From positions 1 to 42,506 of the forward strand of contig DUOV01000053.1 of NCBI GenBank assembly GCA_012838615.1: a DNA stretch of 42,506 nucleotides. The letters are read 5' to 3'. The translations under genes were made by a program, and so were the position numbers. The notes beneath the pieces are model-generated. The model made no database searches. It saw nothing but the letters and a program-made list of their open reading frames with translations, and was not told the origin of the DNA. This stretch comes from Clostridia bacterium (GTDB taxonomy: Bacteria > Bacillota > DUOV01 > Zhaonellaceae). Shown in pieces: positions 1 through 42,506 of this stretch (position 1 is the first letter of the stretch; each line of letters starts with the position of its first letter).

Positions 1-60
1 ATCCTACGCCGTTAACGTGAGCCAAGCTCACGACGGCTGGGGATGCAAGTCCCGCTCCAC
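1..60 (+). ncRNA. Structured RNA fragment resembling group II intron domain I
   Basis: This stretch contains two adjacent hairpins. The first is GCCGT-taac-GTGAGC-caa-GCTCAC-g-ACGGC at 8-37. The second is GGGAT-gcaa-GTCCC, with a GNRA tetraloop, around 41-54. The order GTGAGCCAA..CTCACGA followed by GGGATGCAAGTCCC resembles, from memory, the 5' part (domain I) of bacterial group II introns. Nothing intron-like continues after about position 60, and no reverse-transcriptase ORF follows, so it would be a fragment. It is not a tRNA end, because the GCAA loop is too short for a T-loop. Family assignment is tentative; the hairpins themselves are plain. Confidence 0.35.
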
Positions 61-163
61 AAAACATTCGCCTCCTTCTATGCATGTTTTTGCTGGGGAC
101 TGGCTTTGGTGCCCCCTTCTGCCCATTCTTCGACTATTTATTTACTAAGTTGCTGGGTAAACA

Positions 164-339
164 GCGGAGGTACTGCTTGGAGCGGGCATTTAGCGGAATG
201 AGCGTTAAACGAACGCAGTCAAAAAAGCGTTAAGCAGGGCAAGGGTTCACTTGCAGTTTGCCCCAGGGTTTTTGTCCCGTAGCTTTTTTGGCAAGTGAGT
301 AGCGAATGAGCGGCAGCCCGCAGAAAGCAGTACCTCCGC
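164..339. repeat. Long imperfect inverted repeat (MITE-like or structured RNA)
   Basis: The arms GCGGAGGTACTGCTT (164-178) and AAGCAGTACCTCCGC (325-339) are perfect 15-nt reverse complements. After a 3x3 internal loop they are extended by GCGGGC (182-187) / GCCCGC (316-321). Inside lies a second stem, TCACTTGC (247-254) / GCAAGTGA (291-298). Two near-identical direct copies, AGCGGAATGAGCG (192-204) and AGCGAATGAGCGG (301-313), flank the inner part. The 7-mer GACTATT occurs on both sides (132-138 and 351-357), which could be a target duplication but is short. The region is more GC-rich than the genes around it. The 60-aa ORF on the minus strand here is a by-product of the stem. Confidence 0.7.
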
Positions 340-443
340 GACAAACATTTGACTATTATAGGAATAAACTTAATGCGCATTCTTCTACCTAAGCGACACA
401 ACTAACAGAGGATTACTGCCTTAAACATATATTTATAATACTG

Positions 444-490
444 CACTAAAAGGAAACAAGCTCAGCATGCTTCTTTTTAGTGTTTTTTTA
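444..490 (+). terminator. Rho-independent terminator (bidirectional form)
   Basis: CACTAAAA (444-451) pairs with TTTTAGTG (475-482), with an inner AAGC/GCTT stem, followed by a run of T. The A-rich 5' arm lets it work on both strands. It probably ends the operon left of the window; in Bacillus the gene before ylxY is pnpA. Confidence 0.75.
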
Positions 491-550
491 TCATTCATTA
501 GTAGGTAGATTTAAATTTATTTATGAGTTCGTAGTGGGCAATAAAATTCC

Positions 551-580
551 AGCCATAGCATTATGTTATGGCTTTTTTTA
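551..580 (+). terminator. Rho-independent terminator
   Basis: AGCCATA (551-557) and TATGGCT (567-573) form a stem followed by seven T. This is a second terminator before ylxY, so ylxY probably has its own promoter. TATAAT at 623-628 is a possible -10 box, but no convincing -35 was found. Confidence 0.7.
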
Positions 581-659
581 TGCCCTTTTTGCTTTCAAGC
601 ATAAATACTATGTAATAGTGAGTATAATCTAGGGAAATATATTTTAAGGAGGTTTAAAT

Positions 660-1376
660 ATGCGAATTTTTTACTGGAGTAAAAAACAGATCGCTAAAAC
701 ACTTGTAATCATGTCTGTCATATTAGTTATAGCAGTACTGGGATATGATATTTTAAGAGACGATACGGCTGTTATGACACTAGCTTCTCAACCTATTTAT
801 CAGGGGAATACAGATTATAAAAAAGTAGGACTTACTATAAATGTAGATTGGGGCGAAGAATATATTCCAGGCATGTTAAAAATTCTAAAAGCAAACAAAG
901 CTAAAGCAACATTCTTTATTACAGGTCGGTTTGCCACTAAATTTCCGGACATAGTAAAATTGATTGCCGAAGAAGGTCATGAGATAGGTAACCATGGTTA
1001 CTCTCATCCCCATCCTGATAAAATTAGTAAGAAAGAAAATCAAGATGAAATATTAAAGACTGCAAAAGCAATTTATGAAGCTTCAGGGGTAGAAACAATT
1101 TATTTTGCCCCTCCTTATGGAGAACATAAACCTCATGTGGTAGAAGCTGCTGCCGAAATAGGGTATAAAACTATAATGTGGACTGTAGATACAGTCGATT
1201 GGGATAAAAACAAACAACCACAAGACATTTATGAAAAAGTTATTAAAAATATCCAAAATGGCGCAATTGTTTTAATGCATCCCACAGACAGAACTTTAAC
1301 AGCTCTGGATAATATTATTAAAGACTTACAGCAGAAAGGATATGAATTAGTTACTCTCAGTAAATTATTACCATAA
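660..1376 (+). CDS. ylxY: YlxY-family polysaccharide deacetylase-like sporulation protein
   Basis: The 238-aa protein has one N-terminal membrane anchor (about residues 14-32) followed by a NodB-type polysaccharide deacetylase domain facing outside. The His motif is present as GNHGYSHPHPD and the APPYGE loop is clear. The usual TFDDG motif reads NVDWG (N61-V62-D63), so the first Asp, normally the catalytic base, is absent. The C-terminal MWTVDTVDW and MHPTDRT segments are typical of YlxY. A strong AAGGAGG lies 7 nt before ATG. In B. subtilis ylxY sits between pnpA and mlpA, and the following genes here match that order. Deacetylase activity is uncertain because of the altered motif. Confidence 0.9.
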   Translation: MRIFYWSKKQIAKTLVIMSVILVIAVLGYDILRDDTAVMTLASQPIYQGNTDYKKVGLTINVDWGEEYIPGMLKILKANKAKATFFITGRFATKFPDIVKLIAEEGHEIGNHGYSHPHPDKISKKENQDEILKTAKAIYEASGVETIYFAPPYGEHKPHVVEAAAEIGYKTIMWTVDTVDWDKNKQPQDIYEKVIKNIQNGAIVLMHPTDRTLTALDNIIKDLQQKGYELVTLSKLLP

Positions 1377-1447
1377 AAAAAGTAGTTAAAAAACCTTACT
1401 AGTGAGCACTCTACTATTTAGCAACGTTATTTTAAGGAGGACAAAAT

Positions 1448-2503
1448 TTGAAAATCCTAATAATCTTTCAAATAATTATTTTGGTGCTTACTTGTCCTAA
1501 TTTAGTTTTTGCTCAAGATATTGGTGTTCACGCTAAGGCATATATCTTAATGGAAGCTAAGACTGGTCAGGTTATTATATCCAAAAATCAAGATGTTCCT
1601 CTTCCACCTGCCAGCACAACTAAAATTTTAACAGCGATTATGGCAATTGAACGAGGTGAGGTAGATAAAGAAATAGTTGTAAGTAATGAGGCTGCCTCCG
1701 TTGGGGAAGCCTCAATTCATTTAGAACCTGGAGAAAAAATTTCAGTTCTAAACTTATTAAAAGGTGCTTTAATTAAATCCGGAAATGATGCAAGTTTTGC
1801 ACTTGCTGAGTATGTTGGCGGTACGGAGGATATTTTTCTTTTGCTAATGAATAGGAAGGCAAAATTGGTTGGTGCTCTTAACTCAACATTTTACAACGCA
1901 AATGGTCTTCCCCATAAAGGACATCTTTCAACTGCCAAGGATTTAGCTTTAATGGCCAGATATGGGCTTAATAATCGTTTGTTTAAAAGTATTGTAGCTA
2001 CGAAAGAAGAACGTATACCCTGGAGTAATTATGGCTGGGATAGAAACTTGGTTAATACTAATAAGTTGCTTTGGAAGTATACTGGAGCCGACGGAGTAAA
2101 AACTGGCACAACTAAAGAAGCTGGTAGTTGTTTAGTTGCATCGGCGACAAAAGGGGACAGACAGTTAATTGCAGTAGTGCTGAAAAGTGGCGATCGTTTC
2201 GGTGAAGCTGCCAGACTGCTTGACTATGGTTTTAATAAGACGTCTTTAAGAAGAATACCTAAAGGTAGCGAATATGGTGCACTTCTCTTACCCGGTAGTG
2301 ACAAACGTATTCCATTAGTTGTACCTGATGATTATGAATTTACCACCTTAAATTCAAGTAAATTGAAATATAGGATAGTAACTGTAGGGAAAAGAAAAAA
2401 CCTAGTACAACAAGGGGATTATATTGGTGTTTTAGTAGTAGAAGATTCTTCTGGCATTGTAGCCCGGATTCCACTTGTAGCATCCAAATCCTCTAAATCA
2501 TAA
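1448..2503 (+). CDS. D-alanyl-D-alanine carboxypeptidase (PBP5/DacF type)
   Basis: This 351-aa secreted serine peptidase trims the terminal D-Ala from peptidoglycan stem peptides. A signal peptide ends near residue 22 (FAQD). The three penicillin-binding motifs are visible: STTK (nucleophile Ser in PASTTKILTA), SGN, and KTGTT. A C-terminal PBP5-like beta domain follows. The start is TTG, chosen because AAGGAGG lies 7-8 nt upstream and the signal peptide begins directly there. It follows ylxY with a 71-nt gap. In B. subtilis this position is empty, while dacF and dacB are elsewhere; the sporulation neighbours suggest, but do not prove, a cortex role. Confidence 0.93.
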   Translation: MKILIIFQIIILVLTCPNLVFAQDIGVHAKAYILMEAKTGQVIISKNQDVPLPPASTTKILTAIMAIERGEVDKEIVVSNEAASVGEASIHLEPGEKISVLNLLKGALIKSGNDASFALAEYVGGTEDIFLLLMNRKAKLVGALNSTFYNANGLPHKGHLSTAKDLALMARYGLNNRLFKSIVATKEERIPWSNYGWDRNLVNTNKLLWKYTGADGVKTGTTKEAGSCLVASATKGDRQLIAVVLKSGDRFGEAARLLDYGFNKTSLRRIPKGSEYGALLLPGSDKRIPLVVPDDYEFTTLNSSKLKYRIVTVGKRKNLVQQGDYIGVLVVEDSSGIVARIPLVASKSSKS

Positions 2504-2576
2504 TAATACTTTCTAATAGCAGGGTTTTAATAATTGGGCGAGAATAATATAGGGATGTAAAAGAGGAGATGGTAAC

Positions 2577-3842
2577 ATGTGGAAGAAGACAACTCTAGAA
2601 AATGGATTACGGATTGTAACTGAGGAAGTGCCGTATGTTCATTCGGCAGTTGTAGGTATTTGGGTAAAAGCCGGTTCTCGTAATGAAAACGATAAAAATC
2701 ACGGGATTTCTCATCTTATAGAGCACCTTTTATTTAAAGGGACAGAAAAAAGAACTGCTAAACAGATCGCCCAAGAGCTAGAAACTGTTGGAGGGTCGAT
2801 TAATGCTTTTACAACTAAAGAATACACCTGTTATTATGCTAAGGTTTTAGATGAACATATTGATTTAGCTGTTGATATTTTAGCTGATATGTTTTTCAAT
2901 TCGCTGTTTGACGAACAAGAAATAGCTAAAGAAAAGAATGTAATTATTGAAGAAATAAAAATGTACGAAGACTCTCCTGATGAGCTAATCCACGATTTGT
3001 TTGCTCAGACAGTATTACGCAATCATCCGCTAGGTCGTACTATAATTGGTACTAAAGAGTCAGTTAACAGTATTACTCTTTCAGATATTCTAAGTTATAT
3101 GAATGAAAATTACACCCCAAACAATACTGTTATTGCAGCTGCAGGCAATATTAGCCATGAGCGAATTGTAGACAAGCTTATTAAATTGTTCGGAAGTTGG
3201 ACTGGAAATTTAGTAGAAACTCCATATTTGCAACCAGACCATAACTCTGAAACAGTATTAATTAAAAAAGATACTGAACAAGTACAAATATGTTTAGGAG
3301 TGCCTGGGTTACCACGAGATAACGATGATACATACACATTATATGTTTTAAATAATATACTTGGGGGAGGATTAAGTTCCCGTTTATTTCAGGAGATTAG
3401 AGAAAACCAGGGCTTAGCGTATTCCATATATTCCTATCATTCATCTTACAATGATGGAGGTTTGTTTACAATTTACGCAGGTACAAGTCCTGAAAAATTT
3501 GAAGAGGTTGTTGAACTTGTTGCAAAAGAACTTTATAAATGTAATAAATTTGGCATAGGTCAGGAAGAGTTAGAAAGAACTAAAACTCAGATTAAAGGTA
3601 ATCTATTATTAAGTATGGAAAGTATTTCAAATCGTATGAGTAGATTAGGCCGTACGGAACTATGTTATGGCAGGATAATTCCTGCCGAAGAAATTGTTGA
3701 AAAGACTTCAAAAGTTACAGTTAGCCAAGTTATGGATTTGGTGGAAAATTTATTTAGAAAAGATAAATTTACTCTTACTGCTTTAGGACCAATAACGAAG
3801 AGTTTAATTATTCAAGATGTTTTACAAGCAGTTGGCTTTTAG
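2577..3842 (+). CDS. mlpA: M16 family zinc metalloprotease MlpA (YmxG)
   Basis: The 421-aa protein is a processing-peptidase-type (pitrilysin) zinc protease. The inverted zinc motif HXXEH is present as HLIEH near residue 46, and the downstream conserved Glu lies in EEIKMYED. The second inactive M16 half follows, with the GGGLSSRLFQEIRE segment typical of the family. It has no signal peptide and is cytosolic. The length is normal for the YmxG group. ATG has GAGGAG upstream. It keeps its conserved place between ylxY and the dap/dpa cluster and is followed after 9 nt by dut. Confidence 0.95.
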   Translation: MWKKTTLENGLRIVTEEVPYVHSAVVGIWVKAGSRNENDKNHGISHLIEHLLFKGTEKRTAKQIAQELETVGGSINAFTTKEYTCYYAKVLDEHIDLAVDILADMFFNSLFDEQEIAKEKNVIIEEIKMYEDSPDELIHDLFAQTVLRNHPLGRTIIGTKESVNSITLSDILSYMNENYTPNNTVIAAAGNISHERIVDKLIKLFGSWTGNLVETPYLQPDHNSETVLIKKDTEQVQICLGVPGLPRDNDDTYTLYVLNNILGGGLSSRLFQEIRENQGLAYSIYSYHSSYNDGGLFTIYAGTSPEKFEEVVELVAKELYKCNKFGIGQEELERTKTQIKGNLLLSMESISNRMSRLGRTELCYGRIIPAEEIVEKTSKVTVSQVMDLVENLFRKDKFTLTALGPITKSLIIQDVLQAVGF

Positions 3843-3851
3843 GGGTGTACT

Positions 3852-4298
3852 ATGGAATTCGATTTAAAAGTTAAAATTTTGGCTAACGGTATTCAATTAC
3901 CCAGTTATGCAACTGCCGGTTCAGCAGGGTTGGATCTTCGGGCGTGCATCAGTAATTCAGTTAAGCTTGATGTAAACGATATTGTTTCAATTCCAACCGG
4001 AATTGCAATCCAAATACCGACTCCGCATATAGCAGGATTTATTTTTGCCAGAAGTGGCTTGGCCAGTAGGCATGGCATTAATCTCGTAAACGGTGTAGGT
4101 GTAATCGATAGTGATTATACTGGTGAAATCATTTGCGTTCTGCAAAACGTGGGAAAAGAGAGTTATGTGATTAACCCAGGGGATAGAATTGCTCAAATAG
4201 TATTTCTGCCTGTTGCCTTAGCCAGATTGATTGAAGTTGATGAATTACTGCCTACGGAAAGAGGACAAGGTGGCTTTGGTTCGACAGGAATAAATTAA
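3852..4298 (+). CDS. dut: dUTP diphosphatase
   Basis: This 148-aa trimeric dUTPase hydrolyses dUTP to dUMP and pyrophosphate, keeping uracil out of DNA and feeding dTMP synthesis. All five family motifs are visible: AGLDLRA, RSGLA, GVIDSDYTGEI, GDRIAQIVF, and the C-terminal RGQGGFGSTG flap. It starts 9 nt after mlpA, so the two are co-transcribed. A terminator follows directly. It is not a member of the equivalent Bacillus cluster and is a lineage-specific insertion there. Confidence 0.96.
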   Translation: MEFDLKVKILANGIQLPSYATAGSAGLDLRACISNSVKLDVNDIVSIPTGIAIQIPTPHIAGFIFARSGLASRHGINLVNGVGVIDSDYTGEIICVLQNVGKESYVINPGDRIAQIVFLPVALARLIEVDELLPTERGQGGFGSTGIN

Positions 4299-4316
4299 AT
4301 AAATAGATTTTCATTA

Positions 4317-4343
4317 ATACCCTTTCTAGTAAGGGTATTTTTT
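4317..4343 (+). terminator. Rho-independent terminator after dut
   Basis: ATACCCTT (4317-4324) pairs with AAGGGTAT (4331-4338) and is followed by a T run. It closes the ylxY-dut group. Confidence 0.85.
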
Positions 4344-4405
4344 ACTATATGAATAGCATATTTGACCTTTCCCTAGCGTACTAGTTAATAGGAGGGGACT
4401 GTGTC

Positions 4406-4741
4406 ATGTGGATAAAGCCTGCTATTTTAATACTTTTGCTAATTTTTATGTTCACCGTTACGGCTAATGAAATAGTAAAGAGTCAAAGAAAGAAATTTTT
4501 AAATCAGATTCCTCAGGAGACAATACCTGGTGCCATTTCACAAGGGCTTACTTATCTTGTAGGTATGGCTGGAGGAATCTATATTTCATTAATAGCTTTA
4601 ACTTCGTTTTTGAAAATAGCTTTTCCGGAAACTGTTTATATCCTTGGAGTTTCAGTAGATCCATTAGCTATATTATCGTTATTACTGGCTCTTATTCAGC
4701 CGTGGTTAATAAAGTTTTTTAATTTTTTAAATAGCAAGTAA
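4406..4741 (+). CDS. Small membrane protein of unknown function
   Basis: This 111-aa protein was not recognised as a named family. It has an N-terminal hydrophobic segment (about residues 4-21), a short polar stretch containing KSQRKKFLNQIPQ, then two hydrophobic segments (about 48-68 and 79-104), giving probably three membrane passes. AGGAGGGG precedes the ATG. Upstream, GCATATT at 4356-4362 resembles a sigma-E -35 box, but the matching -10 (CGTACTAG) is poor. The next gene, ymxH, starts 23 nt later, so the pair is probably co-expressed, possibly during sporulation. Confidence 0.7.
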   Translation: MWIKPAILILLLIFMFTVTANEIVKSQRKKFLNQIPQETIPGAISQGLTYLVGMAGGIYISLIALTSFLKIAFPETVYILGVSVDPLAILSLLLALIQPWLIKFFNFLNSK

Positions 4742-4764
4742 TAATCTTAAGAGGTGTTAGACTA

Positions 4765-5034
4765 ATGAGGTTAAGTGATTTAATTGGAAAAGATATTATA
4801 AACATATCGGATGGAGCTAGACTTGGAACTGTAGGAGATTCAGATCTGATCATAAACGGTGAGACAGGATACATCGAGTCTATCGTGCTGCCCAATAATG
4901 GCGGTTTTCTTGGAATGTGGGGAGGACGCTCTCAGATGGTTATACCCTGGCAAGCGGTAAAAAAGATTGGAAGTGAAGTAATAGTTGTAGAAATAGATCA
5001 AAATAATTCCCGTTTTCGCAGTTCAATGTTTTAA
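4765..5034 (+). CDS. ymxH: YlmC/YmxH family PRC-barrel sporulation protein
   Basis: This 89-aa protein is a single PRC-barrel domain. It begins MRLSDLIGKDIINISDG and contains a central strand pair with GGRSQMVIPW, as in the YlmC/YmxH family linked to sporulation. Its molecular role is unknown. In B. subtilis ymxH lies directly before the dpaA (spoVFA) gene; here dapB with a lysine riboswitch has been placed between them. AAGAGGTG precedes the ATG. Confidence 0.88.
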   Translation: MRLSDLIGKDIINISDGARLGTVGDSDLIINGETGYIESIVLPNNGGFLGMWGGRSQMVIPWQAVKKIGSEVIVVEIDQNNSRFRSSMF

Positions 5035-5040
5035 TACTAC

Positions 5041-5069
5041 TTGACTATTAAATAAGATTATGCTACTAT
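5041..5069 (+). promoter_or_regulatory. Sigma-A promoter for the dapB riboswitch transcript
   Basis: TTGACT (5041-5046), a 17-nt spacer and TACTAT (5064-5069), with an extended TGn before the -10. It lies about 35 nt before the lysine aptamer. Confidence 0.7.
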
Positions 5070-5087
5070 AACAAAAATTAATAAAAA

Positions 5088-5350
5088 CCTCATCTCTTGT
5101 AGGTGAGGTAGAGGTGCGAGTAATCAATAGTAACATTTATGATTGGGAAAAATGATTAAGTGTGAAAGGGATTCTCGCCGAAGTCCATTTTCTTCCCAAA
5201 GGAATTGGGCTGGGTCTGCATCAAAAAGGTGTAGAACTGTCATATGGGGATACCTGGTCCTCATATGGAGCACTATCTCTCTAACAGGTGATGGGCATTT
5301 TTGTGACACAAAGGCTGTGGGCATTTATGCTCTTTTAGCCTTTTTTTTTT
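5088..5350 (+). promoter_or_regulatory. Lysine riboswitch (L box) with terminator
   Basis: The conserved L-box core is clear: GGTAGAGGTGCGAG, GTGAAAGGGA, CGCCGAAG, the GGGCTGGGTCTGCAT element, ACTGTCAT, and GGAGCACTATCTCTC. P1 forms from GAGGTAG (5105-5111) and CTATCTC (5272-5278). A terminator, AAAGGCT/AGCCTTT plus a run of T (5310-5350), follows. CCTCATCT/AGGTGAGG at 5088-5108 can form an alternative hairpin that uses the 5' arm of P1. Lysine binding should stabilise the aptamer and allow the terminator, shutting off dapB and probably the genes after it. The ORFs drawn across this region are artefacts. Confidence 0.95.
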
Positions 5351-5375
5351 GAAGGAAGGAGGATACGTATTTATA

Positions 5376-6167
5376 ATGACAAGAGTAGTTATAACTGGTG
5401 CCTACGGTCGGATGGGTCGGGAAGTTATTAAAGGCATCTTGTCTGCAGATGATTTTACATTAGTTGGAGCAGTAGATGTTAATGGCGTTGGAGAAGATAT
5501 CGGGCCACTTATTGGTTTTAAGGAGCAGGGAATTTTAATATCTGACAATTTAGATACAGAGTTACAAAATAAAAAACCTGATATTTTAATTGATTTTACT
5601 ACTGCAGATGTGGGATTCTTAAATTGTTTTAACGCAATTTTACATGGGGTATCTCCAGTTTCTGGCACTACAGGCATGTCTGATAGTCAGATAGAACAAT
5701 TACGAATGTTATGTGCCGAAAAACAAATTGGAGCAGTATTGGCCCCTAATTTCGCTCTGGGTGCAGTTATTATGATGCGACTAGCAGGTATTGCTGCCCA
5801 ATATTTCCCAGATGTAGAAATAATTGAGCTCCACCATGATCAAAAGATAGATGCTCCTTCCGGTACTTCTTTAGGAACGGCCGATGTTATCTTGGCAGCT
5901 CAAAGTAAAAAATCAACAAGTCAAGATAACAGTATTGAAAAGTTAAAATGTGCTAGAGGAGCAAACAAGAATGGTATTCATATCCATAGTGTTCGTTTAC
6001 CAGGTTTAATAGCGCACCAGGAAGTTATTTTTGGTGGACCGGGTCAATCATTAACTATCAGACATGATTCTTATGGTCGTGAATCATTTATTCCCGGTGT
6101 TTTGTTAGCAGCACGGAAAGTTAGAAGTCTAAAATGTCTTGTAAATAGTTTAAACGAGTTAATCTAA
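5376..6167 (+). CDS. dapB: 4-hydroxy-tetrahydrodipicolinate reductase
   Basis: DapB reduces the DapA product with NAD(P)H to tetrahydrodipicolinate on the diaminopimelate/lysine path. At 263 aa it has normal length. The Rossmann motif GAYGRMG is N-terminal, the catalytic ELHHDQKIDAPSGTS segment is in the middle, and FGGPGQSLTIRHDSYGRESF is near the end. The ORF-track start (TTG 5349) overlaps the riboswitch terminator and lies before the ribosome site. ATG 5376, after AAGGAGG, is the correct start. It is directly controlled by the lysine riboswitch and heads the dap/dpa cluster. DpaAB, encoded next, compete with DapB for the same substrate. Confidence 0.97.
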   Translation: MTRVVITGAYGRMGREVIKGILSADDFTLVGAVDVNGVGEDIGPLIGFKEQGILISDNLDTELQNKKPDILIDFTTADVGFLNCFNAILHGVSPVSGTTGMSDSQIEQLRMLCAEKQIGAVLAPNFALGAVIMMRLAGIAAQYFPDVEIIELHHDQKIDAPSGTSLGTADVILAAQSKKSTSQDNSIEKLKCARGANKNGIHIHSVRLPGLIAHQEVIFGGPGQSLTIRHDSYGRESFIPGVLLAARKVRSLKCLVNSLNELI

Positions 6168-6194
6168 ATACCTTATAGCTATAACCGGACAAGC

Positions 6195-6221
6195 ACCTCG
6201 AAAGGGCCAACTCATATATTA
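6195..6221 (+). promoter_or_regulatory. Putative sigma-K promoter for dpaAB
   Basis: AC at 6195-6196, 16 nt, then CATATATTA at 6213-6221 fits the sigma-K pattern AC-N16-CATANNNTA. In B. subtilis the spoVF (dpaAB) genes are expressed in the mother cell under sigma-K. The match is to short motifs only. Confidence 0.5.
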
Positions 6222-6254
6222 AATAGTAGCTGTAACTAGGAGGAGGTCCCAGAT

Positions 6255-7178
6255 ATGAGAGAGACATTAGCCGGTATCAATATAGCTGTTATCGGGGGTG
6301 ATGAACGGGAACTGGTTTTGATTCAAGAATTGATTAAGCAAGGTGCAAATGTTAAAGTAATCGGTTTCCCTTTTAGACCTGAGCTTGAAGGAGCAAAAAT
6401 TGTAAATAGTATAATTAAGGTACTTACTGATGTTGATGTTGTTGTATTGCCAATGTCTGGCACAGATATTCATGGTAACGTAAAGGCTATATTTACCAAT
6501 GAAAAACTTATAATTTCTGATGAAACCCTAAGCTATTTAAAACCTGGAACACTTCTTTTAGTAGGTGCTGCCAGACCGATACTGAGGGATATGGTCAACA
6601 GACATAAGCTTAAGCTCATAGAAACGGCTAACATTGATAAAATTGCAATTTTAAATTCTATTCCAACTGCTGAAGGTGCAATTCAAATTGCAATGGAAAA
6701 ATTACCGATCACTATTCATAATTCTAAAGCTTTAGTTCTGGGTTTAGGACGATGTGGAGCAACGTTAGCTGGCCTACTAAATGCTTTAGGAGCACACGTA
6801 TATGTTGCAGTTAGGAAAGAAGCTGATTTAGCAAGAGGTTTTGTCCAAGGTTATAAGACTGTTACATATCCTAATTTAACTCAGTATTTACCTACCTTTG
6901 ATGTAATATTTAATACTGTACCTGCCTTAATACTTGATAGTAGTAAAATAGCCTTGTTAAACCGCAACTGTCTTATCATTGACATAGCTAGTTCTCCAGG
7001 GGGCGTCGATTTTTCTGCTGCTGAAAAGCTAGGTATTCAGGCCATATTAGCGCCTGGTTTACCCGGTAAAGTAGCACCCAAAACTGCAGGTCAAATTTTA
7101 GCTGATTATTATCCTGGGTTAATCCTCCAAGAAATTCGCAAAGATTTTAGGAGGTGCAACGATGCTATTGAAAGGTAA
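6255..7178 (+). CDS. dpaA: Dipicolinate synthase subunit A
   Basis: DpaA (SpoVFA) is the NAD(P)-binding subunit of dipicolinate synthase, which oxidises dihydrodipicolinate to dipicolinic acid in the mother cell for loading into the spore core. The 307-aa protein has two nucleotide-fold regions, one at the N-terminus (INIAVIGGDERE) and a second at LVLGLGRCGATLA. The C-terminal DIASSPGGVDF and LAPGLPGKVAPKTAG segments are characteristic. A strong AGGAGG precedes ATG. Its end overlaps dpaB by 17 nt, indicating translational coupling of the two subunits. Confidence 0.96.
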   Translation: MRETLAGINIAVIGGDERELVLIQELIKQGANVKVIGFPFRPELEGAKIVNSIIKVLTDVDVVVLPMSGTDIHGNVKAIFTNEKLIISDETLSYLKPGTLLLVGAARPILRDMVNRHKLKLIETANIDKIAILNSIPTAEGAIQIAMEKLPITIHNSKALVLGLGRCGATLAGLLNALGAHVYVAVRKEADLARGFVQGYKTVTYPNLTQYLPTFDVIFNTVPALILDSSKIALLNRNCLIIDIASSPGGVDFSAAEKLGIQAILAPGLPGKVAPKTAGQILADYYPGLILQEIRKDFRRCNDAIER

Positions 7179-7749
7179 GAAAGTTGGGTTTGCCGTAACT
7201 GGTTCTCATTGTACACTACAGAAAGTTTTACCTGAAGCTCAAAAAATATTAGATCAAGGTGCAGATGTAATCCCTATCATGTCTGAAAGTGTACAATTTA
7301 CTGATACCAGGTTTGGTTTGGCAAGAAAGTGGTATGAAGAGCTTGAGCGAATTACTGGCAAAAAACCTATTACAAGTATTGTTGAGGCAGAGCCGATAGG
7401 CCCAGAAGGCAATATTGATGCTTTGATTATTGCTCCATGTACAGGAAATACACTCTCTAAATTGGCCTTAGGTATAACTGACGGAACAGTTCTAATGGCT
7501 GCAAAAGCACACTTGAGGAATCAGAGGCCTCTTATCATTGCAATTTCAACTAATGATGGTTTGGGAAATAATGCTAAAAATATAAGCATATTGTTAAATA
7601 CTAAGAATATTTATTTTGTTCCTTTTGGTCAGGACGATCCATTTAAGAAACCCAATTCCTTAATTGCCCAATTTGCCAAAATTACTGATACACTTTTGGC
7701 AGCCTTAGAAGGGAAACAGATTCAACCTATAATTCATTATCATATTTAG
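7162..7749 (+). CDS. dpaB: Dipicolinate synthase subunit B
   Basis: DpaB (SpoVFB) is the flavoprotein-like subunit of dipicolinate synthase and belongs to the flavin-dependent decarboxylase fold (HFCD) family. The 195-aa protein has the N-terminal GFAVTGSHCTL phosphate-binding loop and the ALIIAPCTGNTLSKLALGITD segment typical of the family. It starts inside the end of dpaA, with AGGAGGTG 6 nt before ATG. Together with DpaA it diverts the lysine-pathway intermediate to spore dipicolinate. Confidence 0.96.
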   Translation: MLLKGKKVGFAVTGSHCTLQKVLPEAQKILDQGADVIPIMSESVQFTDTRFGLARKWYEELERITGKKPITSIVEAEPIGPEGNIDALIIAPCTGNTLSKLALGITDGTVLMAAKAHLRNQRPLIIAISTNDGLGNNAKNISILLNTKNIYFVPFGQDDPFKKPNSLIAQFAKITDTLLAALEGKQIQPIIHYHI

Positions 7750-7856
7750 AATCTAACAGACTTTAAACTTGTATTGGGGTAAGATATACTAATTATAATC
7801 GCAAACGCTGTTTTTTATTAAAATAGTTTTAGCAATATTTTCAATGGAGGTTAATA

Positions 7857-8864
7857 ATGAGAAAATATAATTTGGCAATTGTAGGAACTGGTGCTGTAGG
7901 ACAGACTATTCTGGACATATTAGCAGAAAGAAATTTTCCGGTTAATAATTTAAAGTTACTGGCTACTCAAAGGTCTGCGGGAAAAATAATGACTTTTCAG
8001 GGTAAAGATTATACGATTGAAGAAACAACGGCTGCTTCTTTTGATGATGTGGATATTGCGTTTTTTGCAGGAGGAGCTGCATCAAAAGAGTTTGCTAAGG
8101 AAGCGGTAAAACGTGGCGCAATAGTTATTGATAACAGTAGTGCTTTTCGTTTAGATCCTGAAGTTCCTTTGGTAGTTCCTGAGGTAAATCCAGAGGATGT
8201 AAAAAATCATAATGGCATTATAGCCAACCCTAATTGTTCAACCATCCAAATGGTAGTTGCTTTAAAGCCTATATATGATGCAGCAAAAATCACACGGGTT
8301 ATTGTCTCTACTTATCAAGCGGTTTCGGGTGCGGGACAGGAAGCTATAGACGAGTTGCTTTTACAAACTAAACAAGTATTTAATTCTGAAGATGTAACTC
8401 CAAAGGTTTTTCCCCACCAAATTGCTTTTAATTTAATTCCTCATATTGACATTTTTATGGATAATGGCTATACCAAGGAAGAAATGAAGATGGTCGAAGA
8501 AACTAAAAAGATATTGCACGATTCGACAATTAAGATTACTGCTACTACAGTTAGGGTGCCGATAATAAGAAGTCATTCGGAAGCAATCAATGTGGAAACA
8601 GAAAGGGACCTTACTGTTTCAGAAGCTAAAGAAATATTTAGCAAGGCACCGGGAATTGTTCTATACGATGATCCTTCTCAAAAGATTTATCCCATGCCTT
8701 TAATGGCGTCAAATCGTGATGAAGTTTTTGTTGGAAGGGTAAGAAAAGATATATCCACAGAAAGAGGTCTTAGCTTTTTTGTTGTGGCTGACCAGCTTCG
8801 AAAAGGAGCAGCAACTAATGCAATTCAAATTGCAGAGTTGCTACTACAATATAATTTAGTTTAA
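7857..8864 (+). CDS. asd: Aspartate-semialdehyde dehydrogenase
   Basis: Asd converts aspartyl phosphate to aspartate semialdehyde with NADPH, the branch point for lysine/DAP and for threonine and methionine. The 335-aa protein starts with GTGAVGQT and carries the active-site Cys127 in NPNCSTIQ. The substrate-binding RVPIIRSHSEA segment is present. TTGTAT (7769-7774) and TATAAT (7794-7799), 19 nt apart, upstream may form a weak separate promoter. TGGAGG precedes ATG. dapG follows after 14 nt. Confidence 0.97.
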   Translation: MRKYNLAIVGTGAVGQTILDILAERNFPVNNLKLLATQRSAGKIMTFQGKDYTIEETTAASFDDVDIAFFAGGAASKEFAKEAVKRGAIVIDNSSAFRLDPEVPLVVPEVNPEDVKNHNGIIANPNCSTIQMVVALKPIYDAAKITRVIVSTYQAVSGAGQEAIDELLLQTKQVFNSEDVTPKVFPHQIAFNLIPHIDIFMDNGYTKEEMKMVEETKKILHDSTIKITATTVRVPIIRSHSEAINVETERDLTVSEAKEIFSKAPGIVLYDDPSQKIYPMPLMASNRDEVFVGRVRKDISTERGLSFFVVADQLRKGAATNAIQIAELLLQYNLV

Positions 8865-8878
8865 GAGGGATCATAAAA

Positions 8879-10102
8879 GTGAAAATTTTAATTCAAAAAT
8901 ATGGGGGAACTTCAGTAGCAACTGAAGAAATGCGCCAAAAGGTTGTAGAAAAAATTACCCAAGCTAAAGCGGCTGGGTATGCTCTACTTGTTGTAGTTTC
9001 GGCAATTGGACGAAAGGGCGCCCCTTACGCAACTGATACCTTGCTTTCCTTAGTTAATGCAGATAATGCTGTACCAAGTCCAAGGGAACTAGATCTTCTT
9101 ATGTCCTGTGGGGAAATAATTTCCGGTGTTATTTTAACTACAACTTTACAAAAAGCAGGTTACAAGTCTATTTGCCTAAACGGTGCTCAAGCTGGAATTA
9201 TAACAGATAATACTTTTGGTGATGCTAGAATTGTTAAGGTTGATACTCGTAAAATAGTGGATCTATTAAAACAGGATTATATAATTGTGGTAGCTGGCTT
9301 TCAGGGCATTACTTCGGATGGAGAAGTGACTACCTTAGGACGAGGAGGTAGTGATACAACGGCAGCTGCATTGGGGGTAGCTTTAAATGCAGAAATGATC
9401 GAAATATTTACAGATGTTGACGGAGTAAAGACTGCTGATCCGAAAATTGTAAGTGAAGCTAAAACATTAGGCGAGGTTACTTATAATGAAATATGCCATT
9501 TAGCATATGAGGGAGCGAAGGTTATTCATCCCAGAGCAGTAGAGATTGCTGCCCAAAAAAATATACCCCTTAAAGTAAGATGCACCTTTAGTAATGAACC
9601 TGGTACACTTGTGACAAATCACAGGAGTACTATTGAACCTGAAGCTTGCATTACTGGTGACAAACCAGTTACAGGTATTACACAGATAACTAATATTGCC
9701 CAGATTAAAGTGGATTTGGGAGATACGAAGGATCTAAGTTTGCGGAGCAAAATTTTCAGGTCACTAGCTGATGTTGGTATTAGCGTTGACTTTATAAATG
9801 TTCATCCTGGGGAAATATTATTTACTGTAAAAGAACATTTAGTTGCAAAGGCACAGGAGATTTTACAAGACCTATCTCTTAATATAGCCATTAGAACTGG
9901 GTGTGCAAAAGTTGCTGTGGTAGGAGCAGGAATGACTGGTTGCCCTGGAGTTATGGCCAACATTGTAGAAGCTTTATCAGGGGAAGGAATACCTATTTTA
10001 CAGTCAGCTGATTCTTATACTACAATATGGTGTCTGGTTGACGAAAAAGAGATGGAGAAAGCAGTACGAGCTTTACACAAAAAATTTCGCTTAGATCAAT
10101 AA
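8879..10102 (+). CDS. dapG: Aspartate kinase (DapG type)
   Basis: Aspartokinase makes aspartyl phosphate, the first step of the pathway. The 407-aa protein has an N-terminal kinase domain with QKYGGTS, GRGGSDTTA and FTDVDGV motifs, followed by two ACT domains (about residues 265-400) for amino-acid feedback. The start is GTG, with AGAGGGA upstream. Its place between asd and dapA matches dapG of B. subtilis, the isoenzyme that responds to meso-diaminopimelate there. Effector specificity cannot be read from the sequence. Confidence 0.96.
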   Translation: MKILIQKYGGTSVATEEMRQKVVEKITQAKAAGYALLVVVSAIGRKGAPYATDTLLSLVNADNAVPSPRELDLLMSCGEIISGVILTTTLQKAGYKSICLNGAQAGIITDNTFGDARIVKVDTRKIVDLLKQDYIIVVAGFQGITSDGEVTTLGRGGSDTTAAALGVALNAEMIEIFTDVDGVKTADPKIVSEAKTLGEVTYNEICHLAYEGAKVIHPRAVEIAAQKNIPLKVRCTFSNEPGTLVTNHRSTIEPEACITGDKPVTGITQITNIAQIKVDLGDTKDLSLRSKIFRSLADVGISVDFINVHPGEILFTVKEHLVAKAQEILQDLSLNIAIRTGCAKVAVVGAGMTGCPGVMANIVEALSGEGIPILQSADSYTTIWCLVDEKEMEKAVRALHKKFRLDQ

Positions 10103-10119
10103 ATGGGAGGTGGTTTTCA

Positions 10120-11004
10120 TTGAATAAAACTTTTGGAAGGTTACTAACCGCAATGGTTACACCATTTACAAGTGAGAGTAAAGTTAATTTTCAAGCAGCA
10201 GCAGAACTGGCAACCCACCTTGTAAACAATGGTAGTGATGGTTTAGTTGTAGCAGGTACAACAGGAGAAAGCCCAACTCTAACAAAAGAAGAAAAATTTG
10301 AGTTATTTAAAACCATAAAAGAAGCTGTCGGTTCGGAAATACCTGTTATTGCTGGGACAGGTTCCTATTCAACCGAAGAAAGCATCATACAAAGCCAAAT
10401 GGCTGAAAAAGCGGGAGTTGATGGTTTATTATTAGTAGTTCCATACTACAACAAACCAACACAGGAGGGGATGTACCAGCATTTTGAAGCTATTGCACGT
10501 AACACATCTTTACCTATAATGTTGTACAATATTCCCTCTCGGACGGGTAAAAATATGACTCCGGAAACTGTTGTAAGATTGTCAGAAATTAATAACATTA
10601 TTGCAATTAAAGAATCAACAGGTGATTTCAGCCAACTAACAGAATTAAAGTCAGGATTAAAAAATGATTTTTTAATTTATAGTGGAGACGATGCGTTACT
10701 TCTTCCTATGATGGCCTTAGGCGCGTATGGAGTTGTTAGTGTAGTAAGCCACTTAGTTGGGAAACAGATTAAAGAAATGATAGATGCATTTATAGATGGC
10801 GATCATAATAAGGCTTTGGAGCTTCACTTAAAACTTTCACCTTTATTTAAAACTATGTTTATAACGACCAACCCCATACCAATAAAAACAGCTTTAGCTT
10901 TGCAAGGACATCAGGTAGGCGGTTTTAGACTTCCCCTTTGCAAAGCCTCCGATGAAGAAGTTAGCATTATAAAAAATATGTTACATAAATATGATTTATT
11001 ATAG
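10120..11004 (+). CDS. dapA: 4-hydroxy-tetrahydrodipicolinate synthase
   Basis: DapA condenses pyruvate with aspartate semialdehyde. Its product feeds DapB and also DpaAB, so one operon supplies wall, lysine and spore dipicolinate. The 294-aa TIM barrel has GTTGESPTL, the YNIPSRTG tyrosine, and Schiff-base Lys164 in IAIKESTGD. The start is TTG, chosen for GGAGGTGG upstream and the family's usual N-terminus. A strong terminator follows 12 nt after the stop. Confidence 0.97.
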   Translation: MNKTFGRLLTAMVTPFTSESKVNFQAAAELATHLVNNGSDGLVVAGTTGESPTLTKEEKFELFKTIKEAVGSEIPVIAGTGSYSTEESIIQSQMAEKAGVDGLLLVVPYYNKPTQEGMYQHFEAIARNTSLPIMLYNIPSRTGKNMTPETVVRLSEINNIIAIKESTGDFSQLTELKSGLKNDFLIYSGDDALLLPMMALGAYGVVSVVSHLVGKQIKEMIDAFIDGDHNKALELHLKLSPLFKTMFITTNPIPIKTALALQGHQVGGFRLPLCKASDEEVSIIKNMLHKYDLL

Positions 11005-11015
11005 TAATAGGTTTG

Positions 11016-11044
11016 TGGCACGTAATAATGCGTGCCATTTTTTT
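11016..11044 (+). terminator. Rho-independent terminator after dapA
   Basis: TGGCACG (11016-11022) pairs with CGTGCCA (11031-11037), followed by T7. It ends the dap/dpa operon. Confidence 0.88.
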
Positions 11045-11116
11045 ATTGTTTTTGAACAATGTTTTTTTAGCTTTTTGAATTATTTTAGGTTGGAGAGTAA
11101 TACTATTGTTGAAGCC

Positions 11117-11145
11117 TTGTATTGGCATAGTGGATCAAGTATAAT
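11117..11145 (+). promoter_or_regulatory. Sigma-A promoter for rnjB
   Basis: TTGTAT (11117-11122), 17 nt, TATAAT (11140-11145). Transcription from here gives a leader of about 105 nt before rnjB. Confidence 0.6.
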
Positions 11146-11174
11146 TAACAATAGGGAAAGTGTTCGGCTTATAC

Positions 11175-11221
11175 GGCGCCTAATGGCGTTTAATGAAGCG
11201 CAGCTAGGCGCTTTATTTTTT
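11175..11221 (+). terminator. Terminator or attenuator in the rnjB leader
   Basis: Two mutually exclusive folds are visible. In one, CGCC-taat-GGCG (11177-11188) is followed by AAGCGC-agctag-GCGCTT (11196-11213) and a T-rich tract, giving a terminator. In the other, GCGCCTA (11176-11182) pairs with TAGGCGC (11205-11211). It lies between a good promoter and rnjB, so it could act as an attenuator. Confidence 0.6.
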
Positions 11222-11258
11222 CTGCTTTTTATTCTAAAAGATGTTCGGAGGTGTATTA

Positions 11259-12926
11259 ATGGCAGAAAAAAATGAAAAACTATCGATTATACCTTTAGGC
11301 GGTCTTGGAGAAGTCGGTAAGAATATGACTGTCATGAAATATGGCAAATCTATTATTGTTATCGATTGCGGGCTAATATTTCCAGAGGATGAAATGCTAG
11401 GTATAGATATTGTCATACCTGATATTAGTTATTTGGTCGAAAACAAAAATATGGTTAAAGCTATTTTATTAACTCATGGGCACGAAGATCATATAGGAGC
11501 GTTACCATACGTCCTAAAAGAACTGAACGTACCTGTTTACGGGACAAAATTAACTCTTGGTCTTTTAGAAAGCAAACTAAAAGAACATAACATGGTAAAT
11601 GTGACTAAATTAGTTAGCATAAAACCAAGGGACAAAATAAAAATTGGCCCTTTTGAAGTAGAATTTATTCGTGTAAGCCACAGTATTCCCGATTCAGTAG
11701 GGCTGGCTATTCATACTCCCGTTGGAACAGTTGTACATACTGGTGATTTTAAATTGGATCAGACACCCGTGGACGGTGAAGTGCTAGATTTTTACAAGTT
11801 TGCCGAATTAGGTGAAAAGGGTGTGCTGGTCCTAATGTCAGATAGTACAAACGTTGAGCGGCCCGGCATTACCATGTCAGAGAAATATGTAGGTCAAACT
11901 TTGGATGAAGTATTTTACCAAGCTAGTGAGAGAATTATTGTTGCTAGTTTTGCCTCTAATATTCATCGCTTGCAACAGATCATCTCAGCTGCTTATAAAT
12001 GCGGCAGAAAAGTAGCTGTTACAGGACGAAGTATGGTTAATAATGTGACCATTGCTTCAGAACTTGGTTATTTGCATATTCCTAAGGGAACTTTAGTAGA
12101 AATTGAAGATATAGTTAACCTGCCTAAAGAACAAGTTGTAATCATAACCACGGGTAGTCAGGGAGAACCTATGTCAGCTTTAGCTAGAATGGCTATGTCT
12201 GATCATAAGAGGTTGGAAATAATTCCTGGGGATACAGTTATAATCTCTGCTAACCCTATACCCGGAAACGAAAAACTTGTGGCAAGGACGATTGATCATC
12301 TGTTTAAGCAAGGGGCAAATGTAATTCATGAAGCAGTATCGGGAATTCATGTATCTGGACATGCCAGTCAGGAAGATTTAAAGCTGATGCTTAATCTTAT
12401 TAAACCCAAATTTTTCATTCCTGTGCATGGTGAATATCGCATGCTGGTGAAACATGCAAGGCTAGCTCAAGAGGTGGGTATTAAAGAAGAAAATATTTTT
12501 ATAGCAGAGAATGGTCAAGTCATTGAATTTACAAAACGCAAGGGAAGTTTTGCCGGAAAAGTAACAGCCGGTAGGGTTTTGGTAGATGGTTTAGGTGTTG
12601 GAGACGTTGGTAATATAGTTTTACGAGATAGAAAGCAGCTTTCCCAGGATGGTATTTTAATAGTTGTCATAACACTTAACAAAGAGACTGGCATGGTTGT
12701 TGCTGGTCCGGATATTGTTTCCAGAGGATTTGTTTATGTACGAGAATCAGAAGAATTGATGGATGAGGCTAAAGAAAAGGTGAAAATTTCTCTGGAAAAA
12801 TGTGTTGAACGTCAAGTTAGTGATTGGTCGACAATTAAATCTAATGTGCGTGATACTCTGGGCAAATTCCTTTACGAAAGGACGAGAAGAAGACCCATGA
12901 TCTTACCAATAATTATGGAAGTATAG
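11259..12926 (+). CDS. rnjB: Ribonuclease J
   Basis: RNase J is a metallo-beta-lactamase/beta-CASP enzyme with 5'-3' exonuclease and endonuclease activity in mRNA decay and rRNA maturation. The 555-aa protein has the zinc motif HGHEDH in the N-terminal domain, the SDSTN loop, a beta-CASP region, and VSGHASQEDLK plus PVHGEYRM in the second part. A C-terminal domain follows. ATG 11259 with CGGAGGTG is preferred over the ORF-track ATG at 11241, which precedes the ribosome site. The locus matches B. subtilis rnjB (ymfA), but it could be the only RNase J here, so the A/B label rests on position. Confidence 0.94.
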   Translation: MAEKNEKLSIIPLGGLGEVGKNMTVMKYGKSIIVIDCGLIFPEDEMLGIDIVIPDISYLVENKNMVKAILLTHGHEDHIGALPYVLKELNVPVYGTKLTLGLLESKLKEHNMVNVTKLVSIKPRDKIKIGPFEVEFIRVSHSIPDSVGLAIHTPVGTVVHTGDFKLDQTPVDGEVLDFYKFAELGEKGVLVLMSDSTNVERPGITMSEKYVGQTLDEVFYQASERIIVASFASNIHRLQQIISAAYKCGRKVAVTGRSMVNNVTIASELGYLHIPKGTLVEIEDIVNLPKEQVVIITTGSQGEPMSALARMAMSDHKRLEIIPGDTVIISANPIPGNEKLVARTIDHLFKQGANVIHEAVSGIHVSGHASQEDLKLMLNLIKPKFFIPVHGEYRMLVKHARLAQEVGIKEENIFIAENGQVIEFTKRKGSFAGKVTAGRVLVDGLGVGDVGNIVLRDRKQLSQDGILIVVITLNKETGMVVAGPDIVSRGFVYVRESEELMDEAKEKVKISLEKCVERQVSDWSTIKSNVRDTLGKFLYERTRRRPMILPIIMEV

Positions 12927-12933
12927 TTCCGCG

Positions 12934-12962
12934 ATACACGGCTTAAAGCCGTGTATTTTTTT
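12934..12962 (+). terminator. Rho-independent terminator after rnjB
   Basis: ATACACGGC (12934-12942), loop ttaaa, GCCGTGTAT (12948-12956), then T7. Confidence 0.92.
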
Positions 12963-13012
12963 ATTCCCAAGTAAATAATATAACAGAATCAAATATGAAG
13001 AGGGAGATTAAA

Positions 13013-13762
13013 ATGAGTAAAAAAGTAAAGGCGCAGAATTTAGAACATGAGGAAAAACCTTCATCTAAACCACAAACTACAGCAGAGAATTCCACAAAGG
13101 ATGATTCTATTAAGGAATTCGGTCAATTAGAACTACCTGAGGTTAAAAGCAATATACATTGTCTAACTATTATTGGTCAAATAGAAGGTCATTTGGTTAT
13201 GCCTCCCCAGAATAAAACAACAAAATACGAACATATTTTGCCACAATTGGTTGCTTTGGAACAATCAACTGAAGTCCAAGGAATATTGATAATATTAAAT
13301 ACGGTTGGTGGTGATGTAGAAGCAGGACTGGCTATAGCTGAAATGATTGCAAGCTTGTCTAAGCCAACTGTAACATTAGTTTTAGGTGGAGGCCATAGTA
13401 TTGGAGTGCCAATTGCAGTCTCAAGTGACTATTCATTTATTGCTGAAACTGCTACTATGACCATTCATCCTATACGGTTGTCAGGACTTGTTATTGGAGT
13501 TCCTCAAACTTATGAGTATTTAGACAAAATGCAAGATAGAGTTATTCGCTTTGTTACTAGACATTCAAATATTCCTGAAGCAAAGTTCAGAGAACTAATG
13601 TTTAGAACAGGAGAACTGGCTAGAGACATAGGAACTGTCCTAGTGGGAAAAGAAGCTATAGACGTAGGTTTAATTGATGAGGTTGGCGGGTTAGGTTCTG
13701 CTATCAAAAAATTAAAAGATTTAATTGAATTGTGCCGGGCAGACATAAAAGGGGAGATGTAA
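13013..13762 (+). CDS. tepA: TepA, ClpP-like translocation-enhancing protein
   Basis: The 249-aa protein belongs to the ClpP/crotonase serine protease fold. Its Ser lies in [11 protein letters not shown] and a His in MTIHPIR, typical of TepA; in B. subtilis TepA has been linked to degradation of signal peptides or spore proteins. The N-terminal ~40 residues are charged and low complexity. ATG 13013, six nt after AGGGAG, is chosen over the ATG at 12995, which lies before that site. ylzJ follows with no gap. The tepA-ylzJ-spoIIIE order is conserved in Bacilli, although here nptA intervenes. Confidence 0.92.
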
Positions 13763-13999
13763 ATGCTGCTATACACACCTTTACCTATGGAAGTTGTGCT
13801 AGAAGGATTAGAAAAAGCAAGAGATTATCACGAAGTTCAAATCGGTGATGTAACAATGATCTTAGAGCGAATTAGCGATTCTGAAAGCAAAATAGTAAAG
13901 CTTATTAGTACAAATCCTAATGACTTTTTAAATCCAACGCTACAACCTGGTAAAATTGTATCAGCTACTTTATTTTTAGACAAAAATAGCTACCTTTAA
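13763..13999 (+). CDS. ylzJ: YlzJ-like protein
   Basis: This 78-aa protein begins MLLYTPLPMEVVLEG, the usual start of YlzJ. The start codon abuts the tepA stop, with GGGGAG inside the end of tepA, so the two are translationally coupled. Function is unknown. The terminator stem overlaps its last codons. Confidence 0.85.
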   Translation: MLLYTPLPMEVVLEGLEKARDYHEVQIGDVTMILERISDSESKIVKLISTNPNDFLNPTLQPGKIVSATLFLDKNSYL

Positions 14000-14015
14000 C
14001 AGGTGGCTATTTTTA
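13983..14015 (+). terminator. Rho-independent terminator after ylzJ
   Basis: AATAGCTACCT (13985-13995) pairs, with one mismatch, with AGGTGGCTATT (14001-14011), followed by T. The 5' arm lies in the ylzJ coding region. Confidence 0.8.
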
Positions 14016-14038
14016 GATTGCATACAGATGATAATCTA

Positions 14039-14068
14039 TTTAAAAATTTTTTAGGAATATGATATAAT
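14039..14068 (+). promoter_or_regulatory. Promoter for the Na+/phosphate transporter gene
   Basis: TATAAT at 14063-14068 with an extended TGA just before it, and a weak TTTAAA -35 (14039-14044) 18 nt upstream. Confidence 0.5.
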
Positions 14069-14111
14069 TTATCGGGTTATGTTGATTTATATAGGCACGA
14101 GGTGGAAAAAA

Positions 14112-15719
14112 ATGCAGGAATTAATCTTTGGTTTACTTGGCGGACTGGCTTTATTTTTATATGGTATGGATTTAATGGGTGAAGGACTTCAAAAGGCCGC
14201 AGGAAATAGAATGAGGCGTATTTTAGAAGTCTTAACTGGTATTCCGATAATCGGTGTTTTAGTTGGTGCTTTGGTAACTTCCATCATTCAAAGCAGTAGT
14301 GCAACAACTGTGATGACTGTTGGTTTTGTAAATGCAGGATTATTAACATTAAAGCAGGCTATTAGCGTGATTATGGGTGCTAATATTGGTACAACCATGA
14401 CTGCTCAACTAATTGCATTTAAGCTAACTAAATATATTTTACCCATTATAGCTCTAGGTTTTGTTTTTTATTTTTTCAGTAAGAAAAAATCACACAAATA
14501 TTTTGGGCAAGTTATTCTTGGATTTGGCATCTTAATGTTTGGTATGGAATTAATGGGTGACGCTATGTCTCCTTTAGAACATTTTCAAGGTTTTAAAGAT
14601 TTTATGACCCAATTTAGTAATTATCCGTTAATGGGTGTAGGCGTAGGGATTGTTATGACCATGCTTATCCAGAGCAGTAGTGCTACTATTGGTATTTTAA
14701 TCGCTTTAGCATCTTCGGGTTTGATACCTTTGGAAGGAGCAATACCTATTTTACTTGGTGACAATATTGGAACCTGTATTACTGCCGTATTAGCTTCTAT
14801 TGGAACCAACCTTGCTGCTAAAAGGACTGCCATTGGTCATGTTTTTTTTAATGTGTTTGGCTCCATAATTTTTATAACATTTTTAGGCTTTTTCATAAAA
14901 TTTGTCCATTTGATTTCTCCGGTTAATGACATTGCTAGGCAAATTGCCAATGCTCATACTTCCTTTAACGTACTTAATACAATTATTTTTCTGCCTTTAA
15001 TCAACCAGTTCGTTAACCTTATTTTAAAGCTTGTCCCTGGAGAAGAAAAAGTTATAACGAAAGGTCCTATCTATCTGGATAACAGGACCCTGGCTAGTCC
15101 TACAATTGCTTTACAACTTGCTAGCAAAGAAATAATTCGTATGGCAGAGATGGCTCTTCAAAATGTTAGGGACGCCATGAACTGTTTATTCAGTAAAGAG
15201 GATAAAGATTTAAAAAATGTTTTCGATTACGAACCTGTTATTGATGAATTAGAAGAAGATATTACGGCATACTTAGTTCGTGTCTCCCAAGAAGGTTTAA
15301 ATCCGGAATCATCTAAATTTCATACAGGTTTGCTTCACGCTGCTAACGATATTGAGCGCATCGGTGATCATGCTGAATACATTGCCAATATTACTAAACA
15401 ATATATTGAGGCAGGCTTGTCTTTTAGTGAACAGGCTGTAGATGAGATGAAGACTTTATATGACCTGGTTGAGCAAAGTTATTCTAAAACAATAAAGGCA
15501 TTACAAAAGGATGATCAACAATTGGCTCGAGAAGCAATGCTCATTATTAATAAAGCCAGTCAGCTTGAGAAACAGCTACGTAACAGTCACATTGAGCGCC
15601 TTACGGCAGGTACTTGTTTACCTGCATCTGGTGTATTGTTTTTAGATGTGCTGAGTAATCTTAAAAGGGTAAGCGATCATGCTCATAATATTGCTCAGGT
15701 AGTTTTAGGCGAAGTTTAG
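14112..15719 (+). CDS. Na+/phosphate cotransporter family protein with PhoU domain
   Basis: The 535-aa protein has about eight to ten membrane segments in two inverted PNaS repeats, each carrying the signature QSSSAT (IIQSSSATTV and LIQSSSATIG). A cytoplasmic C-terminal PhoU-like helical domain covers about residues 340-535. This is the NptA/YjbB type, which moves phosphate coupled to sodium; direction (uptake or export) cannot be told. ATG 14112, seven nt after GAGGTGG, is preferred to the upstream ORF-track start. It is a single-gene unit with its own promoter, inserted between ylzJ and spoIIIE relative to Bacillus. Confidence 0.92.
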   Translation: MQELIFGLLGGLALFLYGMDLMGEGLQKAAGNRMRRILEVLTGIPIIGVLVGALVTSIIQSSSATTVMTVGFVNAGLLTLKQAISVIMGANIGTTMTAQLIAFKLTKYILPIIALGFVFYFFSKKKSHKYFGQVILGFGILMFGMELMGDAMSPLEHFQGFKDFMTQFSNYPLMGVGVGIVMTMLIQSSSATIGILIALASSGLIPLEGAIPILLGDNIGTCITAVLASIGTNLAAKRTAIGHVFFNVFGSIIFITFLGFFIKFVHLISPVNDIARQIANAHTSFNVLNTIIFLPLINQFVNLILKLVPGEEKVITKGPIYLDNRTLASPTIALQLASKEIIRMAEMALQNVRDAMNCLFSKEDKDLKNVFDYEPVIDELEEDITAYLVRVSQEGLNPESSKFHTGLLHAANDIERIGDHAEYIANITKQYIEAGLSFSEQAVDEMKTLYDLVEQSYSKTIKALQKDDQQLAREAMLIINKASQLEKQLRNSHIERLTAGTCLPASGVLFLDVLSNLKRVSDHAHNIAQVVLGEV

Positions 15720-15722
15720 CAT

Positions 15723-15750
15723 AAACCCTGGTTTTAACCAGGGTTTAATT
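15723..15750 (+). terminator. Stem-loop after the phosphate transporter gene
   Basis: AAACCCTGG (15723-15731) pairs perfectly with CCAGGGTTT (15738-15746). The following T tract is short and broken, so termination may be partial. Confidence 0.65.
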
Positions 15751-15807
15751 ATATTTGGTAAAGGAATTTATTGGGTAGCGTAGAATTGTTTAGCTGAGGT
15801 GATCTCC

Positions 15808-18102
15808 ATGGGAAAAGCAGTAAAAGAAAGAAATACGGAAATGCGCTATGAAATAATTGGTTTAATTTTGCTGGCCTTTGCTATACTGTGTTTTATTTGT
15901 TTAATTACGGTTGATTATAAGATTTACCCTCAAATAAATGAAGCTATCGGTCCGATAGGAAACTTTCTGGTACGAACAATTAGCGGATTATTTGGTAAGG
16001 GAAAATACTTATTTTGCTTGTTACTGGCTGTTAAAGCGATTTTCCTTCTCAGGAATAAAAACCATCCATTTAACACCCAATCATTAGGAATACTTATTTC
16101 CTATGGTTCCCTTTTAGCTTTTTTTCACATGAAATATTTGGTATTAGAAAATATAAAAACGATTATAATTACTTCGCTAGATGGCTTAGGCGGAGGATTA
16201 CTGGGAGCTACTTTTGCTATCGTTCTTAATGCTGGTTTTGGACAGGTTGGTAGCTACATAATTTTGATAACAGTATTTCTTGTTGGTATTTTGTTTATGA
16301 CAGGAAATTCTTTTACTTCTTTAGCAAGCAGTTTATGGTTAAAAATAAAGGAATTATATAAGAACATCAAGAGTAAAGTGATTGATTTTTTATTTGTTAC
16401 GATTGAGGAAGACGAAGTACCAAAGGGTAAAGCTAAAAAAGCGGCTGCTGTAATCATTAAAAATAGCCCGCAGAAGGACGAAGGCGTGGTTGAGTCTGAT
16501 AGTGAATTGCCTCTAATAATTCACGGGGAAGGCAACAACAAAAAAAGTAGTAACCTTTCGCAGCCAATTATTTGGACTGAAAAGAAAACAGATCAAGCTG
16601 AGCAAGGTAACAATATAGAAAAAGTAAGGGTTACTGAAGTTAAAGAACGAGTTGAACAAAGTGAATACGTTCTCCCGTCATTATCCTTACTCCAAAAACC
16701 AGCTCGTTCCAAGAACCTTATTAGTAGTAAGGATATTGCTCAAACTGTTAAATTGTTAGAAGAAACTTTGGAAAGTTTTGGGGTAAATGTTAAAGTAACT
16801 GAAGTAAGCTGTGGACCCGCTATTACTCGTTATGAAGCTCAGCCAGCTCCTGGGGTAAAAGTAAGTAAAATAGTAAATTTAGCTGATGATATAGCTTTAA
16901 GTTTAGCCGCTTCTCATGTAAGAATAGAAGCCCCAATTCCAGGTAAAGCAGCTGTAGGCATAGAGGTCCCTAACAGAGAAATTGCGACTGTTAGGTTTAG
17001 AGAGGTGTTAGAAGGGCCAGAATTTCAAAATACTGAGTCGTTGCTTACAATTGCTTTAGGAAAAGATATTGCTGGACAAAACATCTTTGCTGATTTAGGT
17101 AAGATGCCTCATTTACTTATAGCAGGAGCCACAGGTTCTGGTAAAAGTGTTTGTATGAATTCTTTAATCTGTAGTTTGTTATTTAAGTGTAAACCTAACG
17201 AGTTAAAGTTTTTAATGGTTGACCCTAAAATGGTTGAGTTGACAACATTTAATGGGATTCCTCATCTTCTCGCTCCTGTTGTTACAGACGCTAAAAAATC
17301 AGCTACAGCTTTACGCTGGATGGTCAATGAAATGGAAAATAGGTATGCTTTATTTGCGGCAAGTGGGGTAAAGGATATTGAACGTTACAACAAGTTTAAG
17401 CAGCAAGAAGACCCAACTGCTTCCGTGCCTGCTTTACCTTATATAGTTATCCTGATTGACGAATTAGCAGATCTAATGATGGTAGCTCCAGCAGATGTGG
17501 AAGACGCAATATGCAGGCTGGCTCAAATGGCTAGGGCTGCTGGTATACACCTAGTGGTTGCTACTCAACGGCCATCAGTAGATGTTATTACCGGTGTTAT
17601 TAAAGCTAACATACCAAGCAGAATTGCTTTTGCGGTTTCTTCCCAAACTGATTCCAGAACCATATTAGATATGGGAGGAGCTGAAAAACTACTGGGTAGG
17701 GGTGATATGCTATTTTACCCAGTAGGCATGAATAAGCCAATTCGAGTGCAGGGAGCTTATGTCTCAGATAAAGAAGTTGATGATATAGTTTCATTTTGGC
17801 GCAAACAAGGAGAACCTGAATACATGCAAGGTGCAGAAGTTTTAGAAGCTTCTTCGGATACTACGGTGGAAAATAATTATGAAGAAGACGAATTGCTTCC
17901 TGAGGCGGTAAGACTTTTAATCGAGAACGGACAGGCTTCAATATCGATGCTGCAGAGAAGATTACGAATCGGCTATACAAGAGCTGCTAGACTAATAGAC
18001 ATAATGGAGGATCGGGGTATTGTAGGCAGTTTTGAAGGTAGTAAACCTAGGGCTGTTCTGATGACTTGGGAGGAATACGAAAAAATGTTTGGCCAATTAT
18101 AG
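15808..18102 (+). CDS. spoIIIE: DNA translocase FtsK/SpoIIIE
   Basis: This 764-aa ATP-driven DNA pump moves chromosomes across the division or sporulation septum. Four N-terminal membrane segments (about residues 13-170) are followed by a charged linker. The RecA-like motor has Walker A GATGSGKS and Walker [12 protein letters not shown], then [19 protein letters not shown]-terminal winged-helix gamma domain ([12 protein letters not shown]...[12 protein letters not shown]) reads oriented DNA sites. ATG 15808 is used; the GTG at 15799 is part of the GAGGTGA ribosome site. Its place after tepA-ylzJ matches spoIIIE of B. subtilis. Confidence 0.95.
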
Positions 18103-18223
18103 TAAATTACTATTTTATTTTAATTTGGGAAAAATAATGATAAATTAATATATGTGAAATTGTTCAGGAGGAAATCCGACTAAATTTGTCGAAGCAAGCC
18201 ATGATTAAGAGGATGAAAATATT

Positions 18224-19258
18224 ATGCATAATGACATATCTATTGAGGAAGCTTTCGAGAAAGAAAACGTTTTTTTTGTAGACGTCCGTTCACCTGATGA
18301 ATTTGCTAAAGATGCTATTCCCTCCGCGGTAAATGTGCCTATATTAGATAACGAACAAAGAGCCCAGGTTGGCAAGATTTATCAGGAATTAGGCCCCAAA
18401 GAAGCTCGTTTCTTAGCCGTAAAGTTAGTCTCTCCCTTATTACCCGAAAAAATTAAAACCATAAGAGATTTAGCTGATGGCAAAATTGTTGTTGTTTATT
18501 GTTGGCGTGGAGGAATGAGAAGTAAAGCAATGTGTGAATTCCTGAATTTGGCAGGAATTCCTACTCTTCGCTTGGCAGGAGGATATAAATCATATCGAAG
18601 GTTTATTAATAATTATTTTAACGAACCTCCCAATTTTAATTTTCTAGTCCTTTACGGTTTAACCGGAGTAGGAAAGACAGAGATTCTAGAACGGCTTAGT
18701 TTTAAAGATATACCTACTTTAAATTTAGAAGCCCTTGCTAAACACAGAGGGTCTGTTTTCGGTGCTGTAGGACTTCCCAGTCAACCAAGTCAAAAAAAGT
18801 TTGAAACAGATCTTTACTCTGTTTTAAATCAATATCAAGCCAATCAGTATATTTTTGTTGAAGGTGAAAGCAAAAAGATCGGTAAATTATTTATTCCTGA
18901 AAAAATCTATGCTGCAATCCAAAGAGGAAAAAGAATCCTAATATACGATTCCATGCTGAACCGGGTGAATCGCATTATAAAAGAATATCTGGTTGAATCT
19001 AAATATAATATTCAGGAGTTTGAAACGGCAATTACTCATTTACAGAAACGGATTGGAAACTCTAAAATGCAAGAATTATTAGAGTTACTTTATACAGAAA
19101 ATTTTGCAGAAATAGTTAAAGAATTATTAATCAGCTATTATGATAAGCTATACCATCATCCGGATAACCCTAGCATTGAATACGATTTTTGTATAAGTTC
19201 GGCCAATATCGATAGTGCTGTTTTACAGCTATATAAGTACTATCAATTATTATCTTAA
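18224..19258 (+). CDS. mnmH: tRNA 2-selenouridine synthase
   Basis: MnmH (SelU, YbbB) replaces sulfur by selenium at the wobble 2-thiouridine of Lys, Glu and Gln tRNAs, using selenophosphate. The 344-aa protein has an N-terminal rhodanese domain with the catalytic Cys93 in YCWRGGMRSKAM, followed by a P-loop domain with GLTGVGKTE. Length is close to the usual 340-370 aa. The ribosome site (AAGAGG) is rather weak and distant. A second AGGAGG at about 18166-18171 has no start codon at normal spacing. Its presence predicts a selenophosphate synthetase (selD) elsewhere. It is not part of this block in Bacillus. Confidence 0.93.
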   Translation: MHNDISIEEAFEKENVFFVDVRSPDEFAKDAIPSAVNVPILDNEQRAQVGKIYQELGPKEARFLAVKLVSPLLPEKIKTIRDLADGKIVVVYCWRGGMRSKAMCEFLNLAGIPTLRLAGGYKSYRRFINNYFNEPPNFNFLVLYGLTGVGKTEILERLSFKDIPTLNLEALAKHRGSVFGAVGLPSQPSQKKFETDLYSVLNQYQANQYIFVEGESKKIGKLFIPEKIYAAIQRGKRILIYDSMLNRVNRIIKEYLVESKYNIQEFETAITHLQKRIGNSKMQELLELLYTENFAEIVKELLISYYDKLYHHPDNPSIEYDFCISSANIDSAVLQLYKYYQLLS

Positions 19259-19278
19259 AGCAAAGGAGGTATAATTTA

Positions 19279-20064
19279 GTGGGGAGGATCGGGGAAACAC
19301 TTAGGGAAGCACGAGAAAGAAAAAACTTGACTCTAAAAGATGCAGAAGAAGCTACGAAAATCAGGTTAAAATATCTTCAAGATCTTGAAAACGAAAATTT
19401 TGAAAACCTTCCCGGAAGAGCATATGCTATTGGTTTTCTAAAAACTTACGCCAAATATTTACAAATTGAAGACCAAGCACTTGTTGAAGAATTTAAGGCG
19501 AAAAATCGTAGTGACGAGTATATACAGAACCAGCGTAGCAAAAGTAATGTTAATAGGAAGATTGAAATTAACATCCAACCCGGCAGGATTCATAGATTAT
19601 TATTGATTGGGTTAGTTATAGTATTGCTTATTGGAACCAATTTCCTATATAATTACCTGGATAATAAAAATACTATAGACCAAGGGGAAGATTTAAAGCC
19701 TGAAGTTATAGTAGAAGAGCCCAATCAAAATGAGGAAGTTAGTCCCCAGCCCTCAGACGAAGGCGGCATAGATCAAGGTTTACCAGACCTGCCCGGAAAT
19801 AATATAGATAAAATTCAGGTTTCTGTAAAAATATCAGAAGAGGAAAACAGCAAATGTTGGATTAATGTCGTTGCAGACGATAAAAATATTTTTAGTGGAA
19901 CTTTAACATCCGGTGAAGAAAAAAGTTTTGAAGCTAATGATAAGCTGGAAATAAAACTAGGTAACGCAGGGGTAGCCTATATTGTAGCTAACGGAGAGGA
20001 ATTAGGTACTTTGGGCTCAAAAGGGTCCGTTGTAACCAAGTTATTTGAAAAAGATAGTTTATAA
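19279..20064 (+). CDS. rodZ: RodZ-like membrane protein with N-terminal HTH
   Basis: The 261-aa protein has a cytoplasmic XRE-type helix-turn-helix (residues about 4-70, GETLREARERKNLTLKDAEEAT), a basic stretch, one membrane segment (about 109-128), an acidic Pro/Glu-rich linker, and a C-terminal beta domain of the DUF4115 type. This is the layout of RodZ, which links MreB filaments to the membrane in cell-shape control; the Bacillus equivalent at this locus is ymfM. The start is GTG after AAAGGAGGT. Confidence 0.88.
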   Translation: MGRIGETLREARERKNLTLKDAEEATKIRLKYLQDLENENFENLPGRAYAIGFLKTYAKYLQIEDQALVEEFKAKNRSDEYIQNQRSKSNVNRKIEINIQPGRIHRLLLIGLVIVLLIGTNFLYNYLDNKNTIDQGEDLKPEVIVEEPNQNEEVSPQPSDEGGIDQGLPDLPGNNIDKIQVSVKISEEENSKCWINVVADDKNIFSGTLTSGEEKSFEANDKLEIKLGNAGVAYIVANGEELGTLGSKGSVVTKLFEKDSL

Positions 20065-20077
20065 TACCTTTTAAATA

Positions 20078-20098
20078 AACCGCAGGTCAACTGCGGTT
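20078..20098 (+). terminator. Inverted repeat after rodZ, weak terminator
   Basis: AACCGCAG (20078-20085) and CTGCGGTT (20091-20098) form a perfect stem, but no T run follows. It may stabilise the mRNA end or pause the polymerase. Confidence 0.45.
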
Positions 20099-20134
20099 AC
20101 ATATTGTTTAGGATATTTTAGAAAGGAAATTGGC

Positions 20135-21463
20135 ATGTCAAAAAAGATTGGAATTATTACCTTAGGATGCGATAAGAACACAGTAGATTCTGAGCATATG
20201 CTTGGTTTACTAACAAACAAAGGCTACACTACTACTGAGCTTCCTGAAGAGGCAGATATTATTATTATTAATACCTGTGGATTTATTAATGATGCTAAAG
20301 AACAATCAATTAATACTATATTATCGGCTGTAGAATACAAAAAGAAAAAACCAGGTATTAAAATAATTGCTTGTGGGTGTATGGTGCAAAAGTATTGGAA
20401 GGAACTTGCCGATGAAATACCGGAAATTGATGGTTTTTTGGGAAGTAATAATGTACACATGTTACCAGAAATACTTAGTAAGATTGAAATAGGTCATAAA
20501 CCTTACTATATAAATGAAAACACTATAGCGGATGATATCTATCTGCCTAGACAATTATCAGAGTCTACAGCTAGCTCGTATTTAAAAATTGCTGAAGGAT
20601 GTAACAATAAATGTACCTATTGTGCCATACCGGCTATGCGCGGACCTTACCGCAGTCGGAATATTTCTGTTCTGATTGAAGAGGTAATGTCATTAGTTGA
20701 GCAAGGCGTAAAAGAAATTGCTTTAGTAGCACAAGACATTACTCAATATGGCATTGATTTAGGTTATAAAGTTAATTTAGTAAGTTTACTGGAAGAGCTA
20801 ATAAAAGTTGACGGACTTCAATGGGTTAGGCTCTTGTATTGCTATCCTTCCTTAATTGATGATGAATTAATTGAATTTGTTCGAGGACATAAAAAAATAT
20901 GTAATTATTTAGACATCCCTTTGCAACACGCGGACAGAGATATACTAAAAAAAATGGGTAGGAATCAAAATCCTGACCAGATTTATAAATTGATACAAAA
21001 GATCAGGGAAGAAATACCTGATATTGCAATAAGGAGTACTTTTATTGTAGGTTTTCCAGGAGAAAGTGAAAAGCAATTCAACAATTTGTTAGATTTTCTT
21101 GTTAGAGCTGAGCTTGATTGGGTTGGTGCCTTTAAATATTCTCAGGAAGATGGCACTTTAGCAGCCTGTTTTCCAAACCAAGTGTCAGAAGAAGTTAAAG
21201 AAGAGCGTTACCATATATTAATGTCTTTACAAAGAAACATTACCAATAAGAAAAATAAAAGATGGATAGGAAGGAAATTACCCGTACTGGTCGAGGGTAA
21301 ATGGGAAGAAGAAGCTTTTTTGTGGCAAGGTCGAATAGAGCAACAGGCTAGAGATGTTGACGGGGTTGTTATTTTTAAAGCCACAAACTCTTTAAAGCCA
21401 GGTGATTTTGTTGAAGTTAAGATAACTGATGTTGACGATTATGACTTGTTAGGGGAGATGTAA
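20135..21463 (+). CDS. rimO: Ribosomal protein S12 methylthiotransferase RimO
   Basis: RimO is a radical SAM enzyme that adds a methylthio group to a conserved Asp of ribosomal protein S12. The 442-aa protein has an N-terminal UPF0004 domain whose three Cys lie in LGCDKNTVDSE, NTCGF and ACGCM, a radical SAM core with CNNKCTYC, and a C-terminal TRAM domain. The LGCDKN start separates it from MiaB and MtaB. AAAGGAA precedes ATG. pgsA begins at the base after its stop. Confidence 0.95.
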   Translation: MSKKIGIITLGCDKNTVDSEHMLGLLTNKGYTTTELPEEADIIIINTCGFINDAKEQSINTILSAVEYKKKKPGIKIIACGCMVQKYWKELADEIPEIDGFLGSNNVHMLPEILSKIEIGHKPYYINENTIADDIYLPRQLSESTASSYLKIAEGCNNKCTYCAIPAMRGPYRSRNISVLIEEVMSLVEQGVKEIALVAQDITQYGIDLGYKVNLVSLLEELIKVDGLQWVRLLYCYPSLIDDELIEFVRGHKKICNYLDIPLQHADRDILKKMGRNQNPDQIYKLIQKIREEIPDIAIRSTFIVGFPGESEKQFNNLLDFLVRAELDWVGAFKYSQEDGTLAACFPNQVSEEVKEERYHILMSLQRNITNKKNKRWIGRKLPVLVEGKWEEEAFLWQGRIEQQARDVDGVVIFKATNSLKPGDFVEVKITDVDDYDLLGEM

Positions 21464-22012
21464 ATGAATTTAGCGAACCAGTTAACGTTGGCTAGAATAA
21501 TATTAGTACCATTGTTTATGGTTTTTCTCTTGGTTAAGACAACTTATGGACAGCTCATGGCAGCTGTAGTATTTATAGTTGCAGCAGCAACTGACATTTT
21601 AGACGGTTATATAGCAAGAAGTAGGAAACAAATCTCTAATCTGGGTAAAATCATTGATCCTCTCGCGGATAAATTATTAATTTCTGCTGCCCTCATATCT
21701 TTAGTTGAATTAAGCTTGGTTAAAGCTTGGGTTGCTTTTATTATTATTTCCAGAGAATTTGCAGTAACGGGTTTAAGAACAATTGCTGCAGTAGAAGGGC
21801 ACGTAATAGCGGCTAGTCCTTTGGGTAAATTAAAGACTATATGCCAATCTGTGGCTGTTGTAGCAATTTTGATTCAAAATTTACCCATACCATATTTACC
21901 AATACTGGCAAAAATACTATTATACTTTGCAGTTTTTATTACAATTTATTCTGGAATTGATTATTTTTTAAAGAATAAAGACCTATTAAATATTGATAAG
22001 GAAGGGTTATAA
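21464..22012 (+). CDS. pgsA: CDP-diacylglycerol-glycerol-3-phosphate 3-phosphatidyltransferase
   Basis: PgsA makes phosphatidylglycerol phosphate, the committed step to phosphatidylglycerol and cardiolipin. The 182-aa integral membrane protein has the CDP-alcohol transferase signature D-x2-DG-x2-AR-x8-G-x3-D-x3-D, visible as DILDGYIARS...GKIIDPLADK. About four to five membrane segments are seen. GGGGAG lies within the end of rimO and ATG directly follows the rimO stop, so the two are coupled. In Bacillus, cinA and recA follow pgsA; here they do not. Confidence 0.95.
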   Translation: MNLANQLTLARIILVPLFMVFLLVKTTYGQLMAAVVFIVAAATDILDGYIARSRKQISNLGKIIDPLADKLLISAALISLVELSLVKAWVAFIIISREFAVTGLRTIAAVEGHVIAASPLGKLKTICQSVAVVAILIQNLPIPYLPILAKILLYFAVFITIYSGIDYFLKNKDLLNIDKEGL

Positions 22013-22070
22013 GCCCTTTTTTATTTCCCTTTTTACCACCCTTTTCATAAGGTTTGAATTGGACAAGTAT

Positions 22071-22078
22071 GCTATAAT
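22071..22078 (+). promoter_or_regulatory. Extended -10 promoter for the 22.1-25.5 kb cassette
   Basis: TATAAT at 22073-22078 with TGC directly before it. No good -35 is present at 17 nt. It lies 28 nt before the first cassette gene. Confidence 0.5.
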
Positions 22079-22105
22079 GGCAACATAAAATGGGGGTGAA
22101 TAGTT

Positions 22106-22660
22106 TTGCAAATCAAAGGCCTTCGAATACCTATTATCTTTATATGTGCATGTTTATCATTAGCTATATTGACAGGAGGCCAGTGGGCTTATAAGGAGTT
22201 TTCCGTTGAACGTCCTTTTATTAGGGAAATTATTAATCTTAACAACGTTGAAAATGTTGAGCTTATAGGTGATTCTGACTTACCAAAGCTTGTAATAAAA
22301 CTAGGTTCTAACGCAGATTTGGCTAGTTTTATAGCTCAACTTAGGGAAATAGTTGCCAGTAATTATAAACGACAAGTAGAACTTCGATTAATTGACGAGA
22401 GAAATGAAGAATTAAACGATGTATTACTTACCAGTCGATTTTATATTTACGAAGCTCTTGTTAATGGCAATTATACTGAAATGTATTTTGAACTTGAACA
22501 GGTTCTGAACTCATTAGATCTTGACGAATGGGATTTAACTATGGACAATCAGTATATTTATTTAAAATTATACCAAGATTCTGCTTATCTTTATGAAATT
22601 ATACCTCTCAATCGGCAAATGTTAGTAATAGGTGGTGATATACCATATGCCTCTAATTGA
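22106..22660 (+). CDS. Membrane-anchored protein of unknown function
   Basis: This 184-aa protein was not recognised. It has a single N-terminal hydrophobic segment (about residues 8-27) with basic residues before it, so the rest should lie outside the membrane. The outer part looks like mixed alpha/beta, with alternating strands (NVENVELIG, LPKLVIKLG, YIYLKLYQ) and many acidic residues. The start is TTG, preceded by GGGGGTGA. Its end overlaps the following FtsH-like gene by 14 nt, suggesting coupled translation and a shared task, perhaps as substrate or partner of that protease; this last point is inference. Confidence 0.72.
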   Translation: MQIKGLRIPIIFICACLSLAILTGGQWAYKEFSVERPFIREIINLNNVENVELIGDSDLPKLVIKLGSNADLASFIAQLREIVASNYKRQVELRLIDERNEELNDVLLTSRFYIYEALVNGNYTEMYFELEQVLNSLDLDEWDLTMDNQYIYLKLYQDSAYLYEIIPLNRQMLVIGGDIPYASN

Positions 22661-24128
22661 AGCTAGCCTAGGGATTGCCATAGGCTTTTTAACTTTCTTG
22701 ATTATAGTTGGTTACGACGTTTTTCCATTTATTCTACTTTTAGCTTTTGGCCTTGCTTTTTATTTTATAGTAGTACAAAAAGGCACAGTAGCAATTAAAT
22801 CTAGAGGAAATTGCCAGTCAAGTACTACAGTAACTTTTCAAGATATTGGGGGTCAAAACATTGCCAAGAAGGAACTGATTGAAGCCCTTGATTTTATAAT
22901 TACATCCGAGAAAACAAAGTCTTTAGGCATTAGGCCGTTAAAAGGTATTTTGCTGACAGGTCCTCCGGGTACTGGAAAAACGATGCTTGCTAAGGCTGCT
23001 GCTGCCTATACTGATGCCGTATTCATTGCTACTGCAGGTTCTGAGTTTATTGAAATGTATGCTGGTATTGGGGCTCAGCGTGTTAGAAGCATTTTTAAAA
23101 AAGCCAGGGATTTGGCCAAAAAGAAAGACAAGCCACGAGCTATTATATTTATTGATGAGATAGAAGTAGTAGGTGGGAAACGGGGCAGCCATACCAGTCA
23201 TCTAGAATATGATCAGACTTTAAACCAATTGCTGGTTGAAATGGATGGGATAGAAACCGATAAAGATGTAAATATTCTTGTGGTAGCTGCTACTAATAGG
23301 GTTGACATGCTGGATTCAGCTTTACTACGTCCTGGAAGATTTGATCGTGTAGTTAAAGTAGATTTACCTGATAAAGAAGGACGTTTACAAATTCTAAGAA
23401 TTCATACAGCCAATAAGCCATTAGATAACGATGTTGACTTAGAAGCAGTTGCTCAAGAGACTTTTGGTTTGTCTGGTGCCCATCTAGAAAATATAACAAA
23501 TGAGGCTGCTATTTATGCTTTGCGGGACAAAGGCGAAAAAATAACTCAGAAACATTTTATTGAAGCCATTGAAAAAGTTATGTTGGGCGAAAAATTAGAT
23601 AAAAAACCCGCTCTTAAAGAGTTAGAACGTGTTACTGTTCATGAATCCGGGCATGCCATAATGAGTGAGGTGCTTAGGCCCGGTTCAGTAGCTCATGTAA
23701 CGATTACTCCTCGCGGAGGAGCTTTAGGTTATATGCGTCAGAAACCTGAAAATGATATGTATCTTTATACGAAAAGTTACTTGCTAAACCAGATTAAAAT
23801 AGCGGTGGCTGGCTCCGTAGCTGAAGAAATATTTTTTGGAGAGCGGAGTACAGGAGCTGTTAATGATTTTAATGAAGCTATAAAGTTAGCTAAACAAATT
23901 GTATTGTCTGGCCTGTCAGATTTAGGTATCGTTGATATGAATAAGGAAGATGATTCTGTCAGCCAAGAAGTAAAAAAAATTGTGCATTGTCAAGTTAATG
24001 AAGCAAGAACTATTTTACTAAGTAAAAGGCCCTTGTTAGAAGCTTTAATAGAACAACTAAAACTTAACGAAAAAGTAACTGGGAAGCAATTACAAGATTT
24101 AGTACACAAATTTAGTAAGTGCGCATAA
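22647..24128 (+). CDS. Short FtsH-like membrane AAA+ zinc protease
   Basis: The protein has 493 aa from ATG 22647, with GGTGGTG nine nt before; the ORF-track GTG at 22632 is part of that site. Two closely spaced hydrophobic segments (about residues 5-22 and 25-44) replace the usual pair separated by an extracytoplasmic domain. The AAA+ domain has Walker A GPPGTGKT (105-112), Walker B IIFIDEI, and the second region of homology ending LLRPGRFDR. The M41 protease domain has HESGH (H332, E333, H336) and the third zinc ligand D407 in AVNDFNEA. FtsH proper is about 600-650 aa, so this is a reduced paralogue. All catalytic residues are intact. It probably forms a hexamer at the membrane. Confidence 0.88.
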   Translation: MPLIEASLGIAIGFLTFLIIVGYDVFPFILLLAFGLAFYFIVVQKGTVAIKSRGNCQSSTTVTFQDIGGQNIAKKELIEALDFIITSEKTKSLGIRPLKGILLTGPPGTGKTMLAKAAAAYTDAVFIATAGSEFIEMYAGIGAQRVRSIFKKARDLAKKKDKPRAIIFIDEIEVVGGKRGSHTSHLEYDQTLNQLLVEMDGIETDKDVNILVVAATNRVDMLDSALLRPGRFDRVVKVDLPDKEGRLQILRIHTANKPLDNDVDLEAVAQETFGLSGAHLENITNEAAIYALRDKGEKITQKHFIEAIEKVMLGEKLDKKPALKELERVTVHESGHAIMSEVLRPGSVAHVTITPRGGALGYMRQKPENDMYLYTKSYLLNQIKIAVAGSVAEEIFFGERSTGAVNDFNEAIKLAKQIVLSGLSDLGIVDMNKEDDSVSQEVKKIVHCQVNEARTILLSKRPLLEALIEQLKLNEKVTGKQLQDLVHKFSKCA

Positions 24129-24157
24129 TTTTTTAGGGCAAAGGGAGGTGGATTATT

Positions 24158-25543
24158 ACGGATAGAGGCAAAGTCAAAATTCTATTAGTTGCTTTGTTGG
24201 GAGCTGTCATTGCCATTGCCTTGTTTAACCAAACTCAGTTTTCTTTAACCTCCCTAGATTTTCTGCTTTCATTACAATTATTTTCCAAAGGTGAAACAGA
24301 GATTAAGGTGCCACCTTTAGGTACAGTTTCTGCCCCAACTCATTTATTTCCAGTAAAAATAATATTAGTCCTAAACAATATTAATTTTAAAATTTTAGAA
24401 GAAATGATTGCTAAGGGATTTGGACAACAACAATTATTTGATAATTTACGTGTTGAATTAATTCGATTTTTGAAAATTTACTTTATAAAAATATTTATAC
24501 TAAGTGTGCTCGGGGCAACGATTGCTACTTTTTTATATTCAGGTAATCTAAAATCTTCATTAAAAAGCAGTATAATTGGTCTGTGTCTGGCAAGTACAAT
24601 CATCGGCGGAATCTACTCTGGGTATGACTATAAAAAATTTTATAATCCTGAATATTATGGAGCATTGGAGAATGCTCCTTGGATGTTGGAACTCCTTCAA
24701 GATGGTTTAGAAAAGATGGAAAAACTCGGTGAAAAAATTGAAACTGTTGCTCAAAATGTAGACGTTTTGTATAGGAATTTTGAACAAAGTGTAGCGTTCA
24801 ATCAAGGTGATGAATATACACAGATATTGCATGTATCTGATATTCACAACAACCCTATAGCATTTCGGTTTATAGAACAGATAGTAGAGAGCTTTGGTGT
24901 AGATATTATTGTAGACACAGGTGATCTGACTGATTTTGGTACTCCGTTAGAAACATTCTTTTTAGAAAAAATTGAATCTCTAGAAATTCCATATTTATTT
25001 GTAGCAGGTAATCATGATTCTCCCCAGGTAATTAATGCCTTATCTGGTGTTAATAATGTGATTAACGTAAATAAGAAAATTGTAAACGTTAAGGGTATTG
25101 ATTTTATCGGAATTAATGATCCTGCTTCGGTAAGCAACAAAGTAATTCCGCCAGCACAAGAAGAGATAAATGAGTATGCTGCACAGCTTAATGAACTTAT
25201 GAACTCTAGCCAAAGAACACCGGATATTATGTTGATTCATAATCCCCAATTGGCTAATCAATTTACAGGCCGTTTACCTACTGTTTTATTTGGGCATAGT
25301 CACCAACATGCTATTGAAATTGATAAAGGAACCGTACTTGTCAATGCAGGAACAACTGGAGCTGCTGGTATTCGGGGTCTAGGAACAACACAAGAAGTTT
25401 CGTATACCTTGGTTCTATTAAGCTTTCAGCAACAACAATTTGATACGGTCGAGGTTAAATGGCAACTTGTAGCTACGGACACTATTAAAATTTTCAATTC
25501 TAAACCCGGGTTTGTTGTTGAGCATCAAGTCTACACAAAGTAA
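24158..25543 (+). CDS. Membrane-anchored metallophosphoesterase
   Basis: The calcineurin-like phosphoesterase domain (C-terminal ~240 residues) has all metal motifs: SDIHNNP, DTGDLTD, AGNHDS, LIHNP and FGHSHQHA. The N-terminal half has hydrophobic segments near residues 8-24 and about 110-155, so the protein is anchored in the membrane. The ORF-track start (TTG 24194) has no ribosome site and lies inside the first hydrophobic segment. A good GGGAGGTG ends at 24150. The only in-frame codons at correct spacing are ATT 24155 and ACG 24158, so a non-standard start is proposed (461 aa from ACG). It starts 29 nt after the FtsH-like gene. Substrate is unknown. Confidence 0.85.
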   Translation, partial: TDRGKVKILLVALLGAVIAIALFNQTQFSLTSLDFLLSLQLFSKGETEIKVPPLGTVSAPTHLFPVKIILVLNNINFKILEEMIAKGFGQQQLFDNLRVELIRFLKIYFIKIFILSVLGATIATFLYSGNLKSSLKSSIIGLCLASTIIGGIYSGYDYKKFYNPEYYGALENAPWMLELLQDGLEKMEKLGEKIETVAQNVDVLYRNFEQSVAFNQGDEYTQILHVSDIHNNPIAFRFIEQIVESFGVDIIVDTGDLTDFGTPLETFFLEKIESLEIPYLFVAGNHDSPQVINALSGVNNVINVNKKIVNVKGIDFIGINDPASVSNKVIPPAQEEINEYAAQLNELMNSSQRTPDIMLIHNPQLANQFTGRLPTVLFGHSHQHAIEIDKGTVLVNAGTTGAAGIRGLGTTQEVSYTLVLLSFQQQQFDTVEVKWQLVATDTIKIFNSKPGFVVEHQVYTK

Positions 25544-25570
25544 TCAGAAGTTTAGTGTATTATGGTTACC

Positions 25571-25600
25571 TTGCCAAGGGATTTGCCATTATGTTATAAT
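25571..25600 (+). promoter_or_regulatory. Promoter of the pheST T-box transcript
   Basis: TTGCCA (25571-25576), 18 nt, TATAAT (25595-25600), with TGT just before the -10. It lies about 150 nt before the recognisable T-box, so the leader is unusually long. The 62-aa ORF that crosses it is not a gene. Confidence 0.7.
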
Positions 25601-25754
25601 CTATTTAAATTAAGTTCCCCCAAAAGAAGTGAGAAAGGTTGTGGTGCTGTTGTTGTTACCCGCCGAAATTTTTTGGAGGATTTTCGAGAAAACAGGATCA
25701 GTTGTTGCTTATATTATGTATCGAAAGCTTATCATTCAATAGTTGGATGAAATA

Positions 25755-26010
25755 TTATGAACGGGATAAGTAGTAGGTTTAAAAACCTATCCAGGGAAAT
25801 AGTACCAGAGACTGAAAGTGCTATTTAGGTTTTTCTACGAATTTCCCCCGGGAATAGCAAGCTGAATTCAGCAAGTCTGATAGTAGGTAATGCCGGACTC
25901 CACCGTTAAATGGATTACTAAAGAGAGAATTGTTTTTTTAGCAATTAATTTTGGGTGGTACCGCGGAAGCAGCCTTTCGTCCCATAGGATGAGGGCTTTT
26001 TTTATTGTAG
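25755..26010 (+). promoter_or_regulatory. T-box leader for pheST (Phe specifier)
   Basis: Stem I starts with GGGATAAGTAGTAG, the usual 5' signature. The arm AAAAACCT..AAATAG pairs with CTATTT..AGGTTTTT. A TTC triplet at 25843-25845, in the region expected for the specifier loop, would read tRNA-Phe. The conserved T-box TGGGTGGTACCGCG is at 25952-25965. A terminator with bulges, GCCTTTCGTCC/GGATGAGGGC, ends in T8 (about 25972-26004). Uncharged tRNA-Phe should favour the antiterminator and switch on pheST. The specifier assignment depends on the fold and is supported by the genes downstream. Confidence 0.93.
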
Positions 26011-26039
26011 GTAACTTATACAAGTAAGGAGGATAAAAG

Positions 26040-27062
26040 ATGCGGGAAGAATTACTGAAAATTCAGGAGCAAGGTAGTGTTGAGTTAAATAATGCTCAAA
26101 GTCTTGAGGAATTAAATCAATTACGCATAAAATATTTAGGTAAAAAAGGACTATTGACTCAAGTTTTGCGAGGTATGGGTTCCTTGGAAGCCTCCGAAAG
26201 GCCTATTGTCGGTCAATTAGCAAACGAAATAAGAGACAGCTTAGAACAATGTCTTGCTGCTAAAAATAAATATCTGCAGGAAAAGGCATTACTTTTGCGC
26301 CTAGAAGAAGAAGTAATCGATGTTACATTACCTGGCAGACCAATAAAATTTGGTAATAAACACCCCTTGACTTTGATTCTCGAAGAAATTAAAGGAATCT
26401 TTACCGGAATGGGATTTACTGTCGCTGACGGTCCAGAAGTGGAACTTGATTATTATAACTTTGAAGCTCTTAATATTCCAAAAGATCATCCTGCAAGGGA
26501 TATGCAGGATTCATTTTATATAACTGATGAAATATTATTAAGAACCCATACTTCGCCTGTGCAAGCTAGAGTGATGCAAGCTATGACTCCAGAACTTCCA
26601 GTTAAAATAATTGCTCCAGGTAAGGTTTTTAGGAGGGACGATGACGCTACTCACTCACCTATGTTTCATCAAGTTGAAGGCCTGTTAGTTGATAATAAAA
26701 TTACCTTTGCTGATTTAAAGGGAACATTGCTCTCATTTGTACGGCAGATGTTTGGTTCTGACAGGCAAATTCGCTTAAGGCCAAGTTATTTCCCATTTAC
26801 AGAACCGAGTGCAGAGGTTGACGTTTCTTGCTTTAATTGTGGGGGACAAGGTTGTCGAGTTTGTAAAGATACTGGATGGATTGAAATACTAGGAAGTGGC
26901 ATGGTTCATCCAAATGTCTTACAAATGTCCGGGTACAATCCCGAGCAAGTTACAGGTTTTGCTTTTGGAATGGGTGTGGAACGGATAGCCATGCTTAAAT
27001 ATGGTATAGATGATTTACGTTTACTTTTTGAAAATGATGTGCGTTTCTTAAGTCAGTTTTAA
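26040..27062 (+). CDS. pheS: Phenylalanyl-tRNA synthetase alpha subunit
   Basis: PheS carries the catalytic core that charges tRNA-Phe as an (alpha-beta)2 enzyme. The 340-aa protein has an N-terminal coiled coil (residues 1-85), class II motif 2 around [21 protein letters not shown], the cysteine-rich [12 protein letters not shown] segment, and motif 3 [21 protein letters not shown] lies 9 nt before ATG. It is under T-box control and is followed after 15 nt by pheT. Confidence 0.97.
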
Positions 27063-27077
27063 GAGGAGGGAGCTTAA

Positions 27078-29504
27078 TTGCAAGTATCATTAAAATGGTT
27101 AAAGGATTACATTGATCTTAACTTATCGACGGAGGAACTTGCCAATTATTTGACTATGGCAGGTTTAGAAGTTGATTCTATTAATAAATTAGGAGAAGGT
27201 ATTTCAAAAGTTGTATCAGGCGAAATTCTAGAAGTTAAACCACATCCTAATGCTGACAAACTAGTTGTATGTGCGGTTAACGTGGGACAAGAAAATGCCC
27301 CTTTGACTATTGTTACTGGAGCCCCTAATGTTAGGCCTGGAATGAAAGTGCCTGTAGCAATAGTTGGCGCAAAGTTACCTGACGGTCCTCAAATTAAAAA
27401 AGCAGTTTTTCGTGGAATAGAATCATACGGTATGCTGTGCTCTGCTCAAGAATTAGGAATAGATCCAACTGGTCTTCCTGCTGAAGAAAGGGAAGGTATT
27501 ATGAGCCTGCCACCAAGTACACCTCTTGGCATACCTATTCAAGAGGTTCTGGGATTAGATGATGAAGTTTTAGAGTTGGAGCTGACTCCTAATCGTTCAG
27601 ATTGTCTAGGCATGATCAATATAGCTCGGGAAATTGGTGCACTTACTTCAGCATCATTAAAGTTACCAAAGATTTCTCACGAAGGTAATAATGATGTGAT
27701 TGATCAAATGGCGAGTGTTGAAATAGTTGATAGTGATCTATGCCGTCGGTATGTGGCAAGGATTATAAAGGATGTAAAAATAGAACCATCACCTTTGTGG
27801 CTTCAACAACGACTACAGGCTGCAGGAATGCGTTCAATAAATAATATTGTTGATGTTACGAATTTTGTCATGTTAGAAATGGGGCAACCTTTGCATGCCT
27901 TTGATTACGATAAGCTTGAAGAACACAAAATTATTGTTAGGAGAGCTAAAGAAAACGAAACTATTGTTACTTTAGATGGTATTCAAAGAAAGTTAGATAA
28001 AGATATGTTAATTATTGCAGATGCAACTAAACCCGTAGCAATAGCTGGTGTTATGGGTGGCTTTGATACGGAGGTTACATCGGAAACTAATACAATTTTA
28101 TTAGAATCTGCATTTTTTGAAGGAGCCAGTATAAGAAAAACTTCACGCAAACTTGGTCTTCGGTCTGAGGCTTCTAGCAGATTTGAAAAAGGTATTAACC
28201 TAGATGGTTCATTAGAAGCAATCAATCGAGCAGTAGACTTAATAGAAGAACTAGGTGCTGGAGTAGCCGTGCCGGGGAAAATCGACGTGTTTCCTTCAAA
28301 GCCTGAAAAAGTTGTTATCAAGTTTAGACCAAGCAGAGCCAATTATATTTTAGGTACTGATATATCGAGTCAACAAATGTTAAAATACTTTAAAAGTCTT
28401 TCATTTGAATGTGTACAAGAGAACAATGATTTGTTTTTAGTCACCGTTCCTTCCTATAGGCGAGATATTACCTTAGAGATAGACTTAGTTGAAGAAATTG
28501 CTAGACTGTATGGGTACAGCAACATTCCAACAACTCTACCCCAAAGCACCATGACCCAAAGCAAAAAAACTTCTATTCAGGCTTTAGAAGAAAAGGTAAA
28601 AAATACACTCGTAGGTATGGGTATGAAAGAAATAATAACCTACAGTTTTATAGGTTCAAAATCCTTTGACAAACTTAGGCTTAAAGATTCGCATCCTTGG
28701 AGAAATTGTATAGAAATCAAAAATCCATTAAGTGATGATCAAAATGTAATGCGAACAACACTTATTCCTGGCCTGATGGAGATAGCTAGTAAAAACATTC
28801 ATCGTAGACAATTGAATTTGTGTTTGTTTGAAAGCGGTAATGTATTTATTCCCCAAGGTTCTAATCATTTACCCCTTGAAGAACCTCATATAGCCGCTTT
28901 AGTAACTGGTGGTTTAGGTAAAGCCTGGAATACTTCTTTTGAAAAATTTGATTTTTATTATTTAAAAGGGGTTTTGGAACAACTTTTCAGTCAACTAAAT
29001 CAGGGTAACATTAATTTTATTCCAACCAAGAATTACTCTTCCTTCCATCCTGGAAGAACAGCAGAAATTGTAATTAATGATGAAGTAATAGGAGTAATTG
29101 GAGAAATCCATCCCCTGGTTCTTGAAGAGTATGATGTAGACCAAAAAATTTGGCTGTTTGAATTAAATTTAAGTCCGCTTCTAAGTGGTTTTAGCAAAAT
29201 TAAAGAGTTTGAGCCTTTACCAAAATATCCTCCTGTTGAAAGGGATATGGCCATAATAGTTCCTGAGCAGGTAATTACTAGCCAGGTGGATCAGAAGATT
29301 GCTGCCGTAGGTGGAAAATATCTGATTCAGTATCATTTGTTTGATATATATAGAGGGGAGCAAATTCCCAAAGGTTTTAAGAGCATGGCGTATAATATGA
29401 TTTATCAAGCTCAAGACAGGACCCTTACAGATAAAGAGGTTTCCGATATTCATAATCGAATTCAACAAGAACTTCAGGCTAGTTTTGGTGCTAAATTACG
29501 CTAG
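27078..29504 (+). CDS. pheT: Phenylalanyl-tRNA synthetase beta subunit
   Basis: PheT is the tRNA-binding and editing subunit. The 808-aa protein has, in order, an EMAP-type tRNA-binding domain (about residues 40-150), the B3/B4 editing domain (LELTPNRSDCLGM onward), B5, a catalytic-like core without active site, and a C-terminal anticodon-binding FDX-ACB domain (YPPVERDMAIIV). The start is TTG, with AGAGGAGGGAG upstream. Length is normal for bacteria. Confidence 0.97.
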   Translation: MQVSLKWLKDYIDLNLSTEELANYLTMAGLEVDSINKLGEGISKVVSGEILEVKPHPNADKLVVCAVNVGQENAPLTIVTGAPNVRPGMKVPVAIVGAKLPDGPQIKKAVFRGIESYGMLCSAQELGIDPTGLPAEEREGIMSLPPSTPLGIPIQEVLGLDDEVLELELTPNRSDCLGMINIAREIGALTSASLKLPKISHEGNNDVIDQMASVEIVDSDLCRRYVARIIKDVKIEPSPLWLQQRLQAAGMRSINNIVDVTNFVMLEMGQPLHAFDYDKLEEHKIIVRRAKENETIVTLDGIQRKLDKDMLIIADATKPVAIAGVMGGFDTEVTSETNTILLESAFFEGASIRKTSRKLGLRSEASSRFEKGINLDGSLEAINRAVDLIEELGAGVAVPGKIDVFPSKPEKVVIKFRPSRANYILGTDISSQQMLKYFKSLSFECVQENNDLFLVTVPSYRRDITLEIDLVEEIARLYGYSNIPTTLPQSTMTQSKKTSIQALEEKVKNTLVGMGMKEIITYSFIGSKSFDKLRLKDSHPWRNCIEIKNPLSDDQNVMRTTLIPGLMEIASKNIHRRQLNLCLFESGNVFIPQGSNHLPLEEPHIAALVTGGLGKAWNTSFEKFDFYYLKGVLEQLFSQLNQGNINFIPTKNYSSFHPGRTAEIVINDEVIGVIGEIHPLVLEEYDVDQKIWLFELNLSPLLSGFSKIKEFEPLPKYPPVERDMAIIVPEQVITSQVDQKIAAVGGKYLIQYHLFDIYRGEQIPKGFKSMAYNMIYQAQDRTLTDKEVSDIHNRIQQELQASFGAKLR

Positions 29505-29579
29505 AAGCAGGATTTCTATGCTAGATGAAGAATGTGATTATAATGATTGATGTATATCATTGCAAAAGGGGGCTATGGT

Positions 29580-29843
29580 TTGGGTCCGGTAGATGACGTA
29601 AAAACAAGAGTTAAGGTTAATATTTATGGTTCTGAATATATTGTTAAAGCAAATGAGTCTCCTGAGTATATACAAAAATTAGCCTTTATGGTTGATAAAA
29701 AAATGCAACAGATAGGAAATAGAAATAGAACTATGGCTGGTTCAAAAGTTGCAGTATTGACTGCTCTTAATCTGGCAGATGAATTATGTAAACTTCGTGA
29801 GGATTACGAAGGGTTGCTAAAACTAATTGAGGAAGCAAAATAA
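29580..29843 (+). CDS. zapA: Cell division protein ZapA
   Basis: ZapA cross-links FtsZ protofilaments at the division ring. From TTG 29580 the protein is 87 aa, close to the 85 aa of B. subtilis ZapA. It has the N-terminal RVKVNIYGSEYIVKA strands and a C-terminal coiled coil. The ORF-track start (29547) adds residues unlike the family and lies just after a TATAAT (29539-29544), whereas AAAGGGGG sits 8 nt before TTG 29580. A terminator follows. Confidence 0.88.
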   Translation: MGPVDDVKTRVKVNIYGSEYIVKANESPEYIQKLAFMVDKKMQQIGNRNRTMAGSKVAVLTALNLADELCKLREDYEGLLKLIEEAK

Positions 29844-29850
29844 TTTCTTG

Positions 29851-29882
29851 ACGCTTTACCTTGCAGGGGAAAGCGTTTTTAT
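29851..29882 (+). terminator. Rho-independent terminator after zapA
   Basis: ACGCTTT (29851-29857) pairs with the AAAGCGT side (about 29870-29876) with an inner CC/GG pair, followed by T5. Confidence 0.8.
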
Positions 29883-29980
29883 ATAATAGCAACTAATTTC
29901 TAATCTTAAATACTAATATTACATGTATTCCTTAAATATTGGTTAGATTATGGTAATAATATTTTATGAGGTGATAACCC

Positions 29981-31702
29981 TTGACTAATATTGAAATTGC
30001 ATGGGTTTTTTGGGAAATTGCCGATTTACTTGAGTTAAACAATGACAGCTTTTATAAAGTACGTGCTTATCGTAAAGCTGCTAAAACTATAAAGCATTTA
30101 CGTTGCGATATAAATGAGTTGTATCGACTTGGAAAGCTTAGAAACCTGCCAAGCATAGGTAAAACAATTGCTGAAAATATTGCAGAGCTGCTGGAATCAG
30201 GCAAGTGCAAGATACATGAACAGTTAAAAAAAGAAGTGCCCATTTCGCTACGTAAAATATTGAGTATCCCAGGTGTTGGTCCAAAAACAATCGAGCTCAT
30301 TAGAAAAGAATTAGGTATAACTACAATTGCAGAACTAAAAGAAGCAGCCAAACATAAAAAACTTCGCAAGTTACCGGGGTTAGGAAGTAAAACAGAGCTA
30401 AATATCTTACGGGGAATTGAAATGCTTGAACAAAAACAGTTATTTAGTATTCCTCAAGGTGTGGCTTTACCATTTGCTAAAAATTTATTAAACGATTTAT
30501 TAAGCATCCAAGGTGTGGAAAAAGGCTCTTTATGTGGGAGTTTAAGAAGAGCTGAGGAATTAGTACAAGACATTGATTTGCTTATTGGAACCGGGAAACC
30601 AGAATTAGTAAAAGCTGCACTACAGGCTCACCCCCAAGTTAAGGATGTTATTACATCCGGAAACGAAAAAAACACAGTACAAACTTTGCTTGGTCTTAGG
30701 GTAAATGTTTATCTCGTTCAGCCAGAAGATTATTGGTTTGCTCTTAATTATATTACGGGCCCTATAGAGTTTTTTTCTGGTTTGCAAGAACATGCTAAGA
30801 AACATGGATATAGTATTGATAAGTACAGTTGTTATGATAAAATTCTTAAATGCAACATAGCTGTCCAAAGTGAGGAAGATATTTACAGGACGTTAAAGAT
30901 ACAGTTTATTCCCCCTGAAATAAGAGACAGTAGCAGGGTAATAGAAACTGCTTCTAAAGGGAAAATTCCTACATTAATTGAGAAATCTGATATTAAAGGA
31001 GATTTGCATATCCATACTTCCTGGAGTGATGGAGTTAACGAAATTGAGGAAATGGCTCAAGCAGCAATAGAAAAAGGATACAAATATATTGCTATTACTG
31101 ATCACTCCAAAAGTTTAACTATTGCAAAAGGGCTATCAGTTGAAAGATTAAAAGAACAACATGCCCATATTAACAAGTTAAATCGAGAATACAAGGATTT
31201 TCAGATCTTAACTGGGGTAGAAATGGATATCTTGCAAGATGGGCGTTTAGATTACCCCGATGAAGTATTGGCGCAATGTGATGTAGTTATTGCTTCTATT
31301 CATACTGGTCTAAGACAAGAAAAAGAAAAAATTCAGGCTAGATTCGAGGCAGCGCTAAAAAATCCATTTGTAGATATTATTGCCCATCCTACTGGGCGTA
31401 TTATTGGACGAAGAAAACCCTATGATCTGGATTTTGACAGGTTTTTTGATTTAGTAAAAAAGGAAAAGAAAATTGTGGAGATGAATTCTTCGCCTGATCG
31501 TCTTGATTTAAACGGAGAAAATGTACAAAAAGCAGTTCAGAAATATGATATTCCAATAGCTATCAATACAGATGCCCACGATATTGAAAGGCTTGATGAT
31601 ATAGAATATGGTATACTTACAGCTAGACGAGGTTGGCTGTCAAGGAGAAATGTGATTAATACACTAGAACTTGACGAACTAAAAAAAATATTACGGCGGT
31701 GA
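29981..31702 (+). CDS. polX: DNA polymerase/3'-5' exonuclease PolX
   Basis: PolX joins a family X DNA polymerase core to a PHP nuclease domain and acts in base-excision and gap repair. The 573-aa protein has helix-hairpin-helix motifs (SIPGVGPKTIELI, KLPGLGSKTE), a palm with GSLRRAEELVQDIDLL (D197, D199), and a C-terminal PHP domain with DLHIHTSWSDG, TDHS, IIAHPTGR and NTDAHD. The third palm Asp, expected in a VDL-type strand, is Asn242 (RVNVYL), and the usual FTGSKEHN reads ITGPIEFF. The PHP residues look intact, so nuclease activity may remain while polymerase activity is doubtful. The start is TTG after GAGGTGA. Confidence 0.93.
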   Translation: MTNIEIAWVFWEIADLLELNNDSFYKVRAYRKAAKTIKHLRCDINELYRLGKLRNLPSIGKTIAENIAELLESGKCKIHEQLKKEVPISLRKILSIPGVGPKTIELIRKELGITTIAELKEAAKHKKLRKLPGLGSKTELNILRGIEMLEQKQLFSIPQGVALPFAKNLLNDLLSIQGVEKGSLCGSLRRAEELVQDIDLLIGTGKPELVKAALQAHPQVKDVITSGNEKNTVQTLLGLRVNVYLVQPEDYWFALNYITGPIEFFSGLQEHAKKHGYSIDKYSCYDKILKCNIAVQSEEDIYRTLKIQFIPPEIRDSSRVIETASKGKIPTLIEKSDIKGDLHIHTSWSDGVNEIEEMAQAAIEKGYKYIAITDHSKSLTIAKGLSVERLKEQHAHINKLNREYKDFQILTGVEMDILQDGRLDYPDEVLAQCDVVIASIHTGLRQEKEKIQARFEAALKNPFVDIIAHPTGRIIGRRKPYDLDFDRFFDLVKKEKKIVEMNSSPDRLDLNGENVQKAVQKYDIPIAINTDAHDIERLDDIEYGILTARRGWLSRRNVINTLELDELKKILRR

Positions 31703-31705
31703 GAG

Positions 31706-32305
31706 ATGGCTAAAGATTTAACTTCCATGACGAGGCTTGGCATGAGTTTTTTTGAAAGAGATACTGCTCTTGTGGCCAAAGATCTTTTGGGAAAATGGCT
31801 ACTTTTTAAGGGACCCCAAGGAATAACAGGTGGTATAATTGTTGAAACAGAAGCATATCTGGGTTTTAACGATCCTGCCTGTCATTCTGTTCGGGGATGT
31901 ACGCCTAGAAATAAAGTCATGTTTGGGCCTGCAGGGAAGATATATATTTACTTAATCTATGGTATACACTATTGCTTGAATGTAACAACTGCCTGTATAG
32001 AAAAACCTGAAGCTGTATTGTTTAGAGCAATAGAGCCTAAAATTGGAATGGAGATTATGAAAAAACATCGCAAGAAAACTAAATTGAAAGAGTTATGCTC
32101 CGGTCCGGGCAAATTAGTCCAGGCCTTAGGTATTAATCCTAACTTAAATGGTTCTAGCGCTATTGATGGTCCTATTGGTTTTTATTACGATGAACTAAAT
32201 CCTGACTTTGAAATCGTTACAACTACTCGTATAGGCATAAGTCAAGCAAAGGATTGGCCGCTACGTTTCTATATTAAAGGAAGTAAATTTATTTCTAGAC
32301 CATAG
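31706..32305 (+). CDS. 3-methyladenine DNA glycosylase (AAG/MPG family)
   Basis: This 199-aa base-excision repair enzyme removes alkylated purines such as 3-methyladenine and hypoxanthine. Family marks are FFERDTALVAKDLLGK at the start, the catalytic Glu in IIVETEAYLG, the CTPRNKVMFGPAG intercalating loop, and YGIHYCLNV. It starts 3 nt after the polX stop, so the two repair genes form one unit. GGTGAGAG upstream is a modest ribosome site overlapping the end of polX. Confidence 0.95.
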   Translation: MAKDLTSMTRLGMSFFERDTALVAKDLLGKWLLFKGPQGITGGIIVETEAYLGFNDPACHSVRGCTPRNKVMFGPAGKIYIYLIYGIHYCLNVTTACIEKPEAVLFRAIEPKIGMEIMKKHRKKTKLKELCSGPGKLVQALGINPNLNGSSAIDGPIGFYYDELNPDFEIVTTTRIGISQAKDWPLRFYIKGSKFISRP

Positions 32306-32337
32306 TTTTACATGCTTAAGGAGGAGTAGGTAAATAT

Positions 32338-32364
32338 ATGGTTGAATATTACCAACAGAGGTGA
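32338..32364 (+). CDS. Possible 8-residue leader peptide
   Basis: ATG followed by seven codons (MVEYYQQR) and TGA. AAGGAGGAGTAGG lies upstream, at slightly long spacing from its strong part. Its stop lies inside the GAGGTGA ribosome site of the next gene, so translation could be coupled. It may simply be a spurious start in a short gap. Confidence 0.3.
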   Translation: MVEYYQQR

Positions 32365-32369
32365 ACAAT

Positions 32370-33326
32370 ATGAAACTAGGTGAAATTTACAATCTTATTG
32401 TTGAACTAGGGAAAAAAAACGACCCAAGGGGAAAAGATGGAGTTGAGGAGTTTTTAAAACAACAAAATGCTAAGTTCCAGGAATTAAATTCTGAAGAGAA
32501 AAAGGAGTTTGATCAAGAAAATCTTAGAAATCCTTACTCGGATACTAGATTATTATACGGTGATCCTCGGCGGGATATTAAGACCATTTTAGCGGGTATT
32601 GATATTGAAATAGGTGAATTACTTTTAGCCGACAATTTACGGGCCAAGGGTAAACAGGTAGATTTGGTATTGGCTCATCATCCAGAAGGTAAAGCTTTGG
32701 CTTCTTTATACGACGTTATGCATTTACAAGAAGATATACTTTATCGTTTAGGGGTACCTATCAATATTGCAGAAGATATTATGGCTAGCAGAATATCTGA
32801 AGTAAAAAGGGGTATGATGCCTCTAAATCATAACAAAACGGTAGATGCTGCAAAGATTCTTGATTTGCCATTAATGTGTGCTCATACTCCGGCAGATAAC
32901 ATGGTAAATACTTTTTTGGAAAATTTATTTGCCAAACGTAAGCCAACTACCGTTGGTGATATCTTAAAGATTTTAAAAGAAATTCCGGAGTATCAAGAAG
33001 CTACTAAAACAAACGCTGGACCCACCATCTTTGTGGGAAGTAAAGAACGTCGGACAGGTAAGATTTTCGTTGATATGACGGGAGGGACAAGTGGTTCCGA
33101 AGACGCTTTTGCCAAGCTGGCTCAAGCTGGGATTGGTACTCTTGTTGGCATGCATATGGGAGAAAAACACCGTAAAGAGGCGGAAAAGAACCACTTAAAC
33201 GTTGTAATAGCTGGTCATATGTCAAGTGATTCTCTAGGCATGAATTTACTACTGGATGAACTAGAAAAAAGGGGCGTAGAAGTGATCAGCTGTTCCGGAT
33301 TAATTAGATACAAAAGACAAAATTAA
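32370..33326 (+). CDS. NIF3-like (NGG1p-interacting factor 3) family protein
   Basis: The 318-aa cytosolic protein resembles the NIF3/DUF34 metal-binding family, whose biochemical role is unsettled. Likely metal ligands lie in VLAHHPEGKAL near the N-terminal third and in VVIAGHMSSDSLGMN near the end, with MCAHTPADN between. ATG 32370 is chosen: GAGGTGA is its ribosome site, and the ORF-track GTG at 32361 is part of that site. A terminator follows 5 nt after the stop. Confidence 0.8.
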   Translation: MKLGEIYNLIVELGKKNDPRGKDGVEEFLKQQNAKFQELNSEEKKEFDQENLRNPYSDTRLLYGDPRRDIKTILAGIDIEIGELLLADNLRAKGKQVDLVLAHHPEGKALASLYDVMHLQEDILYRLGVPINIAEDIMASRISEVKRGMMPLNHNKTVDAAKILDLPLMCAHTPADNMVNTFLENLFAKRKPTTVGDILKILKEIPEYQEATKTNAGPTIFVGSKERRTGKIFVDMTGGTSGSEDAFAKLAQAGIGTLVGMHMGEKHRKEAEKNHLNVVIAGHMSSDSLGMNLLLDELEKRGVEVISCSGLIRYKRQN

Positions 33327-33330
33327 ATTT

Positions 33331-33361
33331 AAACCTGCTTTGTTTCGAAGCAGGTTTTTTG
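33331..33361 (+). terminator. Rho-independent terminator after the NIF3-like gene
   Basis: AACCTGCTT (33332-33340) pairs perfectly with AAGCAGGTT (33348-33356) and is followed by T. It overlaps the ORF-track start of the next gene and shows that start to be wrong. Confidence 0.9.
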
Positions 33362-33420
33362 GTGATAATATATTAACAATACAAATATTTTGGTATTTTT
33401 TTGAGCGGAGGTTTTTTAGC

Positions 33421-35955
33421 TTGAAGGAAAAAAAGGTTGAATTATTGGCTCCGGCCGGCAGTTTTGAAGCAATGGTAGCAGCTATTTACAATGGTGCCGA
33501 TGCTGTATACTTAGGTGGAAAAGCTTTTGGTGCCAGACATTACGCTAGTAATTTCGATAATGATGAACTAGTAAAAGCTACCGACTTTATTCATCGTCAT
33601 AACAAAAAAATTTATCTTACAGTTAATACTATTTTGTCTGAGTATGAATTAGAGCAAGCTGCCTATTACTTAAAGTTTTTATATGAAATAGGTGTAGATG
33701 CTGTTATTATTCAAGACTTAGGCCTGATAAAAATGCTACGTGACCTTATTCCAAACTTTGAAATTCATGCTAGTACACAAATGACTATACATAATGCAGC
33801 AGGCGTGAATTTTTTGGAACAACATGGCGTTAAAAGAGTTGTATTAGCTAGGGAGGTGTCTCTTGAAAATATCAGGCTTATTAAGCAAAAAACTAATCTG
33901 GAGCTGGAGACATTTGTACATGGTGCTTTATGTATTTGCTACTCGGGCCAATGTTTAATGAGTAGTATGATAGGTGCACGCAGCGGAAACAGAGGAAAAT
34001 GTGCACAGCCTTGCCGCATGAAGTATTATCTTACTGATATAAAAGGTAGGAATATCTCTCTTAAAAATGTTGGAGAACATCTTTTAAGCCCCAAAGATTT
34101 AAAAAGCATAGATTTTCTACCGCATATTATCGAAGCAGGGGTTACGTCTCTAAAAATAGAAGGTAGAATGAAAAGGCCTGAATATGTGGCTACCGTTACA
34201 AGAATCTATAGAGCTGCTATTGATCGTTATCTAACTAGTGATAAGCCTTATCAAATTAGCGAATCAGAGCAAAAAGAATTAGCCCAGATTTTTAACAGGG
34301 ATTTTACATCAGGATATTATCTTAAGCACCAAGGTTCAGACTTAATGAGTTACAAAAGACCTAATAATAGAGGTGTTTTTTTAGGTCGGATCAGTTCTGT
34401 ACAGCCTAAAAAAAATTTAGCTGTAATTAAATTAGTTGATGATTTACACGTTGGTGATGGTTTAGAAATTTGGGTTACTCATGGAGGGAGAAAAGGTTTA
34501 ACTGTAAGAAAAATATGGGTTAACGGTAGTGCTGTGTCTGAAGCCAAGGCCAATCAAGAAGTAACAATCGAAATAGCAGAGAAGGTTTTTGCTGGCGATA
34601 GAGTATTTAAAACTTATGATGCTAAACTTATGAAAAAGGCCCAAAATAGTTTTCAAGATTACCAAGCTGATTTAAAAATACCCCTCAAGATGGAAGTAAC
34701 TGCAAAGGTAAGTAGTCCGTTAATTTTAAAAGTAGCTGATGATGAAGGTCTAGTTGTAGAAGCTGAAACGGCTTTTATAGCAGAAAAAGCAATAAAACGT
34801 CCACTTACGGTAGAAGTTATCAAAGATAAGTTAGACCGTTTAGGAAATACCCCCTACTATTTAGCTGAGCTTTCTTGTAACCTCGAAGATCAGGTGATGG
34901 TGCCATTAAGTGAATTAAATAATGTAAGAAGGCAAGCCATAGAGAAGCTTGAAAATTTACGATCCAAAATTAGCAAAAAAGATGTAATTTCAGATAACAC
35001 AATTCAACGCTATTTTAACCAAAAAGTTAAAAAAAATGAATTGGCTAACTACACGCCTTTTTTATCGGTTTTTACAAGTACTATAGAAGGCGGACTGAAA
35101 GCTATTGGTGCTGGAGCCAATAGAATCTATCTTAGTACTACTCGTTGGCGTAGTTGTAAAAAGGAAGAAAGAGATCTTACCGAGTTACTTGAAACAGCAT
35201 TAAAAAATAATGTGCAAGTGGTCATAGCACTACCACGACTTTGGCATCAAGATGAAGAAGCTAAAATAGAAAATATCATAGCAAAGTATGAAAATGAAGA
35301 GATTACTGGATTTTTAGCAGGCAATCTCGGTACGATTGACTTATTAAAGCATAGTAATACCAATAAGAAAATTTTTGCAGATTACACTTTTAATGTATTT
35401 AATTCTTTAGCTTACAATTTTTTAGAAAGCCAAAAGAATATTGCAGGTATTACATTATCACCTGAAATGACTTTTGAACAAATTGGTCAGCTAAACATTT
35501 CAGGTAAAACTGAACGTGAGTGTATAGTTCATGGTTCTTTGCCTTTAATGATTTCAGAGTACTGCGCAGTAGGCGCAATAGTTGGTGGGAAAAATGCTAC
35601 AAATTCTTGTCATAAACCCTGCCTCACTAAACAATATGGTTTAAAAGATCGTTTAAATTTAGTTTTCCCTTTAGAAATGGATCAAATGTGTCGTATGCAC
35701 ATCTTCAATTCTAAGGATTTGTGCCTTATTGAAGATTTAAAGCGATATAAAGAATACGGGATTAATAGCTTAAGGATTGAAGCTGGAAGATATTTGCCTG
35801 AAGAAATTCAATTAATTGTAACTAGTTATAAGAGAGGTTTACAGTACTTAGAAAGCGGTGATTGTGGCGAGATTCTTACCCAATTAAAAGCTCAGTTAGA
35901 ACAAAAGAAAAAAGATACTTTTACAAAAGGACATTACTATAGGGGTGTGCTATAA
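33421..35955 (+). CDS. Large U32 family peptidase/hydroxylation protein
   Basis: The protein has 844 aa from TTG 33421, nine nt after GCGGAGG. The N-terminal U32 domain starts VELLAPAGSFEAM and has the conserved CICYSGQCLMSS and GNRGKCAQPCRM cysteines and the LKIEGRMKRPEYVA signature. A middle DUF3656-like insert follows, then a second, degenerate U32-like half with ISEYCAVG and CHKPCL cysteines. Long U32 proteins of this shape include RlhA, which is needed for hydroxylation of a 23S rRNA cytidine in E. coli. Whether this protein acts on rRNA, tRNA or protein is not shown by the sequence. Confidence 0.9.
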   Translation: MKEKKVELLAPAGSFEAMVAAIYNGADAVYLGGKAFGARHYASNFDNDELVKATDFIHRHNKKIYLTVNTILSEYELEQAAYYLKFLYEIGVDAVIIQDLGLIKMLRDLIPNFEIHASTQMTIHNAAGVNFLEQHGVKRVVLAREVSLENIRLIKQKTNLELETFVHGALCICYSGQCLMSSMIGARSGNRGKCAQPCRMKYYLTDIKGRNISLKNVGEHLLSPKDLKSIDFLPHIIEAGVTSLKIEGRMKRPEYVATVTRIYRAAIDRYLTSDKPYQISESEQKELAQIFNRDFTSGYYLKHQGSDLMSYKRPNNRGVFLGRISSVQPKKNLAVIKLVDDLHVGDGLEIWVTHGGRKGLTVRKIWVNGSAVSEAKANQEVTIEIAEKVFAGDRVFKTYDAKLMKKAQNSFQDYQADLKIPLKMEVTAKVSSPLILKVADDEGLVVEAETAFIAEKAIKRPLTVEVIKDKLDRLGNTPYYLAELSCNLEDQVMVPLSELNNVRRQAIEKLENLRSKISKKDVISDNTIQRYFNQKVKKNELANYTPFLSVFTSTIEGGLKAIGAGANRIYLSTTRWRSCKKEERDLTELLETALKNNVQVVIALPRLWHQDEEAKIENIIAKYENEEITGFLAGNLGTIDLLKHSNTNKKIFADYTFNVFNSLAYNFLESQKNIAGITLSPEMTFEQIGQLNISGKTERECIVHGSLPLMISEYCAVGAIVGGKNATNSCHKPCLTKQYGLKDRLNLVFPLEMDQMCRMHIFNSKDLCLIEDLKRYKEYGINSLRIEAGRYLPEEIQLIVTSYKRGLQYLESGDCGEILTQLKAQLEQKKKDTFTKGHYYRGVL

Positions 35956-35956
35956 T
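35948..35956 (+). promoter_or_regulatory. Possible extended -10 before mutS2
   Basis: TGCTATAAT spans the stop codon of the U32 gene. There is no good -35. It could give mutS2 some independent transcription. Confidence 0.3.
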
Positions 35957-35990
35957 AATTAAGATTTTAACTATAAGTGGTGAGTAAATA

Positions 35991-38351
35991 GTGCAAAAAA
36001 CTTTAATTAAACTAGAATTACATCGGGTGTTGGATCTTTTAGCAAATTTATGCACATCGTCACTAGGTAAAGAAAGAGTTGAAAACTTAACACCTATTAC
36101 TGATCTAAAGCAATTGTTACTTTGGCAACAGGAAACGACAGAGGCCAGAGATATTTGGAGACTATATCCTAATTTACCGTTGGGGGGTATTAGAGACATC
36201 AGAGTGCCTTTAAGACGTGTTGAGTTAGGCGCTTCTCTTGAACCTTCAGATTTTCTACTTATAGACGATACAATCAAATCCGGACGGCGCTTACGCCGTT
36301 TTTGTCTTGAAATGAAGGAAGCATTTGTTAATATAAAAAAATATGCAGAGCAAATAGTTACATTTCCCGATTTAGAATCCGCAATTGAAAAAACTTTTGA
36401 TCCAGAAGGGAACGTAAAAGATGAAGCATCGAGTGAATTATTTCAACTACGAAGAAAAAGTGCCAGTCTTAATGAAAAAATTAGACTAAAACTGGAGAAT
36501 ATTATTCATTCTAAATCACATCAAAAATATTTGCAGGACACCCTTGTAACTATAAGGGGAGACCGATATGTAATTCCTGTTAAACAAGAATACCGTAATC
36601 ATTTTCCTGGTATAGTGCATGACCAATCTTCTAGTGGAGCTACTGTTTTTATAGAACCTAATGCCGTTGTGGAACTAAATAATGAATTAAGAACAGTTTT
36701 AGTCAAAGAAAAACATGAAGTTGCACGTATTCTTAAAAGCCTAACTTTAAAAGTTAAAACTCACTTAGATGACTTAAGGCGAACTTTGGATAATTTAGCT
36801 TTGCTTGATTTAATCTTTGCTAAGGGTAAATTAAGTGAGCAAATGGACGGGATAGAACCTCTATTAAATGAGGACGGACAGATTCGTCTTATTAAAGCAA
36901 GGCATCCATTAATTCAAGGTTCAGTTGTACCAATTACTGTAGAACTAGGGTATGATTTTCATACTCTTGTTATAACAGGTCCAAATACTGGTGGTAAAAC
37001 TGTAAGTTTAAAAACTGTAGGTCTTTTATGTCTGATGACTCAAGTTGGACTTCATATTCCAGCAGAGGTTGGCTCAAACGTAGCTATCTTCGACCATATT
37101 TTTGCTGATATAGGTGATGAACAAAGCATTGAACAATCCCTTAGTACTTTTTCCGCTCATATGAAGAATATTATAGACATAGTGGGTCAAGTCAATAGCA
37201 GGTCTTTAGTGTTACTAGATGAATTGGGAGCAGGAACTGATCCTACCGAAGGTGCAGCATTAGCCAGGGCTCTTTTGGAGTTTTTCCACGAGACTGGAGC
37301 AAAAACTATTGCTACAACTCATTATAGCGAGCTAAAAACATTTGCTTATAGCACACCAGGGGTAAAAAATGCTAGTGTGGAATTTGATACAGTATCTTTA
37401 AGGCCAACTTATAAATTGCTTATTGGGTTGCCAGGAAGAAGTAATGCTTTAGAGATTGCGTTACAGTTAGGACTACCAAAGCAACTAGTTGCTAACGCTA
37501 AGCGTTTTATTACAAAAGAAGAGCTGCATGTTTCTGATATGATCCAAGACATAGAAGAGAACAGAAGGGCTGCTTTAAGAGAGCTAGGGGAAATTGAGGT
37601 AATAAAAAAAGAAATTAAAAATTTGAAAGACCAATTGGAAAAAGAACGCCAGATTTTAAAAGAGAAAGAAAATAGTATTATTGAAAAAGCACTTGCTGAG
37701 GCTGAGAGAATTGTTAATAATTCCAAGCGTGAAGCAGAAGATATACTTAACGAATTACGCAGTAATCTAAGTTTAGAAGCTGCTCGTGCGCAAGAAAAAC
37801 TTACTCGGGAAGCTAAAGAAAGGTTAAAGCAATCTGAGGAGCTTATTGAAGAGAGAAAAGCTAAGTTTCTAAAAGATGAAGGAAGGCCTTTAGATAGTTT
37901 AAAAGTAGGCCAAAAAGTTTTAATTAATTCTTTAGGCCAGAAAGGAACTGTTTTATCGTTGCCCAACCAGCAAGGAGAAGTATTAGTACAAGCTGGAATA
38001 ATGAAGATTAATGTTAGTATTAGAGATTTACGAAGAGCTAAAGATGATGAAGAAACTGTAAAAATAAATTTAGGATATAAAAACGTTTCGCCTAGCGTTA
38101 AAAAAATTTCTAATGAACTAGATTTGCGAGGCCTAACAGTAGATGAGGCTTTGGATAAGGTGGATAAGTATTTAGATAACGCAGTTCTGTCTAATTTAAA
38201 TCGAGTTTATTTAATTCATGGAAAGGGGACAGGGGCCCTCCGTAAAGCTATACAAGAACACCTTAAACACCATGTTCATGTAAAAAGCCAAAGATTAGGG
38301 GAACAGGGTGAAGGAGGAACAGGTGTTACTGTAGTTGATTTAAAAGTATAA
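35991..38351 (+). CDS. mutS2: MutS2 family ATPase/endonuclease
   Basis: This 786-aa protein has an N-terminal MutS core/clamp, the ABC-type ATPase with Walker A TGPNTGGKT and Walker B LVLLDELGAGTDPTEGA, a long coiled coil (about residues 515-635), and a C-terminal Smr nuclease domain with LDLRGLTVDEA and HGKGTGALR. It lacks the mismatch-reading domain of MutS1. MutS2 has been linked to suppression of recombination and, in B. subtilis, to splitting collided ribosomes. The start is GTG with GGTGAG upstream. It ends at a bidirectional terminator facing the penicillin-binding protein gene. Confidence 0.95.
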   Translation: MQKTLIKLELHRVLDLLANLCTSSLGKERVENLTPITDLKQLLLWQQETTEARDIWRLYPNLPLGGIRDIRVPLRRVELGASLEPSDFLLIDDTIKSGRRLRRFCLEMKEAFVNIKKYAEQIVTFPDLESAIEKTFDPEGNVKDEASSELFQLRRKSASLNEKIRLKLENIIHSKSHQKYLQDTLVTIRGDRYVIPVKQEYRNHFPGIVHDQSSSGATVFIEPNAVVELNNELRTVLVKEKHEVARILKSLTLKVKTHLDDLRRTLDNLALLDLIFAKGKLSEQMDGIEPLLNEDGQIRLIKARHPLIQGSVVPITVELGYDFHTLVITGPNTGGKTVSLKTVGLLCLMTQVGLHIPAEVGSNVAIFDHIFADIGDEQSIEQSLSTFSAHMKNIIDIVGQVNSRSLVLLDELGAGTDPTEGAALARALLEFFHETGAKTIATTHYSELKTFAYSTPGVKNASVEFDTVSLRPTYKLLIGLPGRSNALEIALQLGLPKQLVANAKRFITKEELHVSDMIQDIEENRRAALRELGEIEVIKKEIKNLKDQLEKERQILKEKENSIIEKALAEAERIVNNSKREAEDILNELRSNLSLEAARAQEKLTREAKERLKQSEELIEERKAKFLKDEGRPLDSLKVGQKVLINSLGQKGTVLSLPNQQGEVLVQAGIMKINVSIRDLRRAKDDEETVKINLGYKNVSPSVKKISNELDLRGLTVDEALDKVDKYLDNAVLSNLNRVYLIHGKGTGALRKAIQEHLKHHVHVKSQRLGEQGEGGTGVTVVDLKV

Positions 38352-38354
38352 AAC

Positions 38355-38390
38355 AAAGCGAAAGGAGTTCCGAAGTTCTCCTTTCGCTTT
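38355..38390. terminator. Bidirectional terminator between mutS2 and the PBP gene
   Basis: AAAGCGAAAGGAG (38355-38367) pairs with CTCCTTTCGCTTT (38378-38390). The A-rich and T-rich flanks let it end both convergent transcripts. Confidence 0.92.
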
Positions 38391-38394
38391 TATA

Positions 38395-41007
38395 TTATTT
38401 TACCTTAACTTTTATTTCGTTAGAGGGAGTACTTAGATTAGTATTAGTATTAATAGCAAAAACTCTGTAATAATAAGTTTCTCCTTCTTCAACTTGTTGG
38501 TCTAGATAAGTCTGATTTGTGGTTATTGTTATGCTGTAACGTTTAGGATTATTCTCAGTCCATCTTTCTACACTAAAATTTAGATCACCACTACTATTGT
38601 CTGCTTTCCAGTATAAACGAACTCCATGCCCTTCCTGCTCGCCATATAGGTAAGGAGCTTCCGGAGCCTGTTGAGAAGAGTTGGGCTGAGAGGGACTGTT
38701 ATTTGGTGTTTGTGGAACTCCGTTACCGTTTCCTTGACCTGGGACATTTTGCCAATGATTGTCGTCAATATTGGATGCTGGAAGCTCAATGTTTCCGTCC
38801 TGATGAAATTCACACACTATAGTTGGTAGTTCCAAATCTGCATCTTCAGGTTTTACTGTGCCAGTATAAGGAATAGGTCTCTGCATAAAAATACCTGATA
38901 CAATATTAAAGCAGAAAGGACTAGGTATTTGTCCAGAGTCAGCGCAAACTTCAGCTTCTATCCAAATATCAGAAGTAGTTTTTGGTAGATTTTGTTTAGC
39001 AAAAACTTCCCTTATAATATACATACTTGGTGTTAATTCACTTGGAAGTAAACCAGATTTTTTATCTATTTGAGCATAGGTTATTCCCTCAGGTACTTCA
39101 AATTGTTTTACTGGTTCATCTTTTAAAGCTTCTTCCATAACTTGTTTCCAAATCAAAGCAGGATACCTTCCCCCATAAACTTGAGGCAAATAATGTTTAG
39201 CGTCCGTTTTGTCAAAACCCATCCATACTACACCTACCAGTTCAGGAGTGTATCCTGCAAACCAAGCATCCTGGTTTCCTCTTTTTCCCCTAAATTCTGG
39301 TTTATCGGGTAGCTGGGTTGTACCGGTCTTACCTGCTACAGGCCGGTTCATCTGAGCTCTAGTTGCTGTACCGCTTTTTACTACTGTTTGAAGCATATCT
39401 GTCATGAGGTATGCGGACTGTTCGGTAAGAACTTCTGTTTTTTGAGGCTTTGCTTCATATAAAAGATTGCCGTTATGATCTTCAATTTTTATAATTGCAT
39501 GAGGTTCAACACGCAACCCTTTATTAGCAAGTACTCCATATGCTGATGCTAAGTCTAGTGGTGAAACACCGTAAGTGAGCCCGCCAAGAGCTAAGCTTAG
39601 GTTTTTATCACCTTCTACAAGGGGTAGGCCCATTTTTTTAGCATACTCAAAACCAGTATTAACACCAATTGTGTTAAGCATTTTTACAGCTGGAATATTG
39701 ACTGAATCTTTAACTGCTTCTCTTAAATTAATTAAGCCTCTATACCGACCGTCATAGTTAGTAGGTTTATAGTTCCCGAAGCTTACAGGTACATCATCAA
39801 CAACGGTTGCCGGACTATATCCTTTTTCTAGTGCTGGGGCATAAACAGATATAGGCTTGATAGTGGATCCTGGAGAACGTTTCATTTGTGTTGCTCTGTT
39901 TAAACCTCGTTGAGTAGTATAGTCACGTCCTCCTATAAGGCCAACAATTTCACCAGTATGGGGATTTAAGACTACCATTGAGCTTTGAATAAGTTCGCCA
40001 TTCATATCTTCAGGGAAATTCTTGCTGTCACTATATACTTCTTCAATTTTTGTTTGAACAGTAGTATTCATAGTGGTATATATCTTATATCCACCATTAT
40101 ATACTTTGGAGGCTGGAATATCGTTTGCTTCCAAGATATTTTCTGCCTCTTCAATAACATGATCTATGAAGTATGCATATTTAGTTTTGATAACCTGCTG
40201 TGGTTTTTCACTTAATTTAAATTCCTCAGCATTAGCTTTGTCGGCTTCGGTTTGAGTAATATAACCATGCTCCACCATATTAGCCAGCACTCTTGCACGT
40301 CTTCCCTTAGCAGCCTCAGGATGTTTAAAGGGATCGTAAGCTGCAGGACGTTGGGTCAAACCCGCTATTAAGGCACATTCAGCCAGAGTTAATTCTTCAA
40401 CATCCTTATCAAAGAATGTCTTTGCAGCTGCTTGAACACCATACGCTCCTCGCCCGAAAGGGATTTGATTTAGATAAAATTCTAAAATTTCTTCTTTTGT
40501 ATAAGTCCTTTCAAGTTGAAGAGCTAAGAATGCTTCTTGTATCTTACGTTCTAATTTTTTTTGAGAACGAGCTTCTTGGTCAATAAAAGCATTTTTAGCC
40601 AATTGAATCGTTATTGTGCTCCCGCCTTGAGCACCCCATCCGTCTTTTATATTAGCATATACAGCCCTCAAAATTGCTTTATAATCAATACCGTGATGTT
40701 TTTTAAAATTTGGATCTTCTGTGGCTATAAAAGCATTTATTAGATGTTGTGGTACTTGGTCAATATCTACAGGAATTCTATTTTCCACTCCATGCCGTTC
40801 CCCTATTAAATTTCCTTCGTTATCATAAAAGGTGGTTGTCATGTCACCGGTTATATCTCCAGGCTGCCAGCTAGGCATAGCCTTAAGTGCACCTATAACA
40901 AATCCAGCTCCAATTCCGGCTCCAACAATAAATAAGAACAGCAGAATAACAATGACAAGCCTCCATACATTAACTTTACGAATAGCCTTTTTCCTTTTCT
41001 TAGGCAT
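38395..41007 (-). CDS. Class A penicillin-binding protein (PBP1A family)
   Basis: This bifunctional enzyme polymerises and cross-links peptidoglycan. From ATG at 41007 it has 870 aa; GAGGGGG precedes that codon, and the ORF-track extension of 19 residues lies upstream of it. A basic N-terminus is followed by a membrane anchor (about residues 13-37). The glycosyltransferase 51 domain has EDPNFKKHHG, GGSTITIQLAKN and ERTYTKEEILEFYLN. The transpeptidase has STIK in SPGSTIKP, SVN, and KTGTT. After a Gln/Pro/Asn-rich linker, a C-terminal fibronectin type III-like domain (about the last 95 residues) is present. It is the only gene on this strand. Confidence 0.96.
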   Translation of the reverse strand: MPKKRKKAIRKVNVWRLVIVILLFLFIVGAGIGAGFVIGALKAMPSWQPGDITGDMTTTFYDNEGNLIGERHGVENRIPVDIDQVPQHLINAFIATEDPNFKKHHGIDYKAILRAVYANIKDGWGAQGGSTITIQLAKNAFIDQEARSQKKLERKIQEAFLALQLERTYTKEEILEFYLNQIPFGRGAYGVQAAAKTFFDKDVEELTLAECALIAGLTQRPAAYDPFKHPEAAKGRRARVLANMVEHGYITQTEADKANAEEFKLSEKPQQVIKTKYAYFIDHVIEEAENILEANDIPASKVYNGGYKIYTTMNTTVQTKIEEVYSDSKNFPEDMNGELIQSSMVVLNPHTGEIVGLIGGRDYTTQRGLNRATQMKRSPGSTIKPISVYAPALEKGYSPATVVDDVPVSFGNYKPTNYDGRYRGLINLREAVKDSVNIPAVKMLNTIGVNTGFEYAKKMGLPLVEGDKNLSLALGGLTYGVSPLDLASAYGVLANKGLRVEPHAIIKIEDHNGNLLYEAKPQKTEVLTEQSAYLMTDMLQTVVKSGTATRAQMNRPVAGKTGTTQLPDKPEFRGKRGNQDAWFAGYTPELVGVVWMGFDKTDAKHYLPQVYGGRYPALIWKQVMEEALKDEPVKQFEVPEGITYAQIDKKSGLLPSELTPSMYIIREVFAKQNLPKTTSDIWIEAEVCADSGQIPSPFCFNIVSGIFMQRPIPYTGTVKPEDADLELPTIVCEFHQDGNIELPASNIDDNHWQNVPGQGNGNGVPQTPNNSPSQPNSSQQAPEAPYLYGEQEGHGVRLYWKADNSSGDLNFSVERWTENNPKRYSITITTNQTYLDQQVEEGETYYYRVFAINTNTNLSTPSNEIKVKVK

Positions 41008-41075
41008 TTTCGCAAGCCCCCTCTCTTGCGTAAGTCTACATAATAAAAATATTAGCAGGTACAAGGCATCAATTT

Positions 41076-41084
41076 ATTATAGCA
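41076..41084 (-). promoter_or_regulatory. Extended -10 promoter of the PBP gene
   Basis: On the minus strand the sequence reads TGCTATAAT, about 70 nt before the start codon. No clear -35 was found. Confidence 0.45.
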
Positions 41085-41120
41085 TAACCTGAACTATAGT
41101 AATACAAGCAAAACTTGTTT

Positions 41121-41207
41121 CAATAACTTGATATTATTAGACGTGGAGTAGTGAAAATAGTTCCAGAAGACGAACTAGAAAATAAAACCCAAAAATCTAT
41201 TAAGTAA
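41121..41207 (+). pseudogene. Remnant of a tyrosyl-tRNA synthetase N-terminus
   Basis: One frame reads Q-stop-LDIIRRGVVKIVPEDELENKTQKSIK-stop. From memory this matches the first helix and loop of bacterial TyrS (typically ..QLEIIKRG..EIIPEEEL..KL). An in-frame TAA precedes the matching part and another ends it, just before the position where the conserved RVKLGLDPTAPDLHLGH block should begin. Nothing of that block is seen downstream. A possible C-terminal scrap, TVAQVGK in another frame at about 41321-41341, resembles the usual QVGKR end of TyrS but is weak. It would imply a functional tyrS elsewhere. Confidence 0.5.
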
Positions 41208-41425
41208 AAATGCTGCTTTGGAAGGTTCAATTTTGATATAAACATAAAATCAGTAAAATATTAGACAATTGCATAGGAACTTGAAGAAATTTTGATAAAA
41301 AGGAATCAACTACAGAGAGTACTGTTGCACAGGTAGGCAAACAAAGTTGGAAAAAACAATATTATTGATATAAGGTGTCAGCATTTAAAGGAGCTATTTT
41401 TACATAAATAAAAAATTGCGTCTTA
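41208..41425. other. Non-coding AT-rich gap
   Basis: No ORF with a ribosome site, no clear hairpin terminator and no RNA gene were seen here, apart from the weak TVAQVGK match. It is consistent with decayed coding sequence between the PBP gene and yunB. Confidence 0.5.
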
Positions 41426-41453
41426 GCACATTACCTAATTGAATACATATACT
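41426..41453 (+). promoter_or_regulatory. Putative sigma-E promoter for yunB
   Basis: GCACATT (41426-41432), 13 nt, CATATACT (41446-41453) is close to the sigma-E pattern KMATATT-N13-14-CATACAnT. B. subtilis yunB is a sigma-E gene. The start codon chosen for yunB lies 40 nt downstream. Confidence 0.5.
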
Positions 41454-41493
41454 AATGTATATTTTATTTCAGCGTGCGACAAGAAGGTGGGTA

Positions 41494-42177
41494 ATGTTGC
41501 GTAGACGCTTTTATTGGCGCTTGAAACTTCAACGAAAGTTATCATTTCCTTTAATTGCCTTTTTATTACTGATTGTTTCATTTTTGTTTTTACTAGAAGC
41601 TAGTTTATCAGATACAATTTATGCTTTTGCCGAAGCACAGGCAAGATGGACAGCCATAGAAGTAATAAATAAGGCAATAACCGAAAAAGTTGTACCCAAC
41701 ATTTCTTATACTGACCTTATAAAACCTGAACGAAATGCTCAAGATGAAATTGTTTTTATGCAGGTCAATATGATAAAGGTGAATAAGATCACTTCTGAAT
41801 CTATATTAGCTATTCAAGAATCTTTGCAACAGTTAGAAAAAGTAAAATTTAAAATTCCAATTGGCCAAATTTTTGGTTCTAAATTATTTGCTAACTCTGG
41901 ACCAAGATTTAATCTTTCATTACTACCTGTTGGTACTGTTGAAGCAAAAATTTATGATGATTTTGAACAAGCAGGTATTAATCAAACAAGACACAGGGTG
42001 TATTTAGTTGTTAAAAGTACAGTTAAAGTGATTATCCCTTTAGTAAGTGACTACATTTCAATTGAGACAAAAGTTCCTTTAGCAGATGCTATTATTGTTG
42101 GAAGGGTTCCTGATACATATCTAAATATTGGAGGCCTGTTGTTGGAAGGAATAAAGCAGCAAGGTTTTGAGCAATAA
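41494..42177 (+). CDS. yunB: Sporulation protein YunB
   Basis: From ATG 41494 the protein has 227 aa: a very basic N-terminus (LRRRFYWRLKLQRK), one membrane segment (about residues 20-40), and an outer domain. The ARWTAIEVINKAI stretch, PIGQIFGSKLFANSGP, and the closing PDTYLNI are typical of YunB, a mother-cell protein needed for efficient spore formation whose mechanism is unknown. AAGGTGGG lies before ATG 41494. The ORF-track start at 41455 lies directly after the proposed -10 and would precede the transcript start. Confidence 0.92.
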   Translation: MLRRRFYWRLKLQRKLSFPLIAFLLLIVSFLFLLEASLSDTIYAFAEAQARWTAIEVINKAITEKVVPNISYTDLIKPERNAQDEIVFMQVNMIKVNKITSESILAIQESLQQLEKVKFKIPIGQIFGSKLFANSGPRFNLSLLPVGTVEAKIYDDFEQAGINQTRHRVYLVVKSTVKVIIPLVSDYISIETKVPLADAIIVGRVPDTYLNIGGLLLEGIKQQGFEQ

Positions 42178-42197
42178 TAGTAAGGACTTGGCAGGAG

Positions 42198-42226
42198 ATA
42201 TATTGTGCTAGGACAATATATTTTTA
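42198..42226 (+). terminator. Rho-independent terminator after yunB
   Basis: ATATATTGT (42198-42206) pairs with ACAATATAT (42213-42221), followed by T. Confidence 0.78.
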
Positions 42227-42275
42227 AGCCGAAATATAATAATATTACATTAATTATAAGTTTATAAATAACCAA

Positions 42276-42304
42276 TTGACAAAGATATATAAAGCTGGTA
42301 ATAT
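42276..42304 (+). promoter_or_regulatory. rRNA operon promoter P1
   Basis: TTGACA (42276-42281), exactly 17 nt, TAATAT (42299-42304). It is the first of a tandem pair. Confidence 0.8.
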
Positions 42305-42409
42305 AATAACTCCCGGTAGGAAAAAGCCGAGGAAAGTCAACTAAAACATAGGCGAAGACTCAAGCCTAAAAACTTCAGGCATCATAAAAAGCCTGGTAGA
42401 AAAAAGCAG

Positions 42410-42438
42410 TTGACATGTCAAAGCGGATATGGTAAGAT
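42410..42438 (+). promoter_or_regulatory. rRNA operon promoter P2
   Basis: TTGACA (42410-42415), exactly 17 nt, TAAGAT (42433-42438). Two near-consensus promoters 134 nt apart are typical of rrn operons. Confidence 0.82.
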
Positions 42439-42444
42439 AACACT

Positions 42445-42506
42445 TGTCGCCTGAAGCGACGTGGTCATTGAGAACTGAACAGTGTAAAGAACATGCCCGA
42501 TTCTAG
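42445..42506 (+). ncRNA. Start of an rRNA operon leader (partial)
   Basis: After P2 there is a hairpin GTCGC-ctgaa-GCGAC and then TCATTGAGAACTGAACAGTG, which resembles the leader/processing sequence found before rRNA genes in Firmicutes (..TTGAAAACTGAACA..). The 16S gene itself is outside the window. Confidence 0.65.

Follow-up and report, generated by a model that had tools for sequence, protein, structure and literature searches.

The short FtsH-like protease described here (FtsHs) and the anchored protein encoded directly upstream of it (P1) form an obligate gene pair, which occurs throughout the spore-forming Bacillota, is nearly absent from the non-sporulating ones and has been lost together with the sporulation marker SpoIVA repeatedly. 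Probably the two constitute a second, specialised membrane AAA+ zinc protease serving the spore-forming life cycle, with P1 as its fixed outside-domain partner. A metallophosphoesterase gene (MPE) follows the pair and is a looser companion of it.

In the window (the whole stretch of DNA analysed, 42,506 nucleotides), the three genes lie on the forward strand, preceded by pgsA, which ends at 22012, and followed by the T-box leader of pheST (25748-25987). Open reading frames and Pfam matches bear out the original prediction of a three-gene cassette made up of P1, an FtsH-like protease and a membrane metallophosphoesterase, and the 14-nt overlap that it gave for the first two genes is exact (22647-22660). 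A pattern scan found a terminator-like hairpin between pgsA and P1 (21995-22025, forward strand; 14 pairs, 3 of them G-C, and a T-rich tail), weak evidence that suggests a promoter of the cassette's own. The extended -10 promoter-like element proposed upstream of P1, TGCTATAAT, is present at 22070-22078 on the forward strand, but it has no good -35 and was not among the matches of a promoter scan of the window, in which sites were no more numerous than in shuffles. The gene order pgsA, then cinA-recA, against which the locus had been read, holds in relatives, where the cassette is inserted between them; the window's MPE precedes the T-box and pheST instead (25543-26040), in a place where the loci L093 and L132 have thpR and/or recA-recX-rny. 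Judged by gene order, this region just downstream of the window's cassette is a local rearrangement. Elsewhere in the window, a lysine riboswitch (119 bits, 5101-5283) stands directly upstream of dapB and a dpaA-dpaB-asd-dapG-dapA cluster.

FtsHs (22647-24128, forward strand, ATG start) is a 493-aa FtsH-like AAA+ zinc protease with a transmembrane (TM) hairpin and without an extracytoplasmic domain. It matches the Pfam families AAA (2e-37), AAA lid (2e-11) and Peptidase M41 (5e-32), and it has the features that broadly define M41/FtsH-type AAA+ proteases, namely an AAA module with arginine fingers and an HExxH motif with a distant Asp. Against TIGR01241, the model for FtsH (HflB), it scores 437 bits, under the curated 600, and covers only profile positions 145-597. 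The catalytic motifs of the protease, which had been called intact, are so throughout its relatives: Walker B, ATNR/RPGRFDR and HExxH are kept in all 129 FtsHs sequences, the third zinc ligand (D407) in 128 and the Walker A pattern in 122. The FtsHs of locus L134 (genome G051) has HETAH for HExGH and is the sole one of the 129 without the glycine.

FtsHs thus shares with FtsH the AAA module with its arginine fingers, the HExGH motif with its Asp and two N-terminal TM helices, and its mean identity to the canonical FtsH of the same phylum is about 39%. The differences are of several kinds. FtsHs has 493 residues and no extracytoplasmic domain, whereas the ordinary FtsH that the window's genome also encodes elsewhere has 649 residues and does have that domain; the N-terminal hairpin of FtsHs has almost no outside loop, and the median number of residues ahead of the AAA module is 69, compared with 141 in canonical FtsH. 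Fourteen positions separate the two types cleanly, among them the pore loop (mostly YAG in FtsHs versus FVG). FtsHs also differs in having an obligate partner, in being limited to spore formers and in occurring beside a canonical FtsH. A third FtsH-like gene, for a protein of about 480 aa with 42% identity to the window's FtsHs, lies at 13687-15120 of the oriented locus L130 (genome G046, C47:18607-20010), on the opposite strand a few kilobases from P1-FtsHs, and is possibly a further paralogue without a P1.

P1 (22106-22660, forward strand, TTG start, 184 aa) was originally described as an unrecognised, outward-facing anchored protein, and this description stands: a single TM helix at the N-terminus, its positive charges facing inside, is followed by a conserved alpha/beta domain outside, and searches of Pfam and NCBIfam returned no family for P1, nor for its relatives beyond single chance matches. 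The homologues vary in sequence, sharing 19-38% identity with the window's P1, and have conserved residues at D97, L103, G121, D147 and L162-Y163, and no stretch is conserved enough for a genome profile search with P1 alone. In an AlphaFold2 model built with 33 aligned sequences, the outside domain has a pLDDT of 90 and the element order helix-strand-strand-helix-strand, an order that in this model would be compatible with ring-building-type folds of the EscJ, SpoIIIAG and YhcN type. A fold search gave weak and partial matches to EscJ and YhcN, which fit in element order (alpha-beta-beta-alpha-beta); since no match reached E<=0.001, we claim no fold name. Sequence matches of P1 to AsnC-like or designed proteins in the PDB were weak, and those in Pfam and NCBIfam were chance matches of single members.

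The pairing of P1 with FtsHs was followed in a phylum sample of 61 genomes, mostly one per family. FtsHs occurs in 51 of these, beside canonical FtsH. A single-sequence search found P1 in 41 of the 61, always adjoining FtsHs or at a contig edge, and in every one of the 48 testable loci an anchored open reading frame of 153-266 aa (starts untrimmed) lies directly upstream of FtsHs. This upstream frame matches the window's P1 by BLAST in 38 of the 48, and nine of the remaining ten match a P1 profile built without them. Across about 50 families, then, 47 of 48 testable relatives have a homologue of P1 immediately before FtsHs. The two frames overlap in 33 of the 48 loci, by exactly 4 nt in 12, and no fusion of the two genes was noticed among the loci read.

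A search of named genomes with a 79-residue FtsHs fragment containing the YAG pore loop and the EYDQTLN signature extended this result. Among the best 80 of 579 matches, P1 adjoins FtsHs in all 77 loci that could be judged (two by inspection), and the carriers among these 80 include Moorella, Pelotomaculum, Thermoanaerobacter, Natroniella, Fuchsiella, Sulfobacillus, Thermaerobacter, Alicyclobacillus and many metagenome-assembled genomes (MAGs). One MAG labelled Desulfovibrio (L151) has a Bacillota-type cassette with spoIIIE-rimO synteny and is probably mislabelled or contaminated. The commonest gene order is rimO-pgsA-P1-FtsHs-(cinA)-(MPE)-(thpR)-recA-recX-rny, but the pair is also found after prkC-rsgA-rpe, next to a GerAB/GerAC-like operon and, in Alicyclobacillus, between ypmB and asnS-dnaD (genes beyond those of the window were named by eye from their sequences). 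Chance adjacency and mere synteny are ruled out by this joint movement between unrelated contexts, which argues for a functional pair.

In ordinary FtsH the outside domain lies between the TM helices. Because FtsHs lacks this domain and always occurs with P1, the two are most simply read as a protease of two subunits. FtsHs would then be a hexamer whose ATPase and protease parts face the cytoplasm and whose anchor is the predicted TM hairpin, and P1, as a separate single-pass protein, would provide in trans the outside domain that FtsHs is missing. The two would form a physical complex with P1 as trans-domain or adaptor, a fixed partner that might select substrates or sense the outer face. In FtsH-HflKC and the mitochondrial AAA protease-prohibitin assemblies, too, a membrane-bound AAA protease is accompanied by an accessory membrane protein whose domain lies on the opposite side of the membrane, and P1-FtsHs, as predicted, resembles both in this respect. 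It differs from them in that P1 matches neither the SPFH family nor any other known one and, from FtsH-HflKC, in that the P1 gene is joined to that of FtsHs by overlap, whereas hflKC is a separate operon.

P1 had been put forward as either adaptor or substrate, and it is the role of partner, adaptor or trans-domain that fits better. An alternative is that FtsHs has P1 as its dedicated substrate, a regulated membrane protein made alongside the protease that degrades it; the single-pass topology of P1, its variable sequence and its translation together with the protease would suit such a role. Yet FtsHs without P1 was never seen in testable loci, the P1 domain is confidently folded with conserved residues, as a partner's would be, and a protease of general function would have no need of the same substrate wherever it occurs. 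Given the strict pairing, we consider it very improbable that P1 is a mere substrate, although a single pair in which P1 is both partner and substrate is conceivable.

The link of the pair to sporulation emerged from a presence/absence survey of 300 genomes, all within the phylum, with SpoIVA as the marker. FtsHs is present in 206 of 246 SpoIVA-positive genomes and in 6 of 54 SpoIVA-negative ones (p=1.4e-24); in the 61-genome sample it is absent from all six SpoIVA-negative genomes. Four of the six SpoIVA-negative carriers have SpoIIIAE, so that 210 of the 212 carriers have one or the other gene, and one SpoIVA-negative carrier assembly is only 72% complete. The one real exception among the six is G105 (family f23), a complete 5.6-Mb genome that has FtsHs and lacks both SpoIVA and SpoIIIAE, and whose relatives sporulate; such a genome is a natural test for a role outside sporulation or for a recent loss of sporulation. 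Conversely, FtsHs is missing from 40 of the 246 SpoIVA-positive genomes and is therefore not needed for sporulation everywhere.

These associations have to be weighed against the possibility that P1-FtsHs is a backup of canonical FtsH for general quality control of the membrane or for envelope stress, and that the link to sporulation reflects shared ancestry or gene loss in non-sporulating, often reduced genomes. A control gene for another membrane protein in the window, an Na/Pi cotransporter, is also depleted in non-sporulating genomes, and its correlation with SpoIVA indicates that shared ancestry inflates raw presence tables of this kind; its odds ratio, however, is 4.6, compared with 41 for FtsHs. 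On a tree of 80 genomes built from PheS and PheT, 13 independent pairs differ in SpoIVA. FtsHs tracks SpoIVA in about 8 independent pairs and goes the opposite way in none (p ~0.008), whereas the control gene gives about 4 in the same direction and 0.5 in the opposite one (p ~0.22). FtsHs and SpoIVA have been lost jointly in G081 (sister G275), G037 (sister G078), G282 (sister G011) and G185 (sister G058), and likewise in a clade next to the window's own family. Reduction of the genome does not account well for this pattern, as non-sporulating genomes of 2.5-3.4 Mb (G031, G142, G144 and G174) also lack FtsHs.

Two further observations lend the general-protease explanation some weight. Most carriers keep the pair among the housekeeping genes pgsA, cinA and recA, and a consensus scan of 125 upstream regions found SigA-like sites enriched upstream of P1 in relatives, with no enrichment of SigE-, SigF-, SigG- or SigK-like sites in these regions; an operon promoter lying farther upstream is conceivable. 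Expression of the pair thus need not be sporulation-specific; to judge from these sites, the pair may be made already in growing cells, or may act in early sporulation or germination. On the other hand, the general quality control that the original prediction had in mind is made less likely by the presence of canonical FtsH in all genomes examined, whether or not they also have FtsHs. On balance we regard a general backup protease as unlikely, if still worth serious consideration. The retention of canonical FtsH everywhere instead implies that FtsHs should have substrates of its own, tied to the trait with which it has been lost.

The third gene of the cassette, MPE, extends on the forward strand from about 24155 (the start is approximate) to 25543 and encodes a calcineurin-like metallophosphoesterase with three TM helices (Pfam Metallophos, 5e-15). 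There is no in-frame ATG, GTG or TTG before the TTG at 24194, and a start there would cut into the first TM helix. Translation likely begins instead at a rare ATT at 24155, 6 nt after the strong ribosome-binding site AAAGGGAGG (24140-24157 together with the probable start), a reading from local sequence features that puts MPE close behind FtsHs, as predicted, but at 26 nt past its stop and not at 29. Rare start codons can mark translational control. The MPE of L093, from the same family, also seems to be without a usual start codon at this place.

The phosphoesterase motifs are intact as well: the protein carries the calcineurin-like series D-x-H, G-D-x-x-D, G-N-H-D, H and G-H-x-H, and the metal ligands D229, H231, D257, N286-H287, H362, H381 and H383 are invariant in 18 homologues. 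Three TM helices are indicated by hydropathy, relatives and the model, although in the MPE of the window itself the third gives a weak signal, and with three helices the catalytic domain would lie outside. Among calcineurin-like phosphoesterases the best solved folds are Mre11, GpdQ and Rv0805, and MPE falls below the cut-offs for YfcE (42.6 versus 56.25 bits) and YaeI (25.6 versus 188 bits); compared with all five, it has in addition the three TM helices and, at its N-terminus, a further outside domain.

The original prediction had joined all three proteins into one membrane unit, and of this proposal the part that concerns P1 and FtsHs, which are adjacent, mostly overlapping and co-moving, is strongly supported, while membership of MPE is supported only moderately. 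A single complex of the three, acting as a protease-phosphoesterase signalling unit, would agree with the position of MPE here and within about 3.3 kb of FtsHs in some 20 of the 26 MPE genomes of the 61-genome sample, and with its distribution across the phylum survey, in which 106 of the 109 MPE genomes among 300 have FtsHs (3 do not) and all 109 carry SpoIVA or SpoIIIAE. But only 106 of the 212 FtsHs genomes have MPE, cinA often intervenes between the two genes, and at least 6 genomes of the sample have MPE in another place. We think such a three-protein complex quite improbable. MPE would rather serve the same trait as an auxiliary phosphoesterase acting on the extracytoplasmic side.

As for what a two-subunit P1-FtsHs protease would do, it would most likely remove particular membrane proteins at a stage transition, with the septum or engulfment, the forespore membranes and germination as candidate stages. 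According to one report (PMC10990147), FtsH degrades SpoIIE in the mother cell of B. subtilis, which provides a precedent for stage-specific removal of a membrane protein by an M41 protease with a part in spore development. In that case the work falls to the one general FtsH, whereas here a second, dedicated-looking paralogue has its own partner.

B. subtilis, the most thoroughly studied model of sporulation, is not known to carry the P1-FtsHs pair, and FtsH itself is universally conserved in bacteria as a membrane protease. A sporulation gene survey (PMC3533761) makes no mention of FtsH, and our literature searches found nothing on an FtsH paralogue in these organisms or on sporulation or germination phenotypes of P1-FtsHs mutants. 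Extra ftsH copies in acidophilic Bacillota have been reported and read as gene dosage (PMC10490939); because Sulfobacillus and Alicyclobacillus carry FtsHs, these copies may in part be FtsHs. A bolder reading, which we advance tentatively and hold to be somewhat doubtful, is that P1-FtsHs is an old, dedicated membrane protease of the Bacillota sporulation toolkit, with a separate and perhaps ring-forming outside subunit, that gene lists based on B. subtilis have missed because of its absence there. If a specialised two-subunit protease is indeed what the pair encodes, it would represent a new membrane AAA protease architecture, in which the outside domain has been dropped and is supplied in trans, and a new sporulation-linked function beyond the Bacillus model. 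It would also make testable which membrane proteins have to be eliminated as spores develop in most Bacillota, and what purpose the extracytoplasmic domain of FtsH serves.

Follow-up and report, generated by a model that had tools for sequence, protein, structure and literature searches.

A gene for a membrane-anchored calcineurin-like metallophosphoesterase, found in a 42,506-nucleotide stretch of a Clostridia bacterium genome (contig DUOV01000053.1, positions 1-42,506, here called the window), appears to start at an AUU codon, ATT at positions 24155-24157 of the forward strand, behind a strong Shine-Dalgarno (SD) sequence. We give this reading a probability of about 0.76, a figure that, like the one behind our grading of the neighbouring ACG codon, is a judgement and not a computed probability. 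The strong SD and the missing canonical codon are read directly from the DNA, as is the same situation in the orthologue of a same-class relative and in other genes of the clade, and from these we infer that initiation takes place at the AUU and not at the ACG.

The phosphoesterase gene has a strong SD and no canonical start at workable distance

Judged by its sequence, the gene encodes a membrane-anchored calcineurin-like metallophosphoesterase, on the forward strand and in a proposed frame running from ATT 24155 to 25543. It matched PF00149 with 56.9 bits, passing the curated cut-off of 21.5, and PF12850 above its cut-off, and the motif residues are kept among 12 aligned homologues; the membrane anchor was read off the hydrophobic N-terminus and not taken from a prediction tool. 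The protein was not assigned to the YfcE family phosphodiesterases (TIGR00040), where it scored 42.6 bits, below the cut-off of 56.25, and a sequence search of solved structures with the phosphoesterase gave no match.

Upstream, on the same strand, lies a gene for an FtsH-like AAA protease (22632-24128), whose stop codon is the TAA at 24126-24128. In the phosphoesterase frame the last stop upstream is a TAG at 24134-24136; from 24137 onwards no further stop occurs until the one that closes the gene at 25543. The SD, GGGAGGTG, occupies 24143-24150 on the forward strand, and the frame then reads TGG (24149, overlapping its end), ATT (24152), ATT (24155), ACG (24158) and GAT (24161). Its GGAGGTG can pair with CACCTCC at the 3' end of the 16S rRNA of the relative G001, from which the anti-SD was taken, the 16S 3' end of the window genome not having been found by pattern search. 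The earliest canonical (ATG, GTG or TTG) in-frame codon is TTG 24194-24196, 36 nt past the ACG, within the hydrophobic membrane segment and with no SD ahead of it. The sequence thus agrees with a preliminary description of this DNA, which had noted an excellent ribosome site with no ATG, GTG or TTG at normal spacing and a first TTG 36 nt further on inside the hydrophobic segment; of the in-frame codons near the SD it had named ATT 24155 and ACG 24158, both present, and had passed over ATT 24152. Since RNA folding around the start gave no structure stronger than shuffled sequences (z = 1.0), sequestration of the SD by a local hairpin is unsupported.

Spacing from the last G of GGAGG or GGGGG to canonical starts in the window genome peaked at 7 nt, with 30/234 starts at 6 nt, 30/234 at 9 nt and 1/234 at 3 nt. 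On this distribution ATT 24152-24154, 3 nt past the GGAGG, is an unlikely start, and ATT 24155-24157, at 6 nt, is tied with ACG 24158-24160, at 9 nt. ATT 24155 is therefore an AUH codon (AUU, AUA or AUC) at normal SD spacing. We prefer it to ACG, since the codons available to the clade's other start-less genes are AUU or AUA.

A same-class orthologue shares the missing canonical start

The taxonomic class of the window is represented in our sample by three genomes: the window genome itself (G000), a 222-contig draft; G001, a single contig of 3.3 Mb; and G002. The only phosphoesterase orthologue found in the class is that of G001, which is 47-48% identical and also follows an FtsH-like gene, at a wider gap than in the window. 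That gap (L002:2900-3380) spans about 500 bases, contains repeated motifs such as GACTGGGGACT and is perhaps an inserted element. Following the FtsH-like gene of G002 is recA, and no phosphoesterase match was found in that genome, one of the searches having used a stricter cut-off.

The start region of the G001 orthologue reads TTTTATGGGGGG ATA CTT ATA AAC CGG; the first canonical codon in its frame is an ATG in the membrane segment. Its ATA stands 6 nt past GGGGGG, the same spacing as ATT 24155 in the window, behind an SD weaker than that of the window gene. By both protein and DNA alignment this ATA corresponds to ACG 24158 and not to ATT 24155, and the similarity between the two proteins reaches upstream of the position of TTG 24194. 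A non-canonical start may be shared by these two genomes, but starts elsewhere are canonical and the codons offered by the two stand at different aligned positions.

We looked for homologues more widely. A search with the two-sequence alignment returned no matches, and one with a broader alignment returned 80 loci of unchecked class membership, which together with loci from the sampled genomes made up the homologue set. It had been put forward that the idea of a non-canonical start would be overturned if orthologues began at the TTG near 24194. The outcome speaks against a start at that TTG: in most homologues an ATG, GTG or TTG preceded by an SD is found close to the position of the ACG or upstream of it. 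A stricter script, applied to 101 homologues, called 59 of them clearly canonical and 36 ambiguous and flagged 6 as AUH, namely the window gene, the G001 orthologue, L015, L083, L087 and L099. In each of the last four there is an ATG or TTG upstream that scores lower for its SD and that we took as the true start; for L103, L107 and L108 the scanned interval holds no canonical codon, although such codons occur farther upstream. A clear absence of a canonical start was thus seen, among the 101 homologues scored, only in the window gene and its same-class orthologue, and since the other AUH-flagged loci have plausible upstream canonical codons, the non-canonical start appears confined to the window's class in this sample.

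Other genes of the class with probable AUU or AUA starts

We surveyed 0.79 Mb of the window genome (577 long ORFs) and 0.80 Mb of G001 (584 long ORFs), in which 27 and 49 ORFs, respectively, carry a motif resembling an SD well ahead of their first ATG, GTG or TTG in frame. These candidates were sorted by eye with no formal rule, and most of them, in the window genome nearly all, have an ordinary start farther on. Four that look like real genes, with a strong SD and only AUU or AUA workable, remain in the window genome: the window gene itself, infC (ATT), ppsR (ATT) and a gene of the DUF881 family (ATA). We take the arrangement in the window gene to be more than chance. In G001 what remains is infC (ATT), rny (ATT), the phosphoesterase (ATA) and an ORF of which we are less sure. 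This last ORF (L224:13036-13617) has no Pfam match and reads GGGGTGAAGAT ATT, with no canonical codon for 16 codons, making it a possible AUU start.

Followed across the class, infC has an ATT start in each of the three genomes (L111, L112, L113), in keeping with infC elsewhere. For rny (L246, L247, L248) each genome offers ATT and also has a TTG or GTG several codons downstream, with no comparable SD. In the window genome the open frame of rny includes an ATG far upstream, likewise with no comparable SD, and the AUU outranks the canonical codons on SD strength. The codons offered by ppsR (L243, L244, L245) are ATT, ATA and ATT, and two of the genomes have a GTG or ATG there as well, a few codons farther along. 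The DUF881 gene of the window genome (L250) has the strong SD GAGGAGGTGA followed by ATA, and its orthologues in G001 and G002 (L251, L252) have ATG.

Alternative readings of the start region

Initiation at ACG 24158 is the alternative to which we give most weight, and we consider it unlikely. ACG is a near-cognate of AUG, its 9-nt distance from the GGAGG is as frequent in this genome as 6 nt, and it aligns with the ATA of G001. However, no other surveyed gene requires an ACG start, the start-less genes offering AUU or AUA, and natural bacterial ACG starts are very rare, which we counted against it. The preliminary description had left the choice between ATT and ACG open; its idea of a non-canonical start, possibly an inefficient regulatory one, is supported by the G001 orthologue and by other genes of the genome, and of the two codons we prefer ATT. 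It had also suggested that a sequencing error could conceal an ATG (a T at 24159), and an error of sequencing or assembly gains some plausibility from ACG being one base off ATG and from the draft state of the genome. Nevertheless, the orthologue in the single-contig G001 also has no canonical start there, with its ATA at the same spacing, so an error in the window would require that G001 had, by coincidence, lost its own start codon independently, and other genes of the window genome present the same pattern. We therefore regard an error as quite improbable.

A shorter protein starting at TTG 24194 is, in our estimate, slightly less probable again. Although this is the first canonical codon in frame, the absence of an SD ahead of it, the loss of the charged residues that precede the membrane segment and the similarity to G001 farther upstream all speak against it. 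Finally, a ribosome could in principle start at GTG 24148 in another frame, where a short open frame exists (GTG GAT TAT TAC GGA TAG), and then shift into the phosphoesterase frame. This GTG lies within the SD itself, and since the out-of-frame ATG of G001 is in a different relative frame, no common frameshift mechanism is apparent; we rejected this reading, whose probability we consider negligible. Initiation at AUU 24155 thus remains the preferred explanation.

Candidate AUH starts of rny and ppsR across the phylum

To score a start as AUH we required an SD score of at least 14 at the AUH codon and more than 2 above that of the best canonical codon. By this rule, which was devised after the pattern had been seen and was applied to rny, ppsR and phosphoesterase intervals picked after viewing the sequences, rny (encoding RNase Y) was AUH at 23/30 loci of the phylum and at 16/27 more, making 39/57 with all three genomes of the window's class among them (L246-L248, L283-L336), and ppsR (Kinase-PPPase, PF03618) at 18/30 and 2/13, making 20/43 (L243-L245, L256-L282, L337-L349), the phosphoesterase set being the only comparison family put through the rule. 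Many of the AUH-scored rny genes have a canonical codon with a lower SD score in the scanned stretch, for example a GTG inside AAGGAGGTG; in others the SD contains a TGA in frame, and that stretch is free of canonical codons. The AUH assignments for rny and ppsR are therefore to be taken as best candidates and not as proofs. Nothing relevant to a non-canonical rny or ppsR start came up in the parts of the literature searched, which covered few subscription journals.

Discussion

We propose that translation of the window gene would begin with fMet at AUU 24155. This codon lies 6 nt past a strong SD (GGAGGUG), which would compensate for the weakness of a start codon that IF3 discriminates against. 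By analogy with other systems, the protein would probably be made at a low level, and IF3 levels could modulate this output.

Initiation of this kind is already known elsewhere. E. coli infC, which encodes the autoregulated IF3, starts on ATT, IF3 represses non-canonical starts, and Streptomyces sigR has a GTC start under IF3 control (PMC5472188). In S. aureus, starts were mapped by profiling for cvfC1 (AUU) and for ccpN and infC (AUA), with extended SDs, and AUU- or AUA-start reporters (cvfC1, ccpN, citZ) gave roughly 10-30% of AUG (PMC13009471). A close parallel in arrangement within the class is infC, where a strong SD is followed by an AUH codon, ATT in the window genome and both relatives; however, infC encodes the autoregulated IF3 itself, whereas no connection with IF3 is known for the phosphoesterase. 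The S. aureus genes ccpN and cvfC1 also pair an AUH start with an extended SD and lie outside infC, but their proteins are unrelated and their starts were shown experimentally, while ours is inferred from sequence. Streptomyces sigR likewise has a non-canonical start behind a strong SD; unlike the window gene it uses GTC and not an AUH codon, it encodes a sigma factor, and its repression by IF3 was shown experimentally. For E. coli pcnB, Binns and Masters (2002), cited in PMC13009471, reportedly found that an AUU start limits protein synthesis. Its start codon is that of the window gene but its protein is unrelated, and the parallel in RNA metabolism fits rny and not the phosphoesterase. B. 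subtilis rny is described as having an AUG start behind an SD among the strongest of that genome (PMC10303841).

Such starts matter for annotation. Gene finders that accept only ATG, GTG and TTG would cut the phosphoesterase short within its membrane anchor and, in many of these genomes, would misplace the starts of rny and ppsR; Borrelia pncA, which has an AUU start, is still truncated in databases (PMC13398362).

The rny and ppsR pattern is of more interest than the phosphoesterase gene itself and merits a proper survey. Tentatively, and with some doubt, we suggest that the phylum keeps AUH starts behind strong SDs in infC, rny and ppsR, and in the phosphoesterase within the window's class. 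This might couple the phosphoesterase, RNase Y and PpsR, by way of IF3, to the condition of the translation machinery. If these AUH starts are real, a weak and possibly IF3-sensitive start codon would set the dosage of RNase Y phylum-wide.
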